Source: Atribacter laminatus | GTDB lineage: Bacteria; Atribacterota; Atribacteria; Atribacterales; Atribacteraceae | Assembly (NCBI RefSeq): GCF_015775515.1 | Contig: NZ_CP065383.1 | Location: 2,914,001 to 2,978,000 of the forward strand | Direction: 5' to 3' | DNA length: 64,000 nucleotides | Shown here: positions 1 through 64,000 of the stretch, piece after piece | Layout of the letters: each line of letters starts with the position of its first letter | Numbering within the stretch: position 1 is the stretch's first letter | Notes under the pieces: model-generated | What the model saw: the letters and a program-made list of their open reading frames with translations, nothing else | Database searches by the model: none | What the model was told of the DNA's origin: nothing | Made by a program: the position numbers and the translations under genes

Positions 1-18
1 AGCTGGACGTCTCTCCAT
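1..18 (-). CDS. 5' end of a gene running off the left edge
   Basis: An ATG (complement of 16-18) is preceded on the minus strand by a strong ribosome binding site, AAGGAGGTGG, that lies inside the last codons of the NHL gene. Only six codons (MERRPA) are in the window, so the product cannot be named. The overlap of its ribosome binding site with the preceding coding region suggests translational coupling in one operon. Confidence 0.5.
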
Positions 19-22
19 TTTC

Positions 23-1405
23 TTACCACCTCCTTGTACGAGCTATGCGAATTCTATATAACACAAACAATAAAACTAAAAGCATAACTAAGAGGATAAT
101 GAGAAAAAGATTAGACCCACCCAACATCAAAAATGATGTCCAGACATAGGGGATATAAGCTTTCTTATAACCATATTGTATTGATTTACGATAAAAGTCT
201 TTTATTATTGAAGCTGGTTGTGTTGCCCGAGACAGAGTAGCTTTTCGATAGTAAAGTTTCCCCAATTCTTCTGACCAGGTAGATCGATTTTCCTCATCTA
301 TCATCCAGAGATTTTCGGCTTCAACAATCATATTCTCTAAATCATCTTTTTTCTGGTAGGCAGTATAAAACAGGGCACTCAATTCAGGGAGTTGTCTTTT
401 TTCTGGAGAAAGAGAGGCAGCTTCTCTTAAAAATTCATCGATCTTGTCTTTGGACAATAATGATGCTAGATACGCTTCCCGGTTCATTAAAAAAGTCATA
501 TCCAATTTAACAATTCGATTATTACCGGAGTCTGCTACCCAGAGATAACCGTTGCTATCAATCCAAAGCCCTTCAGGATTGAGGAGATAATCACCACCAA
601 TTCTATCGACTATACCAATCAGCTCGCCTTGAGTATTGTGAATCTTCAAACGATTATTTCGATAATCAGAAATAATCACTGTTTCATCTTTAACGATTAC
701 ATATCGAGGCCGATCTAACTCATCTGGACCGCTACCCCCTTTTCCTATACGAAAGAGATAATTTCCTGCTGGATCAAATACCTTCACAGTATGATGAAGG
801 GTATCGGTCATCCAGATTCTTCCCTGGGAATCAACTGATACACCCCGAGGATAATAGAATTCATCATCTCCCATTCCTTCTTTTCCAATGGTCCTAATTA
901 GATTTCCGTCTTGATCAAAAACCACAATTCGCGAATTCATAGTGTCAACGAGATAAATTTTGCGGTCTTCATCCATCCAAAGACCCCGTGGTTCATTCAG
1001 CGTAATTCCCTGAATTTTAAACTCTCCAACCGGTGCGAAAGTAGAACCATCCAATATTCGAATCCGGTTAGCTTTCTGCTCAGTAAGATAGAGGCGATTA
1101 CTCATCGAATCATAAACCATCCCTACCGGCCCTTCCAAACCAGGTACAATTTTTTGGGTTTTTCCATTTTGATCGGTGATAACCAGACGGTCGTTTGCCC
1201 AATCGCAAATTAGTACCAGATCGCTCCCCTCTTGCACCAAAACAGCAACTGGATAATTCAAATAGGGGGTTTTTTGGTCAGTGACTTCTTCTATGCTCAT
1301 TTCAATTTTGTCGATTTGAGCTTGAACCGAAGAACCGATAACAACAACCATAAAAAAAGTGATGAAACCTGTTAGGTACCAATTGAGCTTTTTACCGGTC
1401 ATCAT
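23..1405 (-). CDS. secreted/membrane-anchored NHL-repeat beta-propeller protein
   Basis: The 460-residue protein begins with an N-terminal hydrophobic signal or anchor segment (about residues 8-29, ending near VQAQ). Several NHL repeats follow over about residues 45-310; typical phrases are EPRGLWMDEDRKIYLVDT, YPRGVSVDSQGRIWMTDT and NPEGLWIDSNGYLWVADS. A helical region comes next, and a transmembrane segment lies near the C-terminus (about 430-452), followed by a basic tail (RIRIARTRRW). NHL propellers are binding scaffolds; no catalytic residues are evident. It is likely a cell-envelope protein with its propeller outside the cytoplasm. The start overlaps the stop of the upstream acyltransferase gene by 14 bases, so the two are probably co-transcribed. 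The partner of the propeller is unknown. Confidence 0.85.
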   Translation of the reverse strand: MMTGKKLNWYLTGFITFFMVVVIGSSVQAQIDKIEMSIEEVTDQKTPYLNYPVAVLVQEGSDLVLICDWANDRLVITDQNGKTQKIVPGLEGPVGMVYDSMSNRLYLTEQKANRIRILDGSTFAPVGEFKIQGITLNEPRGLWMDEDRKIYLVDTMNSRIVVFDQDGNLIRTIGKEGMGDDEFYYPRGVSVDSQGRIWMTDTLHHTVKVFDPAGNYLFRIGKGGSGPDELDRPRYVIVKDETVIISDYRNNRLKIHNTQGELIGIVDRIGGDYLLNPEGLWIDSNGYLWVADSGNNRIVKLDMTFLMNREAYLASLLSKDKIDEFLREAASLSPEKRQLPELSALFYTAYQKKDDLENMIVEAENLWMIDEENRSTWSEELGKLYYRKATLSRATQPASIIKDFYRKSIQYGYKKAYIPYVWTSFLMLGGSNLFLIILLVMLLVLLFVLYRIRIARTRRW

Positions 1406-1979
1406 GAATGAATTCCTCCATCTTTCTTTTTAATCTTTCCTCCCATTCAAACTGATTGAGACCGTTTTGGGAAAGAGGTCCAGAAAAATGAACCTGGATT
1501 GGATGAGGTTTGGGAAACTTCGCACCGCGGGGATAGCTTTCAAAAGTCCCGGTCACCCCAGCTACGACTACATCTGCTTTGGCTTTCATCAATAATTTTA
1601 TCGCACCGGAACGAAAATCACCAACCTCACCTTGGTTTCTCGTCCCCTCAGGAAAAAGACACACCACTCTATTCTCTCTCAAGAGAGAAAATATCCTTTT
1701 AACCGCACTCCGATCAGCTTCACCCCTCCGTAAGGGAAAGGCTCCTAACTGATTGAGGAAAAATCGGGCAACTGGATTTTGAAACAACTCTTCTTTAGCG
1801 ACGAAATAGACTCGCCTTGGGCAAGCACAGCCGATAACTATGGGATCCAAGTAGCTAGCGTGATTAGAAACGATCAAACAGGGAGTCGATTTTGGAAAAT
1901 TTTGCCGGCCAATAACCCGAAAGCGGCAAAAGAGGTAAAGAAGAAACAAACCCAAGTATTTACTGATGTAATAAATCAT
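1392..1979 (-). CDS. plsC: 1-acyl-sn-glycerol-3-phosphate acyltransferase (PlsC family)
   Basis: The 195-residue protein has the acyltransferase signature NHASYLDP (HX4D, about residues 39-46) and a second block, FPEGTR (about 109-114), which in the family contribute the catalytic His/Asp pair and the phosphate-binding site. A hydrophobic N-terminus (YLGLFLLYLF) suggests peripheral membrane association. In the family the enzyme acylates lysophosphatidic acid to phosphatidic acid in phospholipid synthesis. The length is typical for short PlsC proteins. It overlaps the downstream NHL-repeat gene, which suggests co-transcription, although the functional link is unclear. Related lysophospholipid or ornithine-lipid acyltransferases share this fold, so the exact substrate is inferred. 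Confidence 0.9.
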   Translation of the reverse strand: MIYYISKYLGLFLLYLFCRFRVIGRQNFPKSTPCLIVSNHASYLDPIVIGCACPRRVYFVAKEELFQNPVARFFLNQLGAFPLRRGEADRSAVKRIFSLLRENRVVCLFPEGTRNQGEVGDFRSGAIKLLMKAKADVVVAGVTGTFESYPRGAKFPKPHPIQVHFSGPLSQNGLNQFEWEERLKRKMEEFIHDDR

Positions 1980-2194
1980 AAAACCCTCGGCTTTTTAAAA
2001 AAAATAAACCACCAAACCTATGGGTATTGTAATTCTATTCTTGAAGGCTGTAAACCAGATGATATAAAAAGCAAAACGATTATGAATTATCAACAAAGAA
2101 TTAATTTTACTTAGATAAGGAAGAATGTATGAAGGTTTCCAAATTGGTAAGTCTACCCTAAGGCGCTACACAAAGTGAGGGCGTACTTCATTTT
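1980..2194. other. gene-free gap between plsC and the methyltransferase gene
   Basis: This AT-rich spacer has no convincing gene. The only recognisable item is a partial hairpin-repeat-like stretch near 2150-2190 (a 'ccctaaggcg ... gagggcg' fragment) related to the ATCCT/AGGAT repeat family found elsewhere in the window. It probably holds the promoter for plsC, but I see no clear -35/-10 pair. Confidence 0.4.
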
Positions 2195-3010
2195 TTATAT
2201 TTTTTTCCCAATATAAAAAACATATCCATAATACTGTTTATATTTTGAATACAACTCCGCTTCATACTTCATATATTCAACAAAAGCCTCAGCGGCTTTA
2301 TTTCCAGCATTTTTTTCCAAAAATGCTTTTTGTATTGCTTTTTGCGGAATAAAAAAAGTATCCGTCCAGCATTTTTCAGACAATGTAAATGCGGCAACAA
2401 AACTATAACCGGCTTTTTGCATTATTGAAATATTATGCCCTATTGTACCAATTTCGGGAACAGCATTAACCCAAAACTTTTCAATTTCATTGGGTCGTTC
2501 ATCGGTAAACCATGACTCATATGTTACAGCAATATAACCGTCTTTTTTTAGAAAGCCTTTCCAATAATTCAAGCCTTTTTCAAAACCTATATTGGCAATA
2601 GCCCCTTCAGACCATATAACATCAAATTCTTCATTTTGAAAAGGTAAATTATCCATTGAACCGACAATTCCTTTTACTCTATTCTGTAAACCAAGCTTTG
2701 CAGCGTTTGTATTAAATTTTTTAATAAAATCAGGAGAAAGATCAAGACCAGTAATTGTTCCTTTGGTGTTTTGTGCAAGAGTCATTGTTTGACCGCCTGT
2801 TCCACAAGCAAAATCTGCAATATTTAATTCATTGGAAAAATTGTCAATAAAACTTAAAGCCCTAATAGTAGACTCAGGACTACCAGGCCCTTGCCGTTCC
2901 AGCCTTCCAAAATAATCACAAATTAAGTTTAAATCAAAATCGTGAATTAATGTTTTTTCGTTTTCCATATGCAAAGTGATTTTTGGATTAATTGAGCCTT
3001 TCCCTTTCAT
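2195..3010 (-). CDS. class I SAM-dependent methyltransferase
   Basis: The 271-residue protein has a Rossmann-type methyltransferase core. The SAM-binding motif I reads [16 protein letters not shown] (about residues 64-79), the acidic motif II GLDLS comes next, and a post-motif region reads [16 protein letters not shown]-terminal helical region of about 80 residues probably forms the substrate lid. The family resembles ubiquinone/menaquinone-type and small-molecule methyltransferases; the substrate cannot be told. An internal ATG (position 2968, [11 protein letters not shown]) is an alternative start. The codon composition is strikingly A/T-rich compared with its neighbours and the gene is isolated, so it may have been acquired horizontally. 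Confidence 0.8.
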
Positions 3011-3172
3011 TCAATTTCTCATCCTCTTAATGCCGGTTTCGAGTCTTTCTCTTTCCTCATGAAAAAGCCTTGGGATTCAGTATTTTTTGCAGACAATGAT
3101 TTTAAGAGGTTTGTCCAGATTCCACCCGAAGGGCTCGAAAAAATTTTTATAAAAAAATGCTCATATTCGATA

Positions 3173-3250
3173 TGGTCGGGGCGAGAGGATTTGAACCTCC
3201 GGCCTCTTGAACCCGAGTCAAGCGCGCTAACCAGACTGCGCTACGCCCCG
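3173..3250 (-). tRNA. tRNA-Pro (anticodon CGG)
   Basis: On the minus strand the sequence folds as a complete cloverleaf. The acceptor stem is CGGGGCG/CGCCCCG, the D-arm contains AGTCTGGTTAGC, the anticodon stem is CTTGA/TCAAG with loop CTCGGGT (anticodon CGG at 3213-3215), and the T-arm is CGGAGGTTCAAATCCTCTC-like. The 3' CCA is encoded (complement of 3173-3175). CGG reads the proline codon CCG. The tRNA stands alone between the methyltransferase and hsp20 genes. Confidence 0.95.
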
Positions 3251-3315
3251 ATAGATTTAAACTATAGCAAAAAAAAGACATCCCTTCAACCGGTCTAATG
3301 GTTTTTTAAACAAAA

Positions 3316-3342
3316 AAATGGCGGGCAGATTGCCCGCCATTT
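3316..3342 (-). terminator. intrinsic terminator downstream of hsp20
   Basis: There is a perfect 12-bp stem: 3316-3327 pairs with 3331-3342 around a 3-nt loop (stem core ATGGCGGGCA). On the minus strand it is followed immediately by a run of T residues, and it lies ten bases beyond the hsp20 stop codon. This is a textbook Rho-independent terminator for the hsp20 transcript. Confidence 0.9.
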
Positions 3343-3351
3343 CACCGGCTT

Positions 3352-3837
3352 TTATTTAGTTTCTATTTCAACCTTTTTTGCCTTGGGTTTACTCGGTTCA
3401 CTTTTAGGTAAGGTAATTTTTAAAATTCCATCTTGATAATTCGCTTTCACTCCCTCTTGATTTACTTCAGCTGGTAATCCAATTACTCTTTCGAAAGTTC
3501 CGTGATATCGTTCCATAATGCAGCAACCGGTATCTTTCTGTTCCCATTCATCCTTCACTTCTCCACGAATTTCGATCCTATCTGGTGTGACATTGATATC
3601 GATGTTCTTAGGATCAATTCCGGGGAGTTCAGCTTTTAAAGCAAACTCTGTATCGGTCTCCGTCAAATCGATCGGTGGATAATTGCCTCTTCTTAGTGGT
3701 ACGTTCGCCAGTGAAAAATCAAACAAATCGTCAAACATGCGATCGATATCGGAACGGAGATCAAATACATCCCAAAGTCGACGAACCGGTCGTACTAACC
3801 TGTCTTCCCTTTTTACCGGTAGGGATCTGTTCACCAT
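3352..3837 (-). CDS. hsp20: Hsp20 / alpha-crystallin family small heat shock protein
   Basis: This is an ATP-independent holdase that binds unfolding proteins in the cytoplasm. The alpha-crystallin domain covers about residues 40-145 (YPPIDLTETDTEFALKAELP, then IDINVTPDRIEIRGEV), and the conserved C-terminal strand GILKITLPKS follows, with a lysine-rich tail. The 161-residue length is normal. I start at the ATG at 3837 (MVNRSLPVKRED): a ribosome binding site AAGGGGG lies just upstream and a consensus promoter lies at 3877-3905. An upstream in-frame ATG at 3927 precedes that promoter and cannot be on its transcript. The gene is monocistronic, with its own terminator. Confidence 0.93.
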   Translation of the reverse strand: MVNRSLPVKREDRLVRPVRRLWDVFDLRSDIDRMFDDLFDFSLANVPLRRGNYPPIDLTETDTEFALKAELPGIDPKNIDINVTPDRIEIRGEVKDEWEQKDTGCCIMERYHGTFERVIGLPAEVNQEGVKANYQDGILKITLPKSEPSKPKAKKVEIETK

Positions 3838-3876
3838 ATTTCGTACCCCCTTCATGTTTTTTTTATTTACGACCTT

Positions 3877-3905
3877 ATTATAATCAAAGAAGGTCAAATT
3901 GTCAA
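3877..3905 (-). promoter_or_regulatory. consensus sigma-A promoter of hsp20
   Basis: On the minus strand TTGACA (3900-3905) and TATAAT (3877-3882) are separated by exactly 17 bases, a perfect match to the housekeeping consensus. Transcription would start near 3870, about 33 bases before the hsp20 ATG. Several further TTGAC motifs lie just upstream (3900-3930). I see no CIRCE-type inverted repeat, so a heat-shock operator is not evident. Confidence 0.85.
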
Positions 3906-3923
3906 GACTAATGTCAAATATAG

Positions 3924-4829
3924 TCAATTTTTTTCTAAAAAATGATACTCTAAAACCTGGGATATTTTTAAATCGGGAATAGAAAGATAAAATCCAACAA
4001 TATCAACCAAACACTCCAATGGTACCAACCCGATAATTTCTGACCCTTGAACTTCTATACCGTAACGACGGGCTTCTATCTTTACCAATTCATAAGCCTG
4101 AACAACCGTACTCATTCGATAATTTAACAGGTTCATTGATATTTGAACCAAATCTCGACTTCCTAAGTTGACACCGATAGCTTTGACTCGAGTTAGCCCT
4201 CCATACTCTCCTCTTAACTTTCTAGCGATTTCTTTGGCAACTCCTCTGTCCTTGCTTTTTAAATTCACATTAAAAGCTACCAGTGGATTTCTAGCACCGA
4301 TTGCTACGGCTCCGAGGGTTGGATGAAGACGAGCCAGTCCATAATCTGGCTTTCGGTCAGCAATTCGATGTATCTCTTGTTTGAGACTTTCATACCCGCC
4401 TCTCCTTATCAGAGACAAATTGACATGTTCTGGTATCAATGCGGCTTCACCATATAAATAGACTGGTATCAAGTATTTCTTTGCAACTTCTTTCCCGACA
4501 CTTTGAGCTAAAGCAATACAATCTTCCATGGTTGCACTTCCCCAGGGTGTAAAAGGAATAACGTCAACCGCACCTATACGGGGGTGTTCTCCATTGTGAT
4601 GGGAGATATCAATCGTTTCAAGGGCAATTTCAAAAATAGCAAAGACCGCCTTGGTAAGGCTTTTCTCGTCTCCCAATAGACTGATTACTGAACGATTGTG
4701 GTCGATATCGGATGAATAATCAGCAATTAAACATCCCGGAATTTGTCCAAGACTCTTGGTCATTTCATTGATAATATTCTCATCAGAACTGCTGATATTA
4801 ATTGCACTTTGGATGATTTTCCTTTTCAT
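3924..4829 (-). CDS. ftcD: glutamate formimidoyltransferase (FtcD N-terminal type)
   Basis: The 301-residue protein matches the formiminotransferase domain: ISHHNGEHPRIGAVDVIPFTP (about residues 78-98) carries the catalytic histidine region, and RLHPTLGAVAIGARNPLVAFNVNL and VQISMNL blocks follow. In the family it moves the formimino group between formiminoglutamate and tetrahydrofolate in histidine degradation and one-carbon metabolism. The cyclodeaminase domain of the bifunctional mammalian enzyme is absent, as in most bacterial single-domain forms. No other histidine-degradation gene is in the window, so a stand-alone folate role is possible. The hsp20 promoter begins immediately after its stop. 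Confidence 0.92.
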   Translation of the reverse strand: MKRKIIQSAINISSSDENIINEMTKSLGQIPGCLIADYSSDIDHNRSVISLLGDEKSLTKAVFAIFEIALETIDISHHNGEHPRIGAVDVIPFTPWGSATMEDCIALAQSVGKEVAKKYLIPVYLYGEAALIPEHVNLSLIRRGGYESLKQEIHRIADRKPDYGLARLHPTLGAVAIGARNPLVAFNVNLKSKDRGVAKEIARKLRGEYGGLTRVKAIGVNLGSRDLVQISMNLLNYRMSTVVQAYELVKIEARRYGIEVQGSEIIGLVPLECLVDIVGFYLSIPDLKISQVLEYHFLEKN

Positions 4830-4867
4830 TTTCGACTCTCCTTTTTATCCTGAAAATACCGGAGCCT

Positions 4868-5450
4868 TTTTTTAAGGTAATTCTTTTAGAGCAACCAACC
4901 CGGATCTCATCCTGGGCTTTCACCCTCATCCTGACCTTCTCCCATCAAGGGAGAAGGAACTTTTAGTCGTCATTGCGAGACCTGGTTTTTTGAGGTTGTG
5001 GCAATCTCATGATTCATCTTTTATTATGTGTTGAATTGTAGTATTGAAAAGATGAGATTCTATCCTGTAAATAAAGATATTAGCAAAAAATTGAACAAAA
5101 AAACTGAGAAAGGCACACCCCCCTGAATCCCCCCTCAATGGTGGAATGAATTCAACAATTCCCCTCCGTGGAGGGGTGCCGCTTGCGGGGGGAAAGTGTC
5201 TTTTGGTTTTTCCTGGTTAAAATGAAAGTTATAAAAAATTTCACAATGTCTTTTTATCAGAGCTTTATTTTTTTATCCGGTTCACAGTTCACTTCTCACG
5301 ATTCACTGATTCCTATAAATGAGATTGCCACGTCGCATAGGACGCTCCTCGCAATGACGGAGCAGGAAAAAACTCAAATCCCCCCTCAATGGGAGAATGA
5401 ATTAAAATAATTCCCCCTGCGCAGAAGGGAAATTGTTGAATCGTCATCAT
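4868..5450. repeat. intergenic repeat cluster 1
   Basis: No gene is seen in this stretch. It holds a CCTTCTCCC/GGGAGAAGG palindrome module (about 4930-4960), two ATTGC/GCAAT hairpin repeats (4968-5010 with an ACCTGG inner arm, and 5320-5360 with a GTCGCATAGGACGC inner arm), and C-rich modules. The C-rich 'ggcacacccccctgaatcccc' type lies at about 5110-5205, with a shorter relative at about 5370-5425. Related copies recur across the window. Confidence 0.85.
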
Positions 5451-5534
5451 ATGTTTTCTCTATGATTCTAAACCTTTTTATGCTTAAATAGTAGGAACAA
5501 TTTTTTGATTCAATAAAGCAATCGGAGGAAGGCA

Positions 5535-5711
5535 ATGAAAAAATACTTTTTTGGGTATTTTCCCTTGGTTATTCTTGCCTATTTAATTCCTTTTACCTTA
5601 CTGCAAAAAGTTCATAAATTCTATGGAAGTTTTTTATTCTGGATCGGATATTCTTTAATAGCAATATATCTTATGACAAAAATGATGGATCACTGGAAAA
5701 ATGAAAATTGA
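5535..5711 (+). CDS. small two-helix membrane protein (DUF3311-like), symporter partner
   Basis: A 58-residue ORF (MKKYFFGYFPLVILAYLIPF... ending MMDHWKNEN) is preceded by a strong GGAGG ribosome binding site at 5524-5528. It has two hydrophobic segments (about residues 5-24 and 31-48). Its last codons overlap the start of the symporter gene in an ATGA-type coupling (the symporter ATG is at 5701). Small DUF3311 proteins of this size and topology are typically encoded just before sodium:solute symporters and are thought to be accessory subunits. The family assignment rests on size, topology and context rather than on a diagnostic motif. Confidence 0.75.
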   Translation: MKKYFFGYFPLVILAYLIPFTLLQKVHKFYGSFLFWIGYSLIAIYLMTKMMDHWKNEN

Positions 5712-7176
5712 GCTCATTTGGATCTCAATAGTTATCTATATGGTTTGGGGAACTTTAATCGCTCTTCTATCCCGCCGGGGAGGAGCAACTGGAGTTGTCG
5801 ATTACTTCCTTGCCGATCGGAAACTAAAAGGATATATTTCCACCCTCTCCTATAGCGCAACAACCTACAGCGCCTTTATGCTGGTTGGTTTAGCCGGGCT
5901 AACCTATAAAGGTGGCGTTGGGGCTCTCGGCTTTGAGCTCATATACCTATCCGGTCTTTTTTGGGCAGTTCTTTTTGGCCCTTATTATTGGCGTGCAGGG
6001 AAACATTATAATTGTGTAAGCCCTGCTGAATTACTTAGCACTCGCTATCAAAATAAAAAAGTTGGTGCCGTATCAGCGTGGATTTCTCTCGTTTTTCTGA
6101 TTCCCTATTCTTCAATTCAATTGATGGGAATAGGATATCTATTAGAGACTTTATCAAATGGAAAAATATCCTTCTTCTGGGGCGCTTTGATCGCAACGCT
6201 GATCACCTTGGTTTGGACCGAAATCGCCGGACTTCGTTCAGTAGCCACGACCGATAGTTTACAAGCTGGGATTATGCTAGTTAGCTCAATTATCTTCATA
6301 TTTATACTCATAACTAAATATTTAGGAGGATTCAATAACTTCCTTCATCAAATTGAAGTGAACTACCCACTATGGTTATCCGTTCCCGGAAACGGCTATT
6401 TTGGTTTTCATACTTTTTTAGGATTATCTCTTCCTTGGTTTTTTTTCAGCATATCCAACCCCCAAGTCGCACAGCGATTATTCGTTCCTTCTTCTCTTCC
6501 CAAAATGCGGTCAATGATAAATGGTTTTCTCGGCTATGGCTTGGTTTATACTCTCATTACCATTCTAATCGGATTCTGCGCTCTCCTACTTTTCCCCGGT
6601 CTTTCCAACCCTGATCAAGCAACACCAACCCTGCTTGCCCAGCTCAAGGTTCCGCTTATAATTGTCTTGCTAATGATTGTCGGGATATTCTCAGCAGCCA
6701 TCTCAACCATCGATTCGGTGATGTTAACCATCTCCTCCATGTTCGTTCGTGATATTGTTCGTGCTCAGCGGGAAATCCCTGAAAAACAACAGTTGGCAAT
6801 CGCTCGTTGGTTTATTTTAATTTTAGGAATAGGTATCTTTCTTTTTGCTATTCAGCGTTTTAATCTTATCGCTGTTCTTTCCGTTGCCTCTTCAGCCGGG
6901 CTATTGGCCACGGTTCCTTCGACCATAGGAGGATTTTTGTGGAAGAAAGGAAGCGCATTTGGAGCTCTCAGCAGTATGATAGGAGGTGCCGGTATTTCTC
7001 TTGTTCTTCAAGTTACCTCCTGGAAACCCTGGGGATGGTGGCCAGGAGTTTGGACGATTATTATTGCGACCCTCATCTACATCTTTATGAGTTACGCGAA
7101 ACCGGCAACAATCAATCAGGAATTCTTTAAGGTAATTCAGCAAAGCCAGCCAAAAAATACCTCATTCTCCCATTAA
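5701..7176 (+). CDS. sodium:solute symporter (SSS family)
   Basis: This is a 491-residue integral membrane protein with about 12-13 hydrophobic segments. SSS family phrases are visible: DYFLADRKLKGYISTLSYSA near the N-terminus (about 31-50), then ISNPQVAQRLFVPSS, and FSAAISTIDSVMLTISSMFVRDI (about 335-357), which carries the Ser/Thr-rich sodium-site region. The closest general resemblance is to PanF/proline-type permeases; the substrate cannot be decided. It is translationally coupled to the small membrane protein upstream. The length is normal and the gene appears intact. Confidence 0.9.
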   Translation: MKIELIWISIVIYMVWGTLIALLSRRGGATGVVDYFLADRKLKGYISTLSYSATTYSAFMLVGLAGLTYKGGVGALGFELIYLSGLFWAVLFGPYYWRAGKHYNCVSPAELLSTRYQNKKVGAVSAWISLVFLIPYSSIQLMGIGYLLETLSNGKISFFWGALIATLITLVWTEIAGLRSVATTDSLQAGIMLVSSIIFIFILITKYLGGFNNFLHQIEVNYPLWLSVPGNGYFGFHTFLGLSLPWFFFSISNPQVAQRLFVPSSLPKMRSMINGFLGYGLVYTLITILIGFCALLLFPGLSNPDQATPTLLAQLKVPLIIVLLMIVGIFSAAISTIDSVMLTISSMFVRDIVRAQREIPEKQQLAIARWFILILGIGIFLFAIQRFNLIAVLSVASSAGLLATVPSTIGGFLWKKGSAFGALSSMIGGAGISLVLQVTSWKPWGWWPGVWTIIIATLIYIFMSYAKPATINQEFFKVIQQSQPKNTSFSH

Positions 7177-7560
7177 GGGAAGATGAGTTCTTTATTCCGC
7201 CATCCTCACCTTCTCCCATCAAGGGAAAAGAAACTTCTTGTCGTCATTGGAGACCTCGTTTTTTGAGGTCGTGGCAATCTCTTGAGCCATCTTTTATTAT
7301 TTGTAGGATTGTGGAATGGGAAAGAATGAGATTCTCGCGTCGCCCGGTTAAAGCACCGGACTCCTCAGAATAACGAATTGGTTAAATAGAGATTGCCACG
7401 CCGTCCAACCAAAAGACGGTTGGCCTCCTCGCAATGACGAAAATTAGAGTGGTTTGATAAAACAAACCACATTAAAATACTTTTAAAATTAAGGGCAAGA
7501 ATTTATTGTGTCCGATGGTTAAAGGACGGGATTCTCGCGTCATAAAGTATATGCTTAGAA
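7177..7560. repeat. intergenic repeat cluster 2
   Basis: This gap has no gene. It contains a partial CTTCTCCC module (about 7195-7232), ATTGC/GCAAT hairpins at 7242-7281 (inner arm ACCTC/GAGGT) and 7389-7439 (inner arm CCAACC/GGTTGG-like), an ATTCT/AGAAT hairpin at about 7327-7375, and a TGGTTTG/CAAACCA hairpin (about 7450-7472). A fragment with 'ggattctcgcgtc' lies at about 7531. Confidence 0.85.
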
Positions 7561-7584
7561 ATAAAGGATTAGGATGCCGGCTTT

Positions 7585-8232
7585 TTAGGGGGCGTTTTCT
7601 ATCAGTGGAACAAAAACAACTGACCCATGTTTTTCAATTTGCAACGATCCTTTTTGCTTTCTTCCCCGAATAAGAGTTTGACGAAAATCTCCTCCCAAAG
7701 GAAGAACAATGATGCCACCTTCTTTTAATTCCTCAACCCAAATCGGGTATATCTCATTGGCATAAGCAGTGACGATGATTTTGTCGAATGGAGCGTATTC
7801 CGGAATTCCCCGACTTCCATCACCTACAAAAAAATTGATATTACTATAATCAAGACTTTCTAAAACCTCTTCGGCTTTTTGGGCCAATTCTTCGATGCGC
7901 TCTATGGTATAAACTTCTTTGCCCAATTCTGCGCAAACTGCGGTTTGATAACCCGAACCGGTTCCAATTTCTAAAATTCGATCAGTTGGTTGAATTTCTA
8001 ACAATTCTGACATCAAAGCAACTATATAAGGTTGTGAAATGGTTTGTCCTTCACCAATGACTAAAGGAGTATCTTGGTAAGCATATTTCTGGTAAAATTC
8101 AGGGACAAAAACATGTCGAGGAATTCTCAGCAGTGCTTGGGTTACTCTTTGGTCTTTAATATTCCGGGAGATGATTTGTTTTCGAACCATATTTTCCCGT
8201 TCTTGAAGTGTTCTGGCATTATCTATTTCCAT
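7585..8232 (-). CDS. pcm: protein-L-isoaspartate O-methyltransferase
   Basis: The 215-residue protein is typical of Pcm. The SAM-binding motif is ILEIGTGSGYQTAVCAEL (about residues 78-95). The family-specific blocks VPEFYQKYAYQDTPLVIGEGQTISQPYIVA (shown in part) and FDKIIVTAYANEIYP are present. The enzyme methylates isoaspartyl residues in aged proteins so they can revert to aspartate, in the cytoplasm. Its start overlaps the acylphosphatase stop by one base, and surE follows on the same strand. The pcm-surE association is widespread in bacteria and links the two to stress survival. Confidence 0.95.
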   Translation of the reverse strand: MEIDNARTLQERENMVRKQIISRNIKDQRVTQALLRIPRHVFVPEFYQKYAYQDTPLVIGEGQTISQPYIVALMSELLEIQPTDRILEIGTGSGYQTAVCAELGKEVYTIERIEELAQKAEEVLESLDYSNINFFVGDGSRGIPEYAPFDKIIVTAYANEIYPIWVEELKEGGIIVLPLGGDFRQTLIRGRKQKGSLQIEKHGSVVFVPLIENAP

Positions 8233-8510
8233 TAGTATTCAACCTGAAATGTTTCATAATTTCCCGAATAAGGCAACCACTCCTCAAAAATATCACGGAT
8301 TGATGCGCTCACTGGTCCCTCGCGAATTTCCCGAAAGAAGCTTTCAACTTCGGATTTCTCTCCTTCAGCAACCACTTCCACTTCACCATGGTATAAATTC
8401 TTGACAAATCCTGTAACCTCAAACCCGGAGGCTCTTTTTAAAACAAAATAGCGAAAACCAACCCCCTGAACACGACCCCTGAAAACCAACCTCCCCTGAA
8501 TGTACTTCAC
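8232..8510 (-). CDS. acyP: acylphosphatase
   Basis: This 92-residue protein has the acylphosphatase fold signature GRVQGVGFRYFVLKRA (about residues 12-27), with the phosphate-binding loop and catalytic Arg (the FR in GFRYF), and the second motif GFVKNLYHGEVEVVAEGE (about 34-51), with the catalytic Asn. It hydrolyses acyl phosphates such as acetyl phosphate or 1,3-bisphosphoglycerate. The length is standard. It sits tightly between surE (1-base gap) and pcm (1-base overlap), so it is in the same operon. Confidence 0.95.
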   Translation of the reverse strand: MKYIQGRLVFRGRVQGVGFRYFVLKRASGFEVTGFVKNLYHGEVEVVAEGEKSEVESFFREIREGPVSASIRDIFEEWLPYSGNYETFQVEY

Positions 8511-8511
8511 T

Positions 8512-9285
8512 TCAACTATTCTTCCCCGATAATACTTCTACAAGTTCGTTTTTTATCAACCAGTCAGTCAGATTCGGTCGAAGGGGGGTAATTGACACTT
8601 CCGAATTCACCACTGACCAATAATCCGAACTACTTTGGTATTCTACCTGGCGTTTTTCTTCAATAAAAACATATTCTTGGAATTCATCATTCTGAGTGGT
8701 TTTTTGAACTTTAGTAAAATAAAATCGATCGGCAAGCTCGGTAATCTTCCATCCGTTCAGTTCTCTCGAATGAGCCACATCAGGTATATTCACGTTGAGT
8801 ACCAAATTTTTTTGCCGAGAAAGAGTTTCTTCAAAATGGAGAAAAATATCGAGAGCAGTTTCTGCTGCAACCTCATAATTCAATTTTTCCTGTATTGATA
8901 GTGAAACCGCCATGGCTGGTATTCCCGACATAGCTGCTTCCATCGCTGCTCCAACCGTTCCTGAATAAAAAACGTCAAAACCCAGATTGGGTCCCCTATT
9001 GATACCGGATATAACAAAGTGGACTGGAGCTTTAGAAAACAAATTGAGACCCAATATTACTGTGTCGGCTGGTGTCCCATCAACTGCTAAACCGCTTATT
9101 CCATCGACTTGAACTTCCTTCACTTTTAATGTCTGTCGTGAAGTTATGCTGTGACTCGAACAACTTCGCTCTTCGAGAGGAGCAACTAATATTATATTGG
9201 CTATCGGCTTAAAAGCTCGAACCAAAGCTCGAATTCCATCACTTTGATAGCCATCATCATTGGTAATGAGTAGGTTTCTTTTCAT
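8512..9285 (-). CDS. surE: 5'/3'-nucleotidase SurE
   Basis: This 257-residue phosphatase has the SurE N-terminal motif LLITNDDGYQSDGIRAL (residues 4-20, with the metal-binding Asp pair) and the blocks VDGTPADTV and SGINRGPNLGFDVFYSGTVGA. The family hydrolyses nucleoside 5' and 3' monophosphates and needs a divalent metal. It starts directly after the stop of the flavoprotein gene (ATG at 9285, previous stop at 9286) and is followed by acyP and pcm, forming an operon of housekeeping repair functions. Confidence 0.95.
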   Translation of the reverse strand: MKRNLLITNDDGYQSDGIRALVRAFKPIANIILVAPLEERSCSSHSITSRQTLKVKEVQVDGISGLAVDGTPADTVILGLNLFSKAPVHFVISGINRGPNLGFDVFYSGTVGAAMEAAMSGIPAMAVSLSIQEKLNYEVAAETALDIFLHFEETLSRQKNLVLNVNIPDVAHSRELNGWKITELADRFYFTKVQKTTQNDEFQEYVFIEEKRQVEYQSSSDYWSVVNSEVSITPLRPNLTDWLIKNELVEVLSGKNS

Positions 9286-10677
9286 TTATATTTGACCTCC
9301 AATCCGGTGTTGGATTTCTCTGGCTACGATTACACCTGATGTGGACGCCTGAATCAAACCTCTGGTTACTCCAGCTCCATCTCCAGCCATGAATAGATTC
9401 TCGATATCACTTTCTAAATATTCATTGAGTTTCACCCGTGATGAATAGAACTTTACTTCTAACCCATAAAGAAGATTATGAGGAGAACTGATTCCTGGAA
9501 TAAACTTATCCATTGCTGAAATAATCTCTAATACATCTTGCAAAAACCGATAAGGAAGAACAAAGCTCAAGTCTCCAGGACTGGCACCGTTGAGCGTAGG
9601 CTTTAAAACTGATTTGTTGATACGTTCCGGAGTAGATCTTCTTCCCAATTGTAAATCCTTTAGTCTTTGTATAATAACACCACCACTGAGCATATTCGCC
9701 AAACGAGCCACATAGCGACCGTATTCGATTGGTTCTTTAAAGGGTTCAGTAAAATGAGTACTTACCAGGATGGCAAAATTAGTATTGTTGGTTTTTCGAT
9801 TTTCATAACTATGACCATTAACGGTAATAATCCCATCGTTATATTCGCTGACCACTTCACCGTGGGGGCACATACAAAAAGTTCTCACTCGATCGTCAAA
9901 GGTATGGGAATAATAGATGAGTTTTAATTCGTATAAAATTTTCGTGTATTCTTCCATAATTGAAGCTGGTACTTCCATCCTGACGCCTAAGTCTACTGGA
10001 TTATTGACCAAGTCCAGCTTTAACTTTAATGCTTCTCTTCGTAACCAATCGGCTCCAACCCGACCAGGCGCAACGATCAAGTAGCGACTTTTAATTACAT
10101 CACCACTTTTCAGTTGAACACCAACTGCTCGATGGTTTTCGGTTAAGATTTCAGCAGCTTCAGTACGAGTGAGGATAGTAATCTTCTCTTTCAAATGATT
10201 TTTTATGCGAGTTAATATTCCTCGGCAGCTGTCAGTTCCCAAATGTCTCACTCGTGATGGAAGTAATATAAGTTCAGCCATTTCCGCTTTTTTCCGGAAT
10301 TCTTCTACCTTTTCTCCATCATCTCCGTAAACCCGTGGGGTTGCTCCATAGCGAAGGTAAATATTATCAACATACTGAAGAAGCTGCTCTAAATCGTCCG
10401 GTTTTAAATAAGAGGTTAATTGACCACCAACGTCATGGGAAAAAGTCAGTTTTCCATCGCTGAATGCCCCTGCTCCCCCCCAACCACAGAGCAAAGAACA
10501 AGGCTGACATTTTTGGCAGATATTTTTCTTTTCCCGGGCAGGACATCTTCGCTGCTCAATGTCTCCGCCTCGATCAATTATGAGGACATCAAGATCAGTT
10601 TTGTCGGCAAGCTCCAATGCGGCAAAAATTCCCGCTGGTCCTCCTCCGATTATGATAACATCATAGGTATTTTTCAT
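9286..10677 (-). CDS. FAD-dependent oxidoreductase with cysteine cluster
   Basis: This 463-residue flavoprotein has an N-terminal dinucleotide-binding motif VIIIGGGPAGIFAALELA (about 7-24). A cysteine-rich segment follows at about 45-65 (CPAREKKNICQKCQPCSLLC, then GWGGAGAFSDGKL). The C-terminal FAD block is LFMAGDGAGVTRGLIQAS. This architecture matches the uncharacterised 'FAD-dependent protein' family (BaiN/YhiN-distant, COG2509). The cysteines could bind an iron-sulfur cluster or serve as redox thiols. The gene overlaps the upstream Gfo/Idh oxidoreductase by 17 bases and precedes surE by none, so it is operonic. The substrate is unknown. Confidence 0.85.
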   Translation of the reverse strand: MKNTYDVIIIGGGPAGIFAALELADKTDLDVLIIDRGGDIEQRRCPAREKKNICQKCQPCSLLCGWGGAGAFSDGKLTFSHDVGGQLTSYLKPDDLEQLLQYVDNIYLRYGATPRVYGDDGEKVEEFRKKAEMAELILLPSRVRHLGTDSCRGILTRIKNHLKEKITILTRTEAAEILTENHRAVGVQLKSGDVIKSRYLIVAPGRVGADWLRREALKLKLDLVNNPVDLGVRMEVPASIMEEYTKILYELKLIYYSHTFDDRVRTFCMCPHGEVVSEYNDGIITVNGHSYENRKTNNTNFAILVSTHFTEPFKEPIEYGRYVARLANMLSGGVIIQRLKDLQLGRRSTPERINKSVLKPTLNGASPGDLSFVLPYRFLQDVLEIISAMDKFIPGISSPHNLLYGLEVKFYSSRVKLNEYLESDIENLFMAGDGAGVTRGLIQASTSGVIVAREIQHRIGGQI

Positions 10678-11632
10678 TCACAAGCCCCTGATTCTTTTTT
10701 ATTTCTTCAAGTATTTTTAATGCTACTTCGAGTGCATTCTTCCCTTCCTCTAAACCGACCAGTGGTCTTTCTCCATTTTTCACACAGCGGGTAAAGTGTT
10801 CCAATTCAAACCGAAGCGGCTCCCCTTTTTGCATCATTGGTTTCTCCATGAGGATGGGGGGAACTGCCGTGATTGTCTTCTTGTAAACCGCTAACTCTTG
10901 TTCTAAATAATCGATGGAAATAAAGGCATCGACCTCGGTGATTTCCATGCGGCGTATTTTTTTCCGGGTGATTCGGCTAGCGGTGAGATTGGCGATACAA
11001 CCATTTTCAAAAAGTATCTGTGCGTTAGCGATATCTTCTTGACGGGAAAATACTGGATACCCAAAAGCACTGATTTTCATTACTTTACTTTTAACAATAC
11101 TCGTTACAATATCGATATCATGAATCATCAAATCGAGTACAACTCCCACATCGGTATTCCGGTTGGTATAGGGTCCCATTCGATAACAATCGATAAAGAC
11201 TGGCCGATCAATTATTTTTGATAGTTCCATGACTGCGGTGTTAAACCGCTCAATGTGACCTACTTGGAGAATCACTTTCTTTTTATTTGCCATCTCCATC
11301 AATTCTCGAGCTTCTTCAAGAGTCGTCGTTACTGGTTTTTCTATGAGTATATTAACCCCTTCCTCGATAAAGTGTCCGGCAATCAAACGATGGAGCACGG
11401 TTGGAACGACAATGCTTACAGCATCAATTTTTCCAAACAATTCACGATAATCGTAATAGGGAGTTGTTGAGTAACGCTGGGCAATTTCTCTTGCTCTTTC
11501 CTGATTTATATCAACCACACCTACAAGGGTAGTATCTGGTATTTCAGAATAAATTCGGGCATGATGTTGTCCAAGATAACCAACCCCAACCACTCCAACT
11601 TTTACCGAACTCAATTGAAACCCCCCTGGCAA
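10661..11632 (-). CDS. Gfo/Idh/MocA family sugar-nucleotide oxidoreductase
   Basis: This 323-residue NAD(P)-dependent dehydrogenase has the Rossmann motif VGVVGVGYLGQHHARIYSE (about 11-29), the conserved EKPVTTTLEEA (catalytic-site Lys, about 97-107) and GHIERFNTAV. The GHIERFN form is common in UDP-N-acetylglucosamine 3-dehydrogenase-like members. Together with the overlapping DegT aminotransferase upstream (22-base overlap) it would oxidise and then aminate a hexose at C3, as in GnnA/GnnB or WbpB/WbpE pairs. The substrate is inferred from pairing. A likely true start is one of the early methionines or valines; I keep the longest ORF. Confidence 0.85.
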   Translation of the reverse strand: MPGGFQLSSVKVGVVGVGYLGQHHARIYSEIPDTTLVGVVDINQERAREIAQRYSTTPYYDYRELFGKIDAVSIVVPTVLHRLIAGHFIEEGVNILIEKPVTTTLEEARELMEMANKKKVILQVGHIERFNTAVMELSKIIDRPVFIDCYRMGPYTNRNTDVGVVLDLMIHDIDIVTSIVKSKVMKISAFGYPVFSRQEDIANAQILFENGCIANLTASRITRKKIRRMEITEVDAFISIDYLEQELAVYKKTITAVPPILMEKPMMQKGEPLRFELEHFTRCVKNGERPLVGLEEGKNALEVALKILEEIKKNQGLVNEKYL

Positions 11633-12717
11633 AATAATTTGATTAAATCAACCACGTGTTCCAGCTCCTCTTTTTTTAGAAGTGGATGAACCGGAATTGA
11701 AAAAACCTCTCGAGAACAAGCGTCAGCCATGGGATAATTACCGTTTCCGACTATTTTATGGATAAATTTTTGTTGGTGGAGAGGAACAGGATAATAGATT
11801 CCATATCCAATTTCTTTCTGGTCAAAAAAACGTGCCAAATCATCTCGGTGATGTTTTAATTTTATAGTATATTGATGGAAAACCGGGAGTACATAATCAG
11901 GCACTACTGGTGTTTCAATTTCTGGAAGTGATGATAATTCACGATTATAAAAAATGGCGTTTTCTCTTCGTTTTTGGTTAGAATCATCCAATTTTCTTAA
12001 CTGCACGCGTCCGATGGCGGCGGCAATATCGGTCATCCGAAAATTATAACCTAAAAATTCATGGTAATATCTCTTTTTACTCCCGTGATTAATCAGCATT
12101 CGACACTTTTTTCCAAACTCTTCATCATTGGTTAAAATCATACCACCTTCGCCAGTGGTCATGTTCTTAGTAGGGTAGAAGCTAAATGCTGAGGCCCTTC
12201 CAAAAGAGCCGACTTTTTTTCCACGATACTCGGCGCCATGAGCTTGTGCGCAATCTTCAATAACCGGAATACCGTATTGATCGGCAAGCGCTATAATTTC
12301 TTCCATCGGACAAGGTAAGCCATAAAGATGAACGATGAGTATGGCTTTGATTGAGTTTCTATCTTTTTTTAGAACTCTTTCCAAAGCGTTGGGATCAATA
12401 TTAAAAGTTTGGGGATTAATATCACAAAAAGTTGGAATTGCACCACAGTGCATTATCGAAGACGCAGTCGCAACAAAAGTAAAGGGTGTTGTTATTACTA
12501 TATCATTTGGAGAAATCCCCAACGCTTTTAAGGCAATAAACAACGCTGCAGTCCCACTGCTTGTGGCTATCGCTTGTGATACTCCAATATACTTTCCAAA
12601 TTCTTCTTCAAATTGAGCAACTCTCTTTCCCTGGGCTAAAAATCCTGAATTGAGAACGTCTTGAACCGCATTTTTTTCTTCTTCATCAAGATTGGGTTTG
12701 CTGATCGGTATTTTCAT
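11611..12717 (-). CDS. DegT/DnrJ/EryC1/StrS family sugar aminotransferase
   Basis: This 368-residue PLP enzyme has the fold-I features: ATSSGTAALFIALKALG (about 56-72), EDCAQAHGAEY, and SFYPTKNMTTGEGGMI with the Schiff-base lysine (TKN, about residue 188). The start MKIPISKPNLDEEE is typical. It transfers an amino group from glutamate to a keto sugar nucleotide. It overlaps the Gfo/Idh gene, and the two probably form a two-step 3-amino-sugar pathway for surface polysaccharide or lipid A. No lpx gene lies in the window to settle this. Confidence 0.92.
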   Translation of the reverse strand: MKIPISKPNLDEEEKNAVQDVLNSGFLAQGKRVAQFEEEFGKYIGVSQAIATSSGTAALFIALKALGISPNDIVITTPFTFVATASSIMHCGAIPTFCDINPQTFNIDPNALERVLKKDRNSIKAILIVHLYGLPCPMEEIIALADQYGIPVIEDCAQAHGAEYRGKKVGSFGRASAFSFYPTKNMTTGEGGMILTNDEEFGKKCRMLINHGSKKRYYHEFLGYNFRMTDIAAAIGRVQLRKLDDSNQKRRENAIFYNRELSSLPEIETPVVPDYVLPVFHQYTIKLKHHRDDLARFFDQKEIGYGIYYPVPLHQQKFIHKIVGNGNYPMADACSREVFSIPVHPLLKKEELEHVVDLIKLFCQGGFN

Positions 12718-12759
12718 TTTCGATTATCAACCTCATTTTTTATAAAAACGATAAAAAGC

Positions 12760-13930
12760 ATCGATTAAAAACGTAATATATTATAAACCCGTCATTCTGA
12801 AGAACGTATTCTGCGACGTGAGAATCTCATTCTAGCGAATCCATCAAAAATGTCGATAAAAAATAAATGCACGCTCTCCGTCACATCGTAACGCCCCCCC
12901 CAAGGAGGGGAATTCATTTTGATGAAAACTATAAACTCGACATGCCATGGCATGTCACTACATTAAACGGCGCAATTCATTGTCGCTCCAACATTAATTA
13001 ATTGTATTTTAATATGGTTTGTTTTATCAAACCACTCTTATTCTCGTCTTTGCGAGGAGCACAGCGACGTGGCAATCTCATCCTTCCCAATTCCGCAGTT
13101 CCACGATTCTCCGATTCCACAATTTTTAAAAAATGAGATCCTCGCGGCTTCTGAATACGAAGCCTCAGGATGACGAATATTTTTAAATCTTTTAATGTGG
13201 TTTGCTTTAACAAACCACTCTATTCTCCGTCATTGCGAGGAGCGTCCTATACGACGTGGCAATCTCTAATTGGATAGCTTTTTTATATAAATCATACAAA
13301 TACGAATTAAAAGCATGAATGAGTTCTATCTTCTCGCTCCGCGAACAAGATTTGATTTATTTTCTCGATTGATCAAAATTTTAATATCATCATATATTTC
13401 GTAATAGACTAATTTACTAAGGTTATATCTCCTGGTAAAACCATCAATGACTTTATTTTTATGTTCCCATACTCTTTTTATTAGATTGCTGGTGATACTA
13501 AAGTATAAGATTCTATTCCAACGGTCACTCTTGATATAAATATATGATTCCTTTCCTATTCTTTATCCTTAAAGCTTCTCATCATGAGATTGCCACGTCG
13601 CTGCGCTCCTCGCAATGACGATATTTAATGAGACAGCATATCAATTGTAGACGATGAAAATGACTTTATGCCGGTCAATCTCCCTATATCCAAAGAGAGA
13701 GGTCTCTTTTATAGTTTTTTTTAATCTTTTCATTCGTTACTTATTAGTGTACTTACAAGATTAAACCAAAACATGAAAAAATTAGATCCTCGCTGCTTCA
13801 TAATTCAAAGCTTCAAGATGATGACATATTTTAATTCTTTGGTAAGGGCAAGATGATATCCAAAATACTATACCAAAAAAACCTTCATATTTAAAAGATG
13901 GTTCCTAAAGAAAAACAGTTGAATAGGATA
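12760..13930. repeat. intergenic repeat cluster 3 (about 1.2 kb)
   Basis: Apart from a decayed GIY-YIG gene at 13266-13559, this is repeat DNA. It holds an ATTCT/AGAAT hairpin (12790-12832) and a C-rich module (about 12890-12915). The 20-bp palindrome is at 12938-12957. ATTGC/GCAAT hairpins are at 13045-13081, about 13228-13266 and 13585-13620. An ATCCT/AGGAT hairpin is at about 13133-13175, with a decayed one at about 13783-13825. TGGTTTG/CAAACCA hairpins lie at about 13015-13034 and 13198-13218. The short ORF read on the minus strand at 12998-13213 lies wholly in repeats and is not a gene. Confidence 0.85.
13266..13559 (-). pseudogene. decayed GIY-YIG endonuclease (copy 1)
   Basis: Reading the minus strand from 13559 gives SYIYIKSDRWNRILYF, SITSNLIKRVWEHKNK and GFTRRYNLSKLVYYEIYDDI in series. 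This is the UPF0213/GIY-YIG pattern (YVYIL..., Gly-Ile-Thr-Ser-Asn-Leu, then R..EHK and YNL..LVYYE). It is broken in several ways: the start codon is ATA where copy 2 has ATG, the key glycine of the second half-motif is serine (YFSITS instead of YVGITS), and a stop with a frame shift separates the C-terminus (IELIHAFNSYLYDLY in another frame). It ends exactly where an ATTGC/GCAAT hairpin begins. Confidence 0.8.
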
Positions 13931-13937
13931 CAATATT

Positions 13938-15131
13938 CTATTTGGTTTTTTTCGTAGAAAAATCCTTTAAATACTCCAAATAATTCCTAAAATTCCCTTT
14001 CACTTCGTTCATACTATCGCCACCAAATTTTTCCCGGACTGCTGAGGCTATAACCCAAGCCATCATTGCTTCGCCCACTACCAATCCACGAGGAACAGCA
14101 CAAACATCCGATCGTTCGTACCGTGATACTACATCGGACTTTTCAGCAATATCAACCGATGGCAATCCTTTTTGTAAGGTTGGTATGGGCTTCATGGCAC
14201 ATCTAACTATAATTGGTTCGCCAGTAGAAACTCCTCCTTCTATTCCTCCTGCCCGATTGGTAGAACGAAAAAAGGAAAAGGGTTTTCGATCTTGATTAAA
14301 GTAAATTGCGTCATGAGCTTCACTCCCAAAAAGTTGGGCTGACAAAAAGCCATTCCCAATTTCAACACCTTTCACCGATGGAATGCTCATCAATCCTCCC
14401 GCCAATTGAGCATCGAGCTTTCTAAAAGCTGAGGTATAATCACCTATTCCGGGAATCATTCCAAAGGCTACCACAACAAATGTTCCACCTAAAGAATCAC
14501 CTTTTTCCCGGGCTTCATCAATAGCCTCCATCATTTTCTTGGTAGCTTGTAGGTCAAAGGTCGCAAGTTCGGATTCATGAGCTGCTTTGATTTTTTCCTC
14601 AAGATTTATTTCGCCCTCAGCGATAATTCCTCCAATGCTTTCCACATAACCTCCAACTCCTATACCAAGCTGATTCAAAAACATCTTGGCAAAACTTCCG
14701 GCTACACAACGACCAACCGTTTCCCGGGCACTCGCTCGTTCGATAACATTTCTAATGTCGGTAAACTGATATTTAACCGTTCCAGCCAAATCAGCATGGC
14801 CTGGTCGCGGAACAACCACTTCACGATAATCAGAAGGAGGAGCACCAAGGGGATCCATCTGCAACTTCCAATTCACTGAATCCCGGTTTCTCACCAAGAC
14901 AGAAATGGGCGATCCTAAGGTTTCTTTCCACCGTACTCCACCCAAAAATTCAACAGTGTCTTTTTCCATTTTCATTCTTGGACCTGAACCATAGCCTTTT
15001 TGGCGACGAACTAACTCGTTTTGTATAAAATCAATATCAACCCGAAGATGAGAAGGGAATCCACTAATTAGGGTAGTGATTCCCGTACCATGAGACTCTC
15101 CAGCAGTTTCATAATGAATCATAACCATCAA
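13938..15131 (-). CDS. aroC: chorismate synthase
   Basis: The 397-residue enzyme converts 5-enolpyruvylshikimate-3-phosphate to chorismate with reduced FMN, the last common step of aromatic amino acid synthesis. Diagnostic blocks are visible: TAGESHGTG (about 9-17), GHADLAGTVKYQFTDIRNVI with ASARETVGR (about 110-140), and RAGGIEGGVSTGEP (about 295-308). The reading frame opens with a TTG at 15131. The ATG at 15122, giving MIHYETAGESHG, aligns better with usual N-termini and may be the real start. The start overlaps the end of prephenate dehydrogenase, so it is co-transcribed with the upstream aromatic genes. Confidence 0.96.
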   Translation of the reverse strand: MMVMIHYETAGESHGTGITTLISGFPSHLRVDIDFIQNELVRRQKGYGSGPRMKMEKDTVEFLGGVRWKETLGSPISVLVRNRDSVNWKLQMDPLGAPPSDYREVVVPRPGHADLAGTVKYQFTDIRNVIERASARETVGRCVAGSFAKMFLNQLGIGVGGYVESIGGIIAEGEINLEEKIKAAHESELATFDLQATKKMMEAIDEAREKGDSLGGTFVVVAFGMIPGIGDYTSAFRKLDAQLAGGLMSIPSVKGVEIGNGFLSAQLFGSEAHDAIYFNQDRKPFSFFRSTNRAGGIEGGVSTGEPIIVRCAMKPIPTLQKGLPSVDIAEKSDVVSRYERSDVCAVPRGLVVGEAMMAWVIASAVREKFGGDSMNEVKGNFRNYLEYLKDFSTKKTK

Positions 15132-15965
15132 TCCGTTCTTTCAGTTTTTTTACCTTGGTGAGAAATGCCTTCAACCCGTCCACATCTCCACTTTTGATGA
15201 TTTCCTTCATGATTCGAATACCTTCTTCTAATTCATCAATAAACGATAAAATCTGAGCTTGATTGGTGAGAAAAATATCTAACCAAACCTCAGGAGAGGA
15301 ACCAGCTATTCGAGTAAAGTCTCGAAATGATGATCCGGCTAATTGACTAAAACTATAATCCTTTTCATAAACCTGTGAGGCATATACATTGGCTATAACA
15401 TGCGGCAGGTGACTCACCAAAGCACAAATACGATCATGTTCTTGAGCGGTCAAAAAAAAACCTGGCTCTCCAAACATTTTGCAATCTCTTCAATTAAATC
15501 TTTTTCTCCATCCTTGAAAGGCCGATAGGGAGTAACCAGAAGCGGTCTCCCCTTGAAAAGCCGTTGTTGGGCAAAACGTGCTCCACCATCAGCCCCACCA
15601 CCCATAGGGTGAAAACCACAATAGAGATTTTTATCGGGAGCTGGAATCAAGTGGTTAAAAACCCACTGCCGAGTGCTCCCCAGATCGAAAACCATTGCTT
15701 GAGGTAATAAATAAGAATGAATATCTGAATAAATCTTTGGAATGACTCGAACTGGCGTGGCAATAAAAACTAAATCTGATCCTTTTACAGCCAGTTGTGG
15801 TGATTCAGCTATGCGATCAACTATGCCTTTTTGGAAGCAAAATCTATTAGTTTCCTCATCGATATCATAACCGGTAATAGAGATTTTTTTTGTCCATTGC
15901 GACAGGTCACACGCCAATGAGGAACCCATCAAACCCAAACCGATGATCGCAATTGAATAAGTCAT
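15109..15965 (-). CDS. tyrA: prephenate dehydrogenase, frameshifted in a homopolymer
   Basis: Two overlapping frames together encode one normal-length enzyme of about 290 residues. The first part (15965 down to 15450, 171 aa) has the NAD motif IAIIGLGLMGSSLACDL and the active-site region FHPMGGGADGGARFA. The second part (15477 down to 15109, 122 aa) continues with LTAQEHDRICALVSHLPHVIANVYA, the conserved family block. The frames would join as CLESQVFFLTAQEHD if a run of nine T residues (complement of 15452-15460) had one more base. The shift is therefore a sequencing error, polymerase or ribosome slippage, or a recent mutation. The product oxidatively decarboxylates prephenate to 4-hydroxyphenylpyruvate for tyrosine. 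Flanking aroF and aroC fit. Confidence 0.85.
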
Positions 15966-15966
15966 A

Positions 15967-16983
15967 TTACATAGCCCTTCCTTTTAAACCAGCAATTTTT
16001 TTAAGCTCTGCCATCATTGATGAAAATTGAGCAGGGTCCTGTGATTGAGGACCATCGGAAAGTGCCTCGATTGGATTAGGATGAACCTCAATAAGCAAGC
16101 CGTCGGCTCCGGCAGCAAGAGCGGCAAAACTCATTGCCGGGACCAACTCGGAACGACCAGTTCCATGGCTGGGATCAACTACAATAGGTAGGTGGCTTTG
16201 TTTCTTAACCAAAGGGACGCAGCTTAAGTCCAGGGTATTCCTGGTAGCCGATTCGAAGGTTCTGATTCCTCTCTCACATAAAACTACGTTATAGTTACCT
16301 TGAGAAAGAATGTATTCAGCTGACATAAGGAGCTCGTCAACCGTGCTCATCATGCCCCGCTTTAATAAGATTGGTTTTCGTAACCTTCCGGCCGCTTCTA
16401 ACAATCGAAAGTTTTGCATGTTCCTTGCCCCGATTTGAATCATATCAGCGTATTCATTGACTAAGGGAAGTTCTTCTATACCTAAAGCTTCAGTCACTAT
16501 CGGCATTCCAGTTTCCTCTCGGGCTTTGGCTAAAATTTTTAGACCTTTTTCTCCTAAACCCTGAAAACTATAAGGAGATGTCCGCGGCTTAAAAGCTCCA
16601 GCCCGTAAAATCATTGCACCGGCTTCCTTTACACGATTAGCTGTTTCCATAAGTTGTTTTTCTGATTCAACCGCACAGGGACCGGCCATGACTACAAATT
16701 TACCCGGACCGATAGGAACCTTTCCCACTTCTATTACCGAATCTTCCAACCGAAATTCACGACTGGTCAGCTTATAAGGAGCAAGAATTGGAATAACTTT
16801 TTCAACGAAGGGAAGAACACCAATTTTTTCTTCTAAATTGACCTGGCGTTCATCACCAATAGCTCCAATAATAGTTCTCTCGGTTCCTTTGGATATATGG
16901 GCTCCAAAACCCAACTTCTTCAGCCGATCAACGATTTCATCGACTTCTTGTTGTGAGGTTCCATGCCGTAGAACAATAATCAT
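15967..16983 (-). CDS. aroF: 3-deoxy-7-phosphoheptulonate synthase (DAHP synthase, type I beta)
   Basis: The 338-residue protein has an N-terminal regulatory ferredoxin-like (ACT-like) domain (about 1-70, [20 protein letters not shown]) fused to a TIM-barrel DAHP synthase core. The core motifs are [10 protein letters not shown] (about 96-105), [16 protein letters not shown], and [14 protein letters not shown] near the C-terminus. This is the Thermotoga/Bacillus type, where the N-terminal domain gives feedback control by tyrosine or phenylalanine. It condenses phosphoenolpyruvate and erythrose 4-phosphate, the first shikimate-pathway step. It lies between rlmN (4-base overlap) and tyrA (1-base gap). 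Confidence 0.96.
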
Positions 16984-18023
16984 TCAACCACACCTCTTTT
17001 ATGATGCAATCCGTAAAGTTCACCACATGCTGCCCCTATGTCCTGACCGTGGGGTTCCCGAATGGTGACATTTATCTGGTTTTCTTCTAAAATTCTGGCA
17101 AAAGTCATGACCCTTGCCGGAGAAGATGGAACGAAATGACATTCTGCGATAGGATTGCCTGGGATGAGATTGACATGCACCAACAACCCTCGCAAAAGAG
17201 AAGCTAATTGAAAAGCATACTCCCGCTGATCATTGATATCGGTCCATAAAGAATACTCAATAGTCACTCGTCGATGTGTCATGGCAATATATTTCTCTAC
17301 CGTTTTCATTATTTGAGAAATGGGATAGACGTCATTTATAGGAATCAGCTGCTTCCTTAATTCGTTTTTGGGGGCATGAAGTGAGACCGCTAGATTAACC
17401 TGAGGCCAATCCTGGGCCAATCTGATAATTTTATCTGGTATCCCAATAGTCGATACGGTCATATGGCGAGAACCAATATTGAAACCATCGGGATGGTTAA
17501 ATGTTTGAATCGCTTTGGATAGTTGTTCGTAGTTTAACAATGGCTCTCCCATCCCCATAAACACGATATTTTTAACAACTCTATTACTTTCAATCTGGGC
17601 TCTCCAAGCACTTTCAACAATTTCTTGGTAGGTCAGATTTCTGGTATAGCCGTTTTGTCCGGTAGCACAAAAGGAACAACCAACCGGACATCCTACTTGA
17701 GTTGAAAGACAGATAGTTGTGTGTTTGCGATGGGAAATGATCACAATTTCAATTCCATTTCCATCGGCGAGTCGCAATAAATACTTCATGCTTCCATCGG
17801 ATGAAACCATTTTTGTTTCAATTCTTGTCTGACCAATATCAAACCTCTGGGATAATACCTGGCGAAAACCAAGAGGAAGATTTTTCATATCATCCCAGGT
17901 GGTTGCTTTAAGTTGGTATAACCAATGAGTGATTTGCTTTGATCGGTAACTGGGCTCACCCATCATTTCAAGAAAGGATAATAAGTCGCTTGGAAGCAAA
18001 CCGATTATATTTGATTTTTCCAT
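16980..18023 (-). CDS. rlmN: 23S rRNA (adenine-2503-C2)-methyltransferase RlmN
   Basis: This 347-residue radical SAM enzyme has the CX3CX2C cluster motif [20 protein letters not shown] (about 114-133), the [11 protein letters not shown] block, and the conserved C-terminal cysteine in [10 protein letters not shown] (about 331-340) that carries the methyl intermediate. It methylates A2503 of 23S rRNA and A37 of some tRNAs. The length is typical. Its start overlaps the ECF gene and its stop overlaps aroF, so it is embedded in the aromatic operon, probably for convenience of expression rather than pathway logic. Confidence 0.96.
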
Positions 18024-18529
18024 TCAATACATCCTTTTAGTTTTGATATTATTGGAAATCTTTTTCGAATGCTCCTTACTATAAAGAGAGAGAGGATAAT
18101 TGCAACTACACATTGTATAACATCAACCGGTATTTCATAGATAAGCACCGGCCATCCAAAAAGGATTATTGTAGCAATTGCATATCCACCAATCATCAAC
18201 AGTGAACCTATAAAAAGAGCAACGAGATCCTTTTTCCCCTCATGTCCTTGGCTGATCCAGCCAACAACTAAACCTTCAAATCCTTTTATCACCAATGAAA
18301 AAGGAATCCACACCGCCAGCCCAGCCTGCAAATCCGCTAAAGAGGAACCTATTGCTCCAGAAACAGCTCCGGCAATGGGACCGAAAAGGAGTGAAACAAT
18401 AAATATTATTGTATCACCCAGATGAAAATACCATCGTATCGAAGGTATGGGAATCCGGATTAACGAAGCAATGAAAGTCAGAGCTATGCCTAGAGCACTC
18501 AAACAGAGTAAACAAATGCTTCTTTTCAT
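18005..18529 (-). CDS. ECF transporter S component (substrate-binding membrane subunit)
   Basis: This 174-residue membrane protein has about five to six hydrophobic segments. An N-terminal amphipathic start is followed by IPIPSIRWYFHLGDTIIF and LFGPIAGAVSGAIGSSLADL, a pattern typical of HmpT/ThiW-like S components. These bind a vitamin or precursor and dock to a shared EcfA-T module, which is not encoded here. The substrate cannot be told from sequence; aromatic-operon position could hint at tryptophan (TrpP-like) but that is speculative. It overlaps rlmN by 19 bases. Confidence 0.8.
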   Translation of the reverse strand: MKRSICLLCLSALGIALTFIASLIRIPIPSIRWYFHLGDTIIFIVSLLFGPIAGAVSGAIGSSLADLQAGLAVWIPFSLVIKGFEGLVVGWISQGHEGKKDLVALFIGSLLMIGGYAIATIILFGWPVLIYEIPVDVIQCVVAIILSLFIVRSIRKRFPIISKLKGCIEWKNQI

Positions 18530-18639
18530 AAAACTCTTACCAGGTCTTTTTTAATTTATATTGTACAATAAAGGGTTTTTAATTTAAATAACTGTTAATC
18601 TTTATTGTTTACTCTCTTGTATACTTGAGGGCATGATAA

Positions 18640-19210
18640 ATCAAGCCCCAACAAAGAATTTTAAAAAAATTCTATCATCCTGAACGATGTTTCCCCGCTT
18701 GAGGGTCTCATTTGTCTCAGTAGGAGTCATACTGAGCCCTTGCCTATTAAGGGTGTGAGGATCTCATCCACTCAATCCGTCATTGCGAGACCTCGTTTTT
18801 TGAGGTCGTGGCAATCTCTTGAGCTTTCTCAGTCATCCTGAGCGGTGCTTTCCCGCGTGAGGATCTCATCTTTTTAAGTTTTTGTTTTTCTTAATTATTT
18901 TTAATAAATATAAAAGGTGGGATTCTCACATCACACAATACGTTCCTCAGAATGAAGAATTGGCTAAATGAGATTGCCACGTCGCACTGGACGCTCCTCG
19001 CAATGACGAGAATTAGAGTGGTTTGATAAAACAAACCACCATTAAAATGCTTTTTAAAAGTGTAGGGGCGACAATTTATTGCGCCCAATTAATGTAGCGA
19101 CATGCCATGGCATGTCGTGTTTTGGGTTTTTGCTTCATTAATAATTAAAAAGATGGGATTCTCACGCCGGCTGGCAAAAAACGTCACTCTTCTCAGAATG
19201 ACCCAGAAAA
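18640..19210. repeat. intergenic repeat cluster 4
   Basis: This stretch has no gene. ATCCT/AGGAT-type hairpins are at about 18676-18712, 18722-18768 and 18830-18868. ATTGC/GCAAT hairpins are at about 18777-18816 (ACCTC/GAGGT inner arm) and 18969-19008. ATTCT/AGAAT hairpins are at about 18908-18955 and 19155-19202. A TGGTTTG/CAAACCA hairpin is at about 19018-19040, an 'aggggcgacaatttattgcgccc' type module at about 19062-19086, and the 20-bp palindrome at 19098-19117. Confidence 0.85.
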
Positions 19211-19326
19211 TATCTCCCCCTCGCCCCCTCGGTCTTTTTCTCTTCGCTGTACTTTCCTTAATAAAATGGTAGAATGGACTATAAAAAGTCAGCACAGGTT
19301 TTTTTCTTGCGAAAGGAGGGAAAAAG

Positions 19327-19686
19327 GTGGATACGACCAAAATTCAGCATTATAAAAAGGCATTACTGAGCATCCAAACAAGGATTAATCAACTATTAAC
19401 CAAAGAACAGAGCTTTCTTCGGGAATTCAATCCCTTAACCGAATCCCTCGATGAAGGCGATTTTAGCCAAGCAACTGTAGATCGAGAGATGGAGCTTCTC
19501 TCCCGTGATGCTCTTTTACAAATTTCCAAGTTAGTTGAATCAGCTTTAAAAAAAGTTGAAAGCGGAACCTATGGAATTTGCGAGAGATGTCAGCAGGAAA
19601 TTCCTGAAGGCCGTTTAAAAGCCTTACCCTATACTCCTTACTGCGTCAGCTGCCAATCAATCATCGAAAAAAAGTACGAAAAATAA
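19327..19686 (+). CDS. TraR/DksA family C4-type zinc-finger protein
   Basis: The 119-residue protein has an N-terminal helical hairpin, then LVESALKKVESGTYGICERC and the zinc site CX2C...CX2C (CERC at about 88-91, CVSC at about 109-112). DksA relatives bind RNA polymerase through the secondary channel; many short versions of this type occur outside Proteobacteria with unknown targets (YteA-like). The GTG start at 19327 is chosen because AAAGGAGGG lies about 8 bases upstream. The gene is monocistronic and convergent with the SAM decarboxylase gene. Confidence 0.88.
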   Translation: MDTTKIQHYKKALLSIQTRINQLLTKEQSFLREFNPLTESLDEGDFSQATVDREMELLSRDALLQISKLVESALKKVESGTYGICERCQQEIPEGRLKALPYTPYCVSCQSIIEKKYEK

Positions 19687-19687
19687 A

Positions 19688-19732
19688 AAACCGAGGATCA
19701 ATCAAACGACCCCCGGTCTTTATATTTTTATC
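19688..19732. terminator. terminator between convergent genes
   Basis: An imperfect hairpin with arms ACCGAGG and CCCCGGT (19691-19697 with 19714-19720) is followed on the plus strand by a T-rich stretch (CTTTATATTTTTAT). It lies between two convergent genes, so it likely ends the zinc-finger transcript and possibly acts in both directions. Confidence 0.5.
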
Positions 19733-19737
19733 GCCAG

Positions 19738-20187
19738 TCAAGTACTTGCCATTCTCTCCAAGTTCTCTAGACGATCCTCATACACCATGGAAATACTTTC
19801 ACCTAATTCCTTAGGATATTCAACTCCTCGATCTAAAATTTGCCGCTGAAAATCTGAGAGATGAAAATACTCAATCAAATACTGAGTTGCCTCTTCTGCA
19901 TCAAAAGGCTTGCAGGAAAAAACATCAACACTCAGATAACCCTTCGCAGGGAAAGTATGGATACTAATATGACTTTCAGCGATTATGACAATACCTGAAA
20001 GACCGCTTTCTTGGGAAGTATCTCCCTGATAACGGAATACATAAGGCGGCATAATCTTCGTCATATGCATCCGATCTGGATACTCGTCCAAAAATGCCCG
20101 GACGCGATCCAGATCCTGGAGTAACGACGTGTCGCTGGTAAAACCATCCAACACAAGGTGAGTACCGGCTTCAAAGACCTTTTTCAT
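19738..20187 (-). CDS. speH: S-adenosylmethionine decarboxylase proenzyme
   Basis: This is the SpeH-type (short) enzyme that makes decarboxylated SAM for spermidine synthesis. The self-cleavage site is IIAESHISIHTFP: the serine of ESHIS becomes the pyruvoyl group (about residue 72), followed by GYLSVDVFSC with the conserved cysteine. I start at 20187 (MKKVFEAGTHLVLDGF) because AAAGGGGGG lies 8 bases upstream; the longer frame to 20208 would put that site inside the gene. No spermidine synthase is nearby. A structured RNA and a consensus promoter lie upstream. Confidence 0.95.
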   Translation of the reverse strand: MKKVFEAGTHLVLDGFTSDTSLLQDLDRVRAFLDEYPDRMHMTKIMPPYVFRYQGDTSQESGLSGIVIIAESHISIHTFPAKGYLSVDVFSCKPFDAEEATQYLIEYFHLSDFQRQILDRGVEYPKELGESISMVYEDRLENLERMAST

Positions 20188-20330
20188 TGGGTATCCCCCC
20201 TTTCTCATATTCGCGAGAATAAAATTGTCCCCCGCAAACCATCATTCCGACGGAGACAAAAAGAAATAGTCACAGTTTGTATGCCAAACCATGACTATTT
20301 CTCTATTCGATTCTCAAGATAAAATAATGA

Positions 20331-20513
20331 CTGATGATTTTTTCTCATCAGGTGCTCCCACCCAGACTTTTTTGTCCAGAAAAACAAAATGGGTGCACTC
20401 ACCCTCGGGGAAGGGGCCCTTCCCTCTGCGAGTGTTTTGGAGGGACTCCCATTAGGACATCAGATGACGTCCGTCTTTTTTGCCCTCAATTCCACCCCCA
20501 TAAAAAATCATAA
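20331..20513 (-). ncRNA. candidate structured RNA of about 183 nt (6S-like, or speH leader)
   Basis: The predicted transcript starts near 20513 under a perfect promoter. Its 5' end (complement of 20502-20511, AUGAUUUUUU) is perfectly complementary to the segment at 20333-20342 (AAAAAAUCAU), so a molecule of about 183 nt would close end to end. Internal pairings are strong: GGGAAGG/CCUUCCC around a 3-nt loop, enclosed by CACUCGC/GUGAGUG (7 bp), enclosed in turn by AAUGGG/CCCAUU with a 13-nt bulge on the 5' side, plus a side hairpin GGACGUC/GAUGUCC. An alternative terminal hairpin CUGAUGA/UCAUCAG could act as a weak terminator. Length, closed ends and an asymmetric central bulge resemble 6S RNA; a long regulatory leader of speH is the alternative. 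Confidence 0.5.
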
Positions 20514-20520
20514 CATTGCA

Positions 20521-20548
20521 ATTATATACCCTCCCCCCCTGGTGTCAA
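20521..20548 (-). promoter_or_regulatory. consensus sigma-A promoter upstream of the structured RNA and speH
   Basis: On the minus strand TTGACA (20543-20548) and TATAAT (20521-20526) are separated by 16 bases, so both hexamers are perfect. The start point would be near 20513, and the first gene downstream is speH at 20187, leaving a 325-base untranslated stretch. Confidence 0.85.
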
Positions 20549-20599
20549 TAGGTTGTGGAAAAAGTTTTGAGCAACTCATTAGATGGTAGAAGATGGGAA

Positions 20600-21060
20600 G
20601 CATTGAGGATTTTAAAATAATCGACTTTCTCATTTTTCTATTCAGTAAACCCACGGGCTTAATCGAGCAAATCCCTACAGAGGAATTTTAACGTAGCGAC
20701 GTGCCATGGCATGTCGAATTTAGATTTTCACCCTCATCCTTACCTTCTCCCATCAAGGGAGAAAAAACACAAAAATGTCATTGCGAGACCTCGTTTTTTG
20801 AGGTCGTGGCAATCTCTTGAGTCATCTTTATCATTCCTGAACCCTCTTTCCTTTTCTTCTTTTCTTCCTCTCTCCCCCTCAGCATTTGAGGGCGTGAGGA
20901 TCTCATCAACCTAATTCGTCATTACGAGACCTCGTTTATTGAGGTCGTGGCAATCTCTTGAGTCTTCTCAGTCATCCTAAGCGGTGCTTTATCGCGTGAG
21001 GATCTCATCTTTTCATTATTTTATATTATTTCTTCTTCCTTTGGACAAAGGGTGAAGAAG
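20600..21060. repeat. intergenic repeat cluster 5
   Basis: This gene-free stretch carries the 20-bp palindrome with one mismatch at 20697-20716 and a CCTTCTCCC/GGGAGAA module (about 20740-20765). ATTGC/GCAAT hairpins with ACCTC/GAGGT inner arms are at 20777-20817 and about 20919-20957. A half copy and a full copy of the ATCCT/AGGAT type lie at about 20885-20908 and 20968-21009. Confidence 0.8.
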
Positions 21061-21143
21061 AAAACCAATCATATCTTTTCCTGATACTCGAACCCACTGT
21101 GATTTTAAATATTTTTCGTTTCTTTTTTATTGCTATATATTAA

Positions 21144-22662
21144 TTAACTCAACTTTCGCACTAAAATAAATGCTGAAAAACCTTGATTTTAAAGGGTTTT
21201 TAATGAAAACACCCCTCCTTTCTGGTAGAATTGACTTAAGGAAAAAAACCAATCACCACAAAGAGAGAGGTGTCTTCATGACTATCCTACCAGAAAATTT
21301 GAAAAATGAAAGGACCTTGTTACCCATGTTTTCCTCCTTTATGAAGGAGTTTAAAGTGAACCAACTGTTTCGAAAATGCCATATGAACAAAAAGAAAGGG
21401 TTCCCAGTCAAAGACGTCTTTCAGATGATCTTTCTCCTAGTCTTTACTCAGAAAAACGTTGCTGGTCTTCTCCAATCTCGACATCCCCTTTTCCAAGGAA
21501 AGAAAGACACTCTTTACCGTTTCCTCCACAAGACCAGTGGGAGCTGGCGAAAATTGCTCTTTCTTTTGAGTACCAAAGTAGTCTCTGAAGCGCTCCTTCC
21601 TTTTACCAGTTTGAAACGCTACACCTGGGTGGTGGATGATTCCCCCTATGAACGGCCTCGGAGCTTGAAAGTTGAAGGGCTCTCTCGATTCTATGATCAC
21701 GCCCAAGGACGGTTCAGTCGGGGTTTCAGAATGCTCACTTTAGGACTCACCGATGGTGCTACATTCATTCCCTTTGCTTTTTCATTGTTAAGTTCTCACC
21801 AAAAAGAAAACCAGCTCTGTCCCATGGATGCCTCCATTGATGGGCGGAGCAAAAGAGCTCACCTTCGGAAAGAATCCCAAGAAAAAGCTCCAGATGTCTT
21901 CTTCAACCTCCTGGATGGAGCCTTGAAACACTGTCCTTTGGTCTCAACTATTCTCTTTGATAGTTGGTTCAGTTTTCCAGCCCTCATCCGCAAATGTGCT
22001 CTTCGCGGATTATCAGTGGTGTGCATGCTCAAAAACACCCCAAAAATTTACTATTCTTTTGGTGGAAAAGTTCTTTCTCTTTCCTCTCTTTTCACCAGAA
22101 TTCAGAAAAGACCACACGGCAATATCATTGGATCGGGTGTCGTGAATCTCAATCTCACTGGGAAACCACTTTTAGCTCGGATTGTCTTTGTCCGAAGTGA
22201 AAAACAAAAATCTCAATGGTTGGCACTGCTTTCAACTGATCTGTCTCTTTCTGAAGACGAGATCGTCACCCTCTATGGGAAACGCTGGGATATCGAGGTT
22301 TTCTTCAAGATGGTGAAATCGGTCTTGAAACTCACTCGGGAATTTCAGGTTCGATCCTATGATGCTCTGGTATCCCATACCAGTATCGTCTTTATCCGCT
22401 ATATCATGCTCGCGGTTATTGCCCGGAGAAACACCGATCCCCGAACCTTTGGCGAGCTTTTCTATGCCTGCTATGATGAAATTCAGGATATCACTCTTAT
22501 GGAAGCACTCACTCTTCTTCTTGAGCTCCTGAAGACGACCATCAAACAGATTCTTGTCCTTTCAGAAGAAAAAGTCAAAGAGCTACTCATCTATTTTGTA
22601 AATAGTCTTCCAGCATGGTTGAGAGAAAAAGTGCTATTATTGAACTGCGAAAGTTGAGTTAA
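21144..22662 (+). mobile_element. intact IS4-type insertion sequence
   Basis: The element is about 1519 bp, bounded by perfect 17-bp inverted repeats (21144-21160, TTAACTCAACTTTCGCA, and its complement at 22646-22662). It carries a single complete transposase gene. The right repeat overlaps the transposase stop codon. A 3-bp TAA on each side may be the target duplication, but the A/T-rich context makes this ambiguous. A broken relative lies at about 45376-46268. Confidence 0.9.
21278..22657 (+). CDS. IS4-family DDE transposase
   Basis: A 459-residue transposase starts from the ATG at 21278 (MTILPENLKNERTLLPMF), chosen because AGAGAGAGG lies just upstream; an in-frame ATG at 21170 lies within the left end of the element. 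Catalytic blocks visible are WVVDDSPYERPR (first Asp region), TILFDSWFSFPALIRK (second Asp) and GKRWDIEVFFKMVKSVLKL (Glu in the IS4 Y-(2)-R-(3)-E-(6)-K-like signature). Intact frame and intact ends suggest a potentially active copy. Confidence 0.92.
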   Translation: MTILPENLKNERTLLPMFSSFMKEFKVNQLFRKCHMNKKKGFPVKDVFQMIFLLVFTQKNVAGLLQSRHPLFQGKKDTLYRFLHKTSGSWRKLLFLLSTKVVSEALLPFTSLKRYTWVVDDSPYERPRSLKVEGLSRFYDHAQGRFSRGFRMLTLGLTDGATFIPFAFSLLSSHQKENQLCPMDASIDGRSKRAHLRKESQEKAPDVFFNLLDGALKHCPLVSTILFDSWFSFPALIRKCALRGLSVVCMLKNTPKIYYSFGGKVLSLSSLFTRIQKRPHGNIIGSGVVNLNLTGKPLLARIVFVRSEKQKSQWLALLSTDLSLSEDEIVTLYGKRWDIEVFFKMVKSVLKLTREFQVRSYDALVSHTSIVFIRYIMLAVIARRNTDPRTFGELFYACYDEIQDITLMEALTLLLELLKTTIKQILVLSEEKVKELLIYFVNSLPAWLREKVLLLNCES

Positions 22663-22708
22663 TAATGAAAGATGTTATTTAGCTTTCATTTATCCAAGGA
22701 GGTGGATC

Positions 22709-23290
22709 ATGAAGAAAATATCTGTACTTATTTTAGCGATTTGCGTTTTAGTGTTTTCTCTCTCTTCTCTGGTTTTTGCTCAAGAGGAGCAGGAACTTTT
22801 ACAATCAGCCATGAATTCTATTGAAGCCAGCGACTTCATTTTGGCCCAAAAAACTCTTGATCAACTTCAATTCATCCTCTGGAATAAATCGCCTATGATA
22901 ATTGAAAATGCAACCTTTACCGAGGGTGAGACTCATGCTTACGGTGTTTTTAATAAAAGAGTTTCCAACGTTTTTGGACTTGATGAAACTATCTACGTTT
23001 ATGCTGAACCAAAATATTTCACTCTAACGAAACAAGATGAGCAGTATGTGATTTTTCTCATCCTGGATTTCAATCTTTACGATAAAGCGGGAAATTTGCT
23101 TATTAGCAGAGAGGCTTTTAGTCAATACCAATATTCTACCAAGAAAACAGTCAGAGAAATATTCGTAGATTTATATTTTAATCTTAAAATTGATCCTGGC
23201 GAATACCAGCTTGAAGTTGTTTTTCACGACCAATCTTCTGATAAAACCGCCAGTTTCAAGCTTCCTTTCCAGAAACAACAAAAATCCTAA
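22709..23290 (+). CDS. secreted protein of unknown function
   Basis: The 193-residue protein starts with a clear signal peptide (MKKISVLILAICVLVFSLSSLVFA, cleavage after FA before QEEQE). The mature part begins with a short helical stretch (about 25-55) and continues with beta-rich sequence that alternates aromatic and polar residues (ETIYVYAEPKYFTL, YVIFLILDFNLYDKAGNLL), suggesting an Ig-like sandwich; PGEYQLEVVFHDQ near the end fits this. I do not recognise the family. The ribosome binding site AAGGAGGTGG at 22697-22706 is strong. It begins just after the IS4 element and its promoter may be the IS end. Confidence 0.75.
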   Translation: MKKISVLILAICVLVFSLSSLVFAQEEQELLQSAMNSIEASDFILAQKTLDQLQFILWNKSPMIIENATFTEGETHAYGVFNKRVSNVFGLDETIYVYAEPKYFTLTKQDEQYVIFLILDFNLYDKAGNLLISREAFSQYQYSTKKTVREIFVDLYFNLKIDPGEYQLEVVFHDQSSDKTASFKLPFQKQQKS

Positions 23291-23410
23291 TTATCTTGTG
23301 GAAAAAACTTTTTAAAGATAATTTTTATTTTTTCCTCATAACTATTTTTTCAAGATGAACCCTCATAACAGGTTTTGACTCTAGATGAAGGTAAAAATAC
23401 TTATTCTAAA

Positions 23411-23461
23411 ACCGTCACGCGAGGAGGTCAACCATTTTTTGGTTGGACGTCGTGGCAATCT
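23411..23461. repeat. ATTGC/GCAAT hairpin repeat (diverged)
   Basis: One copy with inner arms CAACC/GGTTG around a TTTTTT-containing loop. The left outer arm is mutated (GTCACGCGAG for GTCATTGCGAG). It lies between the secreted-protein gene and the convergent toxin gene. Confidence 0.8.
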
Positions 23462-23473
23462 AATTCTTTATTT

Positions 23474-23737
23474 TCATTCATCATATACCTCATCCCTTTT
23501 CCCAACCTTTAATACCAATATAAGAAGATGATTTTCCTGAATTGTATAAATAACACGAAACTTTCCTATACGGTATCGAAAGAATCCCTTGAAATTGCCC
23601 TTGAGTGGCATACTAAGTTTTATTGGATCTCGAGCTAAATATTTTTCAACTTTACTTATGATTGATAATGCAATTTTTCGGTCAATTTTTTTTAAATCCT
23701 GAACCGCATCTTTATGCCACAGAATCTGGTAATTCAT
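23474..23737 (-). CDS. RelE/ParE-family toxin
   Basis: The 87-residue protein has the RelE fold pattern: YQILWHKDAVQDLKKIDR at the N-terminus, LKGNFKGFFRYRIGKFRVIY in the core (basic residues that in RelE position mRNA), and the typical ending VLKVGKRDEVY. RelE toxins cleave mRNA on the ribosome. It overlaps the antitoxin stop by 4 bases, in the usual antitoxin-first order. Confidence 0.92.
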   Translation of the reverse strand: MNYQILWHKDAVQDLKKIDRKIALSIISKVEKYLARDPIKLSMPLKGNFKGFFRYRIGKFRVIYTIQENHLLILVLKVGKRDEVYDE

Positions 23738-23943
23738 GATTCAATTTCTTTTTTAACTTCTTCGGTTGTATAGTAGTCACTTCCTGGTTGGGAAAACCTT
23801 TCAAGCACAACATAATAATCCTCAATATCTTCGAGATAACGAGTCAAAGCTTCCTTAACATAAAAGCTCTTGGATCGTTTTGTTGATTGAGCTAATATAT
23901 CTAACTTTTTTTCAAGATCTTTAGGTAAACGAATAGATATCAT
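23734..23943 (-). CDS. ribbon-helix-helix antitoxin of the RelE pair
   Basis: The 69-residue protein begins with a ribbon-helix-helix domain (MISIRLPKDLEKKLDILAQ, then RSKSFYVKEALTRYLEDIED) that would bind its own promoter. The acidic, disordered tail (YYTTEEVKKEIES) is typical of the toxin-neutralising segment. The order and the 4-base overlap with the toxin mark a type II toxin-antitoxin operon. Confidence 0.92.
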   Translation of the reverse strand: MISIRLPKDLEKKLDILAQSTKRSKSFYVKEALTRYLEDIEDYYVVLERFSQPGSDYYTTEEVKKEIES

Positions 23944-23999
23944 TATGTCATCACCCTATATCATTGTAATACATCGATTACGTTAGTGCTACATTAATC

Positions 24000-24560
24000 G
24001 GTGGAAATAAATTGCCGCCTCTACATTTTTTGAAAAATCTTTAATGTGGTTTGTTTTATCAAACCACTCAGTTCTCCATCATTCAGAGTTCTTTCTCCCT
24101 TGATGGGAGAAGGTGAGGATGAGGGTGAAAGCCCAGGATGAGATCCTGGTTAGTTGTTTAATATGAATTACCAATAAAAAATCATTCCAGTATTTTTTTG
24201 ATAAAACCCCATGCCACGTTGTGGTAACAGATGAGGATGAAAATAGTAATCTAAATCCGTCATTACGAGGAGGCCAACCGTTTTTTGGTTGGACGTCGTG
24301 GCAATCTCACCCACACTCTCCGTTATTCTGAGGAGTCCGGTATCTTTTATCGGACAACGTAAGAATCCCATTTTTTATTCATGTATAGTTCTAAAAGATA
24401 AAGGCACTCTCCCAGCCGCAAAGCAGCACGCCTCTAAGGAGGGGAATTATTGAATTCATTCCCCCATTGAGGGGGGATTCAGGGGGGTGTGCCTTTATCT
24501 TTTTTTTGTTTTATTACTATATATTCGTTCCTATATTTTCAAGATAGACCTCAATACCGC
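24000..24560. repeat. intergenic repeat cluster 6a
   Basis: Repeats in order: a TGGTTTG/CAAACCA hairpin (about 24046-24068), the CCCTTGATGGG module with its downstream 'gaggatgagggtgaaa' tail (about 24085-24150), a 'ccatgccacgttgtggtaacagatgaggatga' type module (about 24207-24245), an ATTGC/GCAAT hairpin with GCCAACC/GGTTGGA inner arms (about 24259-24309), an ATTCT/AGAAT hairpin (about 24321-24371) and the C-rich 'gggggattcaggggggtgtgcc' module (about 24403-24500). The short minus-strand ORF at 24168-24371 lies within these and is not a gene. Confidence 0.8.
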
Positions 24561-24599
24561 ATAGCAGCATTAGAAGATGATAAAATATCTAAATATAAC

Positions 24600-24650
24600 C
24601 GTCATTGCGAGGAGACTAAGCGTTCTTTGGTTAGTCGACGTGGCAATCTC
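24600..24650. repeat. ATTGC/GCAAT hairpin adjoining GIY-YIG copy 2
   Basis: A full copy with inner arms GACTAA/TTAGTC (GACTAAGCGTTCTTTGGTTAGTC). The inner arm differs from the common CCAACC/GGTTGG version by a paired change, so the stem is preserved. Its right border coincides with the stop codon of the GIY-YIG pseudogene. Confidence 0.85.
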
Positions 24651-24944
24651 TAATTGTATAATTTTTCATATAAATCATCCCAAAAGGGATCCGAAGCATT
24701 TATGAGAGCTATCTTTCTCCTCCATGGCTACGACTTGATTTGTTTTTCATGATTAATAGTAATTAGAATATCATCATATATTTCGTAATAGACTAATTTA
24801 TTCAGGTTGTATCTCTTGGTAAAGCCATCAACGACTTTATTTTTATGTTCCCAGACTCTTTTTTATCAAATTACTGGTAATACCAACATATAGAACTTTA
24901 TTCCAACGATTGCTCATGAAATAAACATATACCTGCTTTTCCAT
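24650..24944 (-). pseudogene. decayed GIY-YIG endonuclease (copy 2)
   Basis: Read from the ATG at 24944 the protein begins MEKQVYVYFMSNRWNKVLYVGITSNLIKK, a good GIY-YIG N-terminus (VYVYFMS... YVGITSN). It then hits a frameshift in an A-run: removing one A restores RVWEHKNKVVDGFTKRYN and LNKLVYYEIYDDI, then EKQIKS. After a TAG codon, PWRRKIALINASDPFWDDLY follows in frame, matching the usual family C-terminus (EKQIK.W.R..KI.LI...NP.W.DL). It has thus one frameshift and one stop. It is flanked by ATTGC/GCAAT hairpins on both sides (24600-24650 and 24971-25012). Confidence 0.85.
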
Positions 24945-24970
24945 TGCTTAATTCTTTAAATATTTTATTA

Positions 24971-25440
24971 AGAGATTGCCACGACCTCAAAAAACCAGGT
25001 CTCGCAATGACGAAAAAAAGATATGGTTTTTGATAGGCAACATAGAAATCGATCGAATCCCTCTCACTCTCCCTTTGTCCAAAGGGAGAAATCAAAATAA
25101 CGAGAATTTGGTTGAAATTGTATTTTCCGGATAGAGCTTCATGCTGCTTTGCGGCGCCAGATGAGGATAAAAACCAAGATTCGACATGCCATGGCATGTC
25201 GCTACATTAATTAAAAAATGGGTACAATACATTGTACCCCTACGATTTTATATTCTTTTGTAGGGGCTTGATTTATCATGCCTGTGGGCTTTCAGGATTG
25301 ACCCTCATGCTGCTGCCTAACAGCATCCCGATGAGGGTGAAAGGAGCTGCCCCCCTCACCTTAATCCTCTCCCACCGAGGGGCGAGGAAAAAACAGTCTC
25401 CCTCTTTAGCAAAGGGAGAAGCATTTTATGCTTAATCGCT
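24971..25440. repeat. intergenic repeat cluster 6b
   Basis: The cluster holds an ATTGC/GCAAT hairpin (24971-25012, ACCTC-type inner arm), a 'tgctgctttgcggcgccagatgagg' module (about 25139-25170), the 20-bp palindrome (25182-25201) followed by its usual tail (ctacattaatt, then a 'gggtacaatacattgtaccc' palindrome at about 25219-25240), a 'gtaggggcttgatttatcatgcc' module (25261-25282), and a C-rich gene-free stretch (about 25350-25390). A 'cactcacgactcacaactcacg' repeat follows at about 25480-25501. Confidence 0.8.
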
Positions 25441-25634
25441 TTGAAAGTTTTTAAAATCCTAAATTTTATTCAACTCAACACTCACGACTCACAACTCACG
25501 ATTTATATATGAAAGAATAACAATTTATTTTCAATCAACAAAAATGAGGCAAAATACTAAAGAGGAAAAATAGAAGTTATTTATTCATTTGATCTAAGGT
25601 GTGCTCTTTGTATAGTTCGATCAAAAAAGGAATT

Positions 25635-25859
25635 CTACGATGTTCTGGCATTTAAGAATTTATCAACAGATATACCACTCTTTCTAATTAATCCCCGAAG
25701 CAAACCCGGTGCTAACTCTTTATGGTTTGGAATTGATAGGGTTGGTCTTTCTTCGTGATATAAAATCATATGACTTCCAGTTTGATGATCCAGAATGTAA
25801 CCAAATTTTTGGAAGATTTTTACTGCTTCCTTACCCGAAATACGAGGGAGAAATCCCAT
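25635..25859 (-). CDS. hicA: HicA-family toxin (mRNA interferase)
   Basis: The 74-residue protein has the HicA double-stranded RNA-binding-like fold: LPRISGKEAVKIFQKFGYIL, then QTGSHMILYHE, whose histidine in GSH is the conserved catalytic residue, and SIPNHKELAPGLLRGLIRKSGIS. HicA cleaves mRNA and tmRNA. It is paired with hicB, stop-to-start with no gap, here with the antitoxin gene first. Confidence 0.95.
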   Translation of the reverse strand: MGFLPRISGKEAVKIFQKFGYILDHQTGSHMILYHEERPTLSIPNHKELAPGLLRGLIRKSGISVDKFLNARTS

Positions 25860-26078
25860 TTAGATAGTAACCTCTCCTAAGAACACCTCGTTTTCCTCGA
25901 AATAATTCAATCTCCCATGCCTTTTTTCCACTTCCAGCCATCCCCTAATGGCATCCTTTATATTGCTCAGGGCTTCATCAAAAGTTTTTCCCTGACTCAT
26001 GCATCCGATGAGTTCAGGAACATCCACTACATATCCTTCATATTCTGGATCGTAGGTGATTACAACCTTAAATTTCAT
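25860..26078 (-). CDS. hicB: HicB-family antitoxin
   Basis: The 72-residue protein matches the HicB partial RNase H-like domain: YDPEYEGYVVDVPELIGCMS and GKTFDEALSNIKDAIRGWLE. A C-terminal DNA-binding domain is absent, as in short HicB forms. A ribosome binding site (AAGGAAGGAG) precedes the ATG. It neutralises HicA encoded immediately downstream. Confidence 0.95.
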   Translation of the reverse strand: MKFKVVITYDPEYEGYVVDVPELIGCMSQGKTFDEALSNIKDAIRGWLEVEKRHGRLNYFEENEVFLGEVTI

Positions 26079-26149
26079 AATCTTCTCCTTCCTTTAAGGA
26101 TTCCCCAACTCATATTATACTTCATCCTTGAGGCTTTTTTAATAACTTA

Positions 26150-27470
26150 TTAATCGATTCTAATTCCATGAGATTGCTACATCGCTTTGCTCCTTGTAAT
26201 AACGATTAAAAGCTCCTTCTCCCTTGCCGGGAGAAGTTGAAAAACAAAATTTTAAAGTAATTTAATCTCCCCCTTTAGAAAAGGGGGTAAGGGGGGATTT
26301 GATTTTTTTTCCTGCTCCGTCATTGCAAGGAACGTCCTGTGCGACATGGCAATCTCATCGCCCCACTCTGTCATTCTGAGGAGTCCGGTGTCTTCTACCG
26401 GACGACGTGAGAATCTCATCCTTTTAATTATTTATGAAGTAAAAATCCAAAACACAATATGCTATGGCATGTCGCTACATTAATTGAGCACGATAAATTG
26501 TAGACCTTACATTTTTAAAAAGTACTTTAATGTGGTTTGCCTTATCAAACCACATTATTTATCGTCATTGCGAGGAACGAAGTGACGTGGCAATCTCTTT
26601 TAGAAAGCTTTTCTTTTATGAAATTATAAAAAGATATGCTTCTTATTTTAGAAAGTGCCACTCATAAAGACATCAATTATTTTATAGTACTTCATTTATT
26701 AATTAGGAAATGAAAATTTCATTGAGAGATTGCCACGACCTCAAAAAACGAGGTCTCGCAATGACGGATTGAGTTGATGAGATCCTCACGGCTTCAAAAC
26801 ACGAAGCCTCAGGATGACGCCTTTTTTATTCGTTCCTATATTTTCAGGACAAACCATCATGCTACTTTCTTACCAACAAATGAGAATGAAAACCCAAGAT
26901 TCGACATGCCATGGCATGTCGCTATATTAGATGAAGATCGGACGCAATACATTGTGTCCCTCCATTTTTTAATTCTTTTGAAAGGGCTTGATTTATCATA
27001 CCCGCAGGTTTTTAGGATAGAACCTCATGCTGCTTTCGCAGCACCAGATGACAATGAAAATAAGTTGCCCCCTCACCCTGGCCCTCTCCCGCCGAGGGGC
27101 GAGGGAAAAAAGAACAAAAGAATTCAGAGTTCCTTCTCCCTTGATGGGAGAAGGTGAGGATGAGGGTGAAAACCAAGAATGAGATTCCAGTTGGTTGCAC
27201 TCATTAAGATATCTATAAAAAACATACCTGTATTTTTAGGATAGAACCTCATCATGCCGCTTAGTTCGTAAGACCAGATGAGGATAAAAAATAACTATCC
27301 AGAAAACAATCTCCCCCTTTAGAAAAGGGGGTAAGGGGGGATTTGATTTTATTGAAACAAATCGAATCCCGAACTGCATTTCCCTTTAGCCAAAGGAAGA
27401 GGGCTTTTTATTATTCTACTCACCACTCCCAATTCACGACTCACGGTATTCCCAAGATTGAATTTGTAAT
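26150..27470. repeat. intergenic repeat cluster 7 (about 1.3 kb)
   Basis: There is no gene here. In order: a decayed ATTGC hairpin (about 26168-26205), a G-rich 'cccctttagaaaagggggtaagg' module (26273-26298), an ATTGC hairpin (about 26319-26355), an ATTCT/AGAAT hairpin (26366-26418), a degenerate 20-bp palindrome (about 26454-26473), and a TGGTTTG/CAAACCA hairpin (about 26533-26554). Then come ATTGC hairpins (about 26562-26594 and 26725-26766), an ATCCT/AGGAT hairpin (about 26776-26819), the 20-bp palindrome (26902-26921), the 'gctgctttcgcagcaccagatga' module (27030-27052), the CCCTCTCCC/GGGGCGAGGG module (about 27071-27105), the CTTCTCCCTTGATGGGAGAAGG module (about 27133-27155), and a second G-rich module (27311-27336). 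Short ORFs at 26774-27157 and 27012-27200 are repeat artefacts. Confidence 0.85.
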
Positions 27471-27508
27471 GATACAATACGATGGAAAAACAGGAGGGGG
27501 GAATTATT

Positions 27509-29056
27509 TTGTTCAAAACATTACTTTTTTTAATCAGTGTAATTCTGACATCCATCTCTTTTTGCCTTCCAGCTTATTGCTTTGAAGGAGCCCTGCTTCC
27601 ACCGGCTCAGGAAGAACTCACTTCTTATCAAGACGAAATTCTCCAATTCACTCTGCAACATCCTCCCGATTGGAAGCCGGTGAGCCAGGATCATCAAAAC
27701 CGTCATTTTTTAGTCTTTTTTTCTCCAATCGAGGAAAACGATGATCAACTCCAGGATAATTTAAGCTGTTCGGTTGAAAATTTAGATCAACCAGTCACTC
27801 CCAATGCCTATCTCAAAAAATCCCTGGATGCCTTCCAAAACCAAATCACCCAGCTGGCAATTGGAAATACTTTCGAGGTATCAATTGCTAACCAAAAAGC
27901 CATATCTGTTCCTTTCACTGGGATTTATCAAAACCAGCAACTTGCCTGGGTTTTAACTGTTCTGATAAAAGAGAATCAGGCTTACAGTTTTCTTTTAACT
28001 TCTGAACCACAAAAAATTGAAACCTATTGGACTCAAGCTAACCAAATCATTTCTTCCATTCGTTTTCAAGAGAAAACCACCATTCCTATTTTTCTTGCCC
28101 CTTCTACCCCACCAAAACCACCGGAAAAATCTCTCCAAATGCCGACTTTTTCAGAACTCCAGGAAAAAATACTGGTCGAGAAACCACCGATCAAACCACC
28201 GTCAGGGAAAATCCTCTACGCAAGTGAAGAACGAGGGGGAAACTTTACCATCTGTACTATGAATGCTGATGGGAGCAATCGCACTCGTCTGAGCGGTAAT
28301 CATCATACCCTGGCTTGGCAGCCATCCTGGTCGCCGAATGGACAAAAGATTGTCTTCGCTTCCTATGTTGATTTTCATTTCGAAATATACCTGATGAATG
28401 CCGATGGGAGCGGAGAAATCATGATTACCGGAGACACCGAGGAAAAAAGCTATCCGGCTTGGTCACCGGATGGGACCCGAATCATTTTTTCATCCAAACC
28501 CAGTGGCTCATCCAGCTCCGGCTTCGATCTTTTTGGTTCAACCCAGGCTCCTCTGGATAGCGAAATCTACATCATGAATGCTGATGGGAGCAATCGGACC
28601 AATATCAGTAATGATCCGAGCAACGATGTTGAACCCTCCTGGTCGCCGGATGGGAGTAAAATCGCTTTTGCCACCGACCGAGATGGGAATTATGAAATTT
28701 ACGTAATGAATGCTGATGGAACCAATCCAATTCGGATAACGGAAAACTTTTCTGATGACCACCGCCCCATGTGGTCACCGGATGGGACCAAAATTGCTTT
28801 CTCTTCCAACCGAGATGGAAACTATGAGATTTACGTGATGAATGCCGATGGAAAACAAGCTGTCAATCTAACCAAAAATGGATTTACCGATTCTGAACCG
28901 GCTTGGTCGTCGGATGGGAACTACATCCTTTTTGTCTCCAACCGGGACCGCAACGATGAAATTTACCGGATGAAAGCCGATGGAACCGAGGTCGTACGAT
29001 TAACAAATAATTCCTTTGACGACTGGTGCCCTTGCTGGCAACCTCAGGTGGAATAA
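27509..29056 (+). CDS. secreted TolB-like (PD40) beta-propeller protein with PsbP-like N-terminal domain
   Basis: This protein of about 515 residues starts from the TTG at 27509, chosen because AGGAGGGGGG lies 7 bases upstream and it begins a signal peptide (FKTLLFLISVILTSISFCLPAYC). An ATG at 27482 would precede that site. The mature protein has an N-terminal domain of about 160 residues (FTLQHPPDWKPVSQ...; PsbP/DUF1795-like), a proline-rich linker, and six PD40 blades built on the unit WSPDGTKIAFSSNRDGNYEIYVMNADG (shown in parts: WSPDGTKIAF, SNRDGNYEIY, VMNADG). Such propellers bind partners in the periplasm or outside the cell. It is followed by a related gene one base after its stop. Confidence 0.88.
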   Translation: MFKTLLFLISVILTSISFCLPAYCFEGALLPPAQEELTSYQDEILQFTLQHPPDWKPVSQDHQNRHFLVFFSPIEENDDQLQDNLSCSVENLDQPVTPNAYLKKSLDAFQNQITQLAIGNTFEVSIANQKAISVPFTGIYQNQQLAWVLTVLIKENQAYSFLLTSEPQKIETYWTQANQIISSIRFQEKTTIPIFLAPSTPPKPPEKSLQMPTFSELQEKILVEKPPIKPPSGKILYASEERGGNFTICTMNADGSNRTRLSGNHHTLAWQPSWSPNGQKIVFASYVDFHFEIYLMNADGSGEIMITGDTEEKSYPAWSPDGTRIIFSSKPSGSSSSGFDLFGSTQAPLDSEIYIMNADGSNRTNISNDPSNDVEPSWSPDGSKIAFATDRDGNYEIYVMNADGTNPIRITENFSDDHRPMWSPDGTKIAFSSNRDGNYEIYVMNADGKQAVNLTKNGFTDSEPAWSSDGNYILFVSNRDRNDEIYRMKADGTEVVRLTNNSFDDWCPCWQPQVE

Positions 29057-29057
29057 A

Positions 29058-30239
29058 ATGAAAATATTCTTCCTGGCAATAAGTATAATAATCATGGTGC
29101 TCTTTTTTTCATCAGTTCAAAGCCAATCATTAGGTCAGCTCACCCTGCCTCCTCTATCAACTCCCCCTCCACCGGTTCAACTTGCTTTGCCTCCTCTTTC
29201 ACCACCTCCGGCTGAGATGGCTGAACCTATTCCCGAAACTCAACCAAATGCAGTTCCAACCGAGAAAATCGTCTTCTCTCAAGAAGTCGACTCCAACGTT
29301 TTTCTCATTCGAGCTGTTAATATAAATACCTTTGAATCGGAAAAACTCCCTATATCTGCTCATCAATACGCCACCACCATGTGGGAACCCTGTTGGTCAC
29401 CAGATGGGAAGAAATTGGCATATGTACTCTGGTATATAACTGGTGAAATTTATTTAATAAACATCGATGATCAAACCTCTATTCGTGTCACCGAAAACGA
29501 TTTTGATGATAAAAATCCGGCTTGGTCACCGGATGGAGAACGAATTGCGTTTTCTACTAATCGAGATGGAAATTATGAAATATATCTCATGGACACAGAA
29601 GGCGGGAACCCGGTACGCCTGACTCAGAACGATACCGATGATGGTGAACCCTGTTGGTCACCCGATGGAACCAAAATCGCCTTTGCTTCCCATCGAGATG
29701 GCAACAACGATATTTTCACTATGAACGTTGATGGTTCCAATTGTAGAAATCTCACCCGAAATCCTGCCGATGATACTGACCCTGCTTGGTCGCCAGATGG
29801 AGAACGAATCGCTTTCTCTTCAAACCGGAACGGGAATTATGAAATATATCTCATGGACATCAAAGGAAACAATCAACAAAATCTCACTCATAATCCCGGT
29901 GACGATTCCGAGCCTTGTTGGTCTCCGGATGGGAAACATATCCTCTTTACTTCCAATCGAAGTGGGACTCATAACCTGTTCCTTTTAAAACTCGGACAGG
30001 AATATGCCGAACCATTTTTCCCAAAGGGATACATGGCACAAGTAGAGTATTTTCTTAAGTATTTATCAGATACAGCTCAACCAGATGATACTGTTCCTAA
30101 TGTTATTCTTACTTTTCAACAAATTCTTACCTCCGCCACCAACTTAATAACTCAATTAACAACCTACCAACTCGAATTCATCGAAAAACCCAAATACCTT
30201 ATCACTTGGCAAGCCGATTGGGTAAGAGTGAAAGAGTAA
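29058..30239 (+). CDS. secreted TolB-like (PD40) beta-propeller protein, second copy
   Basis: This 393-residue protein starts from the ATG at 29058 (MKIFFLAISIIIMVLFFSSVQSQ, signal peptide), one base after the previous stop. A longer TTG frame from 29016 would lie inside the previous gene. A proline-rich linker (LTLPPLSTPPPPVQLALPPL) leads to five PD40 blades with the same WSPDGE/TKIAFS and NRDGNYEIYLMD units. A C-terminal segment of about 80 residues has no recognised motif. The two genes arose by tandem duplication of the propeller and differ in their N-terminal domains, so they probably act together in the envelope. Confidence 0.87.
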   Translation: MKIFFLAISIIIMVLFFSSVQSQSLGQLTLPPLSTPPPPVQLALPPLSPPPAEMAEPIPETQPNAVPTEKIVFSQEVDSNVFLIRAVNINTFESEKLPISAHQYATTMWEPCWSPDGKKLAYVLWYITGEIYLINIDDQTSIRVTENDFDDKNPAWSPDGERIAFSTNRDGNYEIYLMDTEGGNPVRLTQNDTDDGEPCWSPDGTKIAFASHRDGNNDIFTMNVDGSNCRNLTRNPADDTDPAWSPDGERIAFSSNRNGNYEIYLMDIKGNNQQNLTHNPGDDSEPCWSPDGKHILFTSNRSGTHNLFLLKLGQEYAEPFFPKGYMAQVEYFLKYLSDTAQPDDTVPNVILTFQQILTSATNLITQLTTYQLEFIEKPKYLITWQADWVRVKE

Positions 30240-30249
30240 AAGAAAGCTC

Positions 30250-31010
30250 AATGCCAATGGAAACGAGGGGGATATTGACAAAAGGCACCGAGGGGGCGAA
30301 GGATAGGAAGAAATCATAAAGGATTAGATCCTCACGCCCTCACAAAGTGAGGGCTCAGGATGACGGATTAAAGGCACCCTCCTTACCGCGAAAGCGGCAC
30401 CCCTCCAAGGAGGGGAATTGTTGAATATATTCCCCCATTGAGGGGGGATTTAAGGGGGGTGTGCCTTTTCTTTTTTGTTTGATCTCTTTTTGCTAGTTTT
30501 TGGATTTTTAAGATAGACATTCATGCCACGTTGTGGCACCAGATGAGGATGAAAGTACTTACCCAAGAATCGTTTCCCCCTTTAGCAAAGGGGGTTGGGG
30601 GGATTTGAATATTTTCCTGCTCCGACATTGCGAGAAGCCCAACCGTTCTTTGGTTGGGCGACGTGGCAATCTCATTTATCCATTCTTTTATTCTGAGCAG
30701 GGTGGCGTTTTTTACCAGACATGATAAGCATCTCATTTATTCCAATTCCACACAAAATAAAAGACGACTCAAGAGATTGCCACGACCTCAAAAAACCAGG
30801 TCTCGCAATGACGACTCAAAGTTCCTTCTCCATTGATGGGAGAAGGTGAGGATGAGGGTGAAAACCAAGATTCGACATGCCATGGCATGTCGCTACATTA
30901 ATTAAAGAATGGGCGCAATTCATTATGCCCCAACAATTTTATATTCTTTTGTAGGTGCTTAATTTATCATGCCCGTATTTTTTCAGAATAGCTTTCTTCA
31001 AGGTAATATA
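30250..31010. repeat. intergenic repeat cluster 8
   Basis: The cluster has no gene. It contains an ATCCT/AGGAT hairpin (30324-30365, inner arms GCCCTCAC/GTGAGGGC), a C-rich module of the 'ggcaccc...gggggtgtgcc' type (30367-30465), a 'catgccacgttgtggcaccagatgagg' module (about 30521-30550), a G-rich module (30578-30605), an ATTGC hairpin with CCCAACC/GGTTGGG inner arms (30623-30673), a diverged ATTCT hairpin (about 30690-30736), an ATTGC hairpin (about 30771-30813), the CTCC...GGAG module, the 20-bp palindrome (30873-30892) and the 'gggcgcaattcattatgcccc' module (30911-30931). Confidence 0.85.
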
Positions 31011-31100
31011 TTGCGATCTATAATATATGTTTTTGCTTGATTTTATAAAAAATGTACTATTTACTATAATATTGAATAGAACTTTTCAGGAGGTAACCTA

Positions 31101-31340
31101 GTGAAAAGACATGAAAGGATTGAGATTAATCCGGAAATAATGTTTGGAAAGCCAGTTATCAAAGGAACCCGAATCACCGTAGAACTTATCTTGAGGAAAT
31201 TAGCCGGAGGTATGTCACCTGAAGAAATCCTTCAAGATCATCCTCATTTAAAACTTGAGAATATATTCGATGCACAAGAGTTTGCTGCTGACTATCTCAG
31301 CCAGGAAGATATTATCTTTGCCTCAGGTAACCATCTGTGA
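31101..31340 (+). CDS. DUF433 antitoxin
   Basis: The 79-residue protein starts at a GTG (31101) with AGGAGG ten bases upstream. It carries the DUF433 signature NPEIMFGKPVIKGTRITVEL and the winged helix-like block LAGGMSPEEILQDHPHL. DUF433 proteins act as antitoxins for PIN-like DUF5615 toxins. The next gene, whose start overlaps this stop by 4 bases, encodes such a partner. A TATAAT box lies near 31065. Confidence 0.92.
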   Translation: MKRHERIEINPEIMFGKPVIKGTRITVELILRKLAGGMSPEEILQDHPHLKLENIFDAQEFAADYLSQEDIIFASGNHL

Positions 31341-31693
31341 AATTTTGTGTTGATGAGTGCTGCAACATAGAATTGGTGCGACATTTACGGTTAGAAGGAC
31401 ATGATGTCCTTTATATTGCGCAATATAAGCCTGGCACCATTGATAATGAGATACTTCTCAAGGCTTTTAACGAAAAAAGGATCTTAATCACTGAAGATAA
31501 AGATTTTGGAGAGTTAGTACACCGGTTAAAGAAACCTGCCTATGGTATTGTTTTTTTACGCTTCGAAGTTCATGAGCGTCATTTGAAGTGGCCACGTTTG
31601 AAACAATTAATAGATCGATATGAAGCTAAATTGGAAGGTCATTTTGTAGTAGTAGACAATCAAAAATTTCGTTTTCGACCTTTAAAAACTTAA
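31337..31693 (+). CDS. DUF5615 PIN-like toxin
   Basis: The 118-residue protein has a PIN-like nuclease pattern: FCVDECCNIELVRHLRLEGHDV at the start (acidic residue in VDE), AFNEKRILITEDKDFGELV in the middle (acidic pair ED, D of DFG), and a C-terminal VVVDNQKFRFRPL. DUF5615 (Mut7-C-like) toxins are thought to be ribonucleases. It forms a type II toxin-antitoxin unit with the DUF433 gene. Confidence 0.92.
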   Translation: MKFCVDECCNIELVRHLRLEGHDVLYIAQYKPGTIDNEILLKAFNEKRILITEDKDFGELVHRLKKPAYGIVFLRFEVHERHLKWPRLKQLIDRYEAKLEGHFVVVDNQKFRFRPLKT

Positions 31694-31859
31694 TAATGCT
31701 TGGTACTGAATTATTTAGGTATGAATTTGATCTCCGTCTCTTGGTATTTTGGTTTATCAAAACATTAAGGGGGTTTTTTAAAAATTTACGAAAACAATCC
31801 TTCGTGCAGTTATTTAAGTCCTGACTTTTAGATACTTTTAATCTTAAGTTGAAGGTTGC

Positions 31860-32440
31860 TATCCTGTTGATCTCCTAAGATAGACGTTCCTGTAATGTCA
31901 AAACACCAGATAAGAATGAAAATATTTGTACGATAATCAATCTCCTCTCCTCCCTTTGAAAAAAAATCGAATCCCGAATCATTTCTCACAATCCAAAGGA
32001 AGAGATCTTGTTTATGGTTTTCTTATTTCCAGGTTTTACAATTCTAAATTTTTACTTCATTGACAATTCACAACTCACTTCTCACTATATTTATAGAATA
32101 GACTCTCATGCTGCTTTCGCAACAACATATAAGTATGAATATACTTATAAAAACCGTCATTGCGAGAAGCCCAACAGTTCTTTGGTTGGTCGACGTGGCA
32201 ATCTCATCCACCATCTTCGTTATTCTGAGGATTCTGGTTTCTTTTGCCGGACGACGTGAGAATCTCATCTTTTAAAATTTTATTGAAAAATATTCAAAAC
32301 ACGACATGCCATGGCATGTCGCTACATTAATTAAAGAATGGGCGCAATTCATTATGCCCCAACAATTTTATATTCTTTTGTAGGGGCTTAATTTATCATG
32401 CCAGTATTTTTTCAGAATAGACCCTCATTCTGCTTTGAGA
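31860..32440. repeat. intergenic repeat cluster 9
   Basis: The cluster has no gene. It contains a 'gacgttcctgtaatg...agatgagaatgaa' diverged module (about 31880-31925), the 'cacaactcacttctcac' repeat (about 32070-32086), an ATTGC hairpin (32155-32205, inner arm CCAAC with one paired change), an ATTCT/AGAAT hairpin (about 32218-32269), the 20-bp palindrome (32302-32321), the 'gggcgcaattcattatgcccc' module (32340-32360) and a 'taggggcttaatttatcatgcc' module (about 32381-32402). Confidence 0.8.
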
Positions 32441-32683
32441 CAACAGAAAAAAAAGATTAATCAACATAAACTGGTAAAATAATGCAATAAATTGAACATA
32501 AACAGATTTGAAGGGATTTTTTATACTAAAGCTGGATATTTAGAGGTTCAGGAAAGATGAAAACCTCACGGCTTTAAATGCCGAGAAAAACGAGGGAAAA
32601 TTGGCAAAAAACACCGAGCGGGAATGTGGTAGATTCAAAAATTTTTCAATTGTGCTAATATAAAGAAAAAAGAAAGGAAATTT

Positions 32684-32938
32684 ATGTTTATGCAATTTAT
32701 ACGAAAAGTAATTGAATCAAAGGAACTCGAAGGAATCCTTGATATCCCAGAAGAATTAAAAGGGAAAAAGATAGAACTCATTATCCTGCCAATTAATGAC
32801 GAATTGGTTTGTTCTTCTGAATACGATAAAGAAAATTGGTTTGACTCATTTTCATTGATTGGAGAAGATGAAAATGAGTCAAACCTGGATTTTGCCTTTA
32901 AACCCCAAAGCGATGTGGTCCTCAGGGATGAAAGCTGA
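32684..32938 (+). CDS. antitoxin partner of the MazF-like toxin
   Basis: The 84-residue protein opens with MQFIRKVIESKELEGILDIP and EELKGKKIELIILP, a pattern of DUF2281/AbrB-like antitoxins found beside MazF/PemK toxins (LPE.LKGK..E.I..P). The acidic second half (LIGEDENESNLDF) fits a neutralising tail. Its stop overlaps the toxin start by 11 bases. Confidence 0.8.
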   Translation: MFMQFIRKVIESKELEGILDIPEELKGKKIELIILPINDELVCSSEYDKENWFDSFSLIGEDENESNLDFAFKPQSDVVLRDES

Positions 32939-33281
32939 GTTATTAAAAAGAGGGAGCATTTGGTTAGTAGATTGGTCACCAGGAAGAGGGTCAGAACAAG
33001 AAGGTATTCGCCCTGCCCTTGTTGTACAAACAGATTTAGCCAATCAAAATCCAAAATATCCCAATGTGATTATTGTCACAATTAGTACCAAAGGGAGACC
33101 TTTGCCTTTTCACATCTCCGTAACTCCAACAGCTTTAAATGGTCTCAACCAGATATCATATATAAAATGTGAACAGATATTAACAATTTCAAAAGATCGT
33201 TTATTTAGATATTGTGGTTTTTTAGAAGCAGATATTTTAAAAAAGGTCGATGTTGCATTAAAAGGGGTATTGAACATTTAG
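32928..33281 (+). CDS. MazF/PemK-family toxin (endoribonuclease)
   Basis: The 117-residue protein starts at the ATG at 32928 (MKAELLKRGSIWLVDW); longer frames to 32859 lie inside the antitoxin gene. MazF fold features: RGSIWLVDWSPGRGSEQEGIRPALVVQ, then VIIVTISTKGRPLPFHI, and IKCEQILTISKDRLFRYCG. MazF toxins cut single-stranded RNA at short motifs. It is paired with the upstream antitoxin gene as a type II module. Confidence 0.92.
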   Translation: MKAELLKRGSIWLVDWSPGRGSEQEGIRPALVVQTDLANQNPKYPNVIIVTISTKGRPLPFHISVTPTALNGLNQISYIKCEQILTISKDRLFRYCGFLEADILKKVDVALKGVLNI

Positions 33282-33637
33282 TAAATTAATTGAGAATCCA
33301 TCTATCCCTTCAAAGCTTTTCCAAACTTAGACTATTCTAATTAATTATTCAGAAAGTTACAACAAAGCATGAAAACCTCATCCTTATAAAAAATTGTGAA
33401 CTTAGAAAAGTCCCCTCCCCTTGCCCCCTCGGCGTTTTTCGCCAATTCCCCGGCATACCCTTTACAAGGTTTTTAATTTCTTTTAATACTTTAATGCTTA
33501 ATCGGGACTTTTTTTACTAAAAATTTGTGACATTTAGAACTTGAATTAGTGCTAGTTTCCCATGGTTAGCCCGTTATCTAATTGTTAATCTATACATAAT
33601 TATAATTTTATATTTTTCCCGAGAGGAGGGATTATTC
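33282..33637. other. gene-free spacer before the surface lipoprotein
   Basis: The stretch is AT-rich and holds only a C-rich fragment (about 33410-33465) similar to other C-rich repeats. A ribosome binding site CGAGAGGAGGG at 33619-33629 belongs to the next gene. TTGTTA and TATAAT words occur near 33580-33607 but their spacing (13) is too short, so no promoter can be assigned. Confidence 0.5.
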
Positions 33638-36322
33638 GTGAATAGAAAAAAACTATGGTTTTTCGTCTTAACAACAGTCATTCTTACATCCTTTATCAGT
33701 GGCTGTATCGGTGGTGGCCAATTTGGAGCTCCATCAGCTGATAGCTCAGTCACCATTAAGGGAGTGGTGGTGGCCCCTGATAATAACTGCTTCACTGATA
33801 CCTGTGCTAACCCATCGATCATTGAAGGAGACCCTCTCCCCAATGCCGATATCATCTTAAAAGGAGATACTCATACCCTCACCGGGAAAACTGACTGTGC
33901 TGGCAACTACCAGATCTCAGGTCTTGCTGATGATGGGTATATCTTGTATGCCAATCGAGGTGAAGTCTGGGTTAAAAAAGCCATCTCCCCAGTCACTGGT
34001 GATGGAGGAGAAGCCAATTACCTTACCACTGCCCAGGTGATTCTCTGGGAAGTGATTGAAAGTTCATCTCCTGGTTCGATTCCGATCAAAGACATTCCAG
34101 ATGTCATCCCTTTTGAAAATATCCCTGACGAATTCTATGAGGCTGTTAAAAACGCTTTGGCTGATTGCCGGGATGCTCAACAAGATAAAACGGTCATTGG
34201 TCTTGCCAAAACTTATGCCCTGGCAAATTTTGGTGCTCCCTGTGCACCTTGCGTTGAGGGAAATCCAGATTCTACTCCCTGTGTATGTCCAACTCCAACA
34301 CCAACCCCAACACCTACACCGACTCCTACACCCACCCCGACTCCAACTCCGGATTGTCCGATTGGTTTATTAAAAGCTGTGATATCGGTTACAGATCTTG
34401 GAAATAATAAGTATAAATTTGATGCCTCGAATTCAACCCCACAAAACGGAGAATTTGCTATCACCAGCTATGCCTGGAAAATTACCAATGGCAATGGAAC
34501 AATAGTTAAAAAATCTTCTAAAAAATCAACAATTTATAATTCTTCTGAAAAAACCTTTGAATATACGATTCAACGACCCTTTTCAGTTGCTCTCGCTATT
34601 AAGAATAAATGTGAAGAAATTAGCATTATTCAAGATTTTCAACTTCAAAATGCCAAGCTCACCGTAACAAAAGCTTTTGAATCTGGAACGACTCCAGATC
34701 CCAACACAAAATGGTCATTTACCCTTACCGGTCCCAACAACCACTCCTTTGATCTTCCCAATAATGGAAACTGGAGCAAGGTTCTTGAGAATCTCACTCC
34801 CGGCAACTACACCCTTACCGAAACTCAGCAGTCCGGCTTTGAATGTACCTCAATCGTCGTTAACGGAACTGGAGTTTCAAATATAAATGTTGACCTTGCC
34901 AACAATAAAGCAACTTTCACCTTAGCTAGCGAAGCCAATGTCACCGCAGCTTTTACCAACAAAAAACAGGAAGAAAAACCAGCCAAGCTCACCGTTAAGA
35001 AAGTCTTAGAACCAGGAAGTGAAACAGGTGGTCCTTGGGGCTTTACTCTGACCGGTCCGGGAACCAATGAACCCTTTGACTTGGCAGCCGATGGTCAGAA
35101 AGAATTTAATTCCCTGACTCCAGGACAGTACACCCTCACCGAGACCCCTGGCGCTTTCCAGTGTGTCTCGATCAACGTCAATGGCAATCCCGATCCGACT
35201 CCTGGTGATGGCTCAGTTACCTTTAATTTAGCCAACAAAGCCGAGATCACCGTGATCTATACCAATAATAAGACGACTGAATCGGCCAAGCTCACCGTTA
35301 AGAAAGTCTTAGAACCAGGAAGTGAAACAGGTGGTCCTTGGGGCTTTACTCTGACCGGTCCGGGAACCAATGAACCCTTTGACTTGGCAGCCGATGGTCA
35401 GAAAGAATTTAATTCCCTGACTCCAGGACAGTACACCCTCACCGAGACTCAGGAGCCCGGCTTTGTGTGTACCTCAATCAAGGTCGATGGCCAAGAATAT
35501 CCAACGGGTGATGGCTCAGTTACCTTTAATTTAGCCAACAAAGCCGAGATCACCGTGATCTATACCAATAATAAGACGACTGAATCGGCCAAGCTCACCG
35601 TTAAGAAAGAATTGTTACCAGGAAGCGATTCGGCTGGTCCGTGGGGTAATTCTTGGAACTTTACTCTGACCGGTCCGGGGACCAACCAGACCTTTAAAGT
35701 AGCAACTGGTGGACAGGAAGTCTTTGATTCCCTGACTCCCGGACAATACACCCTCACCGAGAATCCTGGCGCTTTCCAGTGTGTCTCGATCAGCGTTGAT
35801 GGCAATCCCGATCTGTCGCCGGGGGATGGCTCAGTCACCTTCCCTTTAACGAGTGGAACCGAGGTCACGGTGATCTATTCTAACTATAAGAAGACAGAAA
35901 ATATCCAAGATATATTAATTGTTGGACCATCATCTCCTGCCTCAGGAACTCTGGGCTATATTAAAGAAATCAGTAAAAGTAATGATTCATATTTTCAAGT
36001 ACAGTATAAATTACTAGGTGGCAGTTATGGTTCAACTTATGAAGCTTGGTGTATCGATCGTTATGGAGAGATATCTATTTTTAAAGAATATCTGGTAAGG
36101 TTTTATCCTGCCGATAATTATTCAAATCCGTTAAATTTTATAAATGGTAATATAGAAGATATTTGGGGTTTTATTGATTTAGGTAATCAGGAAACTTACA
36201 GTATAACGAAAATTCAAAATCAAATTTGGTGGATTACAAATGGTTGGGGATCCAACGATTCATCGTTTGATGATGCCATACCGATGATTAAACAAGGTAT
36301 TATTTGCGTTCCAATTCAATAA
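33638..36322 (+). CDS. large surface lipoprotein with SpaA/prealbumin-like repeats and probable thioester domain
   Basis: This 894-residue protein begins with a lipoprotein signal peptide (FVLTTVILTSFISGC, lipobox ISGC, lipidated Cys about 22). Domains in order: a carboxypeptidase-regulatory-like domain (about 35-120), a helical stretch, a Thr-Pro linker (PTPTPTPTPT, about 218-240), a PKD-like domain (about 245-335), and four SpaA/Cna-B-like domains (about 340-750) with LTGPGTN, FDLAADGQKEFNSLTPGQYT and the final strand AEITVIYTNNK. At the end (about 755-894) is a domain with EAWCIDRYGEI and TKIQNQIWWITNGWG, which resembles thioester (TED/TQXA) domains where a Cys and a Gln form an internal thioester. 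It would be exported and could bind host, mineral or neighbouring cells. The start is a GTG. Confidence 0.82.
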   Translation: MNRKKLWFFVLTTVILTSFISGCIGGGQFGAPSADSSVTIKGVVVAPDNNCFTDTCANPSIIEGDPLPNADIILKGDTHTLTGKTDCAGNYQISGLADDGYILYANRGEVWVKKAISPVTGDGGEANYLTTAQVILWEVIESSSPGSIPIKDIPDVIPFENIPDEFYEAVKNALADCRDAQQDKTVIGLAKTYALANFGAPCAPCVEGNPDSTPCVCPTPTPTPTPTPTPTPTPTPTPDCPIGLLKAVISVTDLGNNKYKFDASNSTPQNGEFAITSYAWKITNGNGTIVKKSSKKSTIYNSSEKTFEYTIQRPFSVALAIKNKCEEISIIQDFQLQNAKLTVTKAFESGTTPDPNTKWSFTLTGPNNHSFDLPNNGNWSKVLENLTPGNYTLTETQQSGFECTSIVVNGTGVSNINVDLANNKATFTLASEANVTAAFTNKKQEEKPAKLTVKKVLEPGSETGGPWGFTLTGPGTNEPFDLAADGQKEFNSLTPGQYTLTETPGAFQCVSINVNGNPDPTPGDGSVTFNLANKAEITVIYTNNKTTESAKLTVKKVLEPGSETGGPWGFTLTGPGTNEPFDLAADGQKEFNSLTPGQYTLTETQEPGFVCTSIKVDGQEYPTGDGSVTFNLANKAEITVIYTNNKTTESAKLTVKKELLPGSDSAGPWGNSWNFTLTGPGTNQTFKVATGGQEVFDSLTPGQYTLTENPGAFQCVSISVDGNPDLSPGDGSVTFPLTSGTEVTVIYSNYKKTENIQDILIVGPSSPASGTLGYIKEISKSNDSYFQVQYKLLGGSYGSTYEAWCIDRYGEISIFKEYLVRFYPADNYSNPLNFINGNIEDIWGFIDLGNQETYSITKIQNQIWWITNGWGSNDSSFDDAIPMIKQGIICVPIQ
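34982..35900 (+). repeat. tandem 303-bp repeats inside the lipoprotein gene
   Basis: Copies of the SpaA-like unit start at about 34982, 35285 and 35588, exactly 303 bp (101 codons) apart; a more diverged unit starts at about 34652. The first and second copies share about 160 identical bases at the start and long identical blocks later, which points to recent duplication or gene conversion. Unit number may vary between strains. Confidence 0.9.
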
Positions 36323-36333
36323 TTATAAATAGA

Positions 36334-36374
36334 ATCCTCCCGCCCAAATTTATCTTAAATATGGGCGGGAGGAT
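36334..36374 (+). terminator. strong hairpin terminator after the lipoprotein gene
   Basis: A perfect 13-bp stem (36334-36346 with 36362-36374, core TCCTCCCGCCCA) lies just after the lipoprotein stop codon, with a 15-nt loop. It is followed by only a weak T-rich tail, so it may work with Rho or act as a bidirectional hairpin. Confidence 0.7.
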
Positions 36375-36421
36375 AATTTAAGGTACTTGATAAATATCTT
36401 TTGTATATCACCCATAATCAC

Positions 36422-37670
36422 TGCTGTCTAAAAATTATCCAAATTCATAAAACTACCTCTTATTTAATAATTATTTAAGACAGATACATAAGTCTTTTTA
36501 AAACCGATTTCCTCTTTTTTCCCCATTTGATGTTGTCCAATTTATGAAACTAAAAAGGAATTGCCGCCGATTTGGGAACAATCTCTAGAACCTCAAATAA
36601 GTGGTTGATCCAGGTCCAAAGATTCCAATATATAAAGAAATTAAAACGAAGGGAAGTTTCCAGAATAAAAGAGACTAGATAAGCGCTGATTGTAACTGGA
36701 AATACTTTAAAAGTTAGGATGGTGTTCATTGCTGTCCAAATCTGAATCAAAAGGGCAATACAACTGGTTCCTACCAAAGTCTTTATCTGAAAGATCTAGA
36801 AGAAGGTTTCAATCTGCCATCGGCCATTATAAATATTGGCAATGATAGTAGACGCAAGCTCCAGGTAGTTGGTAAAAAGAACTATGATTCGATTATTGTT
36901 GCGATCAACGACTTCATTACGCCCAGTCGGATTGATGGTAAAACAGTTTGTCATAATAAAAAAGAAAGGGAATGATTTTATTATAAAGGACGTTGCGATT
37001 ATGTGGGGGTGGTTCGTTCTTCAATAATTCGAAATTTAGCATTGTCTTTTTATCTGATAACGAAATAAACACCAGTCTCGGTCTATAAGGCAAAGAGTTT
37101 ATAGTCAAAATAACCCCGATCTATAGTTAAATTGAGCCTTTGGGAAAGGGAAGACCCCAAGAGACATTACACTCATGGACGAATCCTTCGATGATTAAAA
37201 CAAAAACCGGAATATCCCCTTTATGGTCGAGGAAAAAGATGGAGCTTTATTGATCCCTTGATTTGGTTGGGTCAAGCCCAGTTATAGGAAGCGATATACA
37301 GGTCAATTATTGGGACATCCAGATTTAAGAGAATGATTCTTGAAGAAGAACTTTTTCTCCCCTTTCAGAGGGTGTGGCACTTTTCTAAAAGAGTACAGAA
37401 AATTTTTTAATAAAGCTCCCCCCCATGATCAATGTTCTTTAGAATAGACTTGAGTTGACCGGGGTAGATCGCTTCTTAGACTCTTAAGTGTTTTATTTCC
37501 CCCAGATAGGTCGTTAGTTCCGCACAGATTTCTCGTAAGGAGAGAGTTCGAAAGAATTGATAGAAAAATATAGGTAATAAACTGATCTCAGGAGCTAAGC
37601 CCTCTGGTTCTTTTTCAGATTTGGATTCTCTGATTATTCTTTCAAATTCATATTAATTAAAATTTTTTGT
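36422..37670 (-). pseudogene. degenerate IS4-type (DUF4372) transposase, copy A
   Basis: The minus strand is homologous to the better-preserved copy at 38708-40083, including the terminal 'ctgtctaaaaattatccaaattcataaaa' region at 36424 and the sequence leading into the transposase. No frame is open for more than about 75 codons; readable fragments include LWTWINHLFEV (about 36597) and LREICAELTT (about 37510-37540). Many stops and frame changes mark it as an old copy. The transposase fold would be the DDE type, but it is inactive. Confidence 0.85.
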
Positions 37671-37681
37671 TTTTCCCCATT

Positions 37682-38660
37682 TTAATTACTCCTTACAAAG
37701 GAGTCTTTAATGATTGAGGAAAAGTACTCAAGATCATGATAGTCAAATGCTTCTCGTTTGATCACCTTAAACTTACTATTAATCCCCTCCAGCAAACTGG
37801 TATGAAGAGAATAGCTACAATGACTGTAAATGCATAAGTATAATCTTTGAACATTATAGCAAAGGCGATCACAGGTTTTGAGATGGCTCACATAAGCCAT
37901 TGCACACCATTCTTCCAAGTTTTTCGAACCTGAGTAAGATTTTCCTTCCCAGAGTTCTTTGAAAGAATCTTTGAGAATATAAGCCAGGGACAGGTTTTGA
38001 TTTAGTTCCATCTCTCTCTGGAGCCGGAGTATTTCTTGGGGAAGAAGATGCTCTTGGTTCTTCAAGAGCAGGTATTTACTTCCATTAACCACATTCTTTC
38101 CTACTTGTGTGCCTCCCTTGAATTCCTGCCGTTATACCCGATTGATGACTTTTCCAAAGGCCTTAACCAGATGAAACTGATTACAGGCTGTCTCAAGGAC
38201 AATACTTTTTGATAGCCTTAATATAGGGGTCCCAGCTATCAATGGCGACCGGGCAACCCAAGTTTTTTTTGCTTTTCACTCAAAGAATCGAAAAAGGTTT
38301 TCAGAGTTGTCTATTTTCTCCCTTTTCCGATTTAGAGAACCTGGCTTGTTTCCGAATTGATAACGATGATTAAGTAATAATATCGTTTCTTGGCGGCCAC
38401 TTCATCCACCTTTTGCGAAAACTTGTCTTGAAGATGTGCCTTTTGAATAGCTTAAACGATTTCCAATCTAGGTGAAGGTACCGGACTCTTTCTTTTATGG
38501 TTATGGCTGAAAAGAAAAACAATGTATTGAGCCAACCTTGTGGTGACTCGTTTCCCAGGGTTGAAACCATCAACCTTTTCAACGTTATTACTGCAGTTTG
38601 GGCATCAAGACCATTGAGATCTCTTACCAACCTTTCATGATAGGCATGAATCTTTTTCAC
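37682..38660 (-). pseudogene. degenerate ISL3-family transposase
   Basis: The C-terminal half is an open frame (37682-38092) with the typical ISL3 ending: KYLLLKNQEHLLPQE, LAYILKDSFKELWEG, and SLLEGINSKFKVIKREAFDYHDLEYF. Upstream on the same strand the frame is broken: VAIDSWDPYIKAI (catalytic Asp region, near 38236-38250) and KVDEVAAKKRYYYLIIVINSE (near 38350-38420) are in shifted frames. It lies between the two IS4-type copies and is inactive. Confidence 0.8.
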
Positions 38661-38707
38661 TATTTACGGAAAGTGATAAAAGACTAAATCATACCGTTTA
38701 TTACATC

Positions 38708-40083
38708 TGTCCAAAATAGCTTTTTTCTCATTGAAAGGGGAGTCCCAATCGGGTAGATTGGTAATTACGGATTAACAAAAAACTCGAAAGGTGGTCTCCC
38801 CCATGAATAAGTGTAGCAGTGTTTTTGGTCAAATTCTTCAGATATTTAATCGGTATGAATTTGAAAGAATGGTTAGTGAAACCCAATCTGAAAAAGGAAG
38901 CAAGGGTTTTAGTTCCTGGGATCAATTCGTTGCCATGCTTTTCTGTCAATTAGGCCAAGCCCATTCCCTCCGAGAGATCTGTGGAGGACTGGCGACTTGC
39001 CTGGGAAAAATAAAACACTTAGGAGTGAAAGGAGCTCCCCACCGGTCAACGCTGGCTTATTCATGAGAACATCGACCCTGGGAGCTCTACCAAAACATGT
39101 TTTATGCTTTGTTAGAAAAATGCCAATCTCTTACCAAGGGAAAGAAAAAATTCAGATTCAAGAACAAGCTTTTAAGTCTCGATGCTTCAACCATTGAACT
39201 TGAGTAGTACTCTCTTTGACTGGGCTCGGTTTCGGCAAACCAAAGGAGCGGTGAAGCTCCATCTCCTCCTTGATCACGAAGGCTACCTTCCCGTCTTTTC
39301 TACGATCAGTGAAGGCTGTGTTCATGAGGTCAATATAGCCCGAGAACTTTCCTTTCCCAAGGGTTCGATTTTAGCCATTGACCGAGGCTATACTGATTAT
39401 TCCCTCTTTTCCCACTGGACCGACACTGGGGTTTACTTCGTTACCAGACAAAAAGACAATGCTAGCTACCGGGTGGTTGAAAAAAGACCGGTCCCTCAAA
39501 ACCGTAACATCCTCAAAGATGAGATCATTCTCTTTACTGGTTATTATGCCAAGCAATACTATCCTAACCCTGTACGACGGATCGAAGTAGATGACCGCGA
39601 CAACAACCGAGTGATTGTTTGTCTGACTAACCACTTCGATTTTGGAGTGACTCCCATTGCTCGAATCTATCAAGAACGCTAGCAGATTGAAACCTTCTTT
39701 AAAACCATCAAACAGAACTTAAAGATCAAGACCTTTGTGGGGACCAGCCAGAATGCTCTCTTCATTCAGATTTGGACAGCTCTCATCACCATCTTACTTT
39801 TAAAGTACCTCCAGTTCCAATCAACTCGGGCCTGGTCGCTTTCAACGCTGGTCGCTTTGCTTCGTTATAATCTCTTTACCTATCGGGGTTTGTGGGCTTG
39901 GATCAATCATCCCTTTGAGGTTCCAGTGCTCGTTCCAAATGTAACGGCAATCCCTATTCCTTTTCAATAATTTGGACAGCATCCAAAAAGGAGGAACCTG
40001 GTTTTGAAAAGGTGCATTAACCTGTCTTAAAGGCTGGTGTGATAAGGGGTGATTTTATGAATTTGGATTATTTTGGACAGCAG
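38708..40083 (+). mobile_element. degenerate IS4-type (DUF4372) element, copy B
   Basis: The element of about 1.4 kb ends at both sides with CTGTCCAAAATA (38708-38719) and its inverse (about 40069-40083). It carries a broken transposase. Copy A is an inverted relative at 36422-37670, and together they flank the ISL3 remnant. Confidence 0.8.
38803..39970 (+). pseudogene. IS4-family (DUF4372 + DDE) transposase pseudogene
   Basis: The reconstructed protein starts MNKCSSVFGQILQIFNRYEF and continues LREICGGLATCLGKIKHLG. An in-frame TGA (39064-39066) follows AYS and precedes EHRPWELYQ. A frameshift near 39205 leads into DWARFRQTKGAVKLHLLLDH, AIDRGYTDY (catalytic Asp region) and TRQKDNASYRVVE. A TAG at about 39680 replaces the tryptophan of ERWQIETFFKTIKQNLKIKT (catalytic Glu), and the end reads LFTYRGLWAWINHPFE. 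At least three lesions make it inactive. Confidence 0.9.
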
Positions 40084-40490
40084 TGACCATTTATCTAAAT
40101 GAAGAGTCAGGATTACTATCTTTTTTTCTTGATCATAAGGCTGTTTTGTTATCTTCACTCGACAAAAAACCAAAGAATGGATTTAAACTGTATTTGGAGC
40201 ATCGCTTCGTCTTCCATGGATTGGCTTTGTTGATAATAATACTGTAGCCAGAAAAGCAAGTGGTATCCATTTTTGTTTCGCTTTTCTATCAATTATTTAG
40301 GATAAAAGAAGTAGAATTTTAAATCTAAAGAAAAAATACTACTCCACGCTTATTCATTGTGGAGCCCACCTTTTTTAATTTTTTGTTAATTTGTTATTAT
40401 GAATCTTACCGATTTGAACTCCTAATTCAATAAGAAAAAAGCTATTTTGGACAAATATGTTCCATAATAAAAATTAAACTAATAACCTCG
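40084..40490. other. gap between IS elements
   Basis: The gap holds a short open frame reading VTIYLNEESGLLSFFLDHKA and on for about 55 codons from 40084 (the frame starts right at the IS end). It has no clear ribosome binding site or known motif and may be the remnant of a gene cut by copy B. The rest is AT-rich. I see no convincing gene. Confidence 0.4.
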
Positions 40491-40690
40491 TGCGTATTCC
40501 GGATGAATCCGACTACCTTTTCCGTTTCATGCCGACCAGTGATTCCGGATGAATCCGACCATGAGTTCCAATTGATGCCGACCATTTTTAAGGAGAAAAC
40601 GGAATCACACTCTCTCACATGATGAGCGCTGGATAACCACCAAGCGGTAAGGTATCCTCCCTTTAAGCAACAAACAAGGAGGAAAACAAA

Positions 40691-42170
40691 GTGCCGCAGA
40701 AAGGATTATCCATGCGAAAGATACGAGAAATTTTGAAATATCGGTATGAATACGATCACGGAATTCGAGCCATAGCTCGGCTTCTTCACCTCTCTCATAG
40801 TACGGTGCTCGAATATCTCCGTCGGGCCAGAGCCTGTGGTATCACTTGGCCGCTTCCCGAAGGAATGGATGATGAAACTCTGGAACGGATGTTGTTTCCA
40901 AAGAGACGCCGTTCAATCCCACAGCGCACTATGCCCGATATCACTTTCCTCTGTACTGAACTTGCGAAAAAGGGAATGACCTTGAGTTTACTCTGGGAAG
41001 AGTACAAAGCAACCCATCCTGACGGCTACCAGTATTCCCAGTTCTGTCATTGGTTCCATGAAAAAAGAAAAACCCTTGACTGTTCCTTCCGTCAGATACA
41101 CCGTTTTGGAGAGAAGCTCTTCACCGATTTTGCCGGTCAAACTGTCCCCATTCAAGATCGTGTGACCGGGAGCACCCATCCTGTCCATATCTTTGTTGCG
41201 GTTCTCGGAGCGAGTAACTACACTTATGTAGAAGCTTTCGAACTAGAGGATCTCGCAAACTGGATTCACGCGCATCGCCATACTCTGGAATTTCTCCAGG
41301 GGGTTCCCGAGCTCATCGTTCCCGATAACACCCGCTGTGCAGTGAAGAAAGCCTCCCGCTATGATCCAGATCTAAAATCCCATTTTTTAGTGATTTTGCC
41401 GATCACTATGGGTGTACCATCTATCCCGCCCGAGTGAGAAAACCCAAAGACAAAGCGAAAGTGGAAAATGGGGTCCTCCTCGTTGAACGATGGATTTTAG
41501 CCCGTTTCCGTCATCACTCCTTTTTCCATCTGGCGGAACTCAACCAAAAAGTGAGCGAACTTCGCGATCAGCTCAATAGCCGACCGTTCCAGAAGATCAG
41601 TGGGAATCGCAAAGAACGATTCCTCCAGTTTGAACAAAGAACCCTTCATCCTCTTCCACCCACTCCCTATGAATTTCTCCAGATGGTGGTCGCGACCGTT
41701 CCTTCTGATTACCACGTCAGAGTTGATGGTCATTATTACAGCGTCCCCCACTCTCTAGTAGGGAGACGAGTCGATATCCGAGTGAGTCCTCAAACATGCG
41801 AAATCCTCGCTGGTGGAAGTCGGGTGGCTTCCCATGAACGCCGATTTGACGAAGGAGGGATGTCTACCATATCTACTCATCGCCCTCATGCTCACCAAGC
41901 CTATGTCTCCTGGACTTTAAAAAGCCCTCTGGGAATTTGCCGAATATATTGGCCCGGCAACAGTCTCCTTTTTACAGGCTATTGCTGAAACCCGCCACCC
42001 CCAGGAACTATTGCGGATTGGCTTGGGACTTGAAAAAGCTCGCCACCCAATATTCGCCAGAACGACTTACAAAAAGGATGTGAGCGGGCAACCCATATTC
42101 AAGTCACTTCTTATGCCAGTCTGGCCTCGATCTTAAAACGGGGTTGAGATCAGCAACCTTATCCCCGAAA
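40691..42170 (+). pseudogene. istA: IS21-family transposase IstA, frameshifted
   Basis: The first frame (40691-41437, GTG start) has an N-terminal HTH (GIRAIARLLHLSHSTVLEYLRR) and the catalytic start FTDFAGQTVPI and ELIVPDNTRCAV (Asp residues). A frameshift near 41385 moves to a second frame, with DFADHYGCTIYPARVRKPKDKAKVENGVLL (catalytic Glu in KVEN; frame 41434-41988). A third shift near 41935 continues AEYIGPATVSFLQAIAETRH. All parts of a normal IstA are present but in three frames, so it is inactive. Confidence 0.9.
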
Positions 42171-42249
42171 GGAACATCGCTCCGATGCGGTGACATTTCA
42201 TGAGAACCTCCGGGGGAAACACTATTATTCAATGAAAGGAGAATGAATC

Positions 42250-42987
42250 ATGCTCTTAGTAAGCGACACTTGAAAAACTCACTGTTTTGAAACTCTTCGG
42301 AATGGTCACTGCCCTACAAGAGAGATGCCTCACCCAATGTGTCCCAACTCTCTTTTAAGGAACGACTCAGCCTTGCCGTCGATCGGGAATGGAATGAACG
42401 GGAAGGAAAGAAAATTAAAATTCGGCTTCGGGAAGCAAAACTCAAAATGAATGCTGCCATTGAAGATATTGATTTTCTCACTCCTATAGGGATTGGATCG
42501 AGGAATGGTTCTATCTCTGGCCACCTGTGAATGGATCACCGCTCATCATCATCTCCTCATCACTGGTCCCACTGGAGTGGGGAAAAGCTATCTGGCCAAT
42601 GCCTTTGGGTATCAGGCCTGCCGGCTTGGGTATTCGGTGGTGAATTACCGGACCTCACGATTTCTCGATCTCGTGAGGGGAAGTCGCCTAGATGGTCGTT
42701 ATCCCACCTTGGTACGGAAGATCCAAAAAATGAGACTCCTCATTCTCGATGAGTTCTGAATGGTCGATTTCACCCCCGATGATGCCCGGAATCTCTTTGA
42801 TATCTTTTAAAGATCGGAATGGAACTGGTTCAATTTGCTTAGTGAGCCAAATCCCAATAGAGAATTGGTACGATACCATTCCCCTACCCACTATTGCCGA
42901 TGCCATCATGGATCGGTTGATTCATAACTCATATCGAATTGAAATGCGAGGTGAATCGATGAGAAAAAAGAACACACATCTTGATTG
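42250..42987 (+). pseudogene. istB: IS21 helper ATPase IstB, broken
   Basis: Readable pieces are KLTVLKLFGMVTAL near the start, LSFKERLSLAVDREWNEREG (42339-42530 frame), then the Walker A motif ITGPTGVGKSYLANAFGYQA and the Walker B region MRLLILDEF followed by a stop instead of the usual continuation (42493-42759 frame). The last part reads FTPDDARNLFDIF and a further stop. Frame changes and stops mean no functional product. Confidence 0.88.
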
Positions 42988-43087
42988 ATGCCGACCAGTT
43001 GTTTATGATTTTCTCATCCAGTGATTCTTTATTTTGAGGGATGGTCGACATCAGCGGAATGAGTGGTCGACATCGCCGGAATCTGCA

Positions 43088-43530
43088 TCGTGCAATATAT
43101 ACTAAATAGTATGCAATTTTGTACCTTAAAAAAGCCATTTGAGACCTCAAACTGATTATTGAATATAATTATAATTTTATCAAGGCTGAATATCACAAGA
43201 CCCAATATAATCATATATCATTTCTCAAAAATACTCCTTGAATTAACCTTTCAAGCTTGGTCTACTATACATCATGCTGGAAATGCTAACTTATTAACTT
43301 ATAACATCGAAAACTGATTATAAAGTCGTCACTTTAAAAAGAGAATCTTTATAAAATCGAATAAACCATTTCTCCTGAATCTGGGTGTTACCAAATGGAA
43401 AAGATGCGAGCAAGCTTTCTTTCCTTTCGTTCAGGAAGCTTTCATTATTTTAGATTCCACTCGAAAGATCGAATACCTCACTCGAGGTCTAAGAATTAAA
43501 TCGATTAGTCTGATTGGTAGAATTTAAAAA
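43088..43530 (+). pseudogene. remnant of an IS256-type element
   Basis: The first part (about 43100-43250) aligns with the left end of the better IS256 copy at 46285 (shared 'gcaatttt...accttaaaaaagccat' and 'aataatcatat.catttctcaaaaa'). A later part (about 43376-43530) reads GVTKWKRCEQAFFPFVQEAF and then STRKIEYLTRGLRIKSIS, recognisably the IS256 N-terminal region (compare VTERKRSEQALLQVVQEAF). The rest of the transposase is missing. Confidence 0.75.
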
Positions 43531-43640
43531 GTGAAACAATATTTGGGACTTTTTGAACCATTTTGGGTCTTTTGGTTGATTATTTTTCAATCATTACCAC
43601 TCATAATATAGTCATAATATTTTAGAAAGGAGGAATTGAA

Positions 43641-44213
43641 TTGTTCCCCCAAAAAGTAGTATCAACCCTACTAATTATAGCTTTAATTATTGGATTGATT
43701 ATAAATTACTTAATTTTTTCACCAGCAGCTTTTGCTGAGATATACTCCGGACCAACGATCAGAGTTAGGGCAATAATCAAACCCTATATTAATATAACCA
43801 TCAACTCACCAGTAACATTTCAATCGAATTTTCCTGATAATATACCTGTTGTTTTATTTGACTGTAATCAGGGACCTGGCACCTACTTGGCACTCTATCC
43901 ATTAACCTTTAATATCGTTTCAAATCAAGGATTTCAATTGCAATTCGAAGCTTCTGAATTAAAAAATGTACAAAATCCCAATTATTCAATACCACTTGAA
44001 CAGTTGTCTGTTTCTTTTAAAGATCAAAGTTCATCAATTAACACAAATACCAACACATTTTCATCATTTGAAAAGGGGAAGAAAATGGTTGTATTTGAAA
44101 CTCCAATTGGAAAAATTTTCACCGCCGAATGTAATTTCCAATTAAATATAACACCTGAAAACAAAGCTGGGATTTATGATGGATCAATTTTTGTCGAAGT
44201 ATTTACCTATTAA
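43641..44213 (+). CDS. secreted beta-rich surface protein (fimbrial-subunit-like)
   Basis: The 190-residue protein starts at a TTG (43641) with GAAAGGAGG upstream. It has a signal peptide or anchor (VVSTLLIIALIIGLIINYLIF, cleavage likely after FAE or similar). The mature part is beta-rich, with phrases such as TIRVRAIIKPYINITINSPV and GIYDGSIFVEVFTY. The last phrase resembles the final strand of spore-coat-U/WxL-type proteins. It overlaps the next gene by 38 bases. That partner resembles a fimbrial-type chaperone, so the pair may form a subunit-chaperone unit. No usher gene is seen. Confidence 0.65.
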   Translation: MFPQKVVSTLLIIALIIGLIINYLIFSPAAFAEIYSGPTIRVRAIIKPYINITINSPVTFQSNFPDNIPVVLFDCNQGPGTYLALYPLTFNIVSNQGFQLQFEASELKNVQNPNYSIPLEQLSVSFKDQSSSINTNTNTFSSFEKGKKMVVFETPIGKIFTAECNFQLNITPENKAGIYDGSIFVEVFTY

Positions 44214-45048
44214 TTACAAGTTTATTTGGCTTACTATTTTTTTCATTATAATTTTTCTGGGGGGAGAAGCTTCCCCGCAGATATCTTTTTATGTTTCTCC
44301 CCCACTTTTAGAAATCGATCAAGTTGGTGGTGGTCTAAGAAATTTTATCGTTGAAATTTCCAACACCGGACAGGAGAAAATCCAGGTAAAAACCATCTTT
44401 TCAGATCTTTTTTTTGACTCCGAAGGAAAAGTTCAGCTCATGCTAGAAGGGACCACTTCCTATTCTCTCACCTCGTGGATAACAACAAATATTGAAGAAT
44501 TCACAGAATTAAATCCAGGAGAAATAAAGAAAATACCTCTTCAACTGAGAGTTCCCCGAGGAGAAAGAGGAGGACGCTATGGAGTTATTGTTTTTGAAGC
44601 CCTTCCCTCCACCATTCCTCAAGGTAAGGTTTCTCTTGGAATTCGCTCAGGAACTCTAGTTTTCCTTACCATTTCCCGCACCGAAGAAGTCAAAGGAACC
44701 ATTGAAGATGTTATCTCCTCAACGGACGGTAAAGAATTCAAGGTCATTTTTAAAAATACAGGAAATGTTCACTACGAAACCGAAGGTAGTTTGATTATAA
44801 AAAGTGAAGACGGAAAAGTCCTTCATCGTATCCGCTTCCCTGAAGATAAACCTTCTATGATTCTTCCCCAGGGGAAAAGGGAGTTCATCGTTCTATGGGA
44901 TAAAAGAGATCCTCTTTCAGAAGGAAAATATCTCCTTGAAGCTAGAGTATCTGCTTGGGTAGGAGATAGGATATTGAATTTGGATCGGAAAGAATTTACG
45001 GTTGAGTTAATTACATCATTAAATGAACAAAAAAATATTAATCTTTAA
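44176..45048 (+). CDS. fimbrial-chaperone-like / DUF916-like secreted protein
   Basis: The 290-residue protein has an N-terminal hydrophobic segment (about 16-30, FIWLTIFFIIIFLGG), then ISFYVSPPLLEIDQVGGGLR, a typical first strand of PapD-like or WxL-associated chaperone domains. A second Ig-like domain (about 165-280) contains FKVIFKNTGNVHYETEGSL and EGKYLLEARVSAWVG, the pattern of the DUF3324-like partner domain. It probably folds or anchors surface subunits. Start and frame are coupled to the preceding gene (overlap of 38 bases). Confidence 0.7.
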   Translation: MMDQFLSKYLPINYKFIWLTIFFIIIFLGGEASPQISFYVSPPLLEIDQVGGGLRNFIVEISNTGQEKIQVKTIFSDLFFDSEGKVQLMLEGTTSYSLTSWITTNIEEFTELNPGEIKKIPLQLRVPRGERGGRYGVIVFEALPSTIPQGKVSLGIRSGTLVFLTISRTEEVKGTIEDVISSTDGKEFKVIFKNTGNVHYETEGSLIIKSEDGKVLHRIRFPEDKPSMILPQGKREFIVLWDKRDPLSEGKYLLEARVSAWVGDRILNLDRKEFTVELITSLNEQKNINL

Positions 45049-45375
45049 TGTTTTCAGTTAGTTACAAGAAATAAATCTGCAAGCTTCCTTGCTTTCATAC
45101 CTCATATCTCTCAAAATTTAAATTTAATTTTTTATAGTTTAATCCAGTATTTATAAATTTGTACACTCAAAAATATATCTTCAAATTAAATCCGATATAA
45201 CCAACAAAATGCAATATAACTCGAATTGATCATTTATAAGAGATTTTTTATCATCCTAATTGGAAAAACTTTACTTACAAGGATCGCTTTGATGATGAGT
45301 GTCAATTGCTGGGGAGAAATAATCAGCCCTCATCCCCGCTGCTATCAAAAGTACGAGACACGGTACTAACTTGTG
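45049..45375. other. gene-free AT-rich spacer
   Basis: I see no gene, hairpin or repeat of the intergenic families in this 327-base stretch. It ends where the IS4-type remnant begins. Confidence 0.5.
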
Positions 45376-46268
45376 AAAACTGCCCCGATTCGATTTTCCT
45401 TTGCTTTCTCACTGTTAAGTTTTCACAAAAAAGAAAACCGGCTCTATCCAATGGATGCCTCCGTTGATGGACGAAGCAAAAGAGCTCGTCTTCGGAACGA
45501 ATCACAAGAAAAAGCCCCTGATGTCTTCTTGAACCTCCTGGATGGAGCCTTGAAATACTGTCTGTTAGTTCATGCCATACTCTTTGATAGCTGGTTTAGT
45601 TTTCCAGCCCTCATCCGGAAATGTACTCATCGAGGATTATCAGTGGTGTGTATGCTCAAAAACACACCCAAGATTTACTACTCATTCGGTGGGAGGACCC
45701 TTTCGCTTTCCTCTCTTTTCACTAGAATTCCGAAAAGACCACAGGGGTCCGATGCTTGGATCTTGTGTGATTAATCTCAATTTGACTGGTAACCCCCTGT
45801 ATGCCCGCATCGTCTTGGTCAGAAGTGAAAAACAAAAATCTCAATGGTTAGCACTTCTTTCAACTGATCTGTCTCTTTCTGAAGACGAGATCGTCACCCT
45901 CTATGGAAAGCGCTGGGATAAATGCCTTCTTCAAGATGGTGGAATCCTTCTTGAAACTCACTCGGGAATTCCAGGTTCGATCCTATGATGCCCTCGTATC
46001 TCATACCAGTATCGTCTTTATCCGCTCTATCATGCTCGAAGTCGTTGCCCGAAGGAACGCCGATCCCCGAACTTTTGGCGAGCTTTTCTATACTATTTAT
46101 TATGAAATTCAGGAGATAACTCTTTTAGAAGCTTTGTCTTTACTTCTTTAACTTTCCAAACCAACCATGAAAGAGGTTTTCGTCCTTTCAGAAGAAAAAG
46201 TCAAAGAGCTACTCTTCTATTTTGTAAATAGTCTTCCAGCTTGGTTGAAAGGAAAAATGCTATTATTG
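45376..46268 (+). pseudogene. truncated IS4-family transposase (relative of the intact copy at 21144)
   Basis: The fragment is close in DNA sequence to the intact transposase from about 21760 to 22642 but lacks its N-terminal half and its left inverted repeat. Frames change at about 45740 and 45920 (a deletion removes the IEV of WDIEVFF), and a TAA interrupts SLLL near 46149. Readable parts include MPYSLIAGLVFQPSSG in an off frame and FKMVESFLKLTREFQVRSYD. It ends at 'gctattattgg' just before the IS256 element, so its right inverted repeat is gone. Confidence 0.92.
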
Positions 46269-46301
46269 GATAACGTATACTAAAGTTCGCAATTTCGCAC
46301 C

Positions 46302-47568
46302 TTGAAAAAAGCCACCGGAGACTCCAAAATGAAGGTTGTACGAAACAAAAACTTCATCGAGGAGGAATATCCGATGGCTCAAAATAATCATACACCATTT
46401 CTCAAAAAAATGCTCCTTGAATTCATGACTGAACCTGATCCGCTTTATGCAATGCTCGAGTGGTTGACCAATGAACTCATGAAACTGGAAGCTCAAAAAC
46501 AAAGTAGGAGCTCACAAGGGAGAACATTGCCCAACCCGAACCACCCATTTCTCTGGAACCCGAGTCAGACGATTTGATACGAGGTTAGGAACCATCTACC
46601 TTCTGGTTCCAAAACTAAGGAAAGGAGGCTATATTCCTTTTTTTGTGACCGAAAGGAAACGCTCGGAGCAAGCCCTCCTCCAGGTGGTTCAAGAAGCCTT
46701 CATCAATGGTGTCTCCACCCGAAAGATGGAGCGCCTTGCTCAAAGCTTAGGGATTGAGTCCCTCTCTGCTGGTCAAGTATCAGAAATCACCAAAGACCTC
46801 AATGAACAAGTGGAATGGTTCCGTACCCGTCCTTTAGAAAAAGAATATCCAGTCATTTGGGTTGATGCCCTCTACGAAAAGGTTCGCTGTGAAAGACACA
46901 TCATCAGCATGGCCATTGCTGTCGTTCAGGGTCTGACAAGTGAGGGAAACCGAGAGATCCTGGCGGTCGAACCCATGTTTGCTGAATCAGAAGACACCTA
47001 CACTCATCTCTTTGAACAGCTTAAAAGACGAGGAGTGGAAACAGTCTGGCTGTGCATCTCCGATGCTCATACTGGACTGAAAAATGCCATTCAGAAATGT
47101 TTCCTAGGATCAAGTTGGCAACGGTGTAAAGTACACTTTATGCGAAATATATTAGTCCATATCCCTCATAAAGAAAAAGAATCTTTTGCCGCGAAACTGA
47201 AACAAATATGGTACCAGCCTGACCAAGAGTGTGCCAAGCAATATGCCCATTTAATCATCCAGGAATACCGAGATCGCTTTCCTCAAGCCATTGCTCTTTT
47301 AGAGGAAGGACTGGAAGACTCGTTACAATTCCTGGCTTTCCCTCACCTTGACCAACGAAAGATCTCCTCGACCAATTCACTCGAGCGGATTCACAAAGAG
47401 ATCCGTCGTCGAACCCGAGTGGTAGGGATCTTTCCTACCACCGATTCCTATCTCCGGCTGGTCACCAGTTATCTCATTGAGTATACTGAAGATTGGATGA
47501 GTAGTAAAAAATATATCAGTTCTGAGGCGATTACCGAGCAACAAGCAGAGCTTCTAAAGATAGCCTAA
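46302..47568 (+). pseudogene. IS256-family (mutator-type) transposase, one frameshift
   Basis: The N-terminal part (46302-46577) reads LKKMLLEFMTEPDPLYAMLE. Near 46508, in an A-rich stretch, one extra base shifts the frame; with the correction it continues QVGAHKGEHCPTRTTHFSGT and RVRRFDTRLGTIYLL into the main frame (46645-47568). Catalytic blocks are intact: VIWVDALYEKVR (Asp), CISDAHTGLKNAI (Asp) and SSTNSLERIHKEIRRRTRVV (Glu). It may be a sequencing error or a recent inactivation. Confidence 0.9.
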
Positions 47569-47600
47569 GAAAAAAAAGAAAGTCAAAAGAAAAAAAGAGG

Positions 47601-47648
47601 CTGTGGATAGATGGACAACCCTGTGGGTTGACCACAGATCCACAGCCC
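47601..47648. repeat. internal hairpin in the IS256 element
   Basis: A 48-base hairpin follows the transposase: GGCTGTGGAT pairs with ATCCACAGCC (10 bp), and inside it CAACCC/GGGTTG forms a second stem around a 3-nt loop. It could be a terminator or stabilise the transposase mRNA. It lacks a strong T tail. Confidence 0.7.
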
Positions 47649-47983
47649 GACGACTCATGAATAGTTATTCACTAAAATACCAGAAAGAATTGACCAAATA
47701 GAAAGATTGTATTCTTCTCTTTGTTTATTTTCCATATTCATAAAAAGGAGGTGAATCAATCGAGTTATTACTCAAAGAGAGATGACTTTTCATTCAAGTA
47801 AGGTCATCTCTGTGTTTAAAAAGAGTCTCCGGTGTTTGCTAAGAGTAAATTGCGAACATTATTTGACACATACGTTAAGAAAATTACTTTTTATATTTAT
47901 GATAATTGAAGCATAGACAAATTCCTTAAAATCATAATTCATTTTATTCAATCAAGATCTAAAAACTATAAGTCCTTTTATTA

Positions 47984-49675
47984 TTAGAACTTTATAGTAA
48001 AAGTAACATCATCATTATATATTTCTTTGTCATTATTTTTAAAAAATAACTTCATAAAATACTTTTTTATGTTTCCTTTCTCTATAGGTTGGGTTGAATC
48101 TACGTATATCTGTCCTTCCATCCCTGGTAAAATTATGCCACTTGATTCCGAAGAAACAAGATTTGTTGACTCTATATTATCAGTTATTAATTCAGCAGTT
48201 TTTTCTTGATTTTTATCCTCAAGTGGTAATTCTAAGAGATTTAAATACACTACTGGGTCAATATGAACGTTTCCTTGGTTCTCATAAGTAAAAATATATC
48301 TTGGAAAATAAAACCCCTTCTCTTTTTCAATTACCTGTATATCCATATTTTTAATTTTTATTTTTTCTATTTTATTGCCTTTAACATTTTCGAGAATAAG
48401 AAAAACAGTTGTAGATGACATTTTTTGCTTTTCATCCTCAAGAGTTTTTTCACCAAATTTTATGGGAGTGAAGTTGATTCTTATATATTTATTTCCATCT
48501 TCAATATTTTTTGGTGATATAACAGTAATCTTAAAATTATTTCTTCCGCTAGGCTTAATTTCTGCATTTTCAGGACTTATATTTACATTCTCAGAAAATT
48601 TTGTAGATATAATATCGGATACATTCTCTGACCAACTTTTTAAAACGATATCTTTTGAAGAACCATTGATGATTTGAACATTAAATGTTCTTGTGTTTCC
48701 AGGAAAAATTTTTGCTTCAATCGTATCATCACTAGGTATCAGGTTTATAAAATCTTCGATAGTTTCAGTAATTTTAATTTCTTCAGCAATGCTGGAAATT
48801 AGTTGATCCTTAGACAATTTGAAAGTAGCTGTTACTGTAGCATCTCGGATTCCTCCATAGTTAAAGGATGCAATTGCTTTATAATCTCCTGGGATAAAAG
48901 GTGGTGTAAAAGTGGATTTAAAATTTAACTTTTGACCAGGTAAAATCGTTCCCCTACCGAAGGGTTTAAAATTTACTTCTTGCCCTTCTTGTAAAATTGC
49001 TATTTTCCCCTCTGCAGTAACATAATTTTTTCCCATATTTACCAATTTTGCTGAAAAACTAATTCCATCATTGACCTGATTAACTTCAAATTTTTCTATT
49101 TCAACAAATTTATTTCTTTTAACATCCCTAACTCCCCTTGGATTGACTTGTAAAAGTATAACTGTACCCCAATAAACATCTACAGAAAACTCTCCTGAAG
49201 TTTTAGTAGTATCCTCATTTTTATTAGTAGTTTCTTCAAGTTCTGGTTTAAAAAGAACAATTGTCGAATATGTTCCGGGTGCTATTCCCCTTGGAACTAC
49301 TATTGTTCCCCCAAAAGAGTATCTCTTTTTAGGTGGAATGACTATTTTTGTTGTTTCCATTCTAATCCATTGAGTACATGAATTAATGATTTTCATAGTA
49401 TTATCTATATTGGGTAAGAACTGACCATTACTTTCTTTTTGATAAACATCAATTGGGTTGGGTTGCAAAATAATTTCTTTATCCATTTCGTTGATTACAC
49501 TTATTGCAAAATCCTTTTTAGAACCAGGATTTAGGTTGAATTCTAACTTTAATGGACTAAGAGTAACCTCTATTTGTGCATAACCTATATTAGAAAAAAA
49601 CAACAAAAAAAGACACATAATATTAATAAAAAATAGTGATTTTTTTATTATTTGAAATAACATTATTTCACACAA
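47984..49675 (-). CDS. secreted multi-domain Ig-like protein (WxL/DUF916-like)
   Basis: The 563-residue protein has a signal peptide (FFINIMCLFLLFFSNIGYAQ, about 13-33), then a DUF916-like start IEVTLSPLKLEFNLNPGSKK (about 34-53). Three to four Ig-like beta domains follow, with PGTYSTIVLFKPEL, TFTPPFIPGDYKAIASFNYG, and IRINFTPIKFGEK as strand examples. No transmembrane or sortase motif is at the C-terminus (...FTIKF). It is likely a periplasmic or surface adhesion or assembly protein. It is very A/T-rich and transcribed opposite to the 43.6-45.0 kb pair. Confidence 0.7.
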   Translation of the reverse strand: MCEIMLFQIIKKSLFFINIMCLFLLFFSNIGYAQIEVTLSPLKLEFNLNPGSKKDFAISVINEMDKEIILQPNPIDVYQKESNGQFLPNIDNTMKIINSCTQWIRMETTKIVIPPKKRYSFGGTIVVPRGIAPGTYSTIVLFKPELEETTNKNEDTTKTSGEFSVDVYWGTVILLQVNPRGVRDVKRNKFVEIEKFEVNQVNDGISFSAKLVNMGKNYVTAEGKIAILQEGQEVNFKPFGRGTILPGQKLNFKSTFTPPFIPGDYKAIASFNYGGIRDATVTATFKLSKDQLISSIAEEIKITETIEDFINLIPSDDTIEAKIFPGNTRTFNVQIINGSSKDIVLKSWSENVSDIISTKFSENVNISPENAEIKPSGRNNFKITVISPKNIEDGNKYIRINFTPIKFGEKTLEDEKQKMSSTTVFLILENVKGNKIEKIKIKNMDIQVIEKEKGFYFPRYIFTYENQGNVHIDPVVYLNLLELPLEDKNQEKTAELITDNIESTNLVSSESSGIILPGMEGQIYVDSTQPIEKGNIKKYFMKLFFKNNDKEIYNDDVTFTIKF

Positions 49676-50174
49676 CCTTTCTAATAATAATAACCAATTT
49701 ATTTAAAAGTTTTTATAAAAGTATTCACATAAACATCACATTTCCCTCTTAAACGTATTTATTATTGTATCATTACGCTTTATCCAAATTGAATTGTTAT
49801 TACAAAAAAAATAAAAATTTTTTCTACTAAATAGATACAAAAAACAAACCGCTTTTAACATGAAGGTATTGTTAATCCAAAATACCCCCCCATATTTGCA
49901 ATTTAGAAATATTCTTAAAACTACTTGATATATTTATGTTTTTTTCTATAGCTACTCAAGGCATTATGCCTCTCTTAAAAGGTTTATTTTTAGGAACTTT
50001 TTAAAAAAAAAATTAAAAAAAGGTTTGGTATTTAAATAATACTTCTAAAATGATTTTCTTAAATCAAACTTCATTTTAGATTTTAAAAGATATTAAGAGA
50101 AGTTTTTTATTCTTACCTAATGTTCCTTGGATTTTCTACTATTTCAATACCTAAAACGAAACAATAGTTTTAAA
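49676..50174. other. gene-free AT-rich spacer
   Basis: The stretch upstream of the 563-residue gene and downstream of the next minus-strand gene contains no gene. It is over 70% A/T by eye, with A and T runs. The promoter of the Ig-like gene is presumably here, but I cannot pick a convincing -35/-10 pair. Confidence 0.5.
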
Positions 50175-50210
50175 AACAATACCCACATCTTTTTTGATGT
50201 GGGTATTGTT
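50175..50210 (-). terminator. intrinsic terminator of the 210-residue secreted-protein gene
   Basis: A perfect 15-bp stem (50175-50189 with 50196-50210, AACAATACCCACATC) with a 6-nt loop lies downstream of the gene at 50284-50916. On the minus strand it is followed by a T run (TTTTTAAAAC). It is a strong Rho-independent terminator. Confidence 0.9.
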
Positions 50211-50283
50211 GATCTTAATCACAAATCGGTTTTAAATTTCCAATCTTATTTCACTCTATCCAGGTTGTACATCATCTATTCAC

Positions 50284-50916
50284 TTATATCCATGGATTAT
50301 TCAAATTAATATTACAATCAGTATAGGTAAAACATATTTCATTTTTGGCATGCACTATACCTTGGGATACTCCATCTTCCGGATCGAAATATAAACCTGG
50401 TGTTTGATCATTCTCAACATCAAACTTCATATAAATATTGAATAAACCTAACCCATATTCTAGAGTAATAACTGGAGCCGTGTCATTAAACTGAAAACCT
50501 GGGACAAAATTTACATTGTCCCAGCTGTACCAACAACCCATCATATCTATTTCTACACCATTTTCTCTCAATCTTAGACCATCAAATCCTTTAACATCGA
50601 TAGCTAATTGTCCATTAGAAACTACGCAACCTTCGATAACAAGTTCTGGACCTACAGGACCTGGTTTATTAATTTTGAAAAATACATCTGTATTCTTTAA
50701 TTTCATATAAGCCCATTGATCAACTGCAGCTGCAACTCTAATTTCAGCACAATCAATATGAGTACAGTTTTTTTCGTATCCTCCCGATAATGTTAATTCA
50801 TAAAATAATTCTCCATCACCAACTGTCCATTCCGGATCACACCAATCACATGCATAAGCTACTCCAAAGCTCGCAACAATCACACTAACTAACAATAACA
50901 TTAAAACTTTCTTCAT
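50284..50916 (-). CDS. secreted cysteine-containing protein of unknown function
   Basis: The 210-residue protein starts at the ATG at 50916 (MKKVLMLLLVSVIVASFGVAYA, a clear signal peptide). AAGGGGG lies 8 bases upstream; a longer frame to 50979 would bury this site. The mature part starts CDWCDPEWTVGDGELFYEL and carries six or more cysteines (CTHIDCAE, GC, CFTYTDC), likely disulfide pairs. It is beta-rich; LRENGVEIDMMGCWYSWDN and DTAPVITLEYGLGLFNIYM are typical. I do not recognise the family. It has its own terminator, so is monocistronic. Confidence 0.8.
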   Translation of the reverse strand: MKKVLMLLLVSVIVASFGVAYACDWCDPEWTVGDGELFYELTLSGGYEKNCTHIDCAEIRVAAAVDQWAYMKLKNTDVFFKINKPGPVGPELVIEGCVVSNGQLAIDVKGFDGLRLRENGVEIDMMGCWYSWDNVNFVPGFQFNDTAPVITLEYGLGLFNIYMKFDVENDQTPGLYFDPEDGVSQGIVHAKNEICFTYTDCNINLNNPWI

Positions 50917-50979
50917 TATAATTACCCCCTTATACTTAATTTTGTTAATTTTTGTAAACCTAATACTTAGATACCACAA

Positions 50980-51429
50980 ACACCAAATGTTACTTTTTAA
51001 AAACTGCTACTTTACTTTTACTGAATTAAAGCTTTGTCTTCCACTCTCCTCCTTTTGCTTTTCCAAATTGTGACCTTATTATCATGTTATTAAAGGAAAA
51101 ATAAATCATCCAAAATGACTAATAAAAATAAATACGGTCACAAAATTTTGAATGTAGAAGATAGCTAAAAGTCCCAAGCTAATCGATGAAATAATAGGAC
51201 AATTATTAACAAGCCTTGGAAAAAAGCAGAAAAAAACTAGTCACTTTGCGGGTAGACTTATAATCTTTTCGAATTCAACCAATTTAGATAAATTACTATC
51301 AGAAATATGATTATCAAATTTCTGATATTTTTTTGGTATTATTCCGTCTATAAAAATAAACTAATTTTCTAATATTTTAAAAAATTACTTATGTGGCCTT
51401 AGAGGATGACATGGGGAATGAAATTCTAC
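50980..51429. other. gene-free AT-rich spacer
   Basis: This holds the upstream region of the secreted-protein gene. An A/T-rich hairpin with arms ATCAGAAAT/ATTTCTGAT followed by seven T residues lies at about 51297-51334 on the plus strand; no plus-strand gene precedes it, so its role is unclear. No gene is seen. Confidence 0.45.
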
Positions 51430-52116
51430 TTACTCTTCTAAAAACCCTTCCTTGATTGCAAAAACAATCAGTTTCATACGATCTTCAATTTCGAGCTTTC
51501 CGAGGATGTTGGTGATGTGGTTTTTGACAGTTTTCTCACTGATAAAAAGGGCCTCGGCAATGGTATTGTTATTTTTGCCCTGGGCGACTTCTTTGAGGAC
51601 TTCCAATTCGCGGTTGCTGAGGACTTTGAGTTGGGAAGAGGTGGTTTTTTTCCCTTTGGTATAAAGTGTTTTTAATTCATTCATGATAAGAGGGGCAACT
51701 TCCATGCCAATGACAATATCTCCTTGGAGGGCGGCATTGATGTCTCGGAGGATGCTCATGAAGGGGGCATTTTTGAGAAGATAGCCACAAGCACCGGAGG
51801 TGATGGCCCGGAAGACGGTTTCCCGGGTATCGTCAATGGTGAGCATGATGATTTTTAATGAAGGCTCTTTGGAGAGCAGCTTTTTGGTGAGCTCAACTCC
51901 ATCATAATCGGGAAGATTGATATCGATGATGGAAAGATGGGGTTTTTCCTGGGGGATTTTTTGCATTGCATCGTTGGAGTTATTATAAACCAGGCAATTA
52001 CGAAAACCACCTTTCAGTTCTAAAAGGTTTTTTAAACCATCGGCAAAAAGTTGGTGATCATCGACAATCGCTAACTTGACATTCTCGGGATGTTCAAAAA
52101 TATCCTTATTATCCAT
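51430..52116 (-). CDS. NarL/FixJ-family response regulator
   Basis: The 228-residue protein has a receiver domain (about 12-130: LAIVDDHQLFADGLKNLL, phosphoacceptor Asp in LSIIDINLPDYDGVEL, switch Thr in IMLTIDD, Lys in YLLKNAPF) and a LuxR-type HTH (about 160-225: LSNRELEVLKEVAQGKNNNT and ISEKTVKNHITNILGKLEI). It is a DNA-binding transcription regulator controlled by phosphorylation. The stop is at 51430 and the start overlaps the kinase gene by 8 bases, which suggests they form a two-component pair. Confidence 0.95.
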   Translation of the reverse strand: MDNKDIFEHPENVKLAIVDDHQLFADGLKNLLELKGGFRNCLVYNNSNDAMQKIPQEKPHLSIIDINLPDYDGVELTKKLLSKEPSLKIIMLTIDDTRETVFRAITSGACGYLLKNAPFMSILRDINAALQGDIVIGMEVAPLIMNELKTLYTKGKKTTSSQLKVLSNRELEVLKEVAQGKNNNTIAEALFISEKTVKNHITNILGKLEIEDRMKLIVFAIKEGFLEE

Positions 52117-53707
52117 GAATCGGAAACACCGCCTTTACTATGGTTCCTTTGCCAACTGCTGATTGAATACGGAGCGCTCCTCCGATTAACTTGACTCGTT
52201 CATACAAATCTTTAAGACCAAAGGAATTTTTCTTATTCAAAGCTTTTTCCAATAAAAATCCTTTTCCGTTATCACGAACAATAAAATACACTCCTCTTCG
52301 AAAGTGACCAACTTTTACCTGAATCTTTTTAGCAGACGAATGTTTACAAGCATTTATTATACTTTCATGAATTAATTTAATCAGAAATCTTTTCTGGTTA
52401 TTCGATAGGTTTTTTTCACATAAATTATATCTAAAATCGATTTGCTGATTGGTATCCCAGGAAAGTTTTTTTATTTTATTTTCAATTAATTCTCGAATGG
52501 ATTTTTCATTCTTTGTCCCCCGACGCAGCCGAGAAAGAATAGCTCTTGAATCTTTTACACACTCATCCAGGGTATCGTGCATTCGGTCGAGAAATTGTTG
52601 GTCTTGGGTTTTTTCAAGAGACAAAAAATATTCTAATTGCATACGAAGGGCAATTAAGCTTTGGGTAAGTCCGTCGTGGAGCTCTCGGGCTAGGTGGAGT
52701 CGCTCTTGTTGAACAGTAAGATGTTGGTTATGCTGCAGAAGATGAATATTCTGATAGGTGGTTTCGGCCAGTTTTAAGACTATTTCTAAAGCCAAAGAAG
52801 ATATGTGATGAAGTTTTTCCTCTAAAACTAATATCAAAAATCCCCAAGGCTTTCCTTCGGGCTGAATGGGACAAATGAATATCGGAAAATCCTGATTGGA
52901 ATCAAGATTAAAATGTTTCCCAAAATAAAGTTTAGCAAGATTATCATAATCAATAAAAAACTGATTTTTCGATATGGGAGTTTGTCGTAAAATCTTTAAG
53001 AGATATTTCTGGTTTTTACGGACAAACTCAGCTGCCTCTTCCCATTGGTAGGTAGCTGAAATGTTTATCGTATAAAGCATAGGACGGATTATCATGCCCT
53101 TTTTGGCTCGAGTGACTGTAACAGCTGCTTGAAGAATTGCTTCAGATGCTCCTTCATAATTGGTCGTACAGTGAATTCCCTGAAAAATTGAAGAAACCAT
53201 ATTTAGCATTTGGATGGTGGCTTCTCGCTCATTTTTAAGTCGGATTTCTTCTAAAATAATGGCAATTTCTTTGGTCATTAGTTGAAGATAGGGGATGCTC
53301 TCTTCTTGGAAAAATCCGGTTTGTTTGTTGAGGCTTATGGTTCCAATAACAGATTTTTTATTATCTATCAACGGTGCGCAAATTGAACAGGTATCTCGAA
53401 ATCTCTGGTATTTTAAATCAAAGGGGGGGTCATGTTTCTCATCGATAATCACCATCTGGCGGTTCTCAAGCACATAACCTGATACGCCTACCTTTGGGTC
53501 TATAAATGGGGAATCGTTCCAACGTTCTGATATTCCAGTGGCAGCAACAATTCGAAGTAAATTAAGACTCGTATCCAAAACCGCAATAGTTCCTGTTTGG
53601 CATTGAAAAAGCGATAGCGCAGATTGAAGTAGATCATCCATTAAATCAAATTCTATTGTTTTTTTATGAATGGCATTGGTTAACACATTATCCCCCAACC
53701 TTTTCAA
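52109..53707 (-). CDS. GAF-domain sensor histidine kinase (NarX/DesK type)
   Basis: This 532-residue cytoplasmic kinase lacks transmembrane segments. It has a GAF domain (about 30-155: TGTIAVLDTSLNLLRIVAAT, VSGYVLENRQMVIID, and SICAPLIDNKKSVIGTISL), a second GAF-like region (about 175-310), then a HisKA_3 dimerisation helix (ERLHLARELHDGLTQSLIAL, phosphoacceptor His in RELHDG, about 345) and an HATPase domain (IHESIINACKHSSAKKIQV, DNGKGFLLEKA, GLKDLYERVKLIGG). It probably senses a small molecule or redox state inside the cell and phosphorylates the overlapping response regulator. Confidence 0.94.
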   Translation of the reverse strand: MKRLGDNVLTNAIHKKTIEFDLMDDLLQSALSLFQCQTGTIAVLDTSLNLLRIVAATGISERWNDSPFIDPKVGVSGYVLENRQMVIIDEKHDPPFDLKYQRFRDTCSICAPLIDNKKSVIGTISLNKQTGFFQEESIPYLQLMTKEIAIILEEIRLKNEREATIQMLNMVSSIFQGIHCTTNYEGASEAILQAAVTVTRAKKGMIIRPMLYTINISATYQWEEAAEFVRKNQKYLLKILRQTPISKNQFFIDYDNLAKLYFGKHFNLDSNQDFPIFICPIQPEGKPWGFLILVLEEKLHHISSLALEIVLKLAETTYQNIHLLQHNQHLTVQQERLHLARELHDGLTQSLIALRMQLEYFLSLEKTQDQQFLDRMHDTLDECVKDSRAILSRLRRGTKNEKSIRELIENKIKKLSWDTNQQIDFRYNLCEKNLSNNQKRFLIKLIHESIINACKHSSAKKIQVKVGHFRRGVYFIVRDNGKGFLLEKALNKKNSFGLKDLYERVKLIGGALRIQSAVGKGTIVKAVFPIHG

Positions 53708-53849
53708 TTGAATTATAACATAAATAATAAAGGGATAAAAAAAGTGAAAAGGTTTAGTGAATAGTTTTTATATGAAAAATATTTAAGGTGTCTTCTATAA
53801 TATAAGAAAGTTAAAATGTATGAGAGGGCTTTGGTGGAAGACGCCGAGG

Positions 53850-55080
53850 GGGCAAATTTTTTGGTCATTCTGAGGAATCCGGTGTTTTTTACCGGACGAT
53901 GTGAGATTGCCATTAATTTAATCCGTCATTGCGAGAAGACCAACCGTTCTTTGGTTGGGCAACGTGGCAATCTCATTTATTAGAATCAGTAAGTCGTGAG
54001 AAGTGAGACGTGAGTCGAAAAAAATTAAAAATTGATGAACTTTAATGGAGAGAAATCCATGGAGAAAGTCTCTAACTTTAGTCAAAGTAAGAAATTTTTT
54101 GACAATCCAGATCCACTGTCCCACAATTCCTCAATCCTATAAATAATAAAAGATATCATCATGAGATTGCCACGACCTCAAAAAACGAGGTCTCGCAATG
54201 ACGGATTAAGTGGATGAGATCATCACGGCTTCTGAATATGAAGCCTCAGGGATGACAAATTAAGGGTACGCCCCCTAATGCATTTGTTGATATTTACAGA
54301 ATAGAAAATAATTTAAGGCATCTTCTATAATAGAAGAAGGCTAAAATAAATGAGAGTATTTTAACTGAAGACGCTTAGGAGAGAGGAAGAGATGGGGTAA
54401 GTGGGAGCGCAACAATGTGAGAATTCAATCATCCTATATCCGTCATTGCGAGAAGACCAACCGTTCTTTGGTTGGGCGACGTGGCAATCTCATTTAGACA
54501 TTCTTTCATTTTAAGGAGTTAGGTGTCTTTTACCGGACGACGTGAGAATCCCATCCTTTTCAATTTCTCAATTCTATAAATAACAAAAGATGACTCATGA
54601 GATTGCCACGACCTCAAAAAACGAGGTCTCGCAATGACGAGTCAAAGTTCCTTCTCCCTTGATGGGAGAAGGTAAGAATGAAGGAGGAATTATTAATTCT
54701 CTCTGCTCACTACTGACGACTCACTGCTCACGGCTTTTAGGAATGAGATTGCCACGACCTCAAAAAACGAGGTCTCGCAATGACGGATTGGATTGATGGG
54801 AGAAATTCAGGATGAGGGTGAAAGCCCATGATTCGACATGCCATGGCATGTCGCTACATTATATGAAGATCGGGCGCAATTTATTGAGCCCATCCATTTT
54901 ATACATTTTATAATTTTTTGTAGGGGCTTGATTAATTATGTTCGCGGGTTTTTCTAAAATAGACCCTCATGCTGCTTTCACAGCACCTATTGAGGATGAA
55001 AAGATTTGCCCCCTCACCTTTTTCCTCTCCCACCAGGGGCGAGGAAAAAAAATTAAGATAAATCTCCAAAATATAGAAAT
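53850..55080. repeat. intergenic repeat cluster 10 (about 1.2 kb)
   Basis: This gene-free stretch is the densest tract. It contains a degenerate ATTCT hairpin (about 53866-53910), ATTGC/GCAAT hairpins at about 53925-53974, 54163-54203, 54442-54492, 54598-54639 and 54745-54785, an ATCCT/AGGAT hairpin (about 54213-54257), an ATTCT/AGAAT hairpin (about 54510-54556), CTTCTCCCTTGATGGGAGAAGG (about 54650-54672), the 20-bp palindrome (54834-54853), a 'gggcgcaatttattgagccc' module (about 54871-54890), a 'tgctgctttcacagcacc' module (54970-54987), and a 'cccctcacc...ctctcccac.ggggcgagg' module (about 55010-55045). The ORF at 54938-55129 is not a gene. Confidence 0.85.
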
Positions 55081-55299
55081 AAGAGATGTGTGGATAAGGG
55101 TGAAATTTTGCTTGCCATTGACTATATAGGAAAAATAATATCAGAAAGAATATTTATGAAAAAAAATGTTCCCTTTCATGAAAGAAAAGTCCCGATTTGA
55201 AACCAATGAATAGGACTAAAGTCACAATGAATTGTGACCGATAGGGGTTACTAGTATTAAAGCGATGAAATAGAATATTAAACAAGAGAGGGGTAGTTG

Positions 55300-55713
55300 A
55301 TGGTGTCGACCACGAATAAAACCATTAAAGTATTTTTAGTAGATGACAATCGTTTTTTTTTAGAGGGTCTTGCCTATATTATAGCCACCAATCAACAGCT
55401 ACAGGTGGTCGGCACTGCCAACAATGGAAAAGAAGCTCTCAAAAAAATTGGTGAAGCCAATCCCAATGTTGTAGTTACTGACCTCGTGTTACCCGATATC
55501 AACGGCATCCGGTTGGCAAAAGAAATACTCAATAAGAAAAATGACGTCAGAGTTATAGTTCTATCTATTTATAAAGACCCAGAATTTATCAAAGCAGCAA
55601 AAAAAGTCGGTGTCTTTGCCTATCTATATAAAGATGAATCGGTTGACCAGCTCAATCGTACCATCATCGAGGCATATCGTTCGCTTTCAATTCAACCGAC
55701 AAAAAAGGTGTGA
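55300..55713 (+). CDS. single-domain response regulator (receiver only)
   Basis: The 137-residue protein is a lone CheY-like receiver: FLVDDNRFFLEGLAYIIATN (acidic pair DD), VVVTDLVLPDINGIRLAKE (phosphoacceptor Asp in TDLVLPD), VIVLSIYKD (switch Ser) and AYLYKDESV (Lys). No output domain follows and no kinase gene is adjacent. It may be a phosphate sink or partner of the kinase at 52.1-53.7 kb. I start at the ATG at 55300, after AGAGGGG; a TTG at 55297 and a GTG at 55303 are alternatives. It ends 5 bases before the next gene. Confidence 0.92.
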   Translation: MVSTTNKTIKVFLVDDNRFFLEGLAYIIATNQQLQVVGTANNGKEALKKIGEANPNVVVTDLVLPDINGIRLAKEILNKKNDVRVIVLSIYKDPEFIKAAKKVGVFAYLYKDESVDQLNRTIIEAYRSLSIQPTKKV

Positions 55714-55718
55714 TTTAA

Positions 55719-56702
55719 ATGCACTTTAAAAAACCAGTCCATTTGGTGGTGTTTATAGAAGAATTTATTAATTTAAATAAGAGTCAGAAGATGATTATTA
55801 ACTTTTTAAAATTTATTATTATCTTGATCATCTTTCTTTTGGCTTATCAATCTCCAGCAGTATCAAATAACCAACAACCAGGGTTATCTTTCTTTACCTC
55901 ATTCCCTTCAGAATTCATTCTTAAAAACTGTCAGCCGGATAACAGTTACGATTTTCCATTTTCCATTGATATTGAAAACAATGACTCTCAATGGGTTGTT
56001 TATGCTTTTCTGAACCAAACTGATAAAAAAATCGATCTATCCAAATATTTCTTTTTATTGGCTTCATCAGCGGGAAAAGAAGAGATAGTAACCAACCAAG
56101 AAAAACCAGTCGTTTTGATAGAAGGGTTACAACCGGTTCCCACTCAGTCCTTAATTGGAGAATTTATTCTTCGTTTCAAACCGGATTGGGATATTCCAGC
56201 CGGTCAATATCAATTCGAGCTTCTATTTGCTTACCAAAGTAATACTTTATCCCCTCCCATCTCTCTCCCTTATAAAATTCCCGTTACAATTATCATCGAT
56301 CCAACAGTTTTATTAAATGTTGATATCCAACCTCAAGATGGATTGCAGTTTGACATTCAAGGCCAACCCGGGCTCTATGCCGCTGAAAACCGTATTTTAT
56401 TGAATGGAAAAGCCAATGTTGAAAAACTCACTATTCTTTGTTGGGCGGAAGATTTAAAAGGGAAAAATGGCCATTTGATCCCAAACAGCCGCATTTTCCT
56501 TACTCGTTCCCTGGGAACAAAAAAAACTGAGATGATTTCTTTGGAAAAACCTTTAGAAATACAAAGTTTTCAAATTGGCGAGCCAATTTCACTGGTAATC
56601 GAGGGATTCTATATTAAAACACTTTTAGAAGATTTACCTGATGAGTATGAAGGACTCATTCATTTCGATTATTTTATTCCAGTTAATGAGAAAGAAAAAT
56701 GA
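55719..56702 (+). CDS. secreted Ig-like/beta-rich protein of unknown function
   Basis: This 327-residue protein has a hydrophobic export segment at about 26-43 (IINFLKFIIILIIFLLAY), then mature beta-rich sequence in two or three domains (DFPFSIDIENNDSQWVVYAF, FRPDW-like strand FILRFKPDWDIPAGQYQFEL, and PVTIIIDPTVLLNVDIQP). The phrase IPAGQYQFELLFAYQ resembles the DUF916/chaperone-like proteins at 44.2 and 48.0 kb, so it may belong to the same functional system. The ATG at 55719 follows AAGGTG; an internal ATG at 55791 (MIINFLKF) would give a shorter, more typical signal peptide. Confidence 0.65.
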   Translation: MHFKKPVHLVVFIEEFINLNKSQKMIINFLKFIIILIIFLLAYQSPAVSNNQQPGLSFFTSFPSEFILKNCQPDNSYDFPFSIDIENNDSQWVVYAFLNQTDKKIDLSKYFFLLASSAGKEEIVTNQEKPVVLIEGLQPVPTQSLIGEFILRFKPDWDIPAGQYQFELLFAYQSNTLSPPISLPYKIPVTIIIDPTVLLNVDIQPQDGLQFDIQGQPGLYAAENRILLNGKANVEKLTILCWAEDLKGKNGHLIPNSRIFLTRSLGTKKTEMISLEKPLEIQSFQIGEPISLVIEGFYIKTLLEDLPDEYEGLIHFDYFIPVNEKEK

Positions 56703-56703
56703 A

Positions 56704-57159
56704 ATGAAAAAATTTTTCTTTTTTTTTATTTTTTTTCTTTTATTTAGCAACATCGGATGGTGTCACATTTCGGTTTCAGTATCGCCGGTCTATTATCATA
56801 CTTCAACCATAATCGATTCATTTGAAATGAAAATTTTCAACCACGGCGACGAGCCAATTCGAATTTCCTTTTTGTTGAATGAACAAACTTTAGAAAGCAC
56901 AGTCAAGTATGTTCATTTTATCCGCGGTAATACCTTTTTTCTGAATATCGGTGAAAGCCTCACCGTGCCTGTCAAGTTTTCATTTGTTGAAAATACCTCA
57001 AATACTGATAGTGTTTTTCCCATAATATGCGAAATTACTTCTCTCAAAAAATTCAATAGCAGCTTCGAACCAAAATTTCGAATGGTTTTTTATGTTTCTA
57101 AGATAGGCACCCATACCAATTGTGTGTCATCAGGTGAAGATGATGATAGCTTATTCTGA
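56704..57159 (+). CDS. small secreted beta-sandwich protein, downstream partner
   Basis: The 151-residue protein starts with a signal peptide (MKKFFFFFIFFLLFSNIGWC). The mature start HISVSVSPVYYHTSTIID resembles the ISFYVSPPLLEID and IEVTLSPLKLEF starts of the Ig-like proteins elsewhere in the window, so this is probably a single-domain relative with chaperone-like fold (LNIGESLTVPVKFSFVEN follows the pattern). The ATG at 56704 overlaps the previous gene's stop region; longer frames from 56641 or 56686 also exist. It is translated with the preceding gene. Confidence 0.65.
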   Translation: MKKFFFFFIFFLLFSNIGWCHISVSVSPVYYHTSTIIDSFEMKIFNHGDEPIRISFLLNEQTLESTVKYVHFIRGNTFFLNIGESLTVPVKFSFVENTSNTDSVFPIICEITSLKKFNSSFEPKFRMVFYVSKIGTHTNCVSSGEDDDSLF

Positions 57160-57179
57160 AATGTCTCTCCTTTTTAGCA

Positions 57180-57498
57180 AAGTGGGTAAGGGGATTTGAT
57201 TTTTTTAGTAACTAATTGAATCTCTCTTAATTTCCCTTTATACAAAGAGAGAAAATAATAAAGATTGAGAATGAGAGATTGCCACGTCACTTCGTTCCTC
57301 GCAATGACGAGTCAGAGTTCCTTCTCCCTTGATGGGAGAAGGTGAGGATGAGGGTGAAAGCCCTGGATGAGATTCTGGTTAGTTACTTAATATGAGTTAC
57401 CTATAAAAAATCATTCCTGGATTTTCAGGATAGACCTTCATGCTGCTTTGCAGTACCGGATGAGGATGAAAATAAGTTGCCCCCTCACCCTGACCCTC
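57180..57498. repeat. intergenic repeat cluster 11, left of the IS481 element
   Basis: It contains a G-rich module fragment (57165-57200), an ATTGC hairpin (about 57273-57308), CTTCTCCCTTGATGGGAGAAGG (about 57316-57338) with its tail to 57430 (a 'cctggattttcagga' end), a 'gctgctttgcagtaccggatgagg' module (about 57440-57465) and the left half of the CCCCTCACCCTGACCCTC module, cut by the IS at 57499. Confidence 0.85.
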
Positions 57499-58801
57499 TG
57501 TACGAACGGGGACATAGGTTACACTTTAGTCTAAGGACATAGGTAACACTTTTTAATCATCTTGAATCTCCGTTGATTCAAAAGTAAGGGTCTTTTTATC
57601 AATTATACCAATATCATAGGTAGAGAAACTAACTAACCAGGAATGAGTATAGTCTTTGAATCCGAGAAGTTCACCAGCAAAGACTTTACTGATTCTGATC
57701 AGACGGTTGCCATAAAGAGAAATCCGTCCTGAGGAATCGACTTTACGAGTGAGCGTATGATGAGGATATTCACAATCACTTAAGGTTTTTGGATAGGGCC
57801 GGTCACTTTTGTGGTACCAGGAAGCTGGGGTTTCTTGGTTGATTGCTTCATGGGGTCGTACGGTGTTATAGATGGTTTTAAAGGTTTCAAAGCGGTCTTG
57901 TTGGGTGAAAAGATTGGTGGCTGGTTTTTGACAGGCCTCTTCTTTTAAGGTGCGGTGCATCCGTTCATGACGGCTATTTTGTTCTGGATGTCCCGGATCA
58001 ATGCGCTCTAAGATGATGCCGAGTTTCACTAACCACACCGAGAGTTGAGTGAGTCCAAAGGGAGAGTGAAGAGAAGCAAAGGGACTCCCGTTATCACTGC
58101 GGATCACCTGGGGAAGACCATATGTGGAAAAGCACTCTTTGAAGACCGGAAGGGATTCTTGAATGCTGGGAGAGGAAAGAGCTTCACAGGCAAGGAGATA
58201 CCGGCTATAGTGATCGGTGATGGTTAAAGGATAACAGTATTTCCGATCTTGGGTTCGAAATTGTCCTTTAAAGTCGACACACCAGATCTCATTGGGTTCA
58301 TGGCTGGTTCGAAGTTGACTGGTTGGCACACTTCTTCTCAATCGACGAGGGTGTGATCTCACCAGTCCATGGCGAGATAAGATGGCACTGATGGTACTGA
58401 TTGCTGGAAAGACAATATCGGGATACTGTCTTTCCAAGGCGGGCTTGAGCTTTTTAGCTCCCCAACTGGGATGCTTGAATTTGGTATCCAGAATCATTTG
58501 CTCGGTCAGGGCATCAGTTTGACCCGCCAGGTGATGAGGACGTCGGGATTGATCTTTAAGTCCATCCAAACCAAAGGCTTGAAAACGATGAATAAACTTA
58601 TAGGCGGTTTTTCGAGAGATTCCATATTCTCGACACAAATCTGTCACCTTTTCCTTGTTGAGATAACGATAAATCAATTCTTGTCTGAGATCCACTTTGT
58701 GTACCTCCGTCCATGGCATAAGGCATTCCTCCTTATGCCAGTAGTATACAAAGTGTTACCTATGTGTCAGGAACTTTCTGTTACCTATGTGTCCGGATCA
58801 T
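57499..58801 (-). mobile_element. intact IS481-like element inserted in a repeat
   Basis: The element is about 1303 bp. It interrupts a CCCTCACCCTGACCCTCTCCCAC repeat: ACCCTC occurs on both sides (57493-57498 and 58802-58807), so a 5-6 bp target duplication is visible. The ends share GGGGACATAGGTTAC-like and GACACATAGGTAAC sequences in inverse orientation, with internal copies. It holds one intact transposase gene on the minus strand and so is recent. Confidence 0.92.
57553..58719 (-). CDS. IS481-family (rve) transposase
   Basis: The 388-residue protein has an N-terminal HTH (VTDLCREYGISRKTAYKFIHRF), then the integrase catalytic core with EIWCVDFKGQF (first Asp), VIRSDNGSPFAS (second Asp) and RIDPGHPEQNSRHERMHRTL (Glu in RHERMH). 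The end domain includes YNTVRPHEAINQETPASWY. The frame is open along its full length, so it could be active. It is the only gene of the element. Confidence 0.95.
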   Translation of the reverse strand: MPWTEVHKVDLRQELIYRYLNKEKVTDLCREYGISRKTAYKFIHRFQAFGLDGLKDQSRRPHHLAGQTDALTEQMILDTKFKHPSWGAKKLKPALERQYPDIVFPAISTISAILSRHGLVRSHPRRLRRSVPTSQLRTSHEPNEIWCVDFKGQFRTQDRKYCYPLTITDHYSRYLLACEALSSPSIQESLPVFKECFSTYGLPQVIRSDNGSPFASLHSPFGLTQLSVWLVKLGIILERIDPGHPEQNSRHERMHRTLKEEACQKPATNLFTQQDRFETFKTIYNTVRPHEAINQETPASWYHKSDRPYPKTLSDCEYPHHTLTRKVDSSGRISLYGNRLIRISKVFAGELLGFKDYTHSWLVSFSTYDIGIIDKKTLTFESTEIQDD

Positions 58802-59000
58802 ACCCTCTCCCACGGAGGGGCGAGGGAAAAAAGAACAAAAAGAATTCAGAGTTCCTTCTCCCTTGATAGGAGAAGGTGAGGATGAGGGTGAAAGCCCTGG
58901 ATGAGATTCTGGTTAGTTACTTAATATGAGTTACCTATAAAAAATCATTCCTGGATTTTCAGGATTGAATAATGAAATTCGTGAAGTTCCATAGAGGTTT
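58802..59000. repeat. intergenic repeat cluster 11, right of the IS481 element
   Basis: It holds the right half of the interrupted C-rich module (to about 58830) and a second copy, with one or two differences, of the 120-bp stretch at about 57307-57425 (here about 58846-58966). Hence this module chain is tandemly duplicated around the IS site. Confidence 0.85.
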
Positions 59001-59003
59001 GAC

Positions 59004-60818
59004 ATGAGAAGAAAAATTGTCATTATTGTTTCATCGATTATGATCGCAGCTTCCTTCTTTATATTCATGAATACCAGTAAACGGTATTTTAATGAATCCA
59101 TTGCTATCATTCAAGAAAAAGTCCAAATCATGTATCAAACTTTTTCTCTAACTAATCAAACCAATGATGATACAGCTTTTCATGACGGCCAATTAGTTTA
59201 TATTTTTTCTTATGAACCTTATGAACCAACCCAGCAAAATCGATTATCACTTCAAACCATCGAAGAGTCTGAAAACCAAATTCTAAGCAGCACTTTGGCT
59301 CCAATTGACTCTCAGGATATAATGAGCATCTATTGGGTAAAGGAAGGAAACAATGGATACTATACATCTACCGTTTCTCCTTGGAAAAAACAAGACATCT
59401 ATCTGGAAACTCTCAAACCCATTTTGTCGGAACAACAAACCCCATTAGGGAATCTAAAATTTACTATCCCCTTAACCCAGGAATTTGAACGGTTTCGACA
59501 TAAATCTCTTTCTCTTCTATTATTAATCTTGTTTTTCGATACCTTGCTCATAACTATCCTGTATCTTTCTACCACCTTATTTATCGTAAAACCTTTAGAA
59601 ATAATTGAGAAAAAAATCGAAACCATTGTTGAAAGTGATCCACTTTCCCTGATTAAAAAACCTCTGCTCTCTCAAATCGATATCTCATTATCTGCTCTTG
59701 AAAACCGAATTCAGCAAACCGAGGAAAAAGCACGTTGTGATGCTCTCACCGGGCTTTTTAACCGTTCAACCTTAGATGAACAGATCAATCGTTTTATTGA
59801 TTCTGGGTTAAGATACAATAACTCCTTCAGTTTGGTCTTTATTGATTTTGACTATTTTAAAAATATCAATGACCAACATGGACATTTGACTGGGGATTAC
59901 GTGCTTCAAATCTTTTCATCAATTTTGCTCAAAGAAAAAAGAACTGATGATTGCGCCTTCCGATTCGGGGGCGATGAATTCTGTGTTCTTATAAGCGGTG
60001 ATCATAAAACCGCCGGCCAAGTCTTTGCTCATCGGATAAAAAATTCCTTAAAAAGCATTTATCCATCAGTTAACATTCCCCCCTCCCTTTTAAGTATCAG
60101 CATTGGATTGGCTGATTTTCCTTATTGCGCCCTTGACCGTGAGGGTTTATTCTCCGCTGCCGATGCCAGCCTATTAGTTGCCAAACAACTGGGACGTGGC
60201 AGAATTATCTATTTTCGTGACCTTTTCAATCATCATTCTTCAACGAACCGACAATTTTCCAATTTGAATTTTGAGGTTTTATCTATGTTAGCCGAAGCTG
60301 TCGATGCCCGTGACCGCTATGATCGGAACCACTCTCAGGAAGTTGCTCAGCTTTCCTTGAAATTTTCCCAGTACTTAGGTTTAAAAGAATCAGAGATAAT
60401 TACTCTTTACCAAGCTGCTCGCCTTCATGACTTAGGAAAAGTGGGAATCGACCCTCAAATTCTAAACAAACCGGAAAGTTTGACAGCCAAAGAAAGACGA
60501 AGCATATTCTATCACCCTGAAATTGGTTCTAAAATGACCAGGACGGTGGATGAAGCCAAGCCGCTCTCCGAAATTATTCTTTCCCATCACGAGCGCTACG
60601 ATGGGCAGGGATACCCTCACCGGATTTCAAAGGTTAATATTCCTTATCTCACCAGAATCCTAAGCTTGTGTGATGTCTATCAAGCGATGACTTCTCCCCG
60701 ACCATACCATCAAGCGATGTCTTCTTCAGAAGCCATTGAAGAAATTGAAAAGCTTTCGGGCTCCTTTTTTGATCCGGATTTAACATCGTCATTTATCTCC
60801 ATGGTTGGAAACCGCTAA
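59004..60818 (+). CDS. GGDEF/HD-GYP bifunctional c-di-GMP protein with extracellular sensor
   Basis: The 604-residue protein has an N-terminal membrane segment (about 6-23), an extracellular domain (about 25-165), a second transmembrane segment (about 172-195), a linker, then a GGDEF domain (about 245-405: LTGLFNRSTLDEQINRF and FRFGGDEFCVLIS) with an intact GGDEF motif and the RxxD inhibitory site (RTDD five residues before). An HD-GYP domain follows (about 420-600: ARLHDLGKVGID, SHHERYDGQGYPH). In the family one domain makes and the other breaks cyclic di-GMP, so the sensor would set its direction. A GTG start cannot be excluded; the ATG at 59004 is used. Confidence 0.95.
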   Translation: MRRKIVIIVSSIMIAASFFIFMNTSKRYFNESIAIIQEKVQIMYQTFSLTNQTNDDTAFHDGQLVYIFSYEPYEPTQQNRLSLQTIEESENQILSSTLAPIDSQDIMSIYWVKEGNNGYYTSTVSPWKKQDIYLETLKPILSEQQTPLGNLKFTIPLTQEFERFRHKSLSLLLLILFFDTLLITILYLSTTLFIVKPLEIIEKKIETIVESDPLSLIKKPLLSQIDISLSALENRIQQTEEKARCDALTGLFNRSTLDEQINRFIDSGLRYNNSFSLVFIDFDYFKNINDQHGHLTGDYVLQIFSSILLKEKRTDDCAFRFGGDEFCVLISGDHKTAGQVFAHRIKNSLKSIYPSVNIPPSLLSISIGLADFPYCALDREGLFSAADASLLVAKQLGRGRIIYFRDLFNHHSSTNRQFSNLNFEVLSMLAEAVDARDRYDRNHSQEVAQLSLKFSQYLGLKESEIITLYQAARLHDLGKVGIDPQILNKPESLTAKERRSIFYHPEIGSKMTRTVDEAKPLSEIILSHHERYDGQGYPHRISKVNIPYLTRILSLCDVYQAMTSPRPYHQAMSSSEAIEEIEKLSGSFFDPDLTSSFISMVGNR

Positions 60819-60930
60819 AAATAATCTGATTTACCTATACAAATTAAAAAAAATAATGCTTTAGAACTATGTTTTTTATAATAAATTTTTATTATAATAA
60901 GTCCAGGAAATATTTAAGGAGGGTTAATTT

Positions 60931-62148
60931 ATGAAAAATTCGAATAGGTTTTTAGCGGTTTTTATGGCAGTTATTATTGCCCTCTGCTTCATCCCTCTTT
61001 CTTCATTCGCTCAAGAACTCACTGAACCAGAGGAAGAAGTGCTTGATGAGGAAATTCTCGAGGAACCAATCCTTATTTCAAACGTTTTTTATGATACCGA
61101 TATTCGCGAAGCCTTAATGGATATCGCTAGCCAGGCAATGGTCACCATCTTGGTCGACGATTCGGTTGGTGGCTTCATTACTTTGGAAGTCATGGATGTT
61201 TCTCTGGAAAAAGCCTTGGAAATGGTCCTTGCCCCAGGGGGATTTGTTTATAAAAAGATGGATGGGTATTATTTGGTGAGCTCTGGTTCTTTGGATAGCC
61301 CCGCTTTTAAAAACATTACCAGCACGGTTCGTGTTGACCTTGCTGATTTAACTGCCGAAGAACTTATTTCTATTCTTCCTGAATATTATTCCCAATATGT
61401 CAAAGCCATATCGGGGAAAGGTTTCGTCACCATAACTGCACCCGATGAAATCATTGAAAAGATTAAAGAAATTATAGAAATTACTGATACACCACGAAAA
61501 CAAGTAATGCTCGATACCGTGGTTACCGAAATCTCCGGGGAAGAAGCGGAAAATATTGGAATTGAGTGGGGAGGAGCAAATACCGGTTCCTATGGATTGC
61601 AGTTTGGTGAGTTAGCCAGCATCGGTGGGATTTTTGAACGTTTAGAGAGAATAACTGCAACTTTGAATTTGCTCAAAAAAGAGGGAAAGGCTCGCATTCG
61701 TTCCAATCCACGTTTGGTGGTGCTCGATGGTGAGCAAGGAGAAATCCGGGTATTGCGAGATGAATATTTCGCCATAACCACTGGTTCGGCCGCTTTCCCT
61801 ACCACCAGCCTGGAAACTATCTCCGCAGGTGTTATAATGACCGTTTCCCCTCGAATCCATCCCGATGGGAGTATCACTTTAATTCTTTCTCCCGAAGTGA
61901 GCAATGTGGTGGGAGCCGGCATTCAGGATTTACCGGTGATTAGCCGCCGTATTGCCTCCACTACCGTTCGAGTTAAAGATGGTGAAACCATTGTTATTGG
62001 AGGATTAAGGCAACTTATCGAGGTCACAACTAAAACCAAAGTCCCAATTTTGGGCGATATCCCACTCATTGGAGGCTTGTTTCGGAATAAAAAACAAACC
62101 GTCGATGATAAAGACATCGTGATTCTGATTACACCAAAAATCATTTAG
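60931..62148 (+). CDS. secretin-family outer membrane protein (short)
   Basis: The 405-residue protein has a signal peptide (FLAVFMAVIIALCFIPLSSFA), an acidic stretch (EPEEEVLDEEILEEP), an STN/secretin N-terminal domain (about 45-110: VFYDTDIREALMDIASQ), an N1-like domain (about 115-190), and the secretin core with the family signature VPILGDIPLIGGLFRNKKQT (about 370-389). Secretins form the outer-membrane gate in type II secretion and type IV pili. The protein is short and lacks an extended pilotin tail. AAGGAGGGT lies before the ATG. It is followed by a related gene 14 bases on. Confidence 0.93.
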   Translation: MKNSNRFLAVFMAVIIALCFIPLSSFAQELTEPEEEVLDEEILEEPILISNVFYDTDIREALMDIASQAMVTILVDDSVGGFITLEVMDVSLEKALEMVLAPGGFVYKKMDGYYLVSSGSLDSPAFKNITSTVRVDLADLTAEELISILPEYYSQYVKAISGKGFVTITAPDEIIEKIKEIIEITDTPRKQVMLDTVVTEISGEEAENIGIEWGGANTGSYGLQFGELASIGGIFERLERITATLNLLKKEGKARIRSNPRLVVLDGEQGEIRVLRDEYFAITTGSAAFPTTSLETISAGVIMTVSPRIHPDGSITLILSPEVSNVVGAGIQDLPVISRRIASTTVRVKDGETIVIGGLRQLIEVTTKTKVPILGDIPLIGGLFRNKKQTVDDKDIVILITPKII

Positions 62149-62162
62149 AAAAGAGAGGAATT

Positions 62163-63998
62163 ATGAGTAGAAGATGGTGCAAAAAATATTTCATCGTTCA
62201 CCTCCTTCTTATTTATTTCTTGCTCTCCTTATGGCCAATTTCTGTATTTGCAATTTCTACCTCCGACCAACCGAAAATTGATCTTTTTTGCCCAGACATT
62301 TCAATTAAAGAAGCCCTACTCACTGCCGCTTTTCAAGCTGATGTCGAAATTGTATTTTTTGAAGACCTATCAGGGAAAGTCAATATACGGAAAGATGGAG
62401 TGACCTTTGAAAAAGCACTCGATCTCATACTGAAAAACACTGATGTCAGCTGGTATTTGATAGATGGAGTATATTATATCGGTACTCCACCAGTTGGAAG
62501 TTCGGCCTATATCAAAATCAGTTCACCGGAAAAGTATCCTTTAAATTACATCAACAGTAAAGAACTCTATAAACTTCTTCCTCAATATGCTGGTAACTTG
62601 ATCCTTGATGCACCTTATTCAGTAATCCTTTCCGGACCAGAAAACTTAAGAGAAGAAATTAAAAAAGAAATTGAAAAATTAGATCACCCTAAAGAACATA
62701 TTCAAGTCAAGACTATTGTTGCCGAAATTAAAAATGACACCTTGAAAGATATCGGTGTAAACCTCAGTGCGGGCGACGATGAAAACCTACTAATCGGTTC
62801 AACGGCTTCGATAGGAGGAAGTTTTGAAAGACTGGAAAAAATAGATGCGGTTTTGCGTGCTTTACAGGAAAGTGGCGAAGCGGTTATTCATAGCGAATCG
62901 GAAATTTTAGTTTTAGAGGGAGAAGAAGGACGTGTTTGGTCAGGAAAAGATGTCTATTATTCAGTAGAGACTGAAGGGACTGCTGGAACAACCAGTAATC
63001 TTGAAATCATCGAATTAGGAGCTGGAATCAAAGTCATTCCACAATATATTGGCGAGGGAAAGATCAAGGTTGATTTAGAAGCTCAGCTTAAAAACCTCGA
63101 AGACGATAATGAAACACTTCCGGTTGTTATCAGCCGGGATACCAATTCATCGGTTACGTTAAAAGAAAAAGAACCACTTTTTATTGCTGGGGTTAATACT
63201 ACAAAAACCAGTGAAATTCGAAATAAATTGCTGGAAAAAAATCAAGACTCTGCAACAGTGAAATTAGATGAGGAGAGTCAACTGGTAATCTTTTTGGAAG
63301 CCGAAAGAAAGAGCCCTCAAGAATCTCCTCTAGTAGTTAAATTAAAAAGTGGAGATATAAAAGTAAGTCCCTCGACTATTCGTAAAACGACAACCGAGTA
63401 CCAGTTCGGGTTGGGCGCTTGGTACGGAACTCTTATCATCCCAGAATATCAGACCACTCCACAATTCTGGTATGGCCTTGAAGTGAAAGTTCTTTCAGGT
63501 GAAAATTTTGGGCTTTATGGACAGTTGTTAAAAGCTTCAGATAAAAATCTCTGGTTAGGAAAAGTGAACTTAGAGTATGCCATTCATACTGATGAAGATA
63601 CTCCCGAAACCATCAATTTAGGAATTGGTCTAAAAGGTTTTTGGGGAGACGTTCAAGAATCAGCTTTTGTTGCCTATGTAAAAGATATTCGCCAAGTTGA
63701 AGAAAATCTTCTTACTTTCTTTTCAATAGGTTTACAATTCTCTGAAAATGAAAGTCTCTATTTTGCTTCTCTTGGGGTATCTTATATAGAAAATGAATGG
63801 GTCCTTGAAGCAGAAGCGAAATATCAATGGAATAACCGAGCTTCGAATTGGACACTTGGTATCGAGGGGAAATATCGATTAGCCGATAAGACCTATCTTG
63901 TTGCTGGTTATCGGGATAATATCAGTGGTTCACCAATAGAACCTTTTGATGATTTCGATTTTCGAGGGTTGTATGCCGGAGTAACTTTTATGTTTTAA
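62163..63998 (+). CDS. secretin-related protein with C-terminal beta-barrel
   Basis: The 611-residue protein starts with a signal peptide (FIVHLLLIYFLLSLWPISVFA). Its N-terminal 370 residues parallel the previous gene (IKEALLTAAFQADVEIVFF; IQVKTIVAEIKNDTLKDIG; GSTASIGGSFERLEKIDAVL) but the secretin signature VPILGDIP is missing. The last 200 residues alternate hydrophobic strands (LGIGLKGFWGDV, TLGIEGKYRLADKTYLVAGY) and end in phenylalanine (FRGLYAGVTFMF), typical of outer-membrane barrels assembled by BamA. It may be a fusion of a secretin-like periplasmic part and a porin-like barrel. It is probably co-transcribed with the preceding secretin. The gene ends two bases before the window's end. 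Confidence 0.82.
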   Translation: MSRRWCKKYFIVHLLLIYFLLSLWPISVFAISTSDQPKIDLFCPDISIKEALLTAAFQADVEIVFFEDLSGKVNIRKDGVTFEKALDLILKNTDVSWYLIDGVYYIGTPPVGSSAYIKISSPEKYPLNYINSKELYKLLPQYAGNLILDAPYSVILSGPENLREEIKKEIEKLDHPKEHIQVKTIVAEIKNDTLKDIGVNLSAGDDENLLIGSTASIGGSFERLEKIDAVLRALQESGEAVIHSESEILVLEGEEGRVWSGKDVYYSVETEGTAGTTSNLEIIELGAGIKVIPQYIGEGKIKVDLEAQLKNLEDDNETLPVVISRDTNSSVTLKEKEPLFIAGVNTTKTSEIRNKLLEKNQDSATVKLDEESQLVIFLEAERKSPQESPLVVKLKSGDIKVSPSTIRKTTTEYQFGLGAWYGTLIIPEYQTTPQFWYGLEVKVLSGENFGLYGQLLKASDKNLWLGKVNLEYAIHTDEDTPETINLGIGLKGFWGDVQESAFVAYVKDIRQVEENLLTFFSIGLQFSENESLYFASLGVSYIENEWVLEAEAKYQWNNRASNWTLGIEGKYRLADKTYLVAGYRDNISGSPIEPFDDFDFRGLYAGVTFMF

Positions 63999-64000
63999 AT

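Follow-up and report, generated by a model that had tools for sequence, protein, structure and literature searches.

A conserved leader upstream of speH in an order of Atribacterota, with a short open reading frame ending at an intrinsic terminator, is a candidate translation-dependent attenuator

We analysed the region upstream of speH, the S-adenosylmethionine (SAM) decarboxylase gene, in a window of Atribacter laminatus DNA (the whole stretch of 64,000 nucleotides), and we consider it rather probable that this region encodes a cis-acting leader working as a translation-dependent transcription attenuator of speH, in which a folded domain most likely gates helix P5 in response to a metabolite. 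On the minus strand, the elements follow each other in the order promoter, folded domain, open reading frame (ORF) of 17 codons, intrinsic terminator and speH (Table 1). The speH product matched PF02675 at 95 bits and TIGR03330 above its cut-off, and a spermidine synthase homologue is encoded in the same genome (C1:2242998).

The sequence-only reading that preceded this work named no strand, and it overlooked the two parts on which most of the evidence rests, the leader ORF and the terminator. It had proposed a perfect TTGACA-16-TATAAT promoter upstream of speH, and this was confirmed as a 12/12 consensus match, located on the minus strand like speH itself and unique within 19200-21200. TTGACA and the 16-nt spacing were invariant in every collected leader; 17 of the 19 had TATAAT as their -10 element, the other two, G006 and G007, having TATACT. 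Judging from the promoter, transcription would start at approximately 20514-20512 and head to lower coordinates, into speH.

Table 1. Features of the speH leader, with positions in the window.
Feature	Position	Strand	Basis or remark
Promoter TTGACA-N16-TATAAT	20548..20521	minus	12/12 consensus match; -35 at 20548-20543, 16-nt spacer, -10 at 20526-20521
Predicted transcript 5' end and conserved GGGGGUGGAA (P1 5' strand GGGUG)	20488..20514	minus	start predicted from promoter
Closing helix 5' strand (partner 20334-20343)	20502..20511	minus	restricted to close relatives
P2 (GAGGG / CCCUC) with variable hairpin P3 (20455-20472)	20435..20487	minus	comparison of leaders
P1 3' strand CACUC and linker	20426..20434	minus	comparison of leaders
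Hairpin P4 GGGAA-loop-UUCCC; loop GGGCCCC complementary to GAGGGC	20408..20424	minus	comparison of leaders
P5 (GUGC-A-CCC / GGG-A-GCAC) around variable hairpin P6	20352..20398	minus	comparison of leaders
P5 3' strand UGGGAGCAC, Shine-Dalgarno sequence of leader ORF	20352-20360	minus	comparison of leaders
Leader ORF MRKNHQSLFYLENRIEK-stop, 17 codons	20295..20348	minus	start position kept in all leaders
Intrinsic terminator T1, 19-bp stem and U-run	20257..20303	minus	overlaps leader ORF end
speH ribosome-binding site AAAGGGGGGAU	20193..20203	minus	sequence
speH, S-adenosylmethionine decarboxylase	19738..20187	minus	start codon 20187

For comparison, we gathered the speH leaders of 19 genomes belonging to four families of one Atribacterota order; in addition, one named record was identical to one of these leaders, and one contig started inside the leader. 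DNA and speH searches assigned the window to Atribacterota, its named near relatives being 'Candidatus Atribacteria' assemblies. Comparison of the 19 leaders showed the same chain of parts in all of them, namely the promoter, the folded domain, a Shine-Dalgarno sequence within a helix, the ORF, a terminator at a constant place and speH, to which the leader was exclusively linked. A covariance model of the leader (R1) recovered 17 of the 19 at 81-152 bits, one per genome and always before speH, with the next-best matches reaching only about 20 bits, and no further matches were obtained in 386 genomes, including 336 from outside the phylum. The two leaders missed by R1 belong to family f4 (G012 and G014); their identification rests on position, P5, ORF and terminator, and they keep the promoter as well, their P1-P4 part not being confidently alignable. 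AdoMet decarboxylases elsewhere in the phylum were all distant (28-31% identity) and had no leader, and the AdoMet decarboxylase (speD/speH) loci of Thermodesulfobacteria, Chloroflexota and others were likewise without such a leader.

The folded domain spans approximately 20499-20352 on the minus strand. In the hand alignment, its consensus comprises P1 (GGGUG/CACYC) with a conserved internal loop (GAA.. / ..AA), P2 (GAGGG(C)/(G)UCCCUC) followed by the variable hairpin P3, P4 (GGGAA/UUCCC), and P5 (GUGC(A)CCCC/GGGG-A-GCAC) with the variable hairpin P6. In a MAFFT alignment the helices were 88-100% paired, with 96% of cells paired overall, and P5, which holds the Shine-Dalgarno strand of the ORF, was paired in 100% of cells. 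The changes seen were mainly one-sided, G-C to G-U and U-A to U-G when read on the minus strand, which assigns the RNA to that strand, because the same changes on the other strand would give A-C mismatches. Two-sided, compensatory changes in the core helices of this alignment were few and not above shuffles, as the core strands barely vary and the alignment of P2 is wrong in some rows; the power of covariation is also limited because the RNA is restricted to one order. Alongside the MAFFT covariation, a strand-level test was carried out on the hand alignment. The G-rich P2 5' strand GAGGGC has two possible C-rich partners, its P2 partner and the P4 loop, and both change along with it (GGGC/GCCC, GGGU/ACCC and GGAGC/GCUCC), with permutation p values of 0.008 and 0.009 for ten representatives in a test that ignores relatedness. 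Two alternative partners for one strand suggest, at the level of sequence comparison, a switch.

With regard to folding energy, the 184-nt stretch was more stable than 200 of 200 dinucleotide shuffles (z -3.78), and the core without the closing helix gave a z of about -2.8. The leaders of G008, G007 and G010 folded little better than their shuffles; since several single sequences lie near shuffle level, the structure rests on comparison and not on energy.

The leader ORF starts directly behind the P5 strand GGGGAGCAC, its Shine-Dalgarno sequence, at the same place in every leader, and its length varies between 8 and 18 codons, usually 13-18. The start codon is AUG in 12 genomes, GUG in 2 (the ORF of G010 being taken from its GUG) and AUU in 5. 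AUU, a rare initiation codon, stands at the leader start in genera g7-g9 (L020, L025, L026, L027 and L028), where it is preceded by a strong Shine-Dalgarno sequence and, in g7, directly followed by UUG; it is possibly a deliberately weak start. Relatives encode peptides such as MKRVIGLRFWFLRI (G019), MKKFIVFGFWCLRM (G006), VERIIKAGFWVLRI (G011) and LKRLRQAIKLVLRI (family f4), and a C-terminal FWxLR[I/M]-stop is common to families f1, f2 and f3 despite differing codons, with LRI in f4. The in-frame BLOSUM sum was 102, versus -4 and 14 out of frame, a value reached by 0 of 20000 draws in each of two null models, and differences at codon positions 1/2/3 were 7/2/8, 5/3/8 and 6/4/9 in three pairs. 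By these comparisons, the leader ORF is under protein-level selection across families. The FWxLR motif was absent from genera g3, g4, g5, g8 and g9, in which the folded RNA is still kept, so that no single stalling peptide can account for all leaders. Moreover, the ORF of the window's species is in a different frame from the conserved C-terminus, while the sister species G002 has MRKIISLFMILRIE; peptide identity is therefore not essential everywhere, and it is the placement of the stop that is kept. Indeed, all ten genera have the stop within -9 to +13 nt of the terminator foot, where 2.0 genera were expected, and ten was reached in 0 of 20000 shuffles.

A terminator is present between the leader domain and speH in all collected leaders, and the T1 stem-loop has a predicted energy of -24.4 kcal/mol. 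Its 5' arm (20303-20284; L013-L032) carries the sequence RURGUCAYGG, conserved in four families beyond what the stem would need; in G011 this sequence lies outside the strongest stem. Several genera have a second terminator-like hairpin, AUCUAUCC..GGAUAGAU with a U-run, further downstream. Among the genera compared, no conserved RNA antiterminator against the terminator 5' arm was found, with the sole exception of g5, in which the 5' end of the ORF is able to pair with the arm.

The surroundings of the locus were also inspected. An IS4-family transposase gene (21170-22657, plus strand; NF049925, 498 bits) lies upstream of the leader promoter and divergent from it, and the interval between the two holds two copies of a palindromic repeat of about 53 bp (ATTGCGAGACCTCGTTTTTTGAGGTCGTGGCAATCTC...), at 20777-20830 and 20925-20968. 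More copies occur across the window, and at least 43 in the genome; the REP/MITE-like repeat core had 19 matches in the window versus 0.12 expected. On the other side, a gene for a DksA/TraR-like zinc-finger protein (19327-19686, plus strand), with scores below curated cut-offs, converges on speH. Furthermore, pairs of small adjacent ORFs at 23474-23943 and 25635-26078 (both minus strand) are toxin-antitoxin-like by their translations alone, the likenesses being RelE/ParE-like with a small DNA-binding partner, and HicA/HicB-like.

As the stop codon lies at the terminator foot and the Shine-Dalgarno sequence inside a helix, ribosome-controlled attenuation is the simplest reading, and the lack of a conserved RNA antiterminator makes the ribosome the likeliest antiterminator. 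We infer this ribosome-controlled antitermination, together with its signal and the direction of control, as follows. The strong promoter would give a leader RNA with a short ORF, the ribosome-binding site of which is folded into P5 and the stop codon of which lies at the terminator foot. If the ORF were left untranslated, the terminator would form and transcription would end about 250 nt from its start; a ribosome translating the ORF and dwelling near the stop would instead cover the terminator 5' arm, and the polymerase would read into speH. Control may enter at initiation, where P5 would open and the upstream domain might serve as an aptamer, or through an arrest peptide at the stop codon. 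Most likely, the upstream domain, with its one strand and two partners, would decide whether P5 opens, in response to a metabolite from SAM or polyamine metabolism. speH would then be switched off when spermidine is ample or SAM scarce, in what is probably feedback control of spermidine synthesis; spermidine or SAM is named as the signal because of the identity of the gene, speH, which is the sole basis for it. Tentatively, and with clearly less than even confidence, the leader may be regarded as a new riboswitch class of one Atribacterota order, in which a SAM/polyamine-pathway metabolite, as ligand, would hide the ribosome-binding site of the leader ORF and the ribosome could not block the terminator. 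Counting against attenuation are the conservation of the terminator 5' arm beyond the need of the stem, which it leaves unexplained, as well as the off-frame peptide in the window, the five genera lacking FWxLR, the AUU starts, the scarcity of compensatory changes in the core helices and the near-shuffle folding of some representatives.

Other readings account for part of these features. In a classical riboswitch, P1-P4 would bind spermidine, SAM, dcSAM or MTA, RNA-RNA pairing would control the terminator, and the ORF would be incidental. Such a device is consistent with the conserved unpaired GGUGGAA and AA in the P1/P2 internal loop, with the strand that has two covarying partners, with an intrinsic terminator ahead of a biosynthetic gene and with the pairing between ORF and terminator arm in g5; we nonetheless consider it unlikely, as no antiterminator pairing is conserved, the ORF is conserved at the protein level with a fixed stop placement, and no known aptamer was matched. 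Nascent-peptide arrest, which we regard as somewhat less likely again, would have the FWxLR[I/M] peptide sense a small molecule in the tunnel and stall the ribosome at the stop, with the RNA tuning initiation. Such stalling is exemplified by TnaC (tryptophan) and SpeFL (ornithine). The C-terminal motif kept in f1, f2 and f3 (LRI in f4) despite different codons, and the stop at the terminator foot in every genus, would fit; however, in about half of the genera, the window's own species included, the motif is absent and the folded RNA is kept.

That the leader is mainly an abundant trans-acting small RNA ending at T1, with speH transcribed by leakage only, appears improbable. With a strong consensus promoter and one or sometimes two strong terminators, an abundant RNA of about 250 nt could indeed arise, but the element always stands before speH and never elsewhere, and its ORF stop is tied to the terminator. 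The proposal of the sequence-only reading that a closed RNA of about 183 nt may be 6S RNA was prompted by its size and closed shape. In its favour are the size of the closed portion and ends able to pair in this genus, and the ten-base pairing itself is exact, AUGAUUUUUU (20511..20502) being complementary to AAAAAAUCAU (20343..20334). The RNA is not a closed unit of that length: the predicted transcript continues through the 17-codon ORF to the terminator at 20303-20257, which would give a natural short form of about 250-255 nt. As a conserved element, the 10-bp closing helix was rejected, since it stands out only in the window (G000) and the sister species G002, and pairing in other genera was no better than in shuffles. 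The 6S identity was rejected too, and we give it practically no chance: the genome has its RF00013 match at another place (C1:2858079-2858235; 49.8 bits, above cut-off), 20 of the order's 25 genomes carry a single such match each, and RF00013 had no match at E<=10 in 20180-20620. By the refuting condition that the sequence-only reading had set, stems lacking conservation in relatives or 6S RNA clearly encoded at another locus, 6S and the closing helix fell, while the inner stems stood. Its alternative suggestion, a regulatory leader of the SAM decarboxylase gene, is well supported by a single occurrence per genome, before speH and with a terminator between. Its impression that no known riboswitch consensus is obvious also held, as an Rfam search assigned no family to the leader: a comparison with all 4227 Rfam families (cmscan, E up to 10) returned junk-level matches far below gathering scores, SAM/SAH riboswitch families had no match in the window (E<=10) or in the loci of nine relatives (E<=1), and the speH leader loci of these nine gave no relevant Rfam match.

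Firmly established polyamine-responsive RNA switches of bacteria are few, among them a rare SAM-I variant (PMC10853860) and, by way of Rho, the Salmonella speF leader. The former, the spermidine riboswitch, precedes speD, speE and other genes, which it switches off through termination (Salvail et al. 2023, PMC10853860). The speH leader resembles it as the leader of a polyamine gene (speD being among those of the riboswitch), with an intrinsic terminator before the gene and, as proposed here, an off switch. The spermidine riboswitch is a four-stem SAM-I variant found in Gram-positive bacteria, and its model includes no leader ORF, whereas the speH leader has no Rfam match, a different fold and a conserved ORF. 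In the Salmonella speF leader, translation of orf34 is needed to avoid Rho termination (Ben-Zvi et al. 2019, PMC6386406). Both leaders place a small ORF before a polyamine-synthesis gene, and translation prevents premature termination in speF and, as we propose, would do so in speH; yet speF, an ornithine decarboxylase gene, has a 34-codon ORF near the 5' end and Rho-dependent termination, while speH, encoding AdoMet decarboxylase, has 8-18 codons 3' of the folded domain and an intrinsic terminator, with no sequence relation seen. A structured leader combined with an upstream ORF (uORF) is likewise known from metE and ppe2 of M. tuberculosis, which have B12 riboswitches and translated uORFs, ppe2 expression requiring uORF translation (Kipkorir et al. 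2024, PMC11260477). There, the aptamers bind cobalamin, the coupling proposed for ppe2 is mainly termination-reinitiation, and the RNA is unrelated to the speH leader. With TnaC-type arrest peptides (PMC8429421), the leader shares a short, C-terminally conserved peptide encoded before a point where termination is decided; the putative arrest peptide here is another one, and its motif is missing in half of the genera. To 6S RNA (RF00013) it is similar in approximate size and in ends able to pair in this genus, but it matches no 6S model and has an ORF and a terminator. A literature search on polyamine riboswitches and speD leaders returned the SAM-I-variant paper only, with most subscription journals outside its coverage. 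Altogether, the parts are of known kinds, and the RNA family and its combination with these parts before an AdoMet decarboxylase gene appear undescribed. The leader would thus share working principles with the spermidine riboswitch, speF and B12-uORF systems while being related in sequence to none of them in the comparisons made; if the proposed attenuation is true, it would represent an independent solution in a little-studied phylum, built from an apparently unrelated RNA, an ORF and an intrinsic terminator, in a short and uniform layout that suits direct testing.
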